From Clostridia bacterium (GTDB lineage: Bacteria; Bacillota; Clostridia; Oscillospirales; Acutalibacteraceae): 38,797 bases of DNA. A program made the position numbers and the translations under genes. Below the pieces are notes generated by a model, which saw only the letters and a program-made list of their open reading frames with translations, ran no database searches and was not told where the DNA came from. Positions 1-38,797 of the stretch are shown in pieces. The first letter of the stretch is position 1. The number at the start of each line of letters is the position of its first letter. The stretch is taken from contig JAFXAP010000002.1 of NCBI GenBank assembly GCA_017516965.1, positions 1-38,797 of the forward strand, given 5' to 3'.

Positions 1-30
1 CATACTTTTTGCGGTATTAAAATAGGTTTT

Positions 31-153
31 GCTCAAAGTTACATATTTTTATGTTTAAAACGGCGTTTCGTTGCTCAAACTTGTATATTTTTATGTTTCA
101 AAGGCGCTTTTCAGTCAAACTCACCCATTTGGCATAAAAAAGGCCGTTTTCGA
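31..153. repeat. degenerate tandem repeat, about 41 bp period, three units
   Basis: Three consecutive units begin at about 31, 73 and 114 with lengths of 42, 41 and 40 bases. Each starts with a GCTCAAA or GTCAAAC core, continues into an AT-rich stretch (CATATTTTTATGTTT in unit 1, TATATTTTTATGTTT in unit 2, more diverged in unit 3) and closes with a GGCG or GGCCG block followed by TTTCG or TTTTC. It lies just beyond the terminator of the tRNA operon. No gene is seen in bases 1-178, and the function is unknown. Confidence 0.55.
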
Positions 154-164
154 CTAAAAAACGA

Positions 165-201
165 CTTAAAAATGAAAAAAACGCCCAAAAAAATGGACGT
201 T
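165..201 (-). terminator. terminator of the tRNA operon
   Basis: On the minus strand a short hairpin (AACG and CC paired with GG and CGTT, one mismatch, A/T-rich loop) is followed by a run of seven U and more U-rich sequence. It lies ten bases past the CCA end of tRNA-Cys, the last gene of the cluster. Confidence 0.65.
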
Positions 202-210
202 TTTTTCTTC

Positions 211-284
211 TGGAGGCACCACCCAGAATCGAACTGGGGATAAGAGCTTTGCAGGCTCCTGCCTTACCGCTTGGCCATGGTGCC
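211..284 (-). tRNA. tRNA-Cys (GCA)
   Basis: The reverse complement folds as a standard cloverleaf with acceptor GGCACCA, anticodon loop CTGCAAA (anticodon GCA), T loop TTCGATT and an encoded 3' CCA. It is the last of five tRNA genes. It is separated from tRNA-Gly by 61 bases that include a strong palindrome, so its level could differ from the upstream four. Confidence 0.97.
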
Positions 285-318
285 ATATTAAATTTTGGTG
301 TCGTTTGGGGTAAATAAA

Positions 319-342
319 GGGCGCTTAAATATTTAAGCGCCC
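319..342. terminator. 24-bp perfect palindrome between tRNA-Gly and tRNA-Cys
   Basis: A perfect 24-base palindrome with arms GGGCGCTTAAAT. On the minus strand it is followed by TTTATTTA, so it could act as a leaky intrinsic terminator or as an RNA-processing hairpin inside the tRNA operon. The other intergenic spacers are only 2-6 bases and carry nothing similar. The palindrome is seen directly; its role is inferred. Confidence 0.5.
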
Positions 343-345
343 CTA

Positions 346-421
346 TGGAGCGGATTACGAGGCTCGAACTCGCTACCTCCACCTTGGCAAGGTGGCGCTC
401 TACCAGATGAGCTAAATCCGC
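346..421 (-). tRNA. tRNA-Gly (GCC)
   Basis: Acceptor GCGGATT, D arm GCTCATCTGGTAGAGC, anticodon loop TTGCCAA (anticodon GCC), T loop TTCGAGC and encoded CCA. Fourth gene of the minus-strand tRNA operon, six bases after tRNA-Phe. Confidence 0.97.
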
Positions 422-427
422 ATAAAA

Positions 428-504
428 TGGTGCCTCCGGTCGGAATCGAACCAACGACACGGGGATTTTCAGTCCCCTGCTCTACCGACTGAGCTACAGA
501 GGCA
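428..504 (-). tRNA. tRNA-Phe (GAA)
   Basis: Acceptor TGCCTCT, anticodon loop CTGAAAA (anticodon GAA), T loop TTCGATT and encoded CCA. It lies two bases after tRNA-Asp, so it must be processed from a common precursor. Confidence 0.96.
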
Positions 505-506
505 AA

Positions 507-583
507 TGGCGACCTGGATGGGGCTCGAACCCACGACCTCTAGCGTGACAGGCTAGCGTTCTAACCAACTGAACTACCAGGCC
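507..583 (-). tRNA. tRNA-Asp (GTC)
   Basis: Acceptor GGCCTGG, D arm with GGTTAG, anticodon loop CTGTCAC (anticodon GTC), T loop TTCGAGC and encoded CCA. It lies three bases after tRNA-Val in the same operon. Confidence 0.97.
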
Positions 584-586
584 AAA

Positions 587-662
587 TGGTGGGAACAACA
601 GGGCTCGAACCTGTGACCCTCTGCTTGTAAGGCAGATGCTCTCCCAGCTGAGCTATGCTCCC
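587..662 (-). tRNA. tRNA-Val (TAC)
   Basis: Acceptor GGGAGCA, D arm GCTCAGCTGGGAGAGC, anticodon loop CTTACAA (anticodon TAC), T loop TTCGAGC and encoded CCA. It is the first gene transcribed, about 40 bases downstream of the predicted start site. Confidence 0.97.
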
Positions 663-708
663 ACGAAACGCTGGCTCTGTTAATCGCAACTCACCGGCGA
701 CGAACACT

Positions 709-737
709 ATAATAGCATAACGAGTCAGTATTGTCAA
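709..737 (-). promoter_or_regulatory. promoter of the five-tRNA operon
   Basis: Minus strand: perfect -35 TTGACA (732-737), 17-base spacer ending in TGC, and -10 TATTAT (709-714), giving an extended -10. This is the near-consensus strength expected of a stable-RNA promoter. It lies between the stop of hslO and tRNA-Val. Confidence 0.9.
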
Positions 738-765
738 GCATTTTTTTGAAAAAAATTTAATTTTT

Positions 766-1650
766 TTATTTTTTCAAAAAGGACTTTATTTCATCACTTG
801 TAAAGGCATAAACACTACCGCAAAACTGGCAAACTGTTTCGGCTTTTTCCATTTCATCTGCCATTTGCGCAAGTTCTTCTCGGTTTAGACTTTTAAGGGC
901 TGATTCAAATCTTTCCTTTGAACAATTACATTTATATGTGGCAGTTTGCTCGCTTAGAACCTCAACCTCAAAGCCCTGTAGAGCAATTTTTACAATGTCT
1001 AATATGTCTTTGCCCTCGTCAAGCAGGGTGGTAATTGGCTTCATAACCTTTATATTTGCTTCAAGCTTATCTATAACCTCATCATAACCGTAAGCCGCAG
1101 GAAGAAGCTGAATGATATAGCCGCCCGCAACGCGTACCGTTAAATCGGGGTTTACAAGCACACCCAAAGCGCACACAGTCGGTATTTGTTCACTTACAGC
1201 GTAATACGCCGCAATATCTTCGGCAATTTCACCCGTAGAAATGGGCACAAAGCCATTATAAGGCTCTTTCATACCAAGGTCTTTTATTACATATAGGGTG
1301 CCATCGGTACCAACGGCGCCGCTAACATCAAGCTTACCATTTTCTTTAAGCGGAATTTCTACGACGGGGTTCACCGCATAACCACGCACATCACCACGGC
1401 TGTCAGCCACTGCAATAACAGCGCCACTTGGCCCATTACCGTCAATTTTTACGGTTATTGTGCTATCCTCACCTTTAAGCGCGTTACCCATAAGCGAGGT
1501 GGCGGTAAGCAGTCTGCCCAAAGCGGCGGTTACTACCGCCGAAGTTTTGTGCAAACTCTCGGCCTTGGCTACAATATCTGTGCTGTCAAGCGCAGTCGCC
1601 ATAACCAAACCGTCAGAGGTTATACATCTTATAAGTTTTCCCATTGTCAA
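766..1650 (-). CDS. hslO: Hsp33 redox-regulated chaperone
   Basis: A 294-residue protein of normal Hsp33 length. Hsp33 is a cytoplasmic holdase activated by disulfide formation under oxidative stress. The N-terminal ~230 residues match the Hsp33 core fold (GKLIRCITSDG start, central GYIIQLLP segment). The C-terminal redox switch is complete: a CNC motif after TYKCNCSKERF and a CQFC motif near residue 275 form the four-cysteine zinc site. The start ATG overlaps the stop of the upstream methyltransferase by four bases, so the two are probably translationally coupled. It is the last gene of the dapF operon. Downstream only an A/T-only hairpin is visible before the tRNA promoter. Confidence 0.95.
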   Translation of the reverse strand: MTMGKLIRCITSDGLVMATALDSTDIVAKAESLHKTSAVVTAALGRLLTATSLMGNALKGEDSTITVKIDGNGPSGAVIAVADSRGDVRGYAVNPVVEIPLKENGKLDVSGAVGTDGTLYVIKDLGMKEPYNGFVPISTGEIAEDIAAYYAVSEQIPTVCALGVLVNPDLTVRVAGGYIIQLLPAAYGYDEVIDKLEANIKVMKPITTLLDEGKDILDIVKIALQGFEVEVLSEQTATYKCNCSKERFESALKSLNREELAQMADEMEKAETVCQFCGSVYAFTSDEIKSFLKK

Positions 1651-2387
1651 TTCACTTTCCTTGTAACATACACTACGCGCTCGGTTTTGTCATTTGGCGC
1701 ATTTTGGGTCATATCTTCAAAAATGGCTTCAATTTTAAGCCCCGCTTTTGTAAGCGCGTTTTTAATTTCTTCACTTGTATATGCCCTCTCGCAAAAGCTT
1801 TCACCACTGCGGTAATAGGCGTCGCCCTCAGGCGTAAAAAAGTCAAGATTTATTTCTACCGTGTTATCTTTTTCTCTAAATTCATTTTGCCACACGCAAT
1901 AAACATCATCCGTTTCGATAACGAAGGTATTGTCACCCAAAATCTCACGGTGCTTATAAACGGTGTTAAGGTCAAATATAAAAAGCCTGTCTTTTTCTAA
2001 AAAGAGTGACACTCGCGCTATCGCATCGCAAAACTTGGCATAATCTGTTATATGATTAAGCGAGTCAAGGCAACAAATAGCGCCGTCTACGGTGCCGTAT
2101 AAATCAAGCTGTGCTGCGTCCTGACAAAGATATAATATATCATTGCCCTGCTCTGCCGATTTTTCTCTTGCGACAGACAGCATATCATAAGAAATATCAA
2201 CACCAATAACCGAAACGCCCGCCTTGGCAAAGCGATTACTGAACTGCCCCGTACCACAAGCCAAATCAAGCATTAAAGTTGGGGCGCGGTCAAATTTTTC
2301 AAAAAGAGAGCAGATATAATCTGTTCTCTTTTCATAATCGACATCGGTCATTAAAGCGTCATACGAATATGCAAACTCGTTATACAT
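1647..2387 (-). CDS. class I SAM-dependent methyltransferase (YqeM-like)
   Basis: A 246-residue Rossmann-fold methyltransferase. The N-terminus (FAYSYDALMTDVDY) resembles the YqeM type of Firmicutes. Motif I is LDLACGTGQF near residue 42, followed by VIGVDIS (acidic residue that binds the SAM ribose), CQDAAQLDL and GAICCLDSLNHI. The substrate is not evident and YqeM itself has no settled function. Its start overlaps the TrpR-like gene by eight bases and its stop overlaps hslO by four, so the genes form one tight operon. The family is well supported; the role is unknown. Confidence 0.88.
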   Translation of the reverse strand: MYNEFAYSYDALMTDVDYEKRTDYICSLFEKFDRAPTLMLDLACGTGQFSNRFAKAGVSVIGVDISYDMLSVAREKSAEQGNDILYLCQDAAQLDLYGTVDGAICCLDSLNHITDYAKFCDAIARVSLFLEKDRLFIFDLNTVYKHREILGDNTFVIETDDVYCVWQNEFREKDNTVEINLDFFTPEGDAYYRSGESFCERAYTSEEIKNALTKAGLKIEAIFEDMTQNAPNDKTERVVYVTRKVN

Positions 2388-2652
2388 TTTTAAGTCTTTC
2401 CAGCACGGTCTTGCTACCCTTGCTCATAGTGCGGTTTACACGACTGATGGTTGCTGTTGATGCGCCTGTTTTATCAACAATATCGTTATAAATCTTGCCC
2501 TCACTGAGCATTTTTGCCACGGCAAAACGCTGAGCTATAGATTTAATTTCCTTTGGGGTGCACAAATCTTCAAAAAGATGCTTGCATTCCTCTTCAGATT
2601 TTAATGTCATTACTGCGCTGTAAAGAAGTTCGGAAAAATCTTTTTCTGCCAT
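2380..2652 (-). CDS. YerC/YecD-type TrpR-related DNA-binding protein
   Basis: A 90-residue helix-turn-helix protein matching the TrpR-like YerC/YecD family of Firmicutes. The signature is LFEDLCTPKEIKSIAQRF, then AKMLSEGKIYNDI, then the recognition helix GASTATISRVNR. The family shares its fold with the E. coli Trp repressor, but the ligand in Firmicutes is generally not tryptophan and is not established. It starts 12 bases after dapF with no promoter visible between. Placement directly after dapF could suggest a lysine or cell-wall link, but this is only a guess from position. Confidence 0.9.
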   Translation of the reverse strand: MAEKDFSELLYSAVMTLKSEEECKHLFEDLCTPKEIKSIAQRFAVAKMLSEGKIYNDIVDKTGASTATISRVNRTMSKGSKTVLERLKNV

Positions 2653-2664
2653 TTTTAGTACTCC

Positions 2665-3510
2665 TTAAAATTCATATATTCCATCAAAAACCTTTGTGGC
2701 GCCACCACGCATAAACACCCTGCCGTCAAGTGTATAGGTAATAAACAAATCCCCACCAACAAGGTGCACTGTGATTTCAGTATCGTGTTTGCAATAGCCG
2801 TTTACCACTGCCGCAACAACTGCAGCGCAAGCGCCCGTGCCGCAGGCAAAGGTTTCACCGCTGCCGCGTTCCCAAACACGCATTTGTAAACTTTTATCGT
2901 CTATAACACGTATAAACTCGGTGTTAACCTGCTCGGGAAACATTTCGTGATGCTCAAAGCCGGGACCAATCTCATTAAGATTAAGACTGTCAATTTCATC
3001 ACAAAAGACTACCGCGTGGGGATTGCCCATTGAAATGGCTGTAATGTTATAGTCTTTTCCGTTTACCGTTATAGCCGTATCAATTATCGACTCACCAAAG
3101 GCCTTTGCAGGTATTTTTTCGGGTGCAAACTCTGCTATACCCATATCAACCGTAATGCTATCGGCAAAGCCGTCTTTATCGGTAATTTTAAGTGTTTTAA
3201 TGCCACTCAATGTTTCAATCGTTATCGTTTCCTTGTGCGCAATACTATTGTCGTAAACAAACTTGCCCACACAACGAATTCCGTTTCCGCACATTTTACC
3301 CTCACTGCCGTCAAGGTTAAACATACGCATTTTTGCGTCAGCCACATCGGACGGGCAAATTAAAATAACGCCGTCGGCGCCAACGCTAAAGCGGCGGGGT
3401 GACATTTTTATTGCCAATTCGTTGGGGTTATCTATCTCCTGCTCGAAACAGTTAATATATACATAATCGTTACCAATGCCGTGCATTTTGGTAAATTTTA
3501 TTTTTGGCAT
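2665..3510 (-). CDS. dapF: diaminopimelate epimerase
   Basis: Converts LL- to meso-diaminopimelate, the step before lysine and the source of the peptidoglycan cross-linking residue. The family start motif KFTKMHGIGNDYVY is intact. The two catalytic cysteines are C74 in KMCGNGIRC and C223 in GETFACGTGAC; NPHAVVF is also present. I use the internal ATG at 3510 (281 residues), because the frame upstream of it crosses the hairpin and promoter, and because the AGGCGGTG ribosome site lies just before this ATG. First gene of a four-gene operon with a near-consensus promoter. Its leader begins with a strong hairpin directly before the ribosome site. Confidence 0.95.
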   Translation of the reverse strand: MPKIKFTKMHGIGNDYVYINCFEQEIDNPNELAIKMSPRRFSVGADGVILICPSDVADAKMRMFNLDGSEGKMCGNGIRCVGKFVYDNSIAHKETITIETLSGIKTLKITDKDGFADSITVDMGIAEFAPEKIPAKAFGESIIDTAITVNGKDYNITAISMGNPHAVVFCDEIDSLNLNEIGPGFEHHEMFPEQVNTEFIRVIDDKSLQMRVWERGSGETFACGTGACAAVVAAVVNGYCKHDTEITVHLVGGDLFITYTLDGRVFMRGGATKVFDGIYEF

Positions 3511-3527
3511 TTTGCACCGCCTAAAAA

Positions 3528-3561
3528 AATAATGATTGGTATATCTCAACCAATCATTATT
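3528..3561 (-). terminator. 13-bp hairpin plus U7: terminator of the upstream gene and 5' hairpin of dapF mRNA
   Basis: Arms 3528-3540 and 3549-3561 pair perfectly over 13 bases with an 8-base loop. On the minus strand seven U follow, then the dapF ribosome site. The -10 box of the dapF promoter overlaps the 5' arm. The element can therefore terminate transcripts from 3598-4005 and, in transcripts started at the dapF promoter, leave most of the stem as a 5' hairpin. Confidence 0.75.
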
Positions 3562-3587
3562 ATATGATACATAAAAAACAAAGTCAA
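3559..3587 (-). promoter_or_regulatory. promoter of the dapF operon
   Basis: Minus strand: -35 TTGACT (3582-3587), 17-base spacer, -10 TATAAT (3559-3564). The predicted start near 3552 falls inside the 5' arm of the hairpin at 3528-3561. Confidence 0.85.
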
Positions 3588-3597
3588 TAAAAAACTT

Positions 3598-4005
3598 TTA
3601 TGCTTTAAAGACATAAACTTTAAATTCGTTTTTACACTTAGGGCATACGGTTGTGTGTTTGCCTTTACGCCTGGGAAGTCGCAAAACCGAATGACAGCGA
3701 GGGCATTTTTTATAAACGTGTGTTTTATCATTTGCGCGCTGTTTTTTTGTATTACAATACTTTTTAAACCTATATAGAGCTCCCAGCACCTTTTGGTTTT
3801 CACGGCGGCGCGCTTCAAGATTGCGTGAGAGCACCCTAAAAAGCGCATATATCATAACAGCGTCAATTAAAAGTTGCACAAAAATTGTTCTTGCAAATAA
3901 ATTTACAACAAACAACACAAATGCTACGCCAAACAACATATAAAACACGGTGTCTATACCGTTTCTACCGCTCATAAACCGCATCAATTTATATCTAAAA
4001 TTCAC
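3598..4005 (-). CDS. small membrane protein with C-terminal zinc ribbon, unknown function
   Basis: A 135-residue protein starting at a GTG with an AGAGGT ribosome site seven bases upstream. Residues ~17-55 are hydrophobic and give one or two membrane segments (TVFYMLFGVAFVLFVVNLFA, then LLIDAVMIYALF). A basic linker follows (NLEARRRENQ), and the C-terminus has CPRC and CPKC knuckles in a zinc-ribbon arrangement. The basic linker and ribbon probably face the cytoplasm. The protein type is common in Clostridia and has no assigned role. It is divergent from comM and ends at the strong hairpin before dapF. Confidence 0.7.
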   Translation of the reverse strand: MNFRYKLMRFMSGRNGIDTVFYMLFGVAFVLFVVNLFARTIFVQLLIDAVMIYALFRVLSRNLEARRRENQKVLGALYRFKKYCNTKKQRANDKTHVYKKCPRCHSVLRLPRRKGKHTTVCPKCKNEFKVYVFKA

Positions 4006-4075
4006 TGTAATTACCTCTTTTCATATGTATTATACATCATTTTATATGATATTTGTTACCAAAAAATTAAAAATT

Positions 4076-4104
4076 TTGCATTAAGTGTAATTTTATGTTA
4101 AAAT
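4076..4104 (+). promoter_or_regulatory. promoter of comM
   Basis: -35 TTGCAT (4076-4081), 17-base spacer, -10 TAAAAT (4099-4104), 35 bases before the comM start. Confidence 0.65.
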
Positions 4105-4138
4105 GTGCTTAACAAAATCCTTTATACGAGGTGATTTT

Positions 4139-5662
4139 ATGTTTTCAATGGTAAAAAGCGCCGGGATTTTCGGTATAAATTCATATATGATTGAAATTGA
4201 GGCCGACGTTTCGGGTGGACTGCCCGCATTCGATATAGTGGGGCTACCTGACACCGCGGTAAAAGAATCGCGCGACCGAGTGCGCGCCGCAATAAAAAAC
4301 TGCGGTTACAAATTCCCCACCGGCAGAATAACCGTGAATCTTGCCCCAGCCGATAAGAAAAAGGAGGGCGCCGTTTACGACCTGCCTATACTTATCTCTA
4401 TTCTTATAGCATCTAAACAGCTGGATTGTAACACTCGCGACTGCGCTTTTTTAGGCGAAGTATCGCTAGACGGTCAGCTTCGCGGTATTAACGGTCTGCT
4501 TGCAATGGTAATAGCCGCAAAGCAAAGCGGTATTCGTGATATATTTGTACCCTTTGACAATGCAACCGAAGGCGCCGCAGTTGAAGGTATAAACGTTTAT
4601 GGTGTAAAAACTATAAAAGAGCTTATTGACCATCTTACCGATTTTACAAAACTTGAACCTGCGCTTCCTGTTCCTCCGCAAACAAACCCTATAAACGCTA
4701 TGCTTGATTTTAGCGAGGTTAAAGGTCAGATTTTAGCCAAAAAGGCGCTCGAGGTTGCGGCGGCAGGCGGTCACAACATACTTATGATAGGACCTCCCGG
4801 CTCGGGCAAAAGCATGCTTGCTAAACGTATGCCTACCATTTTACCGCCTATGACCTTTGAAGAGTCTATAGAAACCACAAAAATTCACTCGGTAGCAGGA
4901 AAGTTAAACAAAACAAACCCCATTGTTACTGTGCGACCTTTTCGCTCACCGCACCACACCATATCATCGGTTGGTCTTTCGGGCGGTGGTACCGTACCAA
5001 AGCCGGGTGAAATATCTATGGCTCATAACGGCGTGTTGTTTTTAGACGAATTGCCCGAATTCAAGCGCGACGCTATGGAGGCGCTTCGCCAACCGCTCGA
5101 AGATAGAACCGTTACTGTAACCAGGGCTTCGGGTAGCGTGACATACCCCAGTAATATAATTCTTATCGCGGCTATGAACCCCTGCCCTTGCGGTTACTAT
5201 GGTCACCCCACCAAACCTTGCACCTGCTCACAAAACGCTGTGCATAAATATCTTAACAAGATATCGGGGCCCTTACTTGACCGACTTGATTTGCACATAG
5301 AGGTACCTCCCGTTGACTACAAATCACTCGCTGACAAAAAAAACGGTGAGAGTTCGGCTCAGATACGCGAACGCGTCAGCCGCGCACGCGCTTTACAGGT
5401 AGAACGTTACCGAGGAACCGGCATTAGTTGCAACGCGCAACTGACCCCGTCACTACTTAGAAAGCACTGTGTTATGACCGATGAAGCAAGTGAATATTTA
5501 AGCCGCAGTTTTGACGCTATGGGGCTGTCGGCACGCGCATATGACCGCATACTTAAAGTGGCGCGAACAGTCGCCGACCTTGCGGGCAATGAAATTATAC
5601 AAAAAGAAAACATTGGTACCGCGCTTCGTTTCAGAAGTCTTGACCGAAAATATTGGGAATAA
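4139..5662 (+). CDS. comM: YifB/ComM-family Mg-chelatase-like AAA+ ATPase
   Basis: A 507-residue protein of normal YifB/ComM length. In naturally transformable Gram-negatives ComM is a hexameric helicase that promotes branch migration during recombination; the role of the Clostridial members is not shown. An N-terminal Lon-protease-like fold (ADVSGGLPAFDIVGLPDTAVKESRDRV) is followed by the chelatase-type AAA+ core with Walker A GPPGSGKS at 218-225 and Walker B FLDELPEF around D303-E304. The arginine-rich C-terminal lid (GLSARAYDRILKVARTVADL) is intact. The start at 4139 is chosen because GAGGTG lies six bases upstream. It is monocistronic, with its own promoter and terminator. Confidence 0.93.
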   Translation: MFSMVKSAGIFGINSYMIEIEADVSGGLPAFDIVGLPDTAVKESRDRVRAAIKNCGYKFPTGRITVNLAPADKKKEGAVYDLPILISILIASKQLDCNTRDCAFLGEVSLDGQLRGINGLLAMVIAAKQSGIRDIFVPFDNATEGAAVEGINVYGVKTIKELIDHLTDFTKLEPALPVPPQTNPINAMLDFSEVKGQILAKKALEVAAAGGHNILMIGPPGSGKSMLAKRMPTILPPMTFEESIETTKIHSVAGKLNKTNPIVTVRPFRSPHHTISSVGLSGGGTVPKPGEISMAHNGVLFLDELPEFKRDAMEALRQPLEDRTVTVTRASGSVTYPSNIILIAAMNPCPCGYYGHPTKPCTCSQNAVHKYLNKISGPLLDRLDLHIEVPPVDYKSLADKKNGESSAQIRERVSRARALQVERYRGTGISCNAQLTPSLLRKHCVMTDEASEYLSRSFDAMGLSARAYDRILKVARTVADLAGNEIIQKENIGTALRFRSLDRKYWE

Positions 5663-5667
5663 AATTA

Positions 5668-5705
5668 AGAACCTGCTATATACCTAGCAGGTTCTCTTTT
5701 TATTT
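5668..5705 (+). terminator. terminator of comM
   Basis: Arms AGAACCTGCTA and TAGCAGGTTCT pair perfectly over 11 bases with a 6-base loop, followed by CTTTTTATTT. It stands between convergent comM and the AI-2E family gene and may work in both directions; the minus-strand side has a weaker U-rich tract. Confidence 0.9.
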
Positions 5706-5725
5706 ACACAACTTTAAAGTGGGGT

Positions 5726-6931
5726 TTAAATGCTTTCGGTTTCATCAACGTCGAGGGTTTCTTCGTATGTGTTTTTGCTTTTTTTATTAACATATTGCTT
5801 GAAAACAGTGTATATAACTGTGCATACAGGTACGCTAAAGAGCATTCCACCTACGCCAAAAAGCGCTCCGCCAACGGTAACCGATGCCAAAACCCAAATA
5901 CCCGGAAGACCTACCGACTGACCAACAACCCTTGGGTATATGAGGTTGCCCTCAAGCTGTTGAAGTATAAGTATAAACACTATAAACCAAAATGCTTTAA
6001 TGGGGTCTTCAAAAAAGATTAATATTGCGCCTACACCCGTACCGATAAATGCGCCAAAAATTGGAACCAATGCGGTAACGCCAATTAAAACCGATATTAT
6101 ACCGGCATAGGGCATTCTGAAAATTGACATACCTATAAAGCAAAGAACACCTATTATACAAGCCTCGGTAAGCTGTCCTGTAACAAATTTTGCAAAAATA
6201 TTATTTGTAAGATTTGCAAGTTCTACCGTTCTTTCAGCTTTTTGAGGGCTAAATATTGCAAATACTGCCTTTTTGCATTGACGGCACAGTTTTTCTTTTT
6301 GTGAAAGAACATATATTGAAAATACTATTCCCAAAACAATGTCAACAACAACCGAAACAATCGAAGATGTTATGTCAAACGTTTTGCTAAACACACCTTG
6401 GAAAGCGTTAAGTTGAGGAGCCTCTTTGTTGCCGAAGAGCTCTTTAAGCGCCGGAAGCGTAATGTCATATTTTGCTAAAAATTCTACCAGTTGATTATAC
6501 CATTTTTCAGCAGTTACAGCATACTGAGGTATGCGGCTTGTAAACATCGAAACAGTTTCTTTTAGTGCCGGCAAAACCATAAACACAATAGCAAAAATCA
6601 TACCAAGCACAATCAAAAAACTTAAAACCAGACACAAGGGGCGTTTTATGATTAAAATTATTTTTTGATTCTTAAGATTTCGCCACAACCATAGCCAAAA
6701 TTTTTCTATTGGGCGAAGCAACAAATTTACAACATATGCCAAACAAAATCCAAAAACAAGCGGTGAAAATGCGCCGGTTACAAACGCCAACGCTGCCGTA
6801 AACTTTTCAGGATTAATGACCAAGGCAACCAAAGCAACCAAAATAAATATGGGTAAAATTGTGTATTTAAGTATACCCACGCTTCGTGACTTGTTAGTTG
6901 TAGATTTAATTAAAGGTTTGTTTTCCTTCAT
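5726..6931 (-). CDS. AI-2E family transporter (permease)
   Basis: A 401-residue polytopic membrane protein of the AI-2E transporter family (formerly the PerM/YdiK group). An N-terminal pair of hydrophobic helices is followed by a long middle region (residues ~120-200, FTSRIPQYAVTAEKWYNQLVEF) outside the membrane. The conserved C-terminal block FIGMSIFRMPYAGIISVLIGVTALVPIFGAFIG with GNLIYPRVVGQSVGLPGIWV is characteristic. Members transport varied substrates, including suggested sodium/proton exchange, so autoinducer-2 export should not be assumed. It starts two bases after the CNNM/CorC-type gene, so it is co-transcribed and under the same leader. A C-terminal acidic tail ends the protein. Confidence 0.9.
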   Translation of the reverse strand: MKENKPLIKSTTNKSRSVGILKYTILPIFILVALVALVINPEKFTAALAFVTGAFSPLVFGFCLAYVVNLLLRPIEKFWLWLWRNLKNQKIILIIKRPLCLVLSFLIVLGMIFAIVFMVLPALKETVSMFTSRIPQYAVTAEKWYNQLVEFLAKYDITLPALKELFGNKEAPQLNAFQGVFSKTFDITSSIVSVVVDIVLGIVFSIYVLSQKEKLCRQCKKAVFAIFSPQKAERTVELANLTNNIFAKFVTGQLTEACIIGVLCFIGMSIFRMPYAGIISVLIGVTALVPIFGAFIGTGVGAILIFFEDPIKAFWFIVFILILQQLEGNLIYPRVVGQSVGLPGIWVLASVTVGGALFGVGGMLFSVPVCTVIYTVFKQYVNKKSKNTYEETLDVDETESI

Positions 6932-6933
6932 TT

Positions 6934-8181
6934 TTATTCCTCTTCTTCTACTTCCGTAACCTGTTTTTCTACCTTTATGGTTGCCGCGCGGTGTGAATCT
7001 ACCTCTGTGACGGTAACCACCAGATTTTCATAGGTAAAGTTATCGTTCACATCGGGAATATTACCAATCTGCTCTGCAACCCATCCACCTACAGACACGC
7101 TGTCAGACTCGGTTTCAATCTGGAATTCTTCACAAAAATCGTCAAGATTCATATTGCAATCGATAACAAAGTTTTTATCATCAAGTTCTTTAAATTCTTC
7201 AACAACCTCGTCGTGCTCATCCCATATATCACCTACAAGCTGTTCAAGTATGTCTTCCATAGTTACAATACCCAATGTACCGCCATATTCATCGACAACA
7301 ACCGCGATATGTGATTTTTCTTTTTGCAGTTTTCTAAGCAAATCATCTGCCATTTCGGATTGGTGAACAAATAATACAGGTGAGATTATCTCTTTAATTG
7401 GCGCTGTTGTTACGCCACTTCCTACATAAAAATCCTTTTGGTGTATTACACCGACAATGTTATCAATATTGTCTTCATACACAGGAATACGGGAAAAACG
7501 TGTTTCGGTAAATTTTTGCGCAATTTCTTTTTTAGCCGCATCAACAGGCAAAGCCTCTATGTCAACGCGGTGGGTAAGTATATCTTCTGCTTTAAGGTCA
7601 GAAAACTCTATTGCATTACGCAAAAGGTCGCCTTCGTCTGTGTCGATGTCGCCCTCTTGCTCAGCTTCTTCTACCATCATAAGAAGCTCTTCCTGTGCCA
7701 TATTATCTTCTTCTTCAACCTTAAAGAGTTTGCCAACAAGTTTTTTCCAAAGCGAAAAAATAAAATTAAGCGGCATAAGTATCCATATAAAACTACGAAT
7801 GAGTGGCGCTGAAAACATTGCAAACTTTTCAGGAAAGTCATTCGCAATGCTTTTTGGTGTTATCTCACCGAAAATCAACACCGCTACAGTAATAACAACA
7901 GTAGAAAGCGTTGCGCCCAAATCCTCACCAAAATGTTTTGTAAACACAACGGTACCAAGCGACGCTAAAAGTATGTTAACTATATTATTACCAATAAGTA
8001 TCGTTGAAATGAGACGGTCATATTTATCAGCAAGCTTTACTGCAAGTTCCGCCCTTTTATTTCCCTTTTCTGCCAGTGCGCGAAGTCGCGTTTTATTAGC
8101 ACACGAAAATGCCGTTTCAGTCGCAGAAAAATATGCCGAACCAATAAGGCATATCACCATAATTATAATATATGTTGTCAT
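6934..8181 (-). CDS. CNNM/CorC-type (HlyC/CorC family) divalent-cation transporter, DUF21-CBS-CorC domains
   Basis: A 415-residue protein with the full domain order of the family: an N-terminal DUF21/CNNM membrane domain (residues 1-~190, with SAYFSATETAFSCANKTRLR and LIGNNIVNILLAS), a CBS pair (~200-330, HRVDIEALP, FSRIPVYEDNIDNIVGVIHQKD, VVVDEYGGTLGIVTMEDILEQLVGDIWDE) and a C-terminal CorC_HlyC domain. Bacterial members such as MpfA and CorC are linked to Mg2+ (and Co2+) export and resistance. The ribosome site AAGGAG is an unusual 13 bases from the ATG. The promoter lies about 230 bases upstream, and the leader contains a short ORF and an intrinsic terminator, so expression is probably attenuated. 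Confidence 0.92.
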   Translation of the reverse strand: MTTYIIIMVICLIGSAYFSATETAFSCANKTRLRALAEKGNKRAELAVKLADKYDRLISTILIGNNIVNILLASLGTVVFTKHFGEDLGATLSTVVITVAVLIFGEITPKSIANDFPEKFAMFSAPLIRSFIWILMPLNFIFSLWKKLVGKLFKVEEEDNMAQEELLMMVEEAEQEGDIDTDEGDLLRNAIEFSDLKAEDILTHRVDIEALPVDAAKKEIAQKFTETRFSRIPVYEDNIDNIVGVIHQKDFYVGSGVTTAPIKEIISPVLFVHQSEMADDLLRKLQKEKSHIAVVVDEYGGTLGIVTMEDILEQLVGDIWDEHDEVVEEFKELDDKNFVIDCNMNLDDFCEEFQIETESDSVSVGGWVAEQIGNIPDVNDNFTYENLVVTVTEVDSHRAATIKVEKQVTEVEEEE

Positions 8182-8234
8182 TTTTTTATTAATTCTCCTT
8201 AAAGTTGTATGTTGTATTATTAGGGTAAATTTTT

Positions 8235-8363
8235 TCAGCTTAAAACCCTTTTTAGACGCAAAAAGGCATACCTCTGCCCCAAATAGAGCATAGGTACGCC
8301 ATTATATATACTTTTCATATTATTAGTATCGCCGTTATCGTCGCTACTGTCGCTACTGTCCAT
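8235..8363 (-). CDS. candidate 42-residue leader peptide, acidic N-terminus
   Basis: ATG at 8363, stop at 8235, wholly inside the leader of the CNNM transporter. The first 15 residues, MDSSDSSDDNGDTNN, contain five Asp and no basic residue; the rest is neutral to basic (LGQRYAFLRLKRVLS). A perfect AGGAGG lies 12 bases upstream, as far as the 13-base gap of the downstream transporter gene. Codons ~22-36 encode the intrinsic terminator, so translation would disrupt it. An alternative is a TTG at 8371, four bases after AGGAGG, in another frame, giving an 18-residue Thr/Val/Ala/Ile-rich peptide that ends at 8315. The sequence does not decide between them. No homology is recognised. Confidence 0.4.
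   Translation of the reverse strand: MDSSDSSDDNGDTNNMKSIYNGVPMLYLGQRYAFLRLKRVLS
8260..8300 (-). terminator. leader terminator (attenuator) of the CNNM transporter operon
   Basis: On the minus strand GGCGTACCT pairs with AGGTATGCC (nine pairs including one G-U) and is followed by five U. It lies between promoter and gene, not after a gene, so it is a premature terminator. A second small hairpin, CCTTTTT with AAAAAGG, uses the U-tract side and could compete with it. Confidence 0.7.
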
Positions 8364-8409
8364 TTAGACAATATTCCTCCTAAAAGAAAATATTTTAATC
8401 AGCAGTGGT

Positions 8410-8438
8410 ATTATACCAAACACACAGCTTTAAGTCAA
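8410..8438 (-). promoter_or_regulatory. promoter of the CNNM/AI-2E operon leader
   Basis: Minus strand: -35 TTGACT (8433-8438), 17-base spacer, -10 TATAAT (8410-8415). It lies directly after the stop of the DUF4838 gene and makes a leader of about 220 nt. Confidence 0.85.
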
Positions 8439-8446
8439 GTGTAATT

Positions 8447-10201
8447 TTAAAGCAGACTTTCCGCATCATATCTAAACGGAGCGGTATAAAGCACACCGCG
8501 TTCCATTCCATCCATCCACGCGCGGTATGTACGCTCAATATTTGTCCACTCGTCAAGGCGTGAAATATTATGTGCGCGAAGGTCGGTAAAGAATTGATTT
8601 ATTTTCTCGGCGTTATAGTTTCCGGCTAATACTTCATTCCAGAAAACATCGGCAAAGCGAATAGAAAGACGCGCCTTTTGCACACGCATAAGCCGCACTC
8701 CGTCGCCTGCTACTGCCGCTTCAGCCTTATCAAAAATACGATTATATTGCTCTAAGTGCGCATCATCAAGATATGGCGGACGTTTTGTATCCTGTATATA
8801 AAGGTGATAGTTTTCCCTTTCTACAAAATCGCACAGCATATTAAGATATTCTTCTAAGTGCGGTGCCGCATCACCATAATAATACTGCATAAACTCCTTG
8901 CGGTGACGCTCGATATCGCAATCAGGATTCCACATAAGTTTTGAAATCAAATAGGTACGAAGTTCGTTAAAATCAACGCCACCATTGCGAGCGCAGTTTG
9001 CCTCTTCAAAAACACCCTTTACGTTATATTTTGCAAGGGTTTTAAGATTTGGTTGAAGCACTCTCCAGTTAGGAAACGGCATTGGGTAAAGCGGAAAGTT
9101 TGATGTATAATCCCAAACGTAAAGTCTTTCGCACACCTTACTCCAATCTATAAGGTCCTCTATAAATAAACTCGTCTTTCCGTTTGGATGTTTAACTGCG
9201 CGGGTGCGATCATCACACTTATCATAAGGGTGCGCAAAACAGGTGGAACTTGCGCAAAGACGCACACAAACGTTATGTCTTGTTTGTGTTTTTCTTGAAG
9301 CGGGTCTTGTATAGTGATATGCAAGTATATCAAACATAACATCAGGAAACTCGGGTTCTAAAATTTCGGCTACACGGTTTACAAATTTAATAAGTGTGCC
9401 TGCAGGCGAACCCTCATCAGCATCCGATTTAAGACAGTTTTCGCACTGACAGCTATACGGATTATCGTTTTGTGAAATCGACAGTATTTTTTTGTCAGGA
9501 TTTTCTTTTAAAATTTTACGGGCATTGTCAACAACTATATCAAGAATATCGGGATTTGTAAGGCAAAGTTGCCAATGGTCATCCTTTATCGACTGACGTC
9601 TGCCGTTATAAAATGAAAAATATTCAGGGTGCGTGTCGCGGTACTGTTCGTGTGGCACAAGTCTCGCAAAGCTGTGCGCGCCCAAAGCATATCTTATGCT
9701 TCCACCCAACATTTCGGGCATACCGCTCCATCTACCGTTATTGCGACACATTGATGCAAACTTAGAATATTTTTGTATATCGCCGTAATCGGTATCGCGA
9801 AACTCGAAAACAGGTTTTTCACGTTTTTGTATATCGCCTATCTCAAGTTTTGTAAGTGTGGGTATTTTTTCGCAGTGCGGTGTAAAAAACCGGCATCCCA
9901 ACATTTCAAGCAATTCGTAACCGCCGTAAATGACACCGCGTTTTCCTCCGCGTATATAAACACTGTTTCCCATAGTGTTGATTGAAAACTCATCATCAAG
10001 ATAACTTTTATCAAGTTCAATGTATAACCCGTTTTCGCCCTGATTTGTGTCTACCTTTATTTGAAACGGCGCGGTGGTAATTCTTGCAAGATAATACCTA
10101 AGCTGCGTTGCAATAAACCAAACCTGTGAATTATATTTATCAAAATCATTTTCCGGCACAAAAATTGGACCAAACGGCACACGGTTTTCAGCTAAAATCA
10201 T
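8447..10201 (-). CDS. DUF4838 protein, glycoside-hydrolase-like
   Basis: A 584-residue protein. An N-terminal domain (~1-115) resembles the GH20/GH67-associated alpha/beta domain (GVIYGGYELLEMLGCRFFTPHCEKIP). The DUF4838 barrel follows (~130-420) with ISQNDNPYSCQCENC, LIKFVNRVAEIL, YVWDYTSNFPLYPMPFPNW and VFEEANCARNGG. The C-terminus is helical. The fold resembles alpha-glucuronidase-type enzymes, and DUF4838 proteins occur in polysaccharide-use loci, but substrate and activity are not established. No signal peptide is present, so it acts in the cytoplasm, probably on an imported oligosaccharide. It is divergent from the GH94 gene with only 135 bases between, which suggests shared control. 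Confidence 0.85.
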   Translation of the reverse strand: MILAENRVPFGPIFVPENDFDKYNSQVWFIATQLRYYLARITTAPFQIKVDTNQGENGLYIELDKSYLDDEFSINTMGNSVYIRGGKRGVIYGGYELLEMLGCRFFTPHCEKIPTLTKLEIGDIQKREKPVFEFRDTDYGDIQKYSKFASMCRNNGRWSGMPEMLGGSIRYALGAHSFARLVPHEQYRDTHPEYFSFYNGRRQSIKDDHWQLCLTNPDILDIVVDNARKILKENPDKKILSISQNDNPYSCQCENCLKSDADEGSPAGTLIKFVNRVAEILEPEFPDVMFDILAYHYTRPASRKTQTRHNVCVRLCASSTCFAHPYDKCDDRTRAVKHPNGKTSLFIEDLIDWSKVCERLYVWDYTSNFPLYPMPFPNWRVLQPNLKTLAKYNVKGVFEEANCARNGGVDFNELRTYLISKLMWNPDCDIERHRKEFMQYYYGDAAPHLEEYLNMLCDFVERENYHLYIQDTKRPPYLDDAHLEQYNRIFDKAEAAVAGDGVRLMRVQKARLSIRFADVFWNEVLAGNYNAEKINQFFTDLRAHNISRLDEWTNIERTYRAWMDGMERGVLYTAPFRYDAESLL

Positions 10202-10230
10202 TTAAAACACCCCTTTAAATTCATACGTAT

Positions 10231-10259
10231 ATTATAATATGTAAAATTTGGTTTGTAAA
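10231..10259 (-). promoter_or_regulatory. promoter of the DUF4838 gene
   Basis: Minus strand: -35 TTTACA (10254-10259), 17-base spacer, -10 TATAAT (10231-10236). It is back to back with the GH94 promoter; the two -35 boxes are 12 bases apart. Confidence 0.7.
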
Positions 10260-10271
10260 CTGTATTTTCAC

Positions 10272-10300
10272 TTGAAAAACAAAAGCTTTTGTGCTAAATT
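10272..10300 (+). promoter_or_regulatory. GH94 promoter with palindromic operator candidate in the spacer
   Basis: -35 TTGAAA (10272-10277), 17-base spacer, -10 TAAATT (10295-10300). The spacer holds a perfect 14-base palindrome ACAAAAGCTTTTGT at 10279-10292, where a bound repressor would block RNA polymerase. No LacI- or GntR-type regulator lies next to it. Confidence 0.6.
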
Positions 10301-10336
10301 AAAATGGTAATAATTTTACCCGCGAGGTGTTATATT

Positions 10337-12862
10337 ATGAGTTTTGAAAATCAACTTAAAAATCTTATGAAACAAATAAATGATTTTAAGGCAACTGCAG
10401 ACAACAGTATGCCTCAAAACACATTTTATTTAAACGACAAAGACATTTTATGTTGTGAACGCGAATACGGTGTATCTCGTTTTGCATATGATGCAAACGG
10501 TCTTGTTGTTTGGGCACGCAGCAGCGGTCATATCGACGCATACGATTCAACCTTTACTATTTTTAGAGAGCTCAACAATTTTGAAGACGCATCTATTGCT
10601 TTTATGGGCGGCATTTTGCAACCAAATGGCGAGTATTTCCCCGTGTCACTTTTTGAATGCCACCGTCAGTTGTTTGAAACAATTGACATTAAGCGATATG
10701 TTGTTTACTCATTTAGAAGCGCGTATTACATAGCAGATACACAAAATGTAACCTTTGCAGTACGTGTTCACGCAAGTATGGACAAGCACATTCATTTTGC
10801 CTTTGCCGCTATAAACAAAAGCGACAAACCGCAAAATATTTATATGATGTCTTGTATAGATGCGTGGCTGTTTTATCGTAACAACGGCGGTGTATATGAT
10901 ATAATGAACCGCTTTGCAAAGCGTTATGATAACGGCAACTACCTTCTTCGTTCTTATGGCGACAGCATGGCAGTAGGTCGCGCAGCCTTTGGCGCAACAC
11001 CAAAAGCTGAATACCTTACTGCGCAAAAGTCAGCAGTTCTTGGTCCTGTTGGTAGACTTATGATTAACGCCGCAAGTCTTAAAACAGGTGTGTTCAGCAA
11101 CCAGTCAGATGCTGCAAACTCGGTTGACGTGCCCGTATGCGCCGACAGCGCTCATTATACACTGGGCGCTAAAGAGTCGGTTCGCCGCGAATATGAAATG
11201 CAGTATTTCCACACAACCGAAGATGCCGAGGCAGTAATCGACCAAAAGCCTGATATTGAAAAAATCGACACCGTACTCGAATGTGATGAACAACTTGCTC
11301 TTTCAAAATTTGCAACAATGCAGACACATTTTGCTGACTATGAGGGCAAACTTAACGCAAGTGTTCTTAACAAATTTGTGCGCAACATTCAAAAACAGAT
11401 TTCTTTCTGCGCTTTGGGTAAAAACTACTTTGGACCTATGATGGGTATGCGCGACGTTATGCAACAGCTTGAATCATCACTCATCTGGCAACCAAAAGAA
11501 AGTCGAGCGCAGTTTCTTAATGCGCTTAATCATATTTTGGAAGACGGCAGACCCCCTCGTCAATTCTCTAACCAAGAAAGTGACGACTATATGCCAATGT
11601 TTGACCTTCGCAAATTCATTGACCAGGGCGTATGGATTATTACAACACTTCATACATACCTTGCTTACACAAACGATTGGTCAATTCTTGATGAAAAGTG
11701 CGGTTATTATATCGCCTCGGATGATAACAGCCGTATAGTTGCAAAAAGCAAAATTGTTGATACTGTGCTTGACCACGTGCTCAAAATTATGGATTTCCTC
11801 TGCAGTAACATCGACGAGGAAACAGGTTGTTTGCACTCACTCTTTGGTGACTGGAACGACGCGCTTGACGGTCTTGGTAAAACTGCCGACAAGTCTCGTG
11901 AATACGGCACAGGCTGTAGCGTAATGTGTTCGCTTCAGCTTTACCAAAACTGCGGCGAAATATGTGAAATTCTTGAAAGTGTCCACAAATATGCCGACAA
12001 GGTTGAAAAGTACAAGGCAGCCGCCGAAACACTTAAAAACGGTCTTAACAAGTATGCCATTGACACAAACGCTAATGGTGAGCGTCGCATAATGCACGGT
12101 TGGGGCGATAACCGTTCTTATAAAATCGGTTCCTGGTGTGACCCTGACGGTCTTGCGCGTTACAGCAGCACCGCCAATTCTTTCTGGGCAATTTCAGGAA
12201 TGGTGAAAAACGACCCCGCTACAAAAGAGATTGTTATGAACGCATTCCGTGGTCTTGATTCAAAATATGGCATTATGACCTTTGACAAAGCATTCCCACT
12301 TGATATGCACAAATATGTAGGTCGTATTGCCAACATTTCGGCAGGTACATACGAAAACGCAGGTACATACGTTCACGCAACAATGTTTGCTGTGTCAGCG
12401 CTGTTTTTGATGGGTGAAGCAAAGGAAGCCTGGCGTCAGTTTGAGCTTGGTACAGTTCTTTCACACAAAGACTGCTCAAAATCACCCTTTGCAATGCCTA
12501 ACTCATATTTCAGAAATGAAGCGCTTTGCATCGACGGTCAGTCTTTTGCCGACTGGTACACAGGAAGCGGTACAGTATTTATTAAAAACCTTGTAAAATT
12601 CGGCTTTGGCGTATGCCCAACACTTGACGGTCTTGTTATACAAACCGCAAGTTATATGCCTACAAAAAATGCCGCTATTGACCTTATTGTTAAAGGCCAA
12701 CCAATAACCGTCAAATATCAAAATAACGGTCGCGGAAATCGTACATTCCTTGTAAACGGCAAAGAAATATCAGGCAACTTTGATGAGCTTATGAACACAT
12801 ACAAGTTGTTTATTCCCACAGCCGATATTACAAGCGGTATGGTTATAGAAGTTATCGACTAA
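10337..12862 (+). CDS. GH94 family glycoside phosphorylase (cellobiose phosphorylase-like)
   Basis: An 841-residue protein in the GH94 layout: an N-terminal beta-sandwich (~1-300, with ARSSGHIDAYDSTFTIFREL), a helical linker, an (alpha/alpha)6 barrel and a small C-terminal sheet. The barrel shows GPMMGMRDVMQQ, the family motif FGDWNDALDG (D505-D508, region of the catalytic acid), then SFWAISGM and YENAGTYVHATMF. GH94 enzymes split beta-glucosidic disaccharides or oligosaccharides with phosphate to give a sugar 1-phosphate; the exact substrate cannot be read here. The start at 10337 follows GAGGTG. No signal peptide. No terminator is obvious before the asn promoter at 12870. Confidence 0.85.
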   Translation: MSFENQLKNLMKQINDFKATADNSMPQNTFYLNDKDILCCEREYGVSRFAYDANGLVVWARSSGHIDAYDSTFTIFRELNNFEDASIAFMGGILQPNGEYFPVSLFECHRQLFETIDIKRYVVYSFRSAYYIADTQNVTFAVRVHASMDKHIHFAFAAINKSDKPQNIYMMSCIDAWLFYRNNGGVYDIMNRFAKRYDNGNYLLRSYGDSMAVGRAAFGATPKAEYLTAQKSAVLGPVGRLMINAASLKTGVFSNQSDAANSVDVPVCADSAHYTLGAKESVRREYEMQYFHTTEDAEAVIDQKPDIEKIDTVLECDEQLALSKFATMQTHFADYEGKLNASVLNKFVRNIQKQISFCALGKNYFGPMMGMRDVMQQLESSLIWQPKESRAQFLNALNHILEDGRPPRQFSNQESDDYMPMFDLRKFIDQGVWIITTLHTYLAYTNDWSILDEKCGYYIASDDNSRIVAKSKIVDTVLDHVLKIMDFLCSNIDEETGCLHSLFGDWNDALDGLGKTADKSREYGTGCSVMCSLQLYQNCGEICEILESVHKYADKVEKYKAAAETLKNGLNKYAIDTNANGERRIMHGWGDNRSYKIGSWCDPDGLARYSSTANSFWAISGMVKNDPATKEIVMNAFRGLDSKYGIMTFDKAFPLDMHKYVGRIANISAGTYENAGTYVHATMFAVSALFLMGEAKEAWRQFELGTVLSHKDCSKSPFAMPNSYFRNEALCIDGQSFADWYTGSGTVFIKNLVKFGFGVCPTLDGLVIQTASYMPTKNAAIDLIVKGQPITVKYQNNGRGNRTFLVNGKEISGNFDELMNTYKLFIPTADITSGMVIEVID

Positions 12863-12869
12863 TAATTTC

Positions 12870-12898
12870 TTGACAAAAAACTATAAAAGTGCTATACT
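12870..12898 (+). promoter_or_regulatory. promoter of the T-box asnS-asnA operon
   Basis: Perfect -35 TTGACA (12870-12875), 17-base spacer, -10 TATACT (12893-12898), eight bases after the GH94 stop codon. Confidence 0.87.
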
Positions 12899-12904
12899 TT
12901 CAGT

Positions 12905-13186
12905 ATATTTTAAAAGCTATGATAAAGAAAAGTAACGGTATAAACGGTGCTTAGTGAGTGGCAGATAGTGTAAATGCCGCCATACGCATACCGCGAAGAA
13001 CACTTTGGAGCTGCAAACCCAAAAGTTAACACTTAGTAGGGGCGCCGTGGGCGGCACGTTAAAGCCGATAACAGTTTTAGCTGTGAGTGACTGTGGTTAC
13101 ACAGTAATACGGGTGGCACCGCGAGTAGTTGTTAATGCGCTATTCGTCCCTGATTTTTCAGAGGATGAATAGCGCTTATTAGTTTT
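12905..13186 (+). ncRNA. T-box leader, asparagine-specific
   Basis: The T-box signature is present at about 13110-13123 (GGGTGGCACCGCGAG), preceded by a stem I region and followed by an intrinsic terminator. The likely specifier is AAC at 12999-13001 (context GAAGAACACTTT), an asparagine codon, which matches the downstream asnS and asnA. T-boxes read uncharged tRNA through specifier and antiterminator pairing, so low Asn-tRNA charging would raise both genes. The 5' boundary is approximate. Confidence 0.93.
13137..13186 (+). terminator. T-box terminator
   Basis: GCGCTATTCGTCC (13137-13149) pairs with GGATGAATAGCGC (13163-13175) over 13 pairs with one G-U, followed by TTATTAGTTTT. It is the default off-state structure; the antiterminator uses the T-box bulge upstream. 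Confidence 0.88.
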
Positions 13187-13214
13187 GAGTAAATTATTTA
13201 CGGAGTGATATATT

Positions 13215-14588
13215 ATGAAACACATCGACATTATCGAAATTATGAAGGGTAATTACACCGACCAAAAGGTTACCGTTTGCGGTTGGGTACGCACCTCACG
13301 CGATTCTAAAAACATGGCGTTTTTAGAGCTTAATGACGGCACCACACTCAAACATTTGCAAATCGTAATCGACAAGGCTGTTATGAGCGACATTTCCGAA
13401 TTTATGAAGCTTGGCACCTCTCTTAAGGTAGAGGGTACGGTTGTAAAATCGGTTGTAGCCGAAGATTCAGTAGAAATCAATGCCGAGGCAATCACAGTTT
13501 TGGGTGTTTGCCCACCTGAATACCCACTTCAGAAAAAAAGACACACACTTGAATACCTGCGCACAATTCCCGCGCTTAGAGTTCGCACCAACACCTTTAA
13601 CGCGGTGCTTCGCGTGCGTTCGGTAATTTCGGCTTGTATTCACGAATTTTTCCAGGAGCGTTATTACACATACATTCACACCCCACTTATCACAGGCAGT
13701 GACTGTGAGGGCGCAGGTGAAATGTTTAAGGTAACCACCCTTCCCTTTGACCACGGCTTTAAAACAGAAGATGAAGCAGATGCCGCAGACTTTTTTGGCC
13801 GTCGTGCCGCTTTATCAGTATCAGGACAGCTTGAGGGCGAGGTTGCCGCAATGGCGCTTGGCAAAATTTATACCTTTGGTCCTTCGTTCCGCGCTGAAAA
13901 GAGCAACACCCCACGCCACGTTGCAGAGTTTTGGCACGTAGAGCCTGAGGTTGCTTTTGCAGAACTGCCTGATATTATCGAAATTGCCGAAGACCTTATC
14001 AAGCACATTATAAACACTGTACTTAAAAAATGCCCCGAAGAGCTTAAGTTCTTTAACGCGCATTTTGAAAAAGGTCTTATTGAAAAACTAGAGAACGTAG
14101 TAAATAACGACTTTGCAATTATGACCTATACCGAAGCAATTGATGCGCTAAAGGCAAGTGGCAAAGAGTTCCAGTACCCTGTAGAGTGGGGCTGTGACCT
14201 TATGACCGAACACGAGCGTTACATTGCAGAGGAAATTTGTAAACGCCCCGTATTCCTTACCAACTACCCCAAAGAAATCAAGTCTTTTTATATGAAACAA
14301 AATGCCGACGGCAAAACCGTTGCCGCAACCGACTTGCTTGTTCCTACAGTTGGCGAAATTATTGGTTGCAGTGAACGTGAGGCTGACCTTGACAAGCTTA
14401 TTGAGGCTATGAACATTCGCGGTATGAATCTTGAGGATTACACCGACTACATCTCACTTCGCAAATTCGGTTCTGTTCCGCACAGTGGCTTTGGTCTTGG
14501 ACTTGAGCGAATTATTATGTACGTTACAGGTGTTCAGAATATACGTGACGTTATTCTCTACCCACGTACAGTTGGTACCATTTCTTAA
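13215..14588 (+). CDS. asnS: asparagine--tRNA ligase
   Basis: A 457-residue class IIb aminoacyl-tRNA synthetase. The N-terminal OB fold binds the anticodon (VTVCGWVRTSRDSKNMAFLELNDGT). Class II motif 2 is FRAEKSNTPRHVAEFWHVEPE and motif 3 is GFGLGLERIIMYVTG. The HT(P)L-type segment YTYIHTPLITGSDCEGAGEMF and the DFFGRRAALSVSGQLEGE block fit AsnRS, as does the Asn T-box. GGAGTG lies seven bases before the start. Only 27 bases separate it from asnA, so the two are co-expressed. Direct Asn charging means the organism need not rely on the transamidation route for Asn-tRNA. Confidence 0.95.
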   Translation: MKHIDIIEIMKGNYTDQKVTVCGWVRTSRDSKNMAFLELNDGTTLKHLQIVIDKAVMSDISEFMKLGTSLKVEGTVVKSVVAEDSVEINAEAITVLGVCPPEYPLQKKRHTLEYLRTIPALRVRTNTFNAVLRVRSVISACIHEFFQERYYTYIHTPLITGSDCEGAGEMFKVTTLPFDHGFKTEDEADAADFFGRRAALSVSGQLEGEVAAMALGKIYTFGPSFRAEKSNTPRHVAEFWHVEPEVAFAELPDIIEIAEDLIKHIINTVLKKCPEELKFFNAHFEKGLIEKLENVVNNDFAIMTYTEAIDALKASGKEFQYPVEWGCDLMTEHERYIAEEICKRPVFLTNYPKEIKSFYMKQNADGKTVAATDLLVPTVGEIIGCSEREADLDKLIEAMNIRGMNLEDYTDYISLRKFGSVPHSGFGLGLERIIMYVTGVQNIRDVILYPRTVGTIS

Positions 14589-14615
14589 TTTTTGATTTTC
14601 ACTTGGAGTGATTTT

Positions 14616-15599
14616 ATGTATAAATCAAAACTAAACATACTCGAAACACAGGGTATTATTCGTTCCCTGCGCCACAAATTTGAAGAGCATCTTTGCGACG
14701 CGCTAAACCTTCGCCGCGTGTCAGCGCCGCTTTTTGTAAAGCGTGGCAGCGGACTAAATGATGACTTAAGCGGTGTAGAGCGCCCTGTTTCATTTGATAT
14801 TTTACAGTCAGGCGAGGTTGTAGAGGTTGTTCACTCACTCGCTAAATGGAAACGTATGGCGCTTGGAAAATACGGTTTTTCTATGCATACCGGTCTTTAT
14901 ACCGATATGAACGCCATTCGCCGTGATGAAGTGTGCGACGCAATTCACTCGCTTTACGTTGACCAATGGGACTGGGAAAAGGTAATAGATAAAAGCGACC
15001 GCACTATAGAATTTTTGCAAGATACCGTGCGACGCATTTATTCAGCAATTTTGCTTACTGCCGATTTTGTTGAGCGCAGACACCCGGAACTTAAAAACTA
15101 TCTGCCACGTGAGATTAAGTTTATAACTTCACAACAGCTTCTTGACCGCTACCCCACACTTACTGCAAAAGAGCGTGAAAACGCTATTGCAAAAGAGTAT
15201 GGCGCAGTATTTTTAATGCAGATAGGCGACCGCCTTTCTAACGGAGAAAAGCACGACGGCAGAGCCCCCGACTATGACGACTGGGCGCTTAACGGCGACC
15301 TGCTTGTTTACAACCGCGTTCTTGATTCGGCGTTAGAGCTTTCAAGTATGGGAATTCGCGTTGACAAAGAAACTCTTCTTCGTCAACTTACCGCCGAAGG
15401 CAAACTTGACCGATTGGAACTGCCATTTCACAAGTCACTTGTAAATGATGAACTGCCACTTACTATCGGCGGCGGTATTGGTCAGTCAAGACTTTGTATG
15501 CAGTTACTACAAAAGGCGCACATCGGCGAGGTTCACGCATCTGTATGGCCCGAAGAAGAAATAAAAAAATGTGAAGAAATGGGAATTGAGCTTTTGTAA
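14616..15599 (+). CDS. asnA: aspartate--ammonia ligase (AsnA)
   Basis: A 327-residue ammonia-dependent asparagine synthetase, related in fold to class II synthetases. It makes Asn from Asp, ammonia and ATP. Motifs are KLNILETQGIIRSLRHKFEEHL, RVSAPLFVKRGSGLNDDLSGVERPVSFD, VEVVHSLAKWKRMAL, GLYTDMNAIRRDE, HSLYVDQWDWEKVI, and the C-terminal LPLTIGGGIGQSRLCMQLL. The start at 14616 is chosen because GGAGTG lies six bases before it. As the second gene under the Asn T-box it links Asn synthesis to Asn-tRNA charging. Confidence 0.96.
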   Translation: MYKSKLNILETQGIIRSLRHKFEEHLCDALNLRRVSAPLFVKRGSGLNDDLSGVERPVSFDILQSGEVVEVVHSLAKWKRMALGKYGFSMHTGLYTDMNAIRRDEVCDAIHSLYVDQWDWEKVIDKSDRTIEFLQDTVRRIYSAILLTADFVERRHPELKNYLPREIKFITSQQLLDRYPTLTAKERENAIAKEYGAVFLMQIGDRLSNGEKHDGRAPDYDDWALNGDLLVYNRVLDSALELSSMGIRVDKETLLRQLTAEGKLDRLELPFHKSLVNDELPLTIGGGIGQSRLCMQLLQKAHIGEVHASVWPEEEIKKCEEMGIELL

Positions 15600-15618
15600 T
15601 GCACAATTATAAAAAATT

Positions 15619-15656
15619 AAAGACACCGCTTAAACACATAAGTGGTGTCTTTTTTA
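15619..15656 (+). terminator. terminator of the asn operon
   Basis: AAAGACACCGCTTA pairs with TAAGTGGTGTCTTT (14 pairs, one G-U) around a 6-base loop, followed by U-rich sequence. The rest of the gap up to 15742 shows nothing else. Confidence 0.87.
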
Positions 15657-15742
15657 TCATTCGTTCGAATGACTATTCAACAACTTTAAACTTGTTCTAC
15701 TATATACATAAAAACTTTTCATAAAACAATTAGCATACATTA

Positions 15743-16825
15743 TTAATCACCCTTTAATATTTCTTTCGCCTTTTTTTCAGCGAAAGCGGTAAGCGCACCG
15801 AAATCCATAGCATCTATATAGTATTTTTCGAGTGTGTCGTGAACAGCCTTTGCTTTTTCGAGTGTTTCTATAGCGCCAAGTAGTAGTTCGCGTGTTACAC
15901 GGCGGTTAAAGGTAAGTCTCGCGCGGCATTCGCGCAAAAGGTTTATCTCATAAAATCTACGCGAGTGCACTCGGCGGTGAGACGAGCCAAAGTTTATATA
16001 TTCATACTCTCTGACAAATGCGAGTGAGAGTTCGGGTATTAGTATATGGTCGATAAGTTTTGAGGGTAAAAACGGGTTTTTAAGCGTTATAATTTCATAG
16101 CCTTTTGTAAGCGCCTCTTTGCGCACCGCTTCCATTATTGTGTTTGCTACTGCGCCATATTTATCGTCTATTACTATTATATTTTTATAAAAATCTTCTA
16201 TAGTACCCTTAAATGCTATAACCCCTTTGGGCGTTACTCCCCCTATAAAACGCACCCATTCGCGCGGGGAGTTTTGACTTGAGTGTGGTATAAGTTGTTT
16301 TGAGAGCCTGAGCGCAAATTGCTCAACTTTTTTAAAATTTGTAAAGCGTTTGGAAAGGTTAAGGTTGTCGCGCATCAGTTCCCCCGCTGTCGATATATAA
16401 ACCGCGGCAGTTTTATGAAGTTTTTTGTTTTTAGCAGTAACCTTAATAATTTCACCAGCCCTTTGGCGCAGTTTTTCGCCATTCCAAAATTTGCCTAAAT
16501 TTATAATCTCTTCACAAATACCGGGGTATTTTGGTTCCACCACATGTGGTGCGGTGCCGTCAAGAATTATCACTTTTATCTCTTTAATTATCACTCCGTC
16601 AAGGCTGTCAGGGTCGGATGAGCAGGGGCAAAGCTCTACCGTATAACCCATATCTACCGCCTTTACTGCTACGTATTTCATAAATGATGATTTACCCGTA
16701 CCGGGACCACCCTTTATTATGTATGCGCGCCAATTATCTGCAAAATCATAGTTTAGTTCAAACTCTGACACAAAACCCTCGCCAGAGTTTGCCGCCAAAA
16801 AATATTTTAAAAACTCAGTTTTCAT
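15743..16825 (-). CDS. P-loop ATPase of the PRK06851 type, unknown role
   Basis: A 360-residue P-loop protein. An N-terminal KYFLAANSGEGFVSEF block is followed by Walker A KGGPGTGKSSFMKYVA near residues 40-50, then CPCSSDPDSLDGVII and IILDGTAPHVVEP, which are typical of this Firmicutes family. A second block, FKGTIEDFYKNIIVIDDKYGAVANTIM, looks like a degenerate repeat of the nucleotide-binding unit. The function is not established. The start is the ATG at 16825, seven bases after AGGTGGG; an upstream GTG lies inside that ribosome site and is rejected. It is divergent from rnpB. Confidence 0.75.
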   Translation of the reverse strand: MKTEFLKYFLAANSGEGFVSEFELNYDFADNWRAYIIKGGPGTGKSSFMKYVAVKAVDMGYTVELCPCSSDPDSLDGVIIKEIKVIILDGTAPHVVEPKYPGICEEIINLGKFWNGEKLRQRAGEIIKVTAKNKKLHKTAAVYISTAGELMRDNLNLSKRFTNFKKVEQFALRLSKQLIPHSSQNSPREWVRFIGGVTPKGVIAFKGTIEDFYKNIIVIDDKYGAVANTIMEAVRKEALTKGYEIITLKNPFLPSKLIDHILIPELSLAFVREYEYINFGSSHRRVHSRRFYEINLLRECRARLTFNRRVTRELLLGAIETLEKAKAVHDTLEKYYIDAMDFGALTAFAEKKAKEILKGD

Positions 16826-16888
16826 AGCCTTACCCACCTAAAACTCATTAAAAATTTTCTTTTACATACTATTCGCGATTTAAAAGTT

Positions 16889-16917
16889 TTGACACAAGTG
16901 GATTTTTGTGTTAAAAT
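16889..16917 (+). promoter_or_regulatory. promoter of rnpB
   Basis: Perfect -35 TTGACA (16889-16894), 17-base spacer, -10 TAAAAT (16912-16917), seven bases before the RNA 5' end. Confidence 0.9.
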
Positions 16918-16923
16918 ACATTT

Positions 16924-17254
16924 TGCGAGTTGGTTACGCGGTTGCGCATACTTTGTATGTGAGGAAAGTCCGAGCCCCACAGGGCAGAATAACAGCTAAC
17001 GGCTGCCGAGGGTGACCTTAGGGAAAGTGCAACAGAGATATACCGCCGCTTTAAGCGGTAAGGGTGGAAAGGCGAGGTAAGAGCTCACCTACCAAATGGA
17101 GACATATTGGTACTGTAAACCCTATTTGGAGCAACGCTGACTGTGGCTATACATTGGCCCGATGTGCCACGAAAAGCGGCTTGAGCGCACAGGCGACTGT
17201 GCGTCGAGATAGATGACCGCGCACGACAGAACTCGGCTTATAGACCAAGTCGCA
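16924..17254 (+). ncRNA. rnpB: RNase P RNA, bacterial class A
   Basis: The catalytic RNA that trims tRNA 5' ends. All core regions are present: GAGGAAAGTCCGAGCCCC near 16965, AGGGTGACCTTAGGGAAAGT near 17010, CAACAGAGATATACCGCC, GAGGTAAGAGCTCACC, and the 3' core GATAGATGACCGC with ACGACAGAACTCGGCTTATAG. The ends TGCGAGTTGGT and ACCAAGTCGCA pair as P1 with one mismatch. About 331 nt, a normal size. The encoded tRNAs in this window carry CCA, consistent with GGU-type 3' recognition. Confidence 0.96.
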
Positions 17255-17256
17255 TT

Positions 17257-17563
17257 AAAAAAAGACCGCACGGAGCGCTCACATAGGGATAATTTGCCCG
17301 AAAAAGCGAATTTTTGCGGTCTAATGTGTTAAAAAGACACAGTACGCGACAGCGTTACTGTGTCTTTTCGCCTGTTATACCACTAAAAATTCATCTTTTT
17401 CGGGTGCTTGCAGTTTTGTAATTATAAAAATCGTTCTATTTTCAAAGCCGTAAAATCGTGGGTATACTGGCGTATTTCAAGATTTAAGGCAAAGAAATAG
17501 GGCGATTTTTAATTTCAAAACCAATTTCTCCCTATGCGAGTGCTCCGAATTGCGGTCTTTTTT
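17257..17563. repeat. noncoding block bounded by imperfect inverted repeats (MITE-like candidate)
   Basis: The left end, A7 GACCGCA then CGGAGCGCTCACATAGGG, matches the reverse complement of the right end, CCCTATGCGAGTGCTCCG then AATTGCGGTCT6, with small gaps over about 35 bases. A third TGCGGTCT at 17314-17321 pairs with the left end by itself. The ~230-bp interior has a terminator hairpin but no gene. It could be a non-autonomous mobile element or a composite of folded terminators. No clear target duplication is seen. Confidence 0.45.
17331..17368 (+). terminator. terminator hairpin downstream of rnpB
   Basis: AAAGACACAGTA pairs with TACTGTGTCTTT (12 pairs), with U-rich sequence at the 3' side. 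It lies about 80 bases after rnpB inside the inverted-repeat block. It can end rnpB transcription and, being A-rich on the left, may also act on the opposite strand. Confidence 0.7.
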
Positions 17564-17792
17564 ATTCTTTTGCTTTATACCCATCCCAATCTTTATCTAC
17601 AACCTTGCGGTTTTCCTCATGCGGCAGTCCCTGCGCAATTTTTGGAAAGTCGTTATCACTATCAGCCGTAGGCTGAATTTCATAGGTGCCGTATTTGTTT
17701 ATCAGTTCATACACCGTTTTGGGTTGTGATACAACGTTATTAGCAGGGATTTGTGTGGGTACGTTTTGATTTTTTTTAGAGTTCTTTTTCAT
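17562..17792 (-). CDS. small protein of unknown function
   Basis: A 76-residue hydrophilic protein with a lysine/asparagine-rich start (MKKNSKKNQNVPTQIP), a central YELINKYGTYEIQPTADSDND and an IAQGLPHEENRKVV segment. It has no membrane segment, cysteine or signal peptide. GGTGAT lies a few bases before the ATG. The ordered central motif and proper ribosome site suggest a real gene; I believe similar short proteins occur in other Oscillospirales but cannot confirm it. Its stop codon falls in the T-run of the inverted-repeat block. It is divergent from serS. Confidence 0.6.
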   Translation of the reverse strand: MKKNSKKNQNVPTQIPANNVVSQPKTVYELINKYGTYEIQPTADSDNDFPKIAQGLPHEENRKVVDKDWDGYKAKE

Positions 17793-17838
17793 ATTATCAC
17801 CAACAATAGTTTTAACAAAAAAATTACTGCTATTCCCT

Positions 17839-17867
17839 TTGACATATATAAATACTTATGATATAAT
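17839..17867 (+). promoter_or_regulatory. promoter of serS-sortase operon
   Basis: Perfect -35 TTGACA (17839-17844), 17-base spacer, perfect -10 TATAAT (17862-17867). The leader is only about 27 nt, so there is no room for a T-box, unlike asnS. Confidence 0.92.
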
Positions 17868-17900
17868 ACAAGGTACGATAATTTCCTTGGAGGAATGAAA

Positions 17901-19211
17901 ATGTTAGACATTAAATTTATTTGTGAAAATCCCGAACTTGTAAAGGAAAATATTAAACGCAAGTTTAAAGATAGCAAATTGCCACTCGTTGACGAGGTTA
18001 TTGCGCTTTATAACGAGAAAAAGGACGCAAACCAACGCGCAAATGAGCTTCGCGCTAACCGCAACAAAATAAGTAAACAAATAGGTATGCTTATGGCTCA
18101 GGGAAAACGCGAAGAGGCTGAAGAAACTAAAAAACTTGTTACTCAGCAGGCAGAGCAGTTAAAAGCTCTTGAAGAAAAAGAGGCTGAGCTTGAAATCCGT
18201 GTTCGCGATATAGTTATGAAAATACCTAACATTGTTGACGAAAGCGTACCTGTAGGTAAAGACGACAGCGAAAACGTTGAAGTAACACAGTATGGCGAAA
18301 AAACACAAGTTGATTTTGAAATACCGTATCACACCGATATTATGGCGCTTTTTAACGGCATTGACAAAGAGGCTGCAGGTCGTGTTGCAGGCGAAGGTTT
18401 TTATTACCTTATGGGTGATATCGCGCGTCTTCACTCAGCGGTTACCGCATATGCTCGTGACTTTATGATTGACAAGGGCTTCACCTACTGCATTCCACCG
18501 TTTATGATTCGTAGTCACGTGGTATCAGGTGTTATGAGCTTTGAAGAAATGGACGCTATGATGTATAAAATCGAGGGTGAAGACCTTTACCTCATCGGTA
18601 CATCAGAGCATTCTATGATAGGCAAATTTATCGACACAATCACACCGGAAGAAAAGCTTCCCCTTACACTCACAAGCTATTCACCCTGCTTCCGTAAAGA
18701 AAAGGGCGCTCACGGTATTGAAGAGCGTGGTATTTACCGTATTCACCAGTTTGAAAAGCAGGAAATGATTGTTGTGTGCAAACCCGAGGACAGTATGGAA
18801 TGGTTTAACAAAATGTGGAGCTATTCTGTAGAACTTTTCCGCAGTCTTGATATTCCTGTTCGCACACTTGAATGTTGCACAGGCGACCTTGCCGATTTAA
18901 AGGTTAAGTCTTACGACGTTGAGGCTTGGAGTCCCAAACAACAAAAATATTTTGAAGTTTGCTCTTGCTCAAATTTGGGTGACGCTCAGGCGCGTCGTCT
19001 TGGCATTCGTATAAAGGGTGAAGACGGTAAAAAATATCTTGCCCACACACTTAACAACACCGTTGTCGCTCCCCCGCGTATGCTTATTGCATTCCTTGAA
19101 AACAATCTTACTTTTGACGGCGAGTATTACACCGTTAAAATACCCCAAGCGCTCAGACCATATATGGGTGGCAAAACCGAAATTAAGGCCATTAACAAAT
19201 ATAACGGCTAA
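17901..19211 (+). CDS. serS: serine--tRNA ligase
   Basis: A 436-residue class II synthetase. The N-terminal long coiled-coil arm that contacts the tRNA-Ser variable arm spans residues ~30-100 (NEKKDANQRANELRANRNKI to QAEQLKALEEKEAELE). Motif 2 is CFRKEKGAHGIEERGIYRIHQFEKQEM, and the serine site TSEHSMIGKF is present. Motif 3 is HTLNNTVVAPPRMLIAFLEN. I use the ATG at 17901: GGAGG ends seven bases before it, while the ATG at 17895 would leave only one base. It is followed after 15 bases by a sortase gene. Confidence 0.95.
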   Translation: MLDIKFICENPELVKENIKRKFKDSKLPLVDEVIALYNEKKDANQRANELRANRNKISKQIGMLMAQGKREEAEETKKLVTQQAEQLKALEEKEAELEIRVRDIVMKIPNIVDESVPVGKDDSENVEVTQYGEKTQVDFEIPYHTDIMALFNGIDKEAAGRVAGEGFYYLMGDIARLHSAVTAYARDFMIDKGFTYCIPPFMIRSHVVSGVMSFEEMDAMMYKIEGEDLYLIGTSEHSMIGKFIDTITPEEKLPLTLTSYSPCFRKEKGAHGIEERGIYRIHQFEKQEMIVVCKPEDSMEWFNKMWSYSVELFRSLDIPVRTLECCTGDLADLKVKSYDVEAWSPKQQKYFEVCSCSNLGDAQARRLGIRIKGEDGKKYLAHTLNNTVVAPPRMLIAFLENNLTFDGEYYTVKIPQALRPYMGGKTEIKAINKYNG

Positions 19212-19226
19212 TTAAGAGGTACTGTT

Positions 19227-20033
19227 ATGGAAGATTATACACCTCAGCAGTCTGATAACGAAAAAAACAAAAAACGTTCTATTGTCAAAAAAACAATATA
19301 TTTAACAATCGTTATTATTGCTGTAATATTGTTGATTTTATCAGGAATTACGTTGGTAAAAAGATGGCTTAGCGGAAGAGAAACTTTTGAACATTATAAA
19401 AACGAGCCCGCTCCCACTGTTTCAACCACTGAAACACCAACAAACCCAATAAATTTTGAGGGTGCGCAACTCGATAATGAAAATATTTGCGGTTGGATTC
19501 AAATTCCCGGAATAGATACCATCGACTACCCTATTTTGCGAAGCTCTGCTAAAATGGATGATAGTTATTACCTTAATCACGATGCATATAATAGAGAATC
19601 TTTTGCCGGTTCTATTTATATTCAAAAGGTTAATCATAAAGACTTTGGCGATCCAAACACAGTAATTTACGGTCACGATATGTTAAATGGAACTATGTTT
19701 GGCCAACTCAAAAAATTCCGTGATAAAGAATTTTTTGATAAAAACCGTGAAATATATATTTATACTCCGGGTCACATTTTAAAATATGAAATCATATCGG
19801 CTTTTGTTTATGACAACCGCCACATTATGAATTCATTTGATTTTTCAAAACCGGAACAGCGTCAAGAATTTTTTGATATGTGCACCAATCCAAAATCTAT
19901 GGTTAAAAACGTTGTTGAAGGCGCAAAGCTTGAAGATGATGACAAAATCATTACCCTTAGCACCTGCACGGGAATTGACTCTCAGCGTTATCTGATTGTT
20001 GCTAAACTTATAAGTGACACCAAAACCGAATAA
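19227..20033 (+). CDS. srtB: class B sortase
   Basis: A 268-residue membrane-anchored transpeptidase. A basic cytoplasmic start (KNKKRSIVKK) is followed by one membrane helix at ~23-44 (TIYLTIVIIAVILLILSGI). The extracellular sortase domain shows NICGWIQIPGIDTIDYPIL, H150 in VIYGHDM, C247 in ITLSTCTG and R254 in QRYLIVA, the complete catalytic triad. The extra helical segment between H150 and the C-terminus fits class B. Class B sortases attach NPQTN-like proteins or assemble pili. No substrate gene is in this window, so it may serve proteins encoded elsewhere. It is co-transcribed with serS and ends at a strong bidirectional terminator. Confidence 0.92.
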   Translation: MEDYTPQQSDNEKNKKRSIVKKTIYLTIVIIAVILLILSGITLVKRWLSGRETFEHYKNEPAPTVSTTETPTNPINFEGAQLDNENICGWIQIPGIDTIDYPILRSSAKMDDSYYLNHDAYNRESFAGSIYIQKVNHKDFGDPNTVIYGHDMLNGTMFGQLKKFRDKEFFDKNREIYIYTPGHILKYEIISAFVYDNRHIMNSFDFSKPEQRQEFFDMCTNPKSMVKNVVEGAKLEDDDKIITLSTCTGIDSQRYLIVAKLISDTKTE

Positions 20034-20035
20034 GT

Positions 20036-20069
20036 AAAAAGCGTTGATGAATTTCATCAACGCTTTTTT
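20036..20069. terminator. bidirectional terminator between sortase and metA
   Basis: GCGTTGATGA (20041-20050) pairs perfectly with TCATCAACGC (20054-20063), with five A before and six T after, so it works in both directions for the convergent sortase and metA genes. Confidence 0.92.
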
Positions 20070-20072
20070 GTT

Positions 20073-20993
20073 TTATTTTTTTATATCATCTATGTCATAC
20101 GGCGTAGTCTGATAAACAAAATAGTTAAGCCAGTTTGAATAAAGCAGATTAGCATGTGAACGCCAGGTAACCAATGGTGCGTTTTCGGGGTTGTTTTCAG
20201 GGAAATAGTTTTCCGGCATTTTTATGGGCAACCCTGCGTTAAGGTCACGCAAATACTCATTTTTAAGCGTATCTGCATCATATTCACTGTGCCCTGTTAT
20301 AAATATCTGTTTGCCGCCTTCGGTTGCTGCGGCATAGATTCCGCAACGTTCACTTGACGCCAAAATCTTAATCTCGGGCACCGCCGCTACATCCTCGGTT
20401 TTAATGGTGGTGTGACGCGATTGCGGAACCATAAATACATCATCAAAACCACGGAAAAGTATAGACTTTTTATAGTCAACTTTGTGTGGGAATATGCCAA
20501 AAAGTTTTTCATCCAATGGGTATTTGTTTATACCGTAGTGGTAATAAAGTCCTGCCTGTGCGCCCCAGCAAATGTGAAATGTGCTGTGAACGTTGGTTTT
20601 GGTCCATTCCATTATCTCACAAAGTTCATCCCAATATTCCACTTCCTCAAACGGCATTTGTTCTACGGGTGCGCCCGTTATAATCATACCGTCAAAGGTT
20701 TTGTTTTTTACGTCATCAAACGTTTTGTAAAATGTAAAAAGATGTTCTGCCGAAGTGTTTTTTGAAACGTGGCTTTTTGTGTGAATAAATTCAAAATCAA
20801 CTTGAAGCGGCGAGTTTCCAAGAAGACGTGACAGTTGTGTTTCGGTTTCAATCTTCTTGGGCATAAGGTTAAGCAGTAATATTTTAAGAGGACGAATGTC
20901 TTGAGTAATGGCGCGAGTTTCGGTCATTACAAATATATTTTCATCATTCAAAATTTTTACCGCAGGTAAATCATTTGGTATTTTAATGGGCAT
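20073..20993 (-). CDS. metA: homoserine O-acetyltransferase of the MetA type
   Basis: A 306-residue MetA-family acyltransferase, first committed step of methionine synthesis. The nucleophile C142 is in [25 protein letters not shown] is also present. Residue 111 is Glu ([17 protein letters not shown]). Published work on Bacillus MetA linked Glu111 to acetyl-CoA and Gly111 to succinyl-CoA, so this enzyme most likely makes O-acetylhomoserine. That fits the next gene upstream, an O-acetylhomoserine sulfhydrylase. It starts 27 bases after metY and is the last gene of the SAM-I riboswitch operon. Confidence 0.93.
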
Positions 20994-21020
20994 TGTTATG
21001 CTCCTTATAAATTTATTTTA

Positions 21021-22304
21021 TTAAATATTATCAAGTGCCTGTTTAATATCAGCGATAAGGTCATCAGCGCTCTCAATTCCGCAAGAAAAACGAACCAAGT
21101 CTGCCGAAATGCCTGCTGCCTCAAGTTCTGCATCATTCATCTGACGATGTGTTGCGCTTGCAGGGTGCAAACAACAACTACGCGCATCGGCAACGTGGGT
21201 TTCGATAGCGGCAAGACGCAGGTTTTTCATAAAGCTTTCAGCAGCCTTTCTGCCACCCTTTACGCCAAAGCTAACAACACCGCAACCGCCATTTGGTAAA
21301 TACTTTTGAGCAAGGTCATAATATTTATCGCCTTCAAGGTTCGGGAAGGTTACCCAAGCGATTCTATCGTCATTTTTAAGGAATTTTGCTACTGCCAAAC
21401 CGTTTTCGCAGTGTTTTTTCATACGAAGATGCAAACTTTCAAGCCCTAAGTTTAAAAGGAATGCATTTTGCGGTGACTGAATTGAACCAAAGTCACGCAT
21501 AAGCTGTGCTGTTGCCTTGGTAATAAATGCGCCTTCAAGACCAAAACGCTCTGTATATGTTACACCGTGATAGCTTTCATCCGGAGTGCAAAGTCCGGGG
21601 AATTTATCAGGATAGCGAGTCCAGTCAAATTTACCGCTGTCAACTATGCAACCGCCTACACCTGCGCCGTGACCATCCATATACTTGGTGGTAGAATGGG
21701 TTACAATATCTGCGCCCCACTCAAACGGACGGCAGTTTACAGGAGTAGCAAATGTATTATCAATAATAAGCGGAACACCGTGCGCGTGAGCCGCATTTGC
21801 AAAACGCTCAATGTCAAGCACGGTAAGCGCAGGATTTGCTATTGTTTCACCAAACACAGCCTTGGTATTAGGACGGAAAGCCGCCTCTAACTCCTCATCA
21901 GAGCAGTCAGGATTTACAAATGTAAAATCAATTCCCATACGCTTCATAGTAACGGCAAAAAGGTTGTATGTGCCACCATAAATGGTAGATGAAGACACAA
22001 TATGGTCACCGCAAGAAGCGATATTAAATATTGAATAGAAGGATGCCGCCTGACCGCTTGAAGTAAGCATAGCCGCGGTGCCGCCCTCCATCTCACAAAT
22101 TTTTGCAGCTACAGAGTCATTGGTTGGATTTTGTAAACGGGTATAAAAATAGCCCGATGCTTCCAAATCAAAAAGCTTACCCATATCTTCACTGGTAGCA
22201 TATTTAAAGGTTGTGCTCTGCACAATGGGTATCTGACGCGGTTCACCATTGCCTGGGGTGTAACCACCCTGAACGCATTTTGTTTCTATGTTGTAATTAC
22301 TCAT
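21021..22304 (-). CDS. metY: O-acetylhomoserine aminocarboxypropyltransferase (sulfhydrylase)
   Basis: A 427-residue PLP enzyme of the Cys/Met metabolism family. It joins sulfide to O-acetylhomoserine to give homocysteine directly. The PLP lysine is K207 in DIVTHSTTKYMDGHG. Other motifs are QSTTFKYATSEDMGKLF, FYTRLQNPTNDSVAAKI, SSGQAASFYSIFNI, and the C-terminal SVGIE-like region LVRFSCGIESADDLIADIKQAL. The long insert in the middle is typical of the sulfhydrylase rather than of cystathionine enzymes. AGGAGG lies before the ATG. It sits between metK and metA in one SAM-controlled operon. Confidence 0.95.
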   Translation of the reverse strand: MSNYNIETKCVQGGYTPGNGEPRQIPIVQSTTFKYATSEDMGKLFDLEASGYFYTRLQNPTNDSVAAKICEMEGGTAAMLTSSGQAASFYSIFNIASCGDHIVSSSTIYGGTYNLFAVTMKRMGIDFTFVNPDCSDEELEAAFRPNTKAVFGETIANPALTVLDIERFANAAHAHGVPLIIDNTFATPVNCRPFEWGADIVTHSTTKYMDGHGAGVGGCIVDSGKFDWTRYPDKFPGLCTPDESYHGVTYTERFGLEGAFITKATAQLMRDFGSIQSPQNAFLLNLGLESLHLRMKKHCENGLAVAKFLKNDDRIAWVTFPNLEGDKYYDLAQKYLPNGGCGVVSFGVKGGRKAAESFMKNLRLAAIETHVADARSCCLHPASATHRQMNDAELEAAGISADLVRFSCGIESADDLIADIKQALDNI

Positions 22305-22330
22305 TATATTTTCCTCCTAAAACTATTGTA

Positions 22331-23518
22331 TTAGCCTAAAACAGCCTTTAATTCATCAATCTTATCGGTTTTTTCCCAAGTAAATCCTTGGTCTTCACGA
22401 CCCAGGTGACCATAGTTTGATGTCTTGCGGTAGATAGGTCTTCTCAACTCTAACTTATCAATTATTGCCGCAGGACGAAGGTCAAACACCTTTTGCACTG
22501 CATCGGCAATAACTACGTCGTCATATTTACCTGTGCCGAATGTGTCAACCATTATTGATACGGGTTTTGCTACGCCGATGGCGTAAGCCAGTTGCACTTC
22601 ACATTTATTTGCTATACCTGCAGCTACAATGTTTTTTGCAACGTAGCGCGCAGCATAAGCAGCACTGCGGTCAACTTTTGTGGGGTCTTTACCCGAAAAT
22701 GCGCCGCCACCGTGACGTGCCGCGCCGCCGTAGGTGTCAACAATAATCTTGCGTCCTGTAAGACCGGTATCACCCTGGGGACCGCCAATTACAAATCGAC
22801 CTGTAGGATTTATAAAGATTTTTGTTTCATCATCCATAAGCTTGGCAGGAATTATAGGCTTAATTACCTTTTCTAAAATATCTTTACGCAGTGTGTCTAA
22901 ATCTATGTCTGCGCTGTGTTGTGTTGAAACAACAACCGCGTCTACGCGCTTTGGTTTTCCTGCGTCGTCATATTCAATGGTAACCTGTGTTTTACCATCG
23001 GGACGAAGATATGTAAGTTCGCCCGATTTACGAACGCTTGTAAGCTTGTATGACATTTTATGAGCAAGTGAAATGCTAAGTGGCATAAGCTCGGGTGTTT
23101 CGTCACAAGCAAACCCAAACATCATACCCTGGTCACCCGCGCCGTGTTGGTTGTACTCATCATCCTCACCATCTTTGAGTTCGAGTGAATTATCAACGCC
23201 AAGCGCTATATCGGGTGACTGCTTATCAAGATTCACAACCACCTTGCAGGTTTTGCCGTCAAAGCAAGCTTTTTCTTTGCTGTCATAACCTATATCACAC
23301 AAAACCTCACGCACTACTGCTTCTATATCAACGTTGGCGTTTGTTGTAACCTCGCCCATCACGTTTACAATATCGGTTGTGCAAAAGGTTTCACACGCTA
23401 CGCGTGAAAACTTGTCCTCGCAAAACATTGCGTCAAGTATAGCGTCAGAAATCTGGTCGCACACTTTGTCGGGATGACCTTCGGTTACCGATTCAGAAGT
23501 AAATAATTTTTTATACAC
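22331..23518 (-). CDS. metK: S-adenosylmethionine synthetase
   Basis: A 395-residue protein, normal for MetK, making SAM from methionine and ATP. The start motif is [76 protein letters not shown] and [19 protein letters not shown] are all intact. I choose the GTG at 23518 as start because GGGGGA ends eight bases upstream and the family begins here; a TTG at 23533 is inside the ribosome site. First gene after the SAM-I riboswitch, so SAM limits production of its own synthetase and of the two methionine genes. Confidence 0.96.
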
Positions 23519-23540
23519 ATTCAGTTCCCCCAAATTCTAC

Positions 23541-23578
23541 AAAAAACTAAAGCCGCTTACCAAAAGATAAACGGCTTT
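23541..23578 (-). terminator. terminator of the SAM-I expression platform
   Basis: On the minus strand AAAGCCGTTTA pairs with TAAGCGGCTTT and is followed by AG and six U. It lies just 10 bases after the P1 stem of the aptamer, the standard position for SAM-dependent termination. Confidence 0.9.
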
Positions 23579-23587
23579 ATAAACAAT

Positions 23588-23680
23588 CTTATCTTTCGGA
23601 TAATCCGCAGGATTTGGCACCTTGAAAACTCAGGTTGCCGGACTTCATAGGGCCTGTACCCTCCGTCACTCTTGATAAGG
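23588..23680 (-). ncRNA. SAM-I (S-box) riboswitch
   Basis: Minus strand shows the S-box consensus in order: CTTATCAAGAGTGACGGAGG, GGCCCTATGAAGTCCGGCAACC, AAGGTGCCAAATCCTGC, and GAAAGATAAG closing P1 with CTTATC. SAM binding favours the terminator at 23541-23578, lowering metK-metY-metA transcription. Confidence 0.97.
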
Positions 23681-23705
23681 ACTATATATTTATTTGTCGT
23701 GTAGT

Positions 23706-23734
23706 ATTTTACTACTATTATTTTTATTTGTCAA
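23706..23734 (-). promoter_or_regulatory. promoter of the SAM-I riboswitch operon
   Basis: Minus strand: perfect -35 TTGACA (23729-23734), 17-base spacer, -10 TAAAAT (23706-23711), four bases downstream of the ribU stop codon. Confidence 0.88.
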
Positions 23735-23737
23735 CTG

Positions 23738-24409
23738 TTATTTTTGACGAACAATCTCAAATTTACCATCAAGAACAAATAAAATTACTAAAACAGCAAT
23801 TATAAGCAATAACAAAGCAACAATTGCCAAGGGTATAAACTTTTTTAAATCAGTTTTAGACGTAGCGTTATTTGTAAGTCCTACCTTTTTAAGCGCTGTA
23901 GTTATAGGTTTGTAAATTATCATAGTTATCGCTGCATTAACTACACCTTTAATAAGATTAAACGGCAAAAGCAGTGACGGTATCATAGCGGCAACCTGGG
24001 AACGTGCAACACCCATATAAAACGGAGTTATAAAAATATTAGCCACAAGCATTACCGCCGTCATAGAAAGCACAGCCGTAAAACTACCAAAAATGGCACC
24101 CGTGAGTGTGCGACGATATTTATAAATTATACCGCAGCTGGCCGTAAATACTGCACTTGATAACGCGTTCATTATAAGTCCGTATACACCCGTGTCACTT
24201 ACCGATAAAAATTCTATAAAAGCAACCAAGCATGATGACACGACCGCATAAACCGGTCCATATAAAAATGCTATAACCGTTAGTATTGCATCTTTAAAAT
24301 CGAATGTTAAAAAGCCTACTTTGAATTTAAAAACAAACATACAAATGTATGCCATAGCACACAACATTGCTGTTACAGATAACTTTTTCAAATTGGTTTT
24401 TTGTTTCAT
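23738..24409 (-). CDS. ribU: riboflavin ECF transporter substrate-binding protein
   Basis: A 223-residue S component of an energy-coupling-factor transporter, five to six membrane helices in the first ~185 residues. RibU-type features are FKVGFLTFDFKDAILTVIAFLYGP, the long helix VVSSCLVAFIEFLSVSDTGVYG, and ANIFITPFYMG with AAMIPSLLLPFNLIKGVVNAAIT. The FMN riboswitch directly upstream strongly supports riboflavin as substrate. An extra C-terminal hydrophobic helix (~192-212, FIPLAIVALLLLIIAVLVILFVL) follows the usual S-component end and is unusual. The energising EcfA/EcfT genes are not in the window. AAGGTG precedes the ATG, immediately after the riboswitch terminator. Confidence 0.93.
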   Translation of the reverse strand: MKQKTNLKKLSVTAMLCAMAYICMFVFKFKVGFLTFDFKDAILTVIAFLYGPVYAVVSSCLVAFIEFLSVSDTGVYGLIMNALSSAVFTASCGIIYKYRRTLTGAIFGSFTAVLSMTAVMLVANIFITPFYMGVARSQVAAMIPSLLLPFNLIKGVVNAAITMIIYKPITTALKKVGLTNNATSKTDLKKFIPLAIVALLLLIIAVLVILFVLDGKFEIVRQK

Positions 24410-24420
24410 AATATCACCTT

Positions 24421-24452
24421 AAAAAATAAAACCCCCACAAAATATGTGGGGG
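24421..24452 (-). terminator. terminator of the FMN riboswitch
   Basis: On the minus strand CCCCCACA pairs perfectly with TGTGGGGG around a 5-base loop and is followed by TTTTATTTTTT. It lies between aptamer and ribU, so it controls ribU. Its U-tract runs directly into the ribosome site. Confidence 0.93.
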
Positions 24453-24479
24453 CAAAAAATTTATATAACATAAGTTTTT

Positions 24480-24753
24480 TCTTCTACCATCCGGACTGTA
24501 CCGTCGGCTTTGGAATTTCACCAAATCAACCTAAAAAGGCTCGCAGGCTTGAGTAAATAAAATAATAATAATTAGACTTCAACATAAAATTAGTGCATTT
24601 TTGCATGATTTTTTGCTTGTTGGATTGAAGGAAGGCTGTCGCCTTTCAAAATTCGAGAAGCATAAAGGCAGCGAAAAGGCGCAATTTTATGCTAATTAGT
24701 ATTATTTTATTTACTCTTTACTGCCGGTGGGGAATTGCACCCCGCCCCGAAGA
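24480..24753 (-). ncRNA. FMN (RFN) riboswitch with an enlarged variable arm
   Basis: Minus strand begins TCTTCGGGGCGGGGTG, then CAATTCCCCACCGGCAGTAAA, and after a long insertion continues AAGCCTGCGAGCC, TGATTTGGTGAAATTCCAAAG, CCGACGGTACAGTCCGGATGGTAGAAGA. All conserved blocks are intact and P1 closes. At 274 nt it is roughly twice the common size of this element, because the variable stem is ~166 nt. FMN should favour termination at 24421-24452. Confidence 0.96.
24551..24716. repeat. ~166-nt inverted-repeat insertion in the variable arm of the FMN riboswitch
   Basis: Arms 24551-24575 and 24692-24716 are 25 bases and pair with one mismatch. Further in, CATAAAATT pairs with AATTTTATG, and an inner AAGGC-GACA-GCCTT hairpin follows. 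The insert is A/T-rich at its ends and forms one long rod. It may be an inserted MITE-like sequence tolerated because it only extends the variable hairpin, or an overgrown natural stem. Confidence 0.65.
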
Positions 24754-24769
24754 ATATTTTGTTTTATAT

Positions 24770-24798
24770 ATTTTATATCACATTGTATGTTTTGTCAA
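24770..24798 (-). promoter_or_regulatory. promoter of the FMN riboswitch-ribU unit
   Basis: Minus strand: perfect -35 TTGACA (24793-24798), 17-base spacer, -10 TAAAAT (24770-24775). The -35 box overlaps the stop codon of the DUF1294 gene. Confidence 0.85.
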
Positions 24799-25070
24799 GC
24801 GATAAGGTGCAAAACATACAGCAAAAGCAGAGATTGCACCAAAATCAATATCGGCAAGGTAATCATAAAGCGTTTGTGCAGTGTCTTGTGCCTTATAAGT
24901 TTCATTGTGACATACATACCAAGCGCGCCGCCTAAAAAGCTTATAACAAAAAGTTGAGTCTCGCGCACACGACGGCGATACCATCCTTTTATTGCATACA
25001 GCTTATCTATTGCGCACACTGCGACAGCGACAACATTTACAAAGACTAAATATAACAACAAGGGTTTCAC
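24795..25070 (-). CDS. DUF1294 membrane protein
   Basis: A 91-residue protein with the DUF1294 pattern: an N-terminal helix (LLLYLVFVNVVAVAVCAID), the conserved DKLYAIKGWYRRRVRETQLFVISFLGGALGMYVTMKLIRHKT block, and a second hydrophobic stretch to the end. It is predicted to be membrane-embedded; the function is unknown. Its ATG overlaps the stop of the GH78-like gene by four bases, so it is the last member of the long minus-strand operon and probably translationally coupled. Confidence 0.87.
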   Translation of the reverse strand: MKPLLLYLVFVNVVAVAVCAIDKLYAIKGWYRRRVRETQLFVISFLGGALGMYVTMKLIRHKTLHKRFMITLPILILVQSLLLLYVLHLIA

Positions 25071-26947
25071 TGTTTTTCACCAAAAAACTTATGGTAATAG
25101 TAAAGCGGCAATGCGCTCCAACCATGACAAAGGCTACCGGCGTTGCTAAAGTCTGCCTCACCCTTGATGGTTTCCCAAAAGCTTGTTGCGCCACAGTCTA
25201 ACATATAGCCGTAAAGTTCTCTGATTTCTTTTAGTATAAATTCTCGATTGTCAGGGTCCGCCGCAAGCAAAGCGTCATACTTGTAAACGAGCATCGAAAG
25301 TGAGGTTGCAATAAGGTTTTTATCGTCCTTTATCGCCTTTACAGTGCGCTCATCACCAAGACCTATAAGAAGCGCAAACGAATTGCCAAGTTGAGATTTT
25401 AAACTGCGGTCATCGGTACGAAGTATAAAGTTGCCGTCAGTCTCGTCAAAAAACTCTTTTTTTATTGCGGTCTTTATACCCTCAAAATCGCAATCAAACT
25501 CGGTGCCGGTCATTTTGCAAAGCTCTTTGAACATTTTACCTGAATACACAAATGCACAGTTAATCAGCAAATGATAATATGGCACGTACTTATATCTTAA
25601 CTGACTGGGTATTGCATCCGCGCTACCGTCAGTCCACTCATAAAAATTCCAATAAGGAGCTTCCAAGGATTTTATAAGTCCGTTTTGTTCTACCCTGTCT
25701 TTAAAGTTTTGCATAATCTTTAACATTGTGGGCATTGTGCTATCAAGAATAGAACTATCGCCCGTATGCTTTATGTACTCATAAACCTCAACGGGATACA
25801 TAACCGAGAAGAACGGAATTGCAGGGGTATCTACCGAAGGATAGGTAAGCTCAAGCATACCGTCTTTTCGTGTTCCTTTGGCTATAAGTTCCAGATTTGC
25901 GCGCTGAAATTCGGTTTCACTAAACGCATAATAACCGCACAGCATTTGGTTACGAGAATCTAGTACATAAAGCGCCTGCTCACGCCAAGGGGTGTCTTCA
26001 TAGTGCATATTCATACAAAGACGCAAGGTGCGAACACAGGTGTCATATATTTTTTGGTCAAGGCTATTTTCAAGTTTTAGCGGTGTTTCTGTAAGAGGAT
26101 AAATATAAGGCATTACGCCGATTGACAAAACCTCTATGCCCTCAGGCAATATAGCCTGTAGGTATCTGCCCGATATTCTTGTGAAAAATTGCTTGAATTC
26201 GTAAGTGCCTTCGCAAAGTTCAAAATCAAGCGAAAAGTCTCTGCCACCTACAAGATAACGAACAGCGCCATCGACAATATGCTGACCATAAGCAATTTTT
26301 GCAACGTCTGGTTTTGCCGCTTTAAATTTAACGTACAAATACCCGGCGGTTTCGCGACCTATATCATAAAGATTTTTTTCTTTGTCGATAAGTTTACCCT
26401 CTACAAATGGCAACTCAACCGTCTTTTTTACAGGACGCGGTTTTAAATTATAACTTTTTTGCACCTCAACACAAGGTATATCGCAAAGGTAATCACCTAC
26501 CCGCATTTGTGTGCCGTAGCCAATTTGTCCCGTTATTTTTCGGGCCGTGTGCTGAATATAGCGATTATCATAGCCGCCTGACACACCCTGCTTACTGTGA
26601 GCTATAGTTTTACCGTCAACTGCTATTGAATATATAACCCCCGCGCCATCGGCGATGTGCGTATGGGTGTTTAAACCTTCATAACGAACGGTAAGGGTAA
26701 AATTGTTTTCGCCCACTTCACAAAAGTTTGTTATGTCGAGTTCATCATAATACTTATGTTCAGGATACCCTGCAAACTGACCAAAAGAAACAAAAGTGCC
26801 GTTTACATATAAAACGTAATCTATTTCCGCGCAAACCGAAAAGGTAATTTTGCCACTTGAAACATTAAATTTTTGCTCAAAAACGGCATACTCATCATCC
26901 TGTGGATTGTTGTTTATCCATATCCATTTTGCATTTTTGTCAAGCAT
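25067..26947 (-). CDS. GH78-like alpha-L-rhamnosidase family protein
   Basis: A 626-residue cytoplasmic protein. N-terminal beta-sandwich domains (~1-300; KWIWINNNPQDDEYAVFEQKF and VLYVNGTFVSFGQFAGYPEHKYYDELDIT) precede an (alpha/alpha)6 barrel. The barrel shows HYEDTPWREQALYVLDSRNQ in the position of the GH78 catalytic-acid motif, and ATSFWETIKGEADFSNAGSLCHGWSALPLYY in that of the catalytic base. The family usually has DCPWREQ and a GD pair; here the Cys is Thr and the segment reads LDSRNQ, so a related but different substrate is possible. It starts 12 bases after the phosphatase gene in the operon. Confidence 0.82.
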   Translation of the reverse strand: MLDKNAKWIWINNNPQDDEYAVFEQKFNVSSGKITFSVCAEIDYVLYVNGTFVSFGQFAGYPEHKYYDELDITNFCEVGENNFTLTVRYEGLNTHTHIADGAGVIYSIAVDGKTIAHSKQGVSGGYDNRYIQHTARKITGQIGYGTQMRVGDYLCDIPCVEVQKSYNLKPRPVKKTVELPFVEGKLIDKEKNLYDIGRETAGYLYVKFKAAKPDVAKIAYGQHIVDGAVRYLVGGRDFSLDFELCEGTYEFKQFFTRISGRYLQAILPEGIEVLSIGVMPYIYPLTETPLKLENSLDQKIYDTCVRTLRLCMNMHYEDTPWREQALYVLDSRNQMLCGYYAFSETEFQRANLELIAKGTRKDGMLELTYPSVDTPAIPFFSVMYPVEVYEYIKHTGDSSILDSTMPTMLKIMQNFKDRVEQNGLIKSLEAPYWNFYEWTDGSADAIPSQLRYKYVPYYHLLINCAFVYSGKMFKELCKMTGTEFDCDFEGIKTAIKKEFFDETDGNFILRTDDRSLKSQLGNSFALLIGLGDERTVKAIKDDKNLIATSLSMLVYKYDALLAADPDNREFILKEIRELYGYMLDCGATSFWETIKGEADFSNAGSLCHGWSALPLYYYHKFFGEKQ

Positions 26948-26959
26948 TTAATTCTCTCC

Positions 26960-27637
26960 CTATCTTCCAAAATAGTTTTCGGCTGTAATACCTTCAATGT
27001 GATGGGCATCGTTTACAAGTTTAAACTGCGGTGTGGTTAGTTCTCCCTCTTTACCACAAAAATCAACCACCGTTATTGCAGTAAAGTCAGGACAAATAGT
27101 CCAACAAACAAAACTAAAAGGCAGGTTAAATATATGGGAAAGCGCCACGCTTGACGAGCCGCCGTGGCTTACCATCATAATTGTATCATTATTTTCTTTT
27201 AATACCCTGTAGTACTTACCTTCGCGCTGGTAGCCAAAATCTTTTAGCCAGCAATCAAAAGCAGCAGACACTGTGTTGTAACTGTCAACAACCTCGTGAC
27301 CCTTAAAGTCAACGTGTTCCTTCCAATCAAGATTTACTATATCTTTATCATCGCGCACCCATTCGGTAGCAAGTGTCCAAGGGTGAACAAAATCATCGGT
27401 ACCCGGCGTACCCCAACGAATCTCACGCATAAATTCAAGTTGATGAACATCCATATTATGTCGCGCTGCAATATGCTGTGCGGTCTCTACCGCTCTACCG
27501 CATGTAGAAGAGAATATTTTATCTATCTTTTCATTTTTTAGTCTTTCTGCCGCCGCTTTAGCCTGTGAATGACCAAGTTCAGTAAGGCAGTCATCTTTAT
27601 AATTTGGATGTCCGTGACGAACAAATATAATTTTCAT
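26960..27637 (-). CDS. histidine phosphatase family protein
   Basis: A 225-residue phosphatase of the phosphoglycerate mutase-like branch. The catalytic RHG is at residues 7-9 (IIFVRHGHPNY) and the second histidine is in MMVSHGGSSS; LTELGHSQAKAAAERL and SSTCGRAVETAQ are typical. The substrate is unknown; members act on sugar phosphates, nucleotides or phosphoproteins. It lies between GH130 and GH78-like genes with 15- and 12-base gaps, so hydrolysis of a sugar 1-phosphate from the phosphorylase is conceivable but not shown. Confidence 0.88.
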   Translation of the reverse strand: MKIIFVRHGHPNYKDDCLTELGHSQAKAAAERLKNEKIDKIFSSTCGRAVETAQHIAARHNMDVHQLEFMREIRWGTPGTDDFVHPWTLATEWVRDDKDIVNLDWKEHVDFKGHEVVDSYNTVSAAFDCWLKDFGYQREGKYYRVLKENNDTIMMVSHGGSSSVALSHIFNLPFSFVCWTICPDFTAITVVDFCGKEGELTTPQFKLVNDAHHIEGITAENYFGR

Positions 27638-27652
27638 AATATCACCAATAAA

Positions 27653-28660
27653 CTATTTTTCTTCTGTGCAAAGATTTATAAGGTCATTTACATTAGCGGT
27701 CGCCAAACACTCTACCGTATCTGACGCGCCATAATAAATTTTAACCTCACCGTCGTCTTCAAGTATCATACCGCCTGGGAATATAACATTTTGACGAAGT
27801 CCTTCATCCACCTCGTAATCGGTTTCTGGGGCAATAAGCGGTAGTTTGCTCATGCCAATAACCTTTGAAGGATCCTCTAAATCAAGCAGCATTATACCCG
27901 CGCAGTAACGTTTTTTCCAGGTTTCTTCCCAACCGTTTTTGCCTCGTGTTTGGTCTATATCTACGGTGTGGAATGTAGTAAGCCAACCCTTTTCAGTTTT
28001 TACAGGAGGCGCTGCAGGACCGATTTTATCATTGGCATAGGGCACGTGTTCTACACCCATAACCAATTTATTATTACCCCAAAATTTAAGGTCGGGTGAC
28101 TGCGCAAACCAGATATCAAAACGGTCTACCCCGCCTCGTGAATAAACAGGAAAAGGTCTTTCAAGTCTTGTATAAAGCCCGTTTATCTTTTCGGGGAAAA
28201 GCACCATATTGCGATTATCAGGCGCCGAAATGCTCATAATCTCTAAACGCTCAAGGTCGTGAATAATGCCAACACCACCGTGAACACCGTGCTTTGTATC
28301 GACGGCAAAGCACATATGTAAAACTCCGTCAATTACAGTAAGGCGTGGGTCATAAAAACGCAGTATTTCATCGGTTTCTATATCTGATTGCGCAATAAAC
28401 GGCTTATCATTAACAGTCCAATGAATACCGTCATCGCTTGTAGCAAGTCCTAAATCTATGCGGCTTAACGGCATAGTACCATAACCGTGGGTGCGAACAT
28501 CATTACGGAAAACCATAACGTATTTACCGTTCCATTTTGTAATACCCGCATTATAAATACAGGTCGCTTCATAGGGAATATCTTTCATAGAAAGTATGGG
28601 ATTACCCTCGAAGCGTTTGATAACCGGTGATGATTTAAGTTCCGGAAAAACCTTCGGCAT
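27653..28660 (-). CDS. GH130 family glycoside phosphorylase (beta-mannoside type)
   Basis: A 335-residue five-bladed beta-propeller enzyme. Family motifs are GNPILSMKDIPYEATCIYNAGITKWNGKYVMVFRND, SRIDLGLATSDDGIHW, FYDPRLT with the putative catalytic D104, and GPAAPPVKTEKGWLTTFH. GH130 enzymes phosphorolyse beta-mannosides such as mannosyl-glucose, mannobiose or mannosyl-GlcNAc, giving mannose 1-phosphate. The subfamily cannot be fixed from reading alone. No signal peptide, so it acts on imported sugars. Third gene of the operon, 18 bases after the MATE gene. Confidence 0.92.
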   Translation of the reverse strand: MPKVFPELKSSPVIKRFEGNPILSMKDIPYEATCIYNAGITKWNGKYVMVFRNDVRTHGYGTMPLSRIDLGLATSDDGIHWTVNDKPFIAQSDIETDEILRFYDPRLTVIDGVLHMCFAVDTKHGVHGGVGIIHDLERLEIMSISAPDNRNMVLFPEKINGLYTRLERPFPVYSRGGVDRFDIWFAQSPDLKFWGNNKLVMGVEHVPYANDKIGPAAPPVKTEKGWLTTFHTVDIDQTRGKNGWEETWKKRYCAGIMLLDLEDPSKVIGMSKLPLIAPETDYEVDEGLRQNVIFPGGMILEDDGEVKIYYGASDTVECLATANVNDLINLCTEEK

Positions 28661-28678
28661 AATAACTCTCCTTTAAAA

Positions 28679-30061
28679 TTATATATCTCGCGCCAACACC
28701 TTGTGGCGTCGCCATAACCCTGATAAAAAGTATATAACACCCGGTATCGCAAAACCGTATGGCGCCAGACCATAACCCAACACAAAACCATAAAATCCCC
28801 AACCAAATGCTATACCAAAAAGCCAACTAAGACCAATTCTGAGTACAACTCCGTCAAGAAGCGCTAATACCATACTAAGTTTTGCATTGCCAATACCTTG
28901 TATCAAAGCGCCCGTGCCACGCATTAAGGCAAGAGCCGGGAACATCCATATAATTGCGCGTATAAACTCGCCTGCCATAGAGTGAACCTGTGGGTTTTCT
29001 GAAAACAGCATAAACATCTGCTTGCCAAAGAATATGTAAAGCGCAATAAACACGACGGTCCATATACCAGAAAAAATCCAGGCGGTATATACTACCTTTT
29101 TTGCTCTTTCGGGTTTATTTGCGCCAATGTTTTGGCTTATCATAGGCATTGCCGCGTGGTGTATGCCCTGTGATATTTTATTTATAATATCATCAATTTT
29201 TACACCTGCGCTAAATGTTGCCGATGCCACAACACCGACCTCGTTTATCATAGAGTTTACAAACAGCATTGATATATTTATACAACCCGACTGTATCGCC
29301 ATAGGAGTACCGATAGAAAACATCATTTTAGCATATGTAGGGTTAATTTTAAAACTTTGCAGTTTAAAATCGAAGCCAAAATTTTCTTTTCGTTTTGCAA
29401 GATAATAAATTGAAAAGATAAATGACACCGCTTGTCCTATAATGGTGGCATATGCCGCGCCTGCGACGCCCCAGCCTAAATAACCCGTAAACAATAAATC
29501 TAGCACTAAGTTTGTTACCGATGCAATTGCAATAAATAAAAATGGTCTTTTTGAGTCACCCATACCGCGAAGCACCGCCGACACCATATTATAGCCTGCC
29601 GTAAATACGAGTCCCGCAGCGCAAATTGTCATATATTGTATAGACATTTGATATGATTCGGGCGGTATATTCATTATATCTAAAATTTGTCTTCTGCACA
29701 ATAGAATTACGCTCGACAAAATCACCGATAATATTGTCATAAGACTAAACAGCGTACCCATTATGTTGTTCATTTCTTTACGCTTACCGGCACCCAAAGC
29801 CTGCGCTAAAAGCACCTGACCCGCGTTGGCAAAACCAAGGCATACCATTGTAGCAAAATTTATAATCTGACTGCTTTGCCCTACCGCAGATATACCTGCC
29901 GACATGCCGTCGGTGTCTACAAAATGCCCTACAATTATCATATCTACTGTGTTGTAAAGCACCTGCATTGCATTTGAAAGCATAAACGGCAGCATAAAAA
30001 CGAACATTTGCCGCGCTATTGGCCCAGTTGTAAAGTTTTTTGAAATTGTCCCCTTAGACAC
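28679..30061 (-). CDS. MATE family efflux transporter
   Basis: A 460-residue protein with about 12 membrane helices arranged as two MATE halves. Typical segments are ARQMFVFMLPFMLSNAMQVLYNTVDMIIVG, GTPMAIQSGCINISMLFVNSMINEVGV and the Q-rich GQSSQIINFATMVCLGFANAGQVL. MATE proteins export drugs or metabolites with Na+ or H+. It begins three bases after the acetyltransferase and is co-transcribed with sugar enzymes, an unusual place for a drug pump. It may export a metabolite of the pathway. Confidence 0.93.
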   Translation of the reverse strand: MSKGTISKNFTTGPIARQMFVFMLPFMLSNAMQVLYNTVDMIIVGHFVDTDGMSAGISAVGQSSQIINFATMVCLGFANAGQVLLAQALGAGKRKEMNNIMGTLFSLMTILSVILSSVILLCRRQILDIMNIPPESYQMSIQYMTICAAGLVFTAGYNMVSAVLRGMGDSKRPFLFIAIASVTNLVLDLLFTGYLGWGVAGAAYATIIGQAVSFIFSIYYLAKRKENFGFDFKLQSFKINPTYAKMMFSIGTPMAIQSGCINISMLFVNSMINEVGVVASATFSAGVKIDDIINKISQGIHHAAMPMISQNIGANKPERAKKVVYTAWIFSGIWTVVFIALYIFFGKQMFMLFSENPQVHSMAGEFIRAIIWMFPALALMRGTGALIQGIGNAKLSMVLALLDGVVLRIGLSWLFGIAFGWGFYGFVLGYGLAPYGFAIPGVIYFLSGLWRRHKVLARDI

Positions 30062-30064
30062 AGT

Positions 30065-30637
30065 TTATTTCATCTCTTCTTCTGTTAGTTTTCTATGAAT
30101 ACGACAGGGATTACCAAAAGCCATAACTCCGTCGGGAATGTCTTTTGTAACAATACTTCCTGCGCCTATGATTACATTACTGCCGATTGTAACACCCGGC
30201 ATTACGCGAACGCCTGCGCCAATCCACACATTATCACCTACGGTGATGGGTTTTGCATACTCTATGCCTGCGTTTCGCTGACTGACGCTTACAGGGTGAC
30301 CCGCTGTGTAAAAGCCACAATCTGGCGCTATAAAGACGTTGTCGCCAAATTTTACCTTTGCGCCGTCGAGTATCACACAGTTATGATTGGCAAAAAAGTT
30401 TTTACCCACCTCGATGTTATAGCCGTAATCACACCAAAAGGGTGATAAAATAGTCGTATTTTCACCGTGTGAGCCTAAAATTTCATCAAGGCATTTTGCC
30501 TTTTTTTCAAACTCTGTGGGAGATAACAAATTATATTTATGGCACTTCTCTTTACAAGCGACAATCTCTACTCCAAGCTCTTTATCATAGTTAGGATTAT
30601 AAAGCTTTCCCGCATCTCTTTTTTGCTTTTCGGTCAT
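30065..30637 (-). CDS. maltose/galactoside O-acetyltransferase family protein
   Basis: A 190-residue left-handed beta-helix acetyltransferase of the Maa/LacA type. It has the N-terminal Mac domain (KQKRDAGKLYNPNYDKEL), then hexapeptide repeats from ~70 to 180 (GKNFFANHNCVILDGAKVKFGDNVFIAP, ITVGDNVWIGAGVRVMPGVTIGSNVIIGAGSIVTKDIPDG). The catalytic His is in FYTAGHPV. Members acetylate sugars with acetyl-CoA, perhaps to detoxify or export non-metabolised sugars; that would pair naturally with the MATE gene just downstream, but this is inference. AAGGGG precedes the ATG. First gene of a six-gene operon. Confidence 0.92.
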   Translation of the reverse strand: MTEKQKRDAGKLYNPNYDKELGVEIVACKEKCHKYNLLSPTEFEKKAKCLDEILGSHGENTTILSPFWCDYGYNIEVGKNFFANHNCVILDGAKVKFGDNVFIAPDCGFYTAGHPVSVSQRNAGIEYAKPITVGDNVWIGAGVRVMPGVTIGSNVIIGAGSIVTKDIPDGVMAFGNPCRIHRKLTEEEMK

Positions 30638-30666
30638 AAATATCGCCCCTTAAAACATACAACTAT

Positions 30667-30694
30667 ATTTTACCACATTTAATTTATATTGCAA
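30667..30694 (-). promoter_or_regulatory. promoter of the six-gene sugar/MATE operon
   Basis: Minus strand: -35 TTGCAA (30689-30694), 16-base spacer, -10 TAAAAT (30667-30672), about 30 bases before the acetyltransferase start. Confidence 0.6.
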
Positions 30695-30702
30695 TAAAAT
30701 AT

Positions 30703-30741
30703 AAATAAAAAAGGTCCAAAAACAAGATGTTTTTGGACCTT
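30703..30741 (-). terminator. terminator of the GH2-symporter unit
   Basis: AAGGTCCAAAAACA (30711-30724) pairs perfectly with TGTTTTTGGACCTT (30728-30741), 14 pairs with a 3-base loop, and a U-tract follows on the minus strand. Confidence 0.92.
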
Positions 30742-30747
30742 AATTAA

Positions 30748-33009
30748 TTATTTGCTCTTTTTTTCTTTTGGTTTTTTAATTTTATTCAATTTGGCATTGA
30801 GTTCGAGCAAATCTTCTTTTGTGAATTTTGCATCCATCATACCGCCCATAAGAGTGAATAAACGAAGTACCGTGAAGCCACCCATCATAGACATCATTTC
30901 AGGACCTACCTCAAAGCCCATTGCTTCTATCTTGCCATCTTTGCCTTTGCCACCCATAAGCTTACCTGCAAGACTCATAAACAACATCTTACCCTGAAGC
31001 GTTGCCAAAACGTCACTCATTTTGTCATTAAGAGAGAGGTAACCATCTGGCATATCAATATCAAACCAGTTGATAATTGCGCCCTTTTCTTTAAGGCGAT
31101 AATCCTCGTTAAAGGTATCTACCTTGCGGATTTTACCGCTATCCTTAAACTCTCCTGCAACAGCAACGAGTTCGGTTTCGCCTGTGTTTTGTACATCAAA
31201 ATAGAAGAAGTGATCTTCTGCGGTCTTTTTACCTATCGATACGCCGTTTGCAAAAAGTTCTACCTGTGGAAGATTTGAATAAACTGTAACCTTTGTAACA
31301 TCTTCTACACGGTCAATGTAACGTTTACCGCAAAGATGAACAAACGGATCGTCTGATAACCACGCTTTATATGCGTAGAAAGAGTCTTTTTTGTATTTGC
31401 GGTCAATTGTTACAAGACCCTTATGGTTCTGACCATTTTCGCCGCCCTCGCTACGAGCATCAGCACCAAAGTCAAACATATTCCATACATGTGTTGCCCA
31501 CATATATTTTCTGCTAAAGAACTGCTTGATAAGTTCTTCGTGATAATATGCCTGATATTCTTCGGTATAGTCACCCTGTCTTGGCTCAGATGTATGCCAG
31601 TTAAGCGCCTCGCATCCATACTCTGAGCAGCCAATCGGAATGTTGGGGTTGGTTTTGTGGAACTTGTCAAACCAAGGACCATTCATATCGGTCTCGCCGC
31701 CATACCAACCAAAATAGTGATTGTATGATACTAAATCCGGAATCTTTAAATATGGATCATCCATCTTACACATCGAAACTGCCGCTACGGTTGTAAGACG
31801 GGTTTTGTCCATTTCGTGACACATATCATTAAGTATACGATGATTTTCAAGCAGATCTTCGTCACTGCCACCGATACCAATTTCATTAGAAAGACCCCAA
31901 ACAACAATACATGGATGATTGTAGTTTTGAGTTACCAATTCTTTCATCTGTGAAATGGTGTTTTCGCGACCGTTTGGCATATGCTTTGAAATGTATGGAA
32001 TTTCTGCCCAAATAACAAGTCCCTTTTCATCACACAAATCATAAAAATACTGGTCGTGCTGATAATGCGCAAGTCTTATAGTTGTAGCGCCAACCTCACA
32101 TATAAGCTCAATATCTTCTGCGTGATGTTCGGGTAAAAGTGCGTTACCTATGCCCCATCTGTCCTGATGGCGCGAAACACCACGAAGAGGATATTCTTCA
32201 CCATTAAGAATAAATCCATTTTCGGGATCAACTTTAAATGTACGGCAACCGAAACGGGTAGATATATTATCAATAACATTGCCGTCTTCTAAAAGCTCTA
32301 CCTTTGCTGTGTATAGATATGGATCCTTGCGACCGTGCCAAAGATGAACGTTATTTATAGCAAAGTTTACCTTTGTATCATTTGCGGTTGTTTCTGCTAC
32401 AACGTTGCCATCGGCATCGCATATTGCATATTTTATGTCCTGACCGAGTTTTCCGTTGGTTATGTACACCTCAACTTCAACGTCAGCATCGCTACCATTT
32501 ATTGTAGGTGTAACCTTAATTCCCGGACCGCCATAATAATCAAGATCAAAATGTGATTCGCTTACGCAAATAAGGTTTACGTCACGATAAAGACCACCAT
32601 AAAAAGTAAAGTCAGCCATCTGCGGATAAACTCTGTCATTGGGTGAGTTATCTACCACGATAACCAAAAGGTTTACCGCTGCAAGTTTTTCAGTAATATC
32701 AACTCGCCAGGTAGAATAGCCACCATCGTGTGATGCCAACTTTTCACCATTAAGATAAAGTTCTGCCGAAGAGTTTGCACCCTTTATTTCAATATAATAG
32801 CGGTCACTTTCGGGAAGATCTATCTTGCTGAAAGACTTTGCATAATAACCCTTGCCGCGATAATAATCATTACCGCCATCCTGTCCGTCAAGAGCATTCC
32901 AGGTGTGAGGAAGATTTACAAAATTCCAACTTTTATCAATTTGGGTTGGAATTTCATTTGCCTGCTTTGAAAATGCCCACATATTATTAAAATTAATAAT
33001 AGTTCTCAT
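30748..33009 (-). CDS. GH2 family beta-galactosidase-like enzyme with unusual Met/Gly-rich C-terminus
   Basis: A 753-residue GH2 protein. Jelly-roll sugar-binding domain (~1-165; WNFVNLPHTWNALDGQDGGNDYYRGKGYY, SSAELYLNGEKLASHDGGYSTW), immunoglobulin-like domain (~170-265), then a TIM barrel with LRGVSRHQDRWGIG, the acid/base Glu in IVVWGLSNEIG and the nucleophile Glu in IGCSEYGCEAL. A DUF4982-like segment follows (~560-640). The last ~100 residues are odd: KMLFMSLAGKLMGGKGKDGK, EMMSMMGGFTVLRLFTLMGGMM and a lysine-rich tail. Galactosidase is likely; glucuronidase or mannosidase is possible. No signal peptide. Own ribosome site GGAGG. Confidence 0.9.
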   Translation of the reverse strand: MRTIINFNNMWAFSKQANEIPTQIDKSWNFVNLPHTWNALDGQDGGNDYYRGKGYYAKSFSKIDLPESDRYYIEIKGANSSAELYLNGEKLASHDGGYSTWRVDITEKLAAVNLLVIVVDNSPNDRVYPQMADFTFYGGLYRDVNLICVSESHFDLDYYGGPGIKVTPTINGSDADVEVEVYITNGKLGQDIKYAICDADGNVVAETTANDTKVNFAINNVHLWHGRKDPYLYTAKVELLEDGNVIDNISTRFGCRTFKVDPENGFILNGEEYPLRGVSRHQDRWGIGNALLPEHHAEDIELICEVGATTIRLAHYQHDQYFYDLCDEKGLVIWAEIPYISKHMPNGRENTISQMKELVTQNYNHPCIVVWGLSNEIGIGGSDEDLLENHRILNDMCHEMDKTRLTTVAAVSMCKMDDPYLKIPDLVSYNHYFGWYGGETDMNGPWFDKFHKTNPNIPIGCSEYGCEALNWHTSEPRQGDYTEEYQAYYHEELIKQFFSRKYMWATHVWNMFDFGADARSEGGENGQNHKGLVTIDRKYKKDSFYAYKAWLSDDPFVHLCGKRYIDRVEDVTKVTVYSNLPQVELFANGVSIGKKTAEDHFFYFDVQNTGETELVAVAGEFKDSGKIRKVDTFNEDYRLKEKGAIINWFDIDMPDGYLSLNDKMSDVLATLQGKMLFMSLAGKLMGGKGKDGKIEAMGFEVGPEMMSMMGGFTVLRLFTLMGGMMDAKFTKEDLLELNAKLNKIKKPKEKKSK

Positions 33010-33025
33010 TATATACCTCCAAAAT

Positions 33026-33053
33026 ATTATATTTCCATTTTAATCTATAGCAA
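33026..33053 (-). promoter_or_regulatory. possible own promoter of the GH2 gene
   Basis: Minus strand: -35 TTGCTA (33048-33053), 16-base spacer, -10 TATAAT (33026-33031), only six bases before the GGAGG ribosome site. A terminator for the symporter gene lies upstream, so the GH2 gene needs either this or read-through. Confidence 0.4.
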
Positions 33054-33084
33054 AAAATAATGTATGAATAAAAATTAAACTTTA

Positions 33085-33117
33085 TAAGAAAAGCCCGATT
33101 GTTTTTGACAATCGGGC
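33085..33117 (-). terminator. terminator of the sugar symporter gene
   Basis: GCCCGATTGT pairs perfectly with ACAATCGGGC over ten bases around a 5-base loop and is followed by TTTTCTTAT on the minus strand. Confidence 0.9.
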
Positions 33118-33127
33118 ATCATAAAAT

Positions 33128-34570
33128 TTAAGCTAAATTGTCAGAATTTGCTGTTTCGGTGCTGGTTAAAACGTCACGTCCAAGGTCAGCGTTCATTTTA
33201 GCAAGAGTTTTCTTATCAAGGTTATAAACAAGACCAAGGCCTACAAACTGAAGTATAGCTGAGAACAAATATGTGCCTGCAACAAGATAGCGCATATTAA
33301 CAGCAACTTCCCATACTTGATTACCCTCATTAGCGCCAACGTAACCTAATGCCACCATTATAACAAGAACAAGTGAAGGACCAACACCCTGAGCCAGTTT
33401 TCTGAAGAATGAGTGCAATGAATATACTGTACCTTCTTCACGGGTTCCTGTTTTCCACTCGTTGTAGTCTATAGCGTCGCCCATCATTGCCCAAGACACA
33501 GTTGAATATATGCCAAGACCTAATGAGAATACCAACTGACATACAACATAGATAATAAGGTCAAGACCGGTGTTGTTAGGCATTGCTACAAATAAGCCCA
33601 AACCTGCTACAATAGAGCAAATTGAACCAAATGTTGCCAATTCTTTCTTGCCGAATTTTGCTACGCATACACGTGCAAGAGGAGTAAATAAAACAATAGG
33701 AATCATAGCAAAGAGCTGAATAATACCTGAAATTTGTACGTTTTTAAAGTAAGACTGGAATACAACTGTAACTGCTGTCGCTGCGCCCTGCATACCAATA
33801 AACATACCCATTGCGGCAATTGTAGCGCCCACAGCAGGACGGTTTTTAATAAAGTTTCCAAAAGCCTTAAACACGTTAAACTTAGGAGCTTCTTCGCCAA
33901 CTGAAACGTTTGTTTCTACGCGAATTTCAGTATTGCGAATCATAAACTGGAAGCACAAGAAGCCAAGTGCGCCCATTATAAGAGCAGCGATAAATACGCG
34001 CTCACCAATAAGGTTGTTATCTTTGTCATAGATAATGAATGGCAAAATAACCATTGGAAGCATATTGCCAAAAATTGAACCTACCGAACGCCAAGCAGAA
34101 AGCGAAGCGCGATCCTTAACGTCATTTGAAATAATTGAAAGCAAAGAACCGTATGGCACGTTAGCAACGGTGTAAAAAGCGTCCCACACAACGTAACCTG
34201 CAATAAAGATGATTGCTTTTGCAAATGTAGGTGCATTTGGGAAAGGTAAGAAGCAGCAAGCGCCGCCTATAATAAGACCTATTGAACCTGCCCAGATGTA
34301 TGTAAGAAACTTGTTTCTTTTATACTTGTGTTTGTCAGCGTCAACGATAGAACCAATAAGCGGATCGTTTATTGCATCCCATACCTGAACCACAATAAGC
34401 AGCAAGGCATACCAAAGGTCCATACCCATAAACTGTGTCCAGAAAATTGACATTGTGCCCTTAAGCGCAAAACTCATATTGCAGCCAAGGTCACCGGCAG
34501 CATATGCTAAACAGTCACGTATACTAAACTTACGATAACCGTTAGCATCGAGCTTAGGTGCTTTTTTCAT
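33128..34570 (-). CDS. GPH-type (MelB-like) sugar:cation symporter, MFS superfamily
   Basis: A 480-residue protein with about 12 membrane helices. It matches the glycoside-pentoside-hexuronide family: an N-terminal FSIRDCLAYAAGDLGCNMSFAL, then WDAINDPLIGSIVDADKHKYKRNKFLTYI, VPYGSLLSIISNDVKDRASLSAWRSVGSIFGNMLP and GTREEGTVYSLHSFFRKLAQGVG. Family members bring in disaccharides or oligosaccharides with Na+ or H+. The start at 34570 follows GAGGA; the longer open frame has no ribosome site. It is divergent from the AraC regulator, whose predicted operator overlaps its promoter, and upstream of GH2, so it likely feeds that enzyme. Confidence 0.9.
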   Translation of the reverse strand: MKKAPKLDANGYRKFSIRDCLAYAAGDLGCNMSFALKGTMSIFWTQFMGMDLWYALLLIVVQVWDAINDPLIGSIVDADKHKYKRNKFLTYIWAGSIGLIIGGACCFLPFPNAPTFAKAIIFIAGYVVWDAFYTVANVPYGSLLSIISNDVKDRASLSAWRSVGSIFGNMLPMVILPFIIYDKDNNLIGERVFIAALIMGALGFLCFQFMIRNTEIRVETNVSVGEEAPKFNVFKAFGNFIKNRPAVGATIAAMGMFIGMQGAATAVTVVFQSYFKNVQISGIIQLFAMIPIVLFTPLARVCVAKFGKKELATFGSICSIVAGLGLFVAMPNNTGLDLIIYVVCQLVFSLGLGIYSTVSWAMMGDAIDYNEWKTGTREEGTVYSLHSFFRKLAQGVGPSLVLVIMVALGYVGANEGNQVWEVAVNMRYLVAGTYLFSAILQFVGLGLVYNLDKKTLAKMNADLGRDVLTSTETANSDNLA

Positions 34571-34619
34571 AACATTTTCCTCTTTTCTTATGATAAAATT
34601 GCAAAAAACTACTAACATA

Positions 34620-34683
34620 AGTATAACCTATTCAAAGCAGTATGTGTGAGTAATATTTTTATGTATTTTTGTAATATTTTTAT
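34620..34683 (-). promoter_or_regulatory. activator-type promoter of the symporter gene with two direct-repeat operator half-sites
   Basis: The minus-strand -10 is TATACT (34620-34625), but no -35 consensus stands 17 bases before it. Two identical 13-base direct repeats, GTAATATTTTTAT on the plus strand, start at 34650 and 34671. They are exactly 21 bases apart (two helical turns) and end next to the position of a -35 box. This is the layout of AraC-type class II activation. Confidence 0.6.
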
Positions 34684-34701
34684 TTTTTTCAAAATTTTCC
34701 A

Positions 34702-34729
34702 TTGAAAAACGGTAAATTTTTACTATAAT
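34702..34729 (+). promoter_or_regulatory. promoter of the AraC regulator gene
   Basis: -35 TTGAAA (34702-34707), 16-base spacer, -10 TATAAT (34724-34729). The spacer contains GTAAA-TT-TTTAC, a short inverted repeat. The direct repeats of the divergent promoter are about 20 bases upstream, so autoregulation is possible. Confidence 0.65.
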
Positions 34730-34785
34730 AGATAAAAGAGGTTTATAACTTTTGTTATTTTCTACAAATTAAGGCGGTGAAATTT

Positions 34786-36000
34786 ATGCTGTATGACCGA
34801 GAACTGCATTTTTTATGCGAAACATTAAAAAAAAGTATGATTCCTGCAACCATAATCACATCAAGCAATTCAGAAGACAGCATTATAAATCAAAATTTTA
34901 AATTGCTTTTTATAAACGGCGAGGACGTACCCATAGACCTTAAAAATCTTGAACCATTTACCATATACAGAGTTAACAATAGTTTTGATCTTCATTGCAT
35001 AATTTTGCGCCTACCTGATACTGCCACAGGGTCATCACTTATAATAGGACCATACCTGACCAAACACCACGATAAACAAAACATTCTTGAAATTGCCGAA
35101 CAAAACTCTTTATCACCTCAGCAAATAAAGTTGTTAGAACGTTTTTACGGTAACTCCGCTGTAATATCAGAAACAAGTCATATTTTTGTTATGATTGATA
35201 CGTTTGCCGAACATATATGGGGCGCAAACAACTTTAAAATAATAGATATAGATAACAACCGAAGTGTTGAACCAACAAAGTTAGATATGCATTTTTCAAG
35301 TTTAGAGCAGGACACCCTTATCAATATGAAACTTATGGAGGAACGCTATGCCGCAGAAAATGAAATGATGGACGCCGTGTCATCCGGCCAACCTCATAAG
35401 GGTATGCGTTTGATTGCCGATTTTTCAAATATGCCATTTGAAAAAAGGCTTGATGACCCACTAAGAAACTTAAAAAACTACAGCATTATTATGAACACAC
35501 TTCTGCGAAAGTCGGCTGAAAAAGGTGGCGTGCATCCGCTTTATATTGACGAAATTTCTTCAAGCTTTGCAACAAAAATTGAACATTCCCCCTCTCCAAA
35601 GCATTTACAAAGCCTTATGGGAGATATGTATTATTCTTATTGTGAGCTCGTTCAGCAACATTCGTTTAAAAACCTTTCATCTCCTGTGAAAAAGGCAGTT
35701 TTGCTTATCGAAAAAGATATTTCATCAAATATTTCACTTGCCACCATTGCAAGAGCGCAAAACATTAACGCCTCATATCTTTCTACCCTTTTTAAACGCG
35801 AAATGGGACAAGGCGTTATTGAATATATAACTGAAAAACGTATGAGCAAAGCCGCCGACCTGTTAAAAAATACGACGTTGCAGGTGCAAACCATTGCGGC
35901 GCATTGTGGCATATTGGATGTTCAATATTTTTCCAAGCTTTTTAAAAAGTATTTTGGCGTTACGCCTAACAATTTCCGCAAAAGTAAAAAGAATGTCTGA
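34786..36000 (+). CDS. AraC family transcriptional regulator
   Basis: A 404-residue protein. The C-terminal ~100 residues form the double helix-turn-helix of the AraC family (IARAQNINASYLSTLFKREMGQGVIEYITEKRMSKAADLL, then TLQVQTIAAHCGILDVQYFSKLFKKYFGVTPNNFRK). The ~300-residue N-terminal part is a sensory region without membrane helices; I do not recognise its domain. The ATG at 34786 is chosen because GGCGGTGA lies just before it; a GTG at 34777 is within that site. It is divergent from the symporter-GH2 genes, so it is their likely activator with an oligosaccharide-derived signal. Confidence 0.92.
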   Translation: MLYDRELHFLCETLKKSMIPATIITSSNSEDSIINQNFKLLFINGEDVPIDLKNLEPFTIYRVNNSFDLHCIILRLPDTATGSSLIIGPYLTKHHDKQNILEIAEQNSLSPQQIKLLERFYGNSAVISETSHIFVMIDTFAEHIWGANNFKIIDIDNNRSVEPTKLDMHFSSLEQDTLINMKLMEERYAAENEMMDAVSSGQPHKGMRLIADFSNMPFEKRLDDPLRNLKNYSIIMNTLLRKSAEKGGVHPLYIDEISSSFATKIEHSPSPKHLQSLMGDMYYSYCELVQQHSFKNLSSPVKKAVLLIEKDISSNISLATIARAQNINASYLSTLFKREMGQGVIEYITEKRMSKAADLLKNTTLQVQTIAAHCGILDVQYFSKLFKKYFGVTPNNFRKSKKNV

Positions 36001-36024
36001 ATATTCAGACATTCTTTTATTTTT
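35991..36024. terminator. bidirectional terminator between araC-type gene and cyclophilin gene
   Basis: A perfect 24-base palindrome (35991-36014) with arms GAATGTCTGAAT is followed by TTTTATTTTT and preceded by an A-rich tract. The TGA stop of the regulator lies inside it and the cyclophilin stop codon lies in its T-tract. Confidence 0.88.
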
Positions 36025-36637
36025 ATTCAGTTCTTATAGAAATGCTATTTATCACCGGTTGAGAAGACGCAGGTATTGTACCGTTATTGTCAACAGGATT
36101 AGAATCTTTACAAACCTTATCTACAATTTCTATACCGTTTGTAACGTAACCAAAAACCGCATAGCTGCCATCAAGGAAGGTGCTGTCTTCGTGAACAATA
36201 AAAAACTGTGAACTTGCGCTGTCGGGATGACCTGAACGCGCCATAGATATTGCGCCACGAGTGTGTGATAGTGTGTTGTTATGTCCATTTGCAGCAAATT
36301 CGCCCACAATCGTCTCGCTGGAACCACCATAACCGGTGCCCTCGGGATCGCCACCTTGCATCATAAAGCCTTCCATTATTCTGTGAAAGGTTAAGCCGTC
36401 ATAAAACTTTTGATTTGCAAGATTTATAAAGTTTTCACAGGTGATGGGTGCGCTTTTAGGATCGAGCTTTACTGTAATGGTGCCATAGTCTTTAATATTG
36501 ATATCTGCATAATAATTAGTCTTTGTATCAAGTGTTGTGCTATTGTCAGCGCCACACCCAACAAAACAGGTGCAAATAAGCGCTAATACAAAAGTTATGG
36601 CAATAATACCTTTAAATTTTAAATTAAATTTTTTCAT
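36023..36637 (-). CDS. cyclophilin-type peptidyl-prolyl isomerase, predicted lipoprotein
   Basis: A 204-residue protein. A signal peptide with hydrophobic core (GIIAITFVLALICTCFVG) ends at a lipobox-like FVGC with the acylated C28. The cyclophilin domain follows (~42-200): VKLDPKSAPITCENFINLA, FYDGLTFHRIMEGFMMQGGDPEGTGYGG, LSHTRGAISMARSGHPDSASSQFFIVHEDSTFLDGSYAVFGYV. It should fold exported proteins at the outer face of the membrane. The promoter is 98 bases upstream and overlaps a 20-base palindrome. Monocistronic. Confidence 0.93.
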   Translation of the reverse strand: MKKFNLKFKGIIAITFVLALICTCFVGCGADNSTTLDTKTNYYADINIKDYGTITVKLDPKSAPITCENFINLANQKFYDGLTFHRIMEGFMMQGGDPEGTGYGGSSETIVGEFAANGHNNTLSHTRGAISMARSGHPDSASSQFFIVHEDSTFLDGSYAVFGYVTNGIEIVDKVCKDSNPVDNNGTIPASSQPVINSISIRTE

Positions 36638-36727
36638 TATTTTAACCTCTTATACTATAATTGTTCTATCGCATCGTAATTTATAGAATTCATAGCCTCA
36701 GATATACTCTAAATAATACTAAGGCTT

Positions 36728-36770
36728 TATAATTGACATCAATTATAACATAGCATTCTTTGATAGTCAA
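36728..36770 (-). promoter_or_regulatory. promoter of the cyclophilin gene with palindrome over -10
   Basis: Minus strand: -35 TTGACT (36765-36770), 17-base spacer, -10 TATAAT (36742-36747). A 20-base inverted repeat (36728-36747), TATAATTGA-CA-TCAATTATA, covers the -10 and the start site, a good position for a repressor. The ~95-nt leader that follows shows no recognised RNA element. Confidence 0.75.
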
Positions 36771-36888
36771 CTTGCAATTAAAAGTTAAATTGTCTTAGGT
36801 TTGACAATTTGCGACAAACTTTTTAAGAACTTTGTCGTTAGATTTTTTGTGTTTTGTGATAAATTTAAAAATAAAATTAAAAAAACAC

Positions 36889-36917
36889 TTGCATTATAAA
36901 ATGTTATGTAGTATAAT
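36889..36917 (+). promoter_or_regulatory. promoter of tRNA-fMet
   Basis: -35 TTGCAT (36889-36894), 17-base spacer, -10 TATAAT (36912-36917), 31 bases before the tRNA. The 311-base gap 36638-36948 holds only this and the divergent cyclophilin promoter. Confidence 0.75.
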
Positions 36918-36948
36918 ACCCTTACGCTCAGGAAAGCGCACAATATAT

Positions 36949-37024
<76 letters not shown>

Positions 37025-37030
37025 AAAAAT

Positions 37031-37060
37031 GCAGTCGACTTTGTCGGCTGCTATTTTTTT
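37031..37060 (+). terminator. terminator of tRNA-fMet
   Basis: GCAGTCGAC pairs with GTCGGCTGC (nine pairs, one G-U) around TTT, followed by TATTTTTTT. It starts seven bases after the tRNA. Confidence 0.9.
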
Positions 37061-37067
37061 GGTTGCA

Positions 37068-37138
37068 ATGAAGCGCACCTGGCGGTGCATGAAAAATGAA
37101 GTCGCCTACGGCTATGAAGCATGCTTTCGGCACATTGA
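37068..37138 (+). repeat. three ATGAAG-spaced short hairpin modules
   Basis: ATGAAG occurs at 37068, 37096 and 37114. Each copy is followed by a small hairpin: GCACC-TGGC-GGTGC, GCC-TAC-GGC, and TGC-TTTCG-GCA. The array lies directly after the tRNA terminator. I recall similar ATGAAG hairpin strings after genes in other gut Firmicutes but cannot confirm it here. Role unknown. Confidence 0.5.
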
Positions 37139-37201
37139 GAGGCAATGTGTGCGCTTTGCTAACGGTCGGGCAGGACTTGAACTAAATTCAACAGATATCA
37201 A

Positions 37202-37245
37202 GGGCAGATTTTACGATTAATTTCGTAAAGTCTGCCCCTTTTTTT
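37202..37245 (+). terminator. strong plus-strand terminator without an obvious gene
   Basis: A 15-base stem (37202-37216 with 37223-37237, one G-U) with a 6-base loop is followed by C and seven T. No plus-strand gene precedes it except the already terminated tRNA, so it is a second fail-safe or the relic of a lost gene. Confidence 0.85.
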
Positions 37246-37280
37246 GTTTTTATAAATGTTTGTGTCTTGAAGAATAGCTC

Positions 37281-38132
37281 CTAGCTGGAGAAAAGCAAGT
37301 TTATTTTCTCCCTTGCGACCCGTTCATTGCAATACACAAAATTAAACTCACCACTAATCTGCATATCTGCAACAGAGAAGGTGGCAAGGTCGTCACGGCA
37401 TCGGGAGATAGGTTCATAGGCAAAGGTAATCGCACCGTTGTTTGCCACAATGTCGCAGATCACGGAAAAATTACTGACAGAGATACAACGCTTAAAGTTG
37501 TCAAGGGAAAAACCTCGGTCTGTAATTGCATTATGCAATAATGTTCTCGTTCCCGAATACGGCTCTCTGACCACAATGTCCTTTGAAAAAATATCTTCAA
37601 GGGTCACGGTCTTATTGGCAAAAGGATGGCTTTTTGCACAGACCCCTACAAACGCTTCTTTTTTGTAAAGGTGGTAGCCATATTTGGATTTGTCAAATAC
37701 ACCCTCTATAATAGCAAAATCGATCTCTGCCTTTTCAAGCATATGTAAAAGAACTTCGGTGTTATCAACGATCAAATCGAGCGTATGGTTTGGCTCTTGC
37801 AGAAAGGAACGAATCTCCGGCACGATAACAAATTCGCCAATAGTTTTGGTTGCACCAACGGTCATATGAACGGTATCTGTGGGCATAAACTTTTCACGGA
37901 TGTCAGCTTCCTCTGCCTTGATGCTATCAAAATAACGCTTTAGCCGCTGGGCGTTCTTTGTTCTTGATAGTGTCCGTCCATCATACTCAAACAGCTTCAC
38001 ACCGTAATAATTCTCCAAATAATGAATATGCTGCGTGACGCCCGGCTGTGTCATATTCAGTTTTTCCGCCGTTTTACGATAGTTCATTTCATCATAAAGG
38101 GCAAGGAAGGTAAGCACTCTGTAATCTAACAT
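37281..38132 (-). CDS. LysR family transcriptional regulator (CysB/CysL-like)
   Basis: A 283-residue LysR protein. The N-terminal helix-turn-helix covers residues ~18-40 (NYRKTAEKLNMTQPGVTQHIHYLENYYGVKLF), and the C-terminal effector domain starts near 85 (MTVGATKTIGEFVIVPEIRSFL) with the usual two-lobe pattern. The start at 38132 is used because TTGGAG lies six bases upstream; the longer TTG start is within that site. It is divergent from yeiH, the classic arrangement for a regulator controlling its neighbour. Some LysR-yeiH pairs relate to sulfur or taurine metabolism, but the effector here is unknown. Confidence 0.92.
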   Translation of the reverse strand: MLDYRVLTFLALYDEMNYRKTAEKLNMTQPGVTQHIHYLENYYGVKLFEYDGRTLSRTKNAQRLKRYFDSIKAEEADIREKFMPTDTVHMTVGATKTIGEFVIVPEIRSFLQEPNHTLDLIVDNTEVLLHMLEKAEIDFAIIEGVFDKSKYGYHLYKKEAFVGVCAKSHPFANKTVTLEDIFSKDIVVREPYSGTRTLLHNAITDRGFSLDNFKRCISVSNFSVICDIVANNGAITFAYEPISRCRDDLATFSVADMQISGEFNFVYCNERVAREKINLLFSS

Positions 38133-38153
38133 AACAATCTCCAATTAACTCAT

Positions 38154-38179
38154 ATTATCATCCGATAATAAATGATAAT
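38154..38179. promoter_or_regulatory. LysR operator candidate
   Basis: ATTATCA (38154-38160) and TGATAAT (38173-38179) are perfect inverted half-sites 12 bases apart. An extra GATAA lies between them. The site is in the divergent region directly upstream of the yeiH -35 box, as expected for LysR activation and autorepression. Confidence 0.6.
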
Positions 38180-38208
38180 TTGATTTTATCACAAAACTGC
38201 AGTATAAT
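38180..38208 (+). promoter_or_regulatory. promoter of yeiH
   Basis: -35 TTGATT (38180-38185), 17-base spacer, -10 TATAAT (38203-38208), abutting the operator candidate. Confidence 0.7.
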
Positions 38209-38240
38209 CAAGAGGTGTAAGTGAAAGTAGGAGATTGTTT

Positions 38241-38797
38241 ATGAAAGTATTAAAAGTTTTTCCCGGAATAATATTATCTGTAGGTGTGGCTCTTCTTGCG
38301 TGCTGGCTTGAAAGTCTGCTGCCTATCCACCTTATTGGCTCTGCCGTTATTGCAATGTTCATCGGTATGGTCCTCAATCATTTTTTGAGGAATACAAAAG
38401 TCTTTGCATCGGGGCTCAAATTTACATCCAAGAAGATTTTGAAATTTGCCATTATTCTGCTTGGCTTGTCCCTCAATATTACGACTATCCTCAACGTAGG
38501 TAAAATGTCCCTTACCGTTATGATATTTACTTTACTTACTTGTTTTGGCGGTGGTTATTTTATCGGTAAGGCGTTGGGACTCAATTGGAAACTCTCCAAC
38601 CTTATCTCTGCCGGTACGGGTATTTGCGGTGGCTCTGCCATTGCCGCTATTGCCCCGACTATCGATGCAGACGATAACGATGTAGCTTATGCTATGTCTG
38701 CTACTTTTCTGTTCGATATGGCAATGATCGTATTGTTTCCCATTATGGGACAAGCGATGGGAATGACCGATCAGGCATTCGGTATTTGGGCGGGAAC
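38241..38797 (+). CDS. yeiH: YeiH family putative sulfate exporter, partial (window end)
   Basis: The first 185 residues of a UPF0324/YeiH membrane protein; the frame runs open off the window edge. Family members are usually ~320-350 residues, so about half is missing. Visible motifs are PGIILSVGVALLACWLESL, LIGSAVIAMFIGMVLNHF, KFAIILLGLSLNITTILNVG and NLISAGTGICGGSAIAAIAPTIDADDNDVAYAMSATFLFD. The name sulfate exporter is putative. AGGAG lies seven bases before the ATG. It is divergent from the LysR gene and probably activated by it. Confidence 0.9.
   Translation, partial: MKVLKVFPGIILSVGVALLACWLESLLPIHLIGSAVIAMFIGMVLNHFLRNTKVFASGLKFTSKKILKFAIILLGLSLNITTILNVGKMSLTVMIFTLLTCFGGGYFIGKALGLNWKLSNLISAGTGICGGSAIAAIAPTIDADDNDVAYAMSATFLFDMAMIVLFPIMGQAMGMTDQAFGIWAG

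Follow-up and report, generated by a model that had tools for sequence, protein, structure and literature searches.

A short gene for an acidic peptide, usually overlapping a transcription terminator, precedes likely Mg2+ exporter genes in many gut Clostridia. Our analysis centers on one such leader in a stretch of 38,797 nucleotides (the window), where it stands ahead of a gene for a CNNM/CorB-type transporter. The leader is real and conserved and, judged by its layout, very probably a translation-coupled attenuator. We give a probability of about 0.6 to a more specific reading, in which the acidic nascent chain would act as the Mg2+ gauge of this attenuator and control a Mg2+ exporter of the CNNM/CorB type. 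The ribosome itself would then probably sense whether Mg2+ is sufficient for the exporter to be expressed. As far as the literature we searched goes, Mg2+ sensing by acidic nascent chains was previously known from a few enterobacterial genes, and we found no earlier description there of an acidic leader of CNNM genes in Clostridia (most subscription papers lay outside the scope of that search).

The leader region of the window

Read on the minus strand, the leader region separates a DUF4838 gene (stop at 8447) from the CNNM gene. Its parts and the two genes that follow are listed below; the CNNM gene was assigned by Pfam, and the Shine-Dalgarno motifs and the U-tract were read from the letters.

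8438-8433 (-35) and 8415-8410 (-10), minus strand: sigma-70-type promoter TTGACT-17-TATAAT, 11/12 match, with TG ahead of the -10
8381-8376, minus strand: Shine-Dalgarno sequence of the leader, AGGAGG, 12 nt from the ATG
8363-8235 including the stop codon, minus strand: leader ORF of 42 codons, ATG at 8363, starting MDSSDSSDDNGD
8360-8328, minus strand: stretch of acidic and small residues, leader codons 2-12
8300-8265, minus strand: terminator hairpin within the leader ORF, codons 22-33, -22.4 kcal/mol
8264-8260, minus strand: U-tract of the terminator, TTTTT (U5)
8200-8195, minus strand: Shine-Dalgarno sequence of the CNNM gene, AAGGAG
8181-6934, minus strand: CNNM/CorB-type transporter gene, 415 aa, the presumed regulated gene
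5726-6931, minus strand: gene of the AI-2E transporter family (PF01594), directly downstream of the CNNM gene with a 2-nt gap

The leader ORF translates to MDSSDSSDDNGDTNNMKSIYNGVPMLYLGQRYAFLRLKRVLS. An earlier note on this DNA had reported the order of promoter, AGGAGG, 42-codon ORF, internal terminator and CNNM/CorC gene, and it was right in both coordinates and description. One point about the ORF start calls for slight correction: the 12-nt distance to the Shine-Dalgarno sequence is long, and in the genus of the window this sequence has a closer candidate start in the +1 frame, a TTG. Spacings of 9-14 nt are found in 44 of the 55 leaders in which our script recognised a Shine-Dalgarno core, which is unusually long, as though initiation were meant to be weak or slow. 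The TTG opens a reading frame (8371-8315, minus strand) that begins LSKWTVATVATITAILII and crosses the same repeats. Among the 73 regions of our survey with both a leader and a strong terminator (see below), 53 have a recognised Shine-Dalgarno sequence, and 12 of these have an alternative start codon 3-10 nt after it. Seven of the 12 are the +1-frame TTG of the window's genus, with a peptide of 18 residues (17 in the orthologue L007); of the five remaining cases, a single one falls in the +1 frame, and its reading frame terminates immediately. The TTG ORF was not seen in the other leaders checked, and we stayed with the frame of the ATG ORF.

A fold of 225 nt contains the same hairpin as the feature list, with a z-score of -2.6. 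The terminator is absent from the list of a consensus scanner, probably because of a mismatch in the stem. Rfam covariance models gave no matches at gathering scores in 8182-8446, and below these scores the window leader had three chance-level matches only (E 0.54-2.9). A riboswitch was rejected as an explanation of the leader because no Rfam family matches. The leader peptides we tried, which are very short, have no match in Pfam or NCBIfam. Elsewhere in the window there are a T-box leader (12910-13154, plus strand), a SAM riboswitch (23586-23681, minus strand) and an RNase P RNA (16926-17256, plus strand).

The protein encoded behind the leader contains PF01595 (CNNM), a CBS pair and CorC_HlyC, each above the Pfam cut-off, and the solved structures nearest to it by sequence are 7m1t (E 4e-54) and 7m1u (E 5e-52). 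It is the sole CNNM match in its genome assembly, which is 84.9% complete, and it is presumably a Mg2+ exporter. The AI-2E-family gene is possibly co-transcribed with it, to judge from the short gap.

Conservation in the genus and across Clostridia

The 42-aa peptide is too short for a homology search, so relatives were sought through the CNNM gene; a search of 300 family genomes (4 of the genus) with the peptide matched the window alone. Six of the 36 other genomes of the genus carry a CNNM protein 84-90% identical to that of the window. All six share its promoter and have a leader and the terminator, and the first 15 leader residues are identical in five. The leader of L007 reads MDSDDSSDNGNCC and has its stop within the hairpin loop. 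Judged by the upstream letters, the end of the DUF4838 gene just before the promoter also seems conserved in five of the six (L003-L007; L002 lacks it).

The terminator hairpin is maintained through paired substitutions in the genus. In an alignment of 7 sequences 99.0% of the cells are paired, and 4 of the 15 pairs show changes on both sides. This number of both-sided pairs was matched by 10 of 500 shuffles and the covariation score by none of 500, and sliding the hairpin partner lowered pairing to 29.5-57.1%, in a control biased towards any structure that was drawn from one of the sequences. The same genus also has CNNM paralogues of about 40% identity, the second genes of tandem CNNM pairs. 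None of these 16 has the leader, nor does the leader stand ahead of the first gene in any of the 16 pairs.

For a wider survey, the CNNM protein served as bait in 394 genomes of the order, 80 named contigs and 299 genomes of the phylum. Upstream DNA was read for part of the CNNM genes found, giving 193 regions, from which 12 redundant ones were removed to leave 181. Left out of the set are L008-L012 (L008, L009, L010 and L012 are present as L033, L034, L039 and L049), L036, L058 and L059 (short flank), L118 (contig edge), L228 and L230 (CNNM match with an internal stop) and L245 and L246 (second matches). A loose rule asked for a leader ORF that starts with small and acidic residues, with bulk judged at residues 2-6. 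Rule A asked for an acidic residue 2 and at least three D/E within residues 2-10, rule B for D/E plus Pro, and the stricter rule C for an acidic residue 2, at least two D/E and the absence of bulky or basic residues at 2-6. As controls we used 20 dinucleotide shuffles and 284 other genes out of 20 stretches of 20 kb.

The loose rule, drafted like the other three after reading leaders, finds a leader ORF in 103 of the 181 non-redundant regions, a set that holds a few likely false leaders (e.g., L195, L196, L198, L225, L236 and L244). Rule A is passed by 68 of the 181, against a shuffled mean of 3.65 (maximum 8), and by 11 of the 284 other genes (2 of the 118 among these with a gap of at least 150 nt). 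Rule B is passed by 89 (shuffled mean 7.95, maximum 11) and by 14 of the other genes, and rule C by 79 (shuffled mean 1.3, maximum 3) and by none of the 284. With the rules unchanged, we also scored a later set, the best CNNM loci of one family (f21). After six of 30 loci that had been met before were dropped, 23 of the remaining 24 passed at least one rule (A 17, B 21, C 16). When 8 peptides already seen (compared by eye) are taken out as well, 15 of 16 pass; the sole failure reads MGEPPRGNCNC.

The peptides diverge within the same layout, for example MDSDSSDDYDNC, MDGDSSEDDTAN, MDSCSCPDPNNP, MDDADSDADRNR, VDEPPPSNNC, MDEPPRDNF, MSDPDPAGRL and, in Hungatella hathewayi, MPDNAPEDAAPY. Starts that combine acidic residues with proline (MDEPPR, VDEPPPS, MSDPDP) occur in related CNNM clades (L107, L109, L114, L126, L144, L173, L175, L181 and others). 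Among loci with family codes, a leader with a strong terminator is found in 11 families of the order (f1, f3, f7, f13, f14 and f16-f21). The acidic leader ORF also extends to genomes of named Lachnospiraceae and Clostridiaceae. Besides Hungatella hathewayi, the named carriers include Lactonifactor longoviformis and Gemmiger gallinarum, the latter less typical, with the stem far downstream.

In a tree of 141 CNNM proteins, the inner clade around the window protein has 70 rows, 60 of them with a leader by the loose rule. Two of the exceptions, L066 and L067, still have the terminator together with a short ORF poor in acidic residues (MKGDSNGRS and MGSSCSPDN). In L106 an acidic ORF lies nearer to the CNNM gene than the leader rule permits, in L095 it has no recognised Shine-Dalgarno sequence, and the ORF of L087 starts MQSD. 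We saw no leader in L088, L092, L099, L101 and L110. L099 and L110 are on contigs labelled Lentisphaerae/Lentisphaeria with the CNNM protein inside the Clostridial clade, which points to transfer or mis-binning. Among 21 CNNM upstream regions from the phylum-wide sample, all outside the order, the loose rule flags L222, L225, L236 and L244, of which we regard only L222 (VDDPVPRLC) as leader-like. A stringent DNA pattern, which overlooks many leaders including that of the window, has 14 matches in 388 genomes of the order, 9 of them upstream of CNNM genes, against 4 for the reversed pattern; three of the 5 matches elsewhere sit in frames that stay open upstream for 247 codons or more.

Counting as strong a hairpin below -14 kcal/mol plus a U-tract, we find a strong terminator after 73 of the 103 leaders and in 8 of 103 shuffled stretches. 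Leaderless CNNM regions have one in 14 of 78 cases (Fisher p 6.6e-13), a comparison in which leaders were scanned from leader start to gene and leaderless regions, distant groups included, over the last 200 nt. Counted from the start codon, the hairpin typically spans nt 60 (median stem start) to nt 101 (median end). The stem stays free in 72 of the 73 regions when the ribosome holds the last acidic codon in its P site, and a ribosome at the stop codon, with a footprint of 15 nt, passes the stem start in 71. The earlier note had suggested looking in relatives for a conserved acidic ORF that occurs together with the terminator, and had envisaged a ribosome that drops off the acidic stretch at low Mg2+ and otherwise reads through it and covers the stem. 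In the parts that sequence can test, the leaders in all six orthologues of the genus and in at least 11 families of the order, the excess of terminators behind leaders, and this spacing all agree with the note.

A promoter of at least 10/12 stands upstream of 59 of the 73 leader-plus-terminator regions, against 3% of shuffles that preserve base content only. The distance from the end of the -10 to the leader start has a median of 38 nt in the 67 regions with a promoter of at least 9/12, a threshold reached by 24% of the same shuffles.

The acidic chain as a candidate Mg2+ gauge

The mechanism we propose would work as follows. The transcript would begin about 30-40 nt ahead of the short leader ORF, and the first codons would lead the ribosome into a run of Asp whose other residues are all small (Ser, Gly, Cys, Asn, Ala, Pro), where no bulky residue would anchor the short acidic chain in the exit tunnel. 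At low free Mg2+ (or low general ribosome stability) the ribosome would pause or fall off near codons 3-10. With the ribosome stalled or gone, the RNA of codons ~20-34 would form the intrinsic terminator, and transcription would stop before the exporter gene. At high Mg2+ the ribosome would clear the acidic run and cover the terminator's 5' arm, and the polymerase would continue into the exporter gene.

Across the 67 terminator-bearing leaders of 18 residues or more, D/E make up 43% of residues 2-9 (Asp 207, Glu 21) and bulky or basic residues 4%, whereas residues 13-20 have 6% and 54%, a contrast that stems in part from the selection rule on residues 2-6. At residues 6-9, where only residue 6 falls under that rule, the bulky or basic share is 8%. 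Short acidic chains without bulky residues are reportedly worse for the ribosome, with nothing to anchor the chain in the tunnel, and the scarcity of bulky residues in the leaders would fit this effect. Asp exceeds Glu ten to one at residues 2-9, which acidity alone does not explain. It is unlikely that the peptide is made for its own sake, since its C-terminal half is mostly encoded by the terminator and its end varies: among the 73 regions the stop codon precedes the stem in 11, falls within it in 27 and lies beyond it in 35.

Studies on enterobacterial leaders describe acidic codons that destabilise ribosomes in MgtL, where this is used to sense Mg2+ (PMC11282234), and Asp2 and Glu5 of MgtQ that appear to abort translation (PMC8092293). 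Salmonella corC is reported to be induced by high Mg2+, and the start of CorC/YbeX to destabilise ribosomes (PMC12421838). The proposed sense of regulation, with an exporter switched on at high Mg2+, matches this precedent. In the 73 regions, an antiterminator duplex with the 5' arm of the terminator reaches z < -2 in one. No upstream segment clearly out-pairs shuffles, so that the ribosome is the only antiterminator in sight.

Timing puts a demand on the mechanism. In an E. coli study, translation took only ~10% off the efficiency of a terminator placed 30 bp into an ORF, because the first ribosome has not caught up within ~100 bp, where a terminator largely escapes repression (PMC4824070). 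Since the hairpins here end at a median of nt 101, the mechanism would require RNA polymerase to pause or to move slowly. According to the same source, pyrBI and similar leader attenuators solve this problem by pausing (PMC4824070).

Nor is the leader family uniform, as the low-acid L066 and L067 and the terminator-poor xDEPP and MSDPDP leaders indicate. The 30 of 103 leaders without a strong terminator include 11 of 15 xDEPP starts and all three MSDPDP rows, and hence a single mechanism cannot serve all. The acidic-proline leaders, mostly without a strong intrinsic terminator, are nearer to MgtL in motif and perhaps use another route of control. L066 and L067 are natural test cases for the loss of the sensor.

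One could also argue that the same attenuator answers to a signal other than Mg2+. General ribosome stability or elongation, as affected by polyamines, antibiotics or ABC-F proteins, might take its place, and the cargo of the CNNM protein may be polyamines or some other cation. The polyamine exporter PaeA is reported to share the CNNM-type domain layout (PMC12421838), and the PaeA model scores 166 bits against the window protein, where its cut-off is 500. EttA is described as relieving pausing at early acidic residues, those of MgtL included (PMC11282234), and bmrB of B. subtilis as responding to ribosome-targeting antibiotics (PMC4191407). We nevertheless consider a different signal unlikely: studies of related bacterial CNNM/CorB proteins, namely MpfA (PMC5122736) as well as CorB and B. 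subtilis YhdP (PMC8242095), link them to Mg2+ transport or protection.

A second alternative, that initiation or coupling alone regulates and ribosome loading simply protects the transcript, would leave the acidic N-terminus to be explained otherwise, for instance as an unstructured start of the mRNA (GAC-AGT-AGC repeats). Several observations are in its favour. First, Ser codons at residues 2-12 are AGY in 124 cases and TCN in 15, which acidity alone does not explain, and in the genus the nucleotides are near-identical even at synonymous sites. Second, the +1 frame is open over 15 codons in 48 of the 73 regions. Third, L066 and L067 retain the layout with little acid. Against it, distant clades reach an acidic, non-bulky start by other codons and residues (MDDADSDAD, MDEPPR), and the ORF frame is the best conserved one. 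Single-base codon changes are synonymous/nonsynonymous in the ratio 44/41 in the ORF frame versus 36/79 and 25/77 in the other frames, counted over 36 non-independent pairs that are 70-97% identical over the first codons. In distant pairs the mean BLOSUM62 score is 0.89 in the ORF frame and 0.37 and -0.83 in the others, and changes by codon position (354 third, 297 first, 248 second) show a weak third-position bias. The preference for the ORF frame thus appears clear but not overwhelming, and regulation by initiation or coupling alone seems to us quite improbable.

An amino-acid attenuator, with the ribosome stalling at Asp, Ser, Asn or Cys codons when charged tRNA is scarce, would make sense of a Ser content of 24% at residues 2-9, almost all of it encoded by AGY, and of the Asn and Cys that are common at residues 10-13. 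We find it very improbable, for the following reasons. First, the regulated gene codes for a cation transporter. Second, acidic residues are the only ones common to all types of leader (DSSD, DDAD, DEPP). Third, no antiterminator was found, so that starvation, by stalling the ribosome early, would keep the terminator uncovered and shut the gene off. Finally, we give next to no credence to a chance ORF or the end of an ordinary upstream gene in front of a constitutive terminator that lowers expression: short ORFs are common and the loosest rule was tuned on leaders already seen, but rule C separates CNNM genes from other genes and from shuffles, the promoter is regularly placed, and the non-repeated leaders of the later set passed with one exception.

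We return to the acidic chain as a Mg2+ gauge. Whether Clostridia in general use such ribosome-based gauges for exporters, with the acidic chain as sensor, the ribosome as antiterminator and a sign opposite to that of MgtL, is in our judgement an even bet. If the gauge is real, the same physics would be in wide use for the opposite purpose, namely turning export on once Mg2+ is plentiful. Bacterial CNNM genes would gain a regulatory logic, and experiments on which nascent chains destabilise ribosomes would have many natural variants to draw on. The Asp/Ser, Asp/Ala and Glu-Pro-Pro solutions on related CNNM clades would make ribosome stability a recurrent cation sensor beyond the enterobacteria.

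Comparison with known systems

The M-box riboswitch is a cis-acting Mg2+ sensor before transporter genes in Firmicutes. It differs in being a folded RNA without a leader ORF, and the window leader, as noted, matches no Rfam family at gathering scores. The leader does have the features of an attenuator, that is, a short ORF with a ribosome-binding site between promoter and gene and an intrinsic terminator within reach of the leader ribosome. A mutually exclusive antiterminator fold of the trp type was not found in the 73 regions, and we do not claim membership of that type.

A Firmicute precedent is BmrB of bmrCD in B. subtilis, a leader ORF with an internal intrinsic terminator whose regulation is reported to need translation. 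It differs in its signal, ribosome-targeting antibiotics, in its three alternative stem-loops and in controlling a drug transporter (PMC4191407). MgtQ of mgtCBR in Salmonella is likewise a short ORF in which an abort at Asp2/Glu5 controls a Mg2+ transporter gene. As described, it acts on translation by freeing a ribosome-binding site, and it controls an importer (PMC8092293).

In corC/ybeX of enterobacteria we have a CorC-family gene whose expression increases with Mg2+ and whose N-terminal codons reportedly destabilise ribosomes (PMC12421838). There the destabilising sequence is, in the account given, the start of the CorC protein itself, whereas the CNNM leader of Clostridia is a separate ORF with a terminator, before a gene for a full membrane CNNM protein.

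A further related system is MgtL of mgtA in Salmonella and E. coli, a short leader ORF with acidic residues and proline after the Met, before a Mg2+ transporter gene (PMC11282234). The CNNM leaders share its acidic and/or acidic-proline residues in the first codons, and the D/E-plus-Pro starts MDEPPR, VDEPPPS and MSDPDP resemble its EPDP motif (PMC11282234). In MgtL, Mg2+-dependent destabilisation of the ribosome is described as setting transcription termination (PMC11282234), and by analogy we propose the same for the CNNM leaders. MgtL is reported to control an importer gene, which is switched on when the ribosome drops off, by way of a Rho-dependent terminator and a rearrangement of the RNA. 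The CNNM leader, in contrast, precedes a presumed exporter, carries an intrinsic terminator within the ORF and has no alternative fold that we could find, and the predicted sign of its response to Mg2+ is the opposite.
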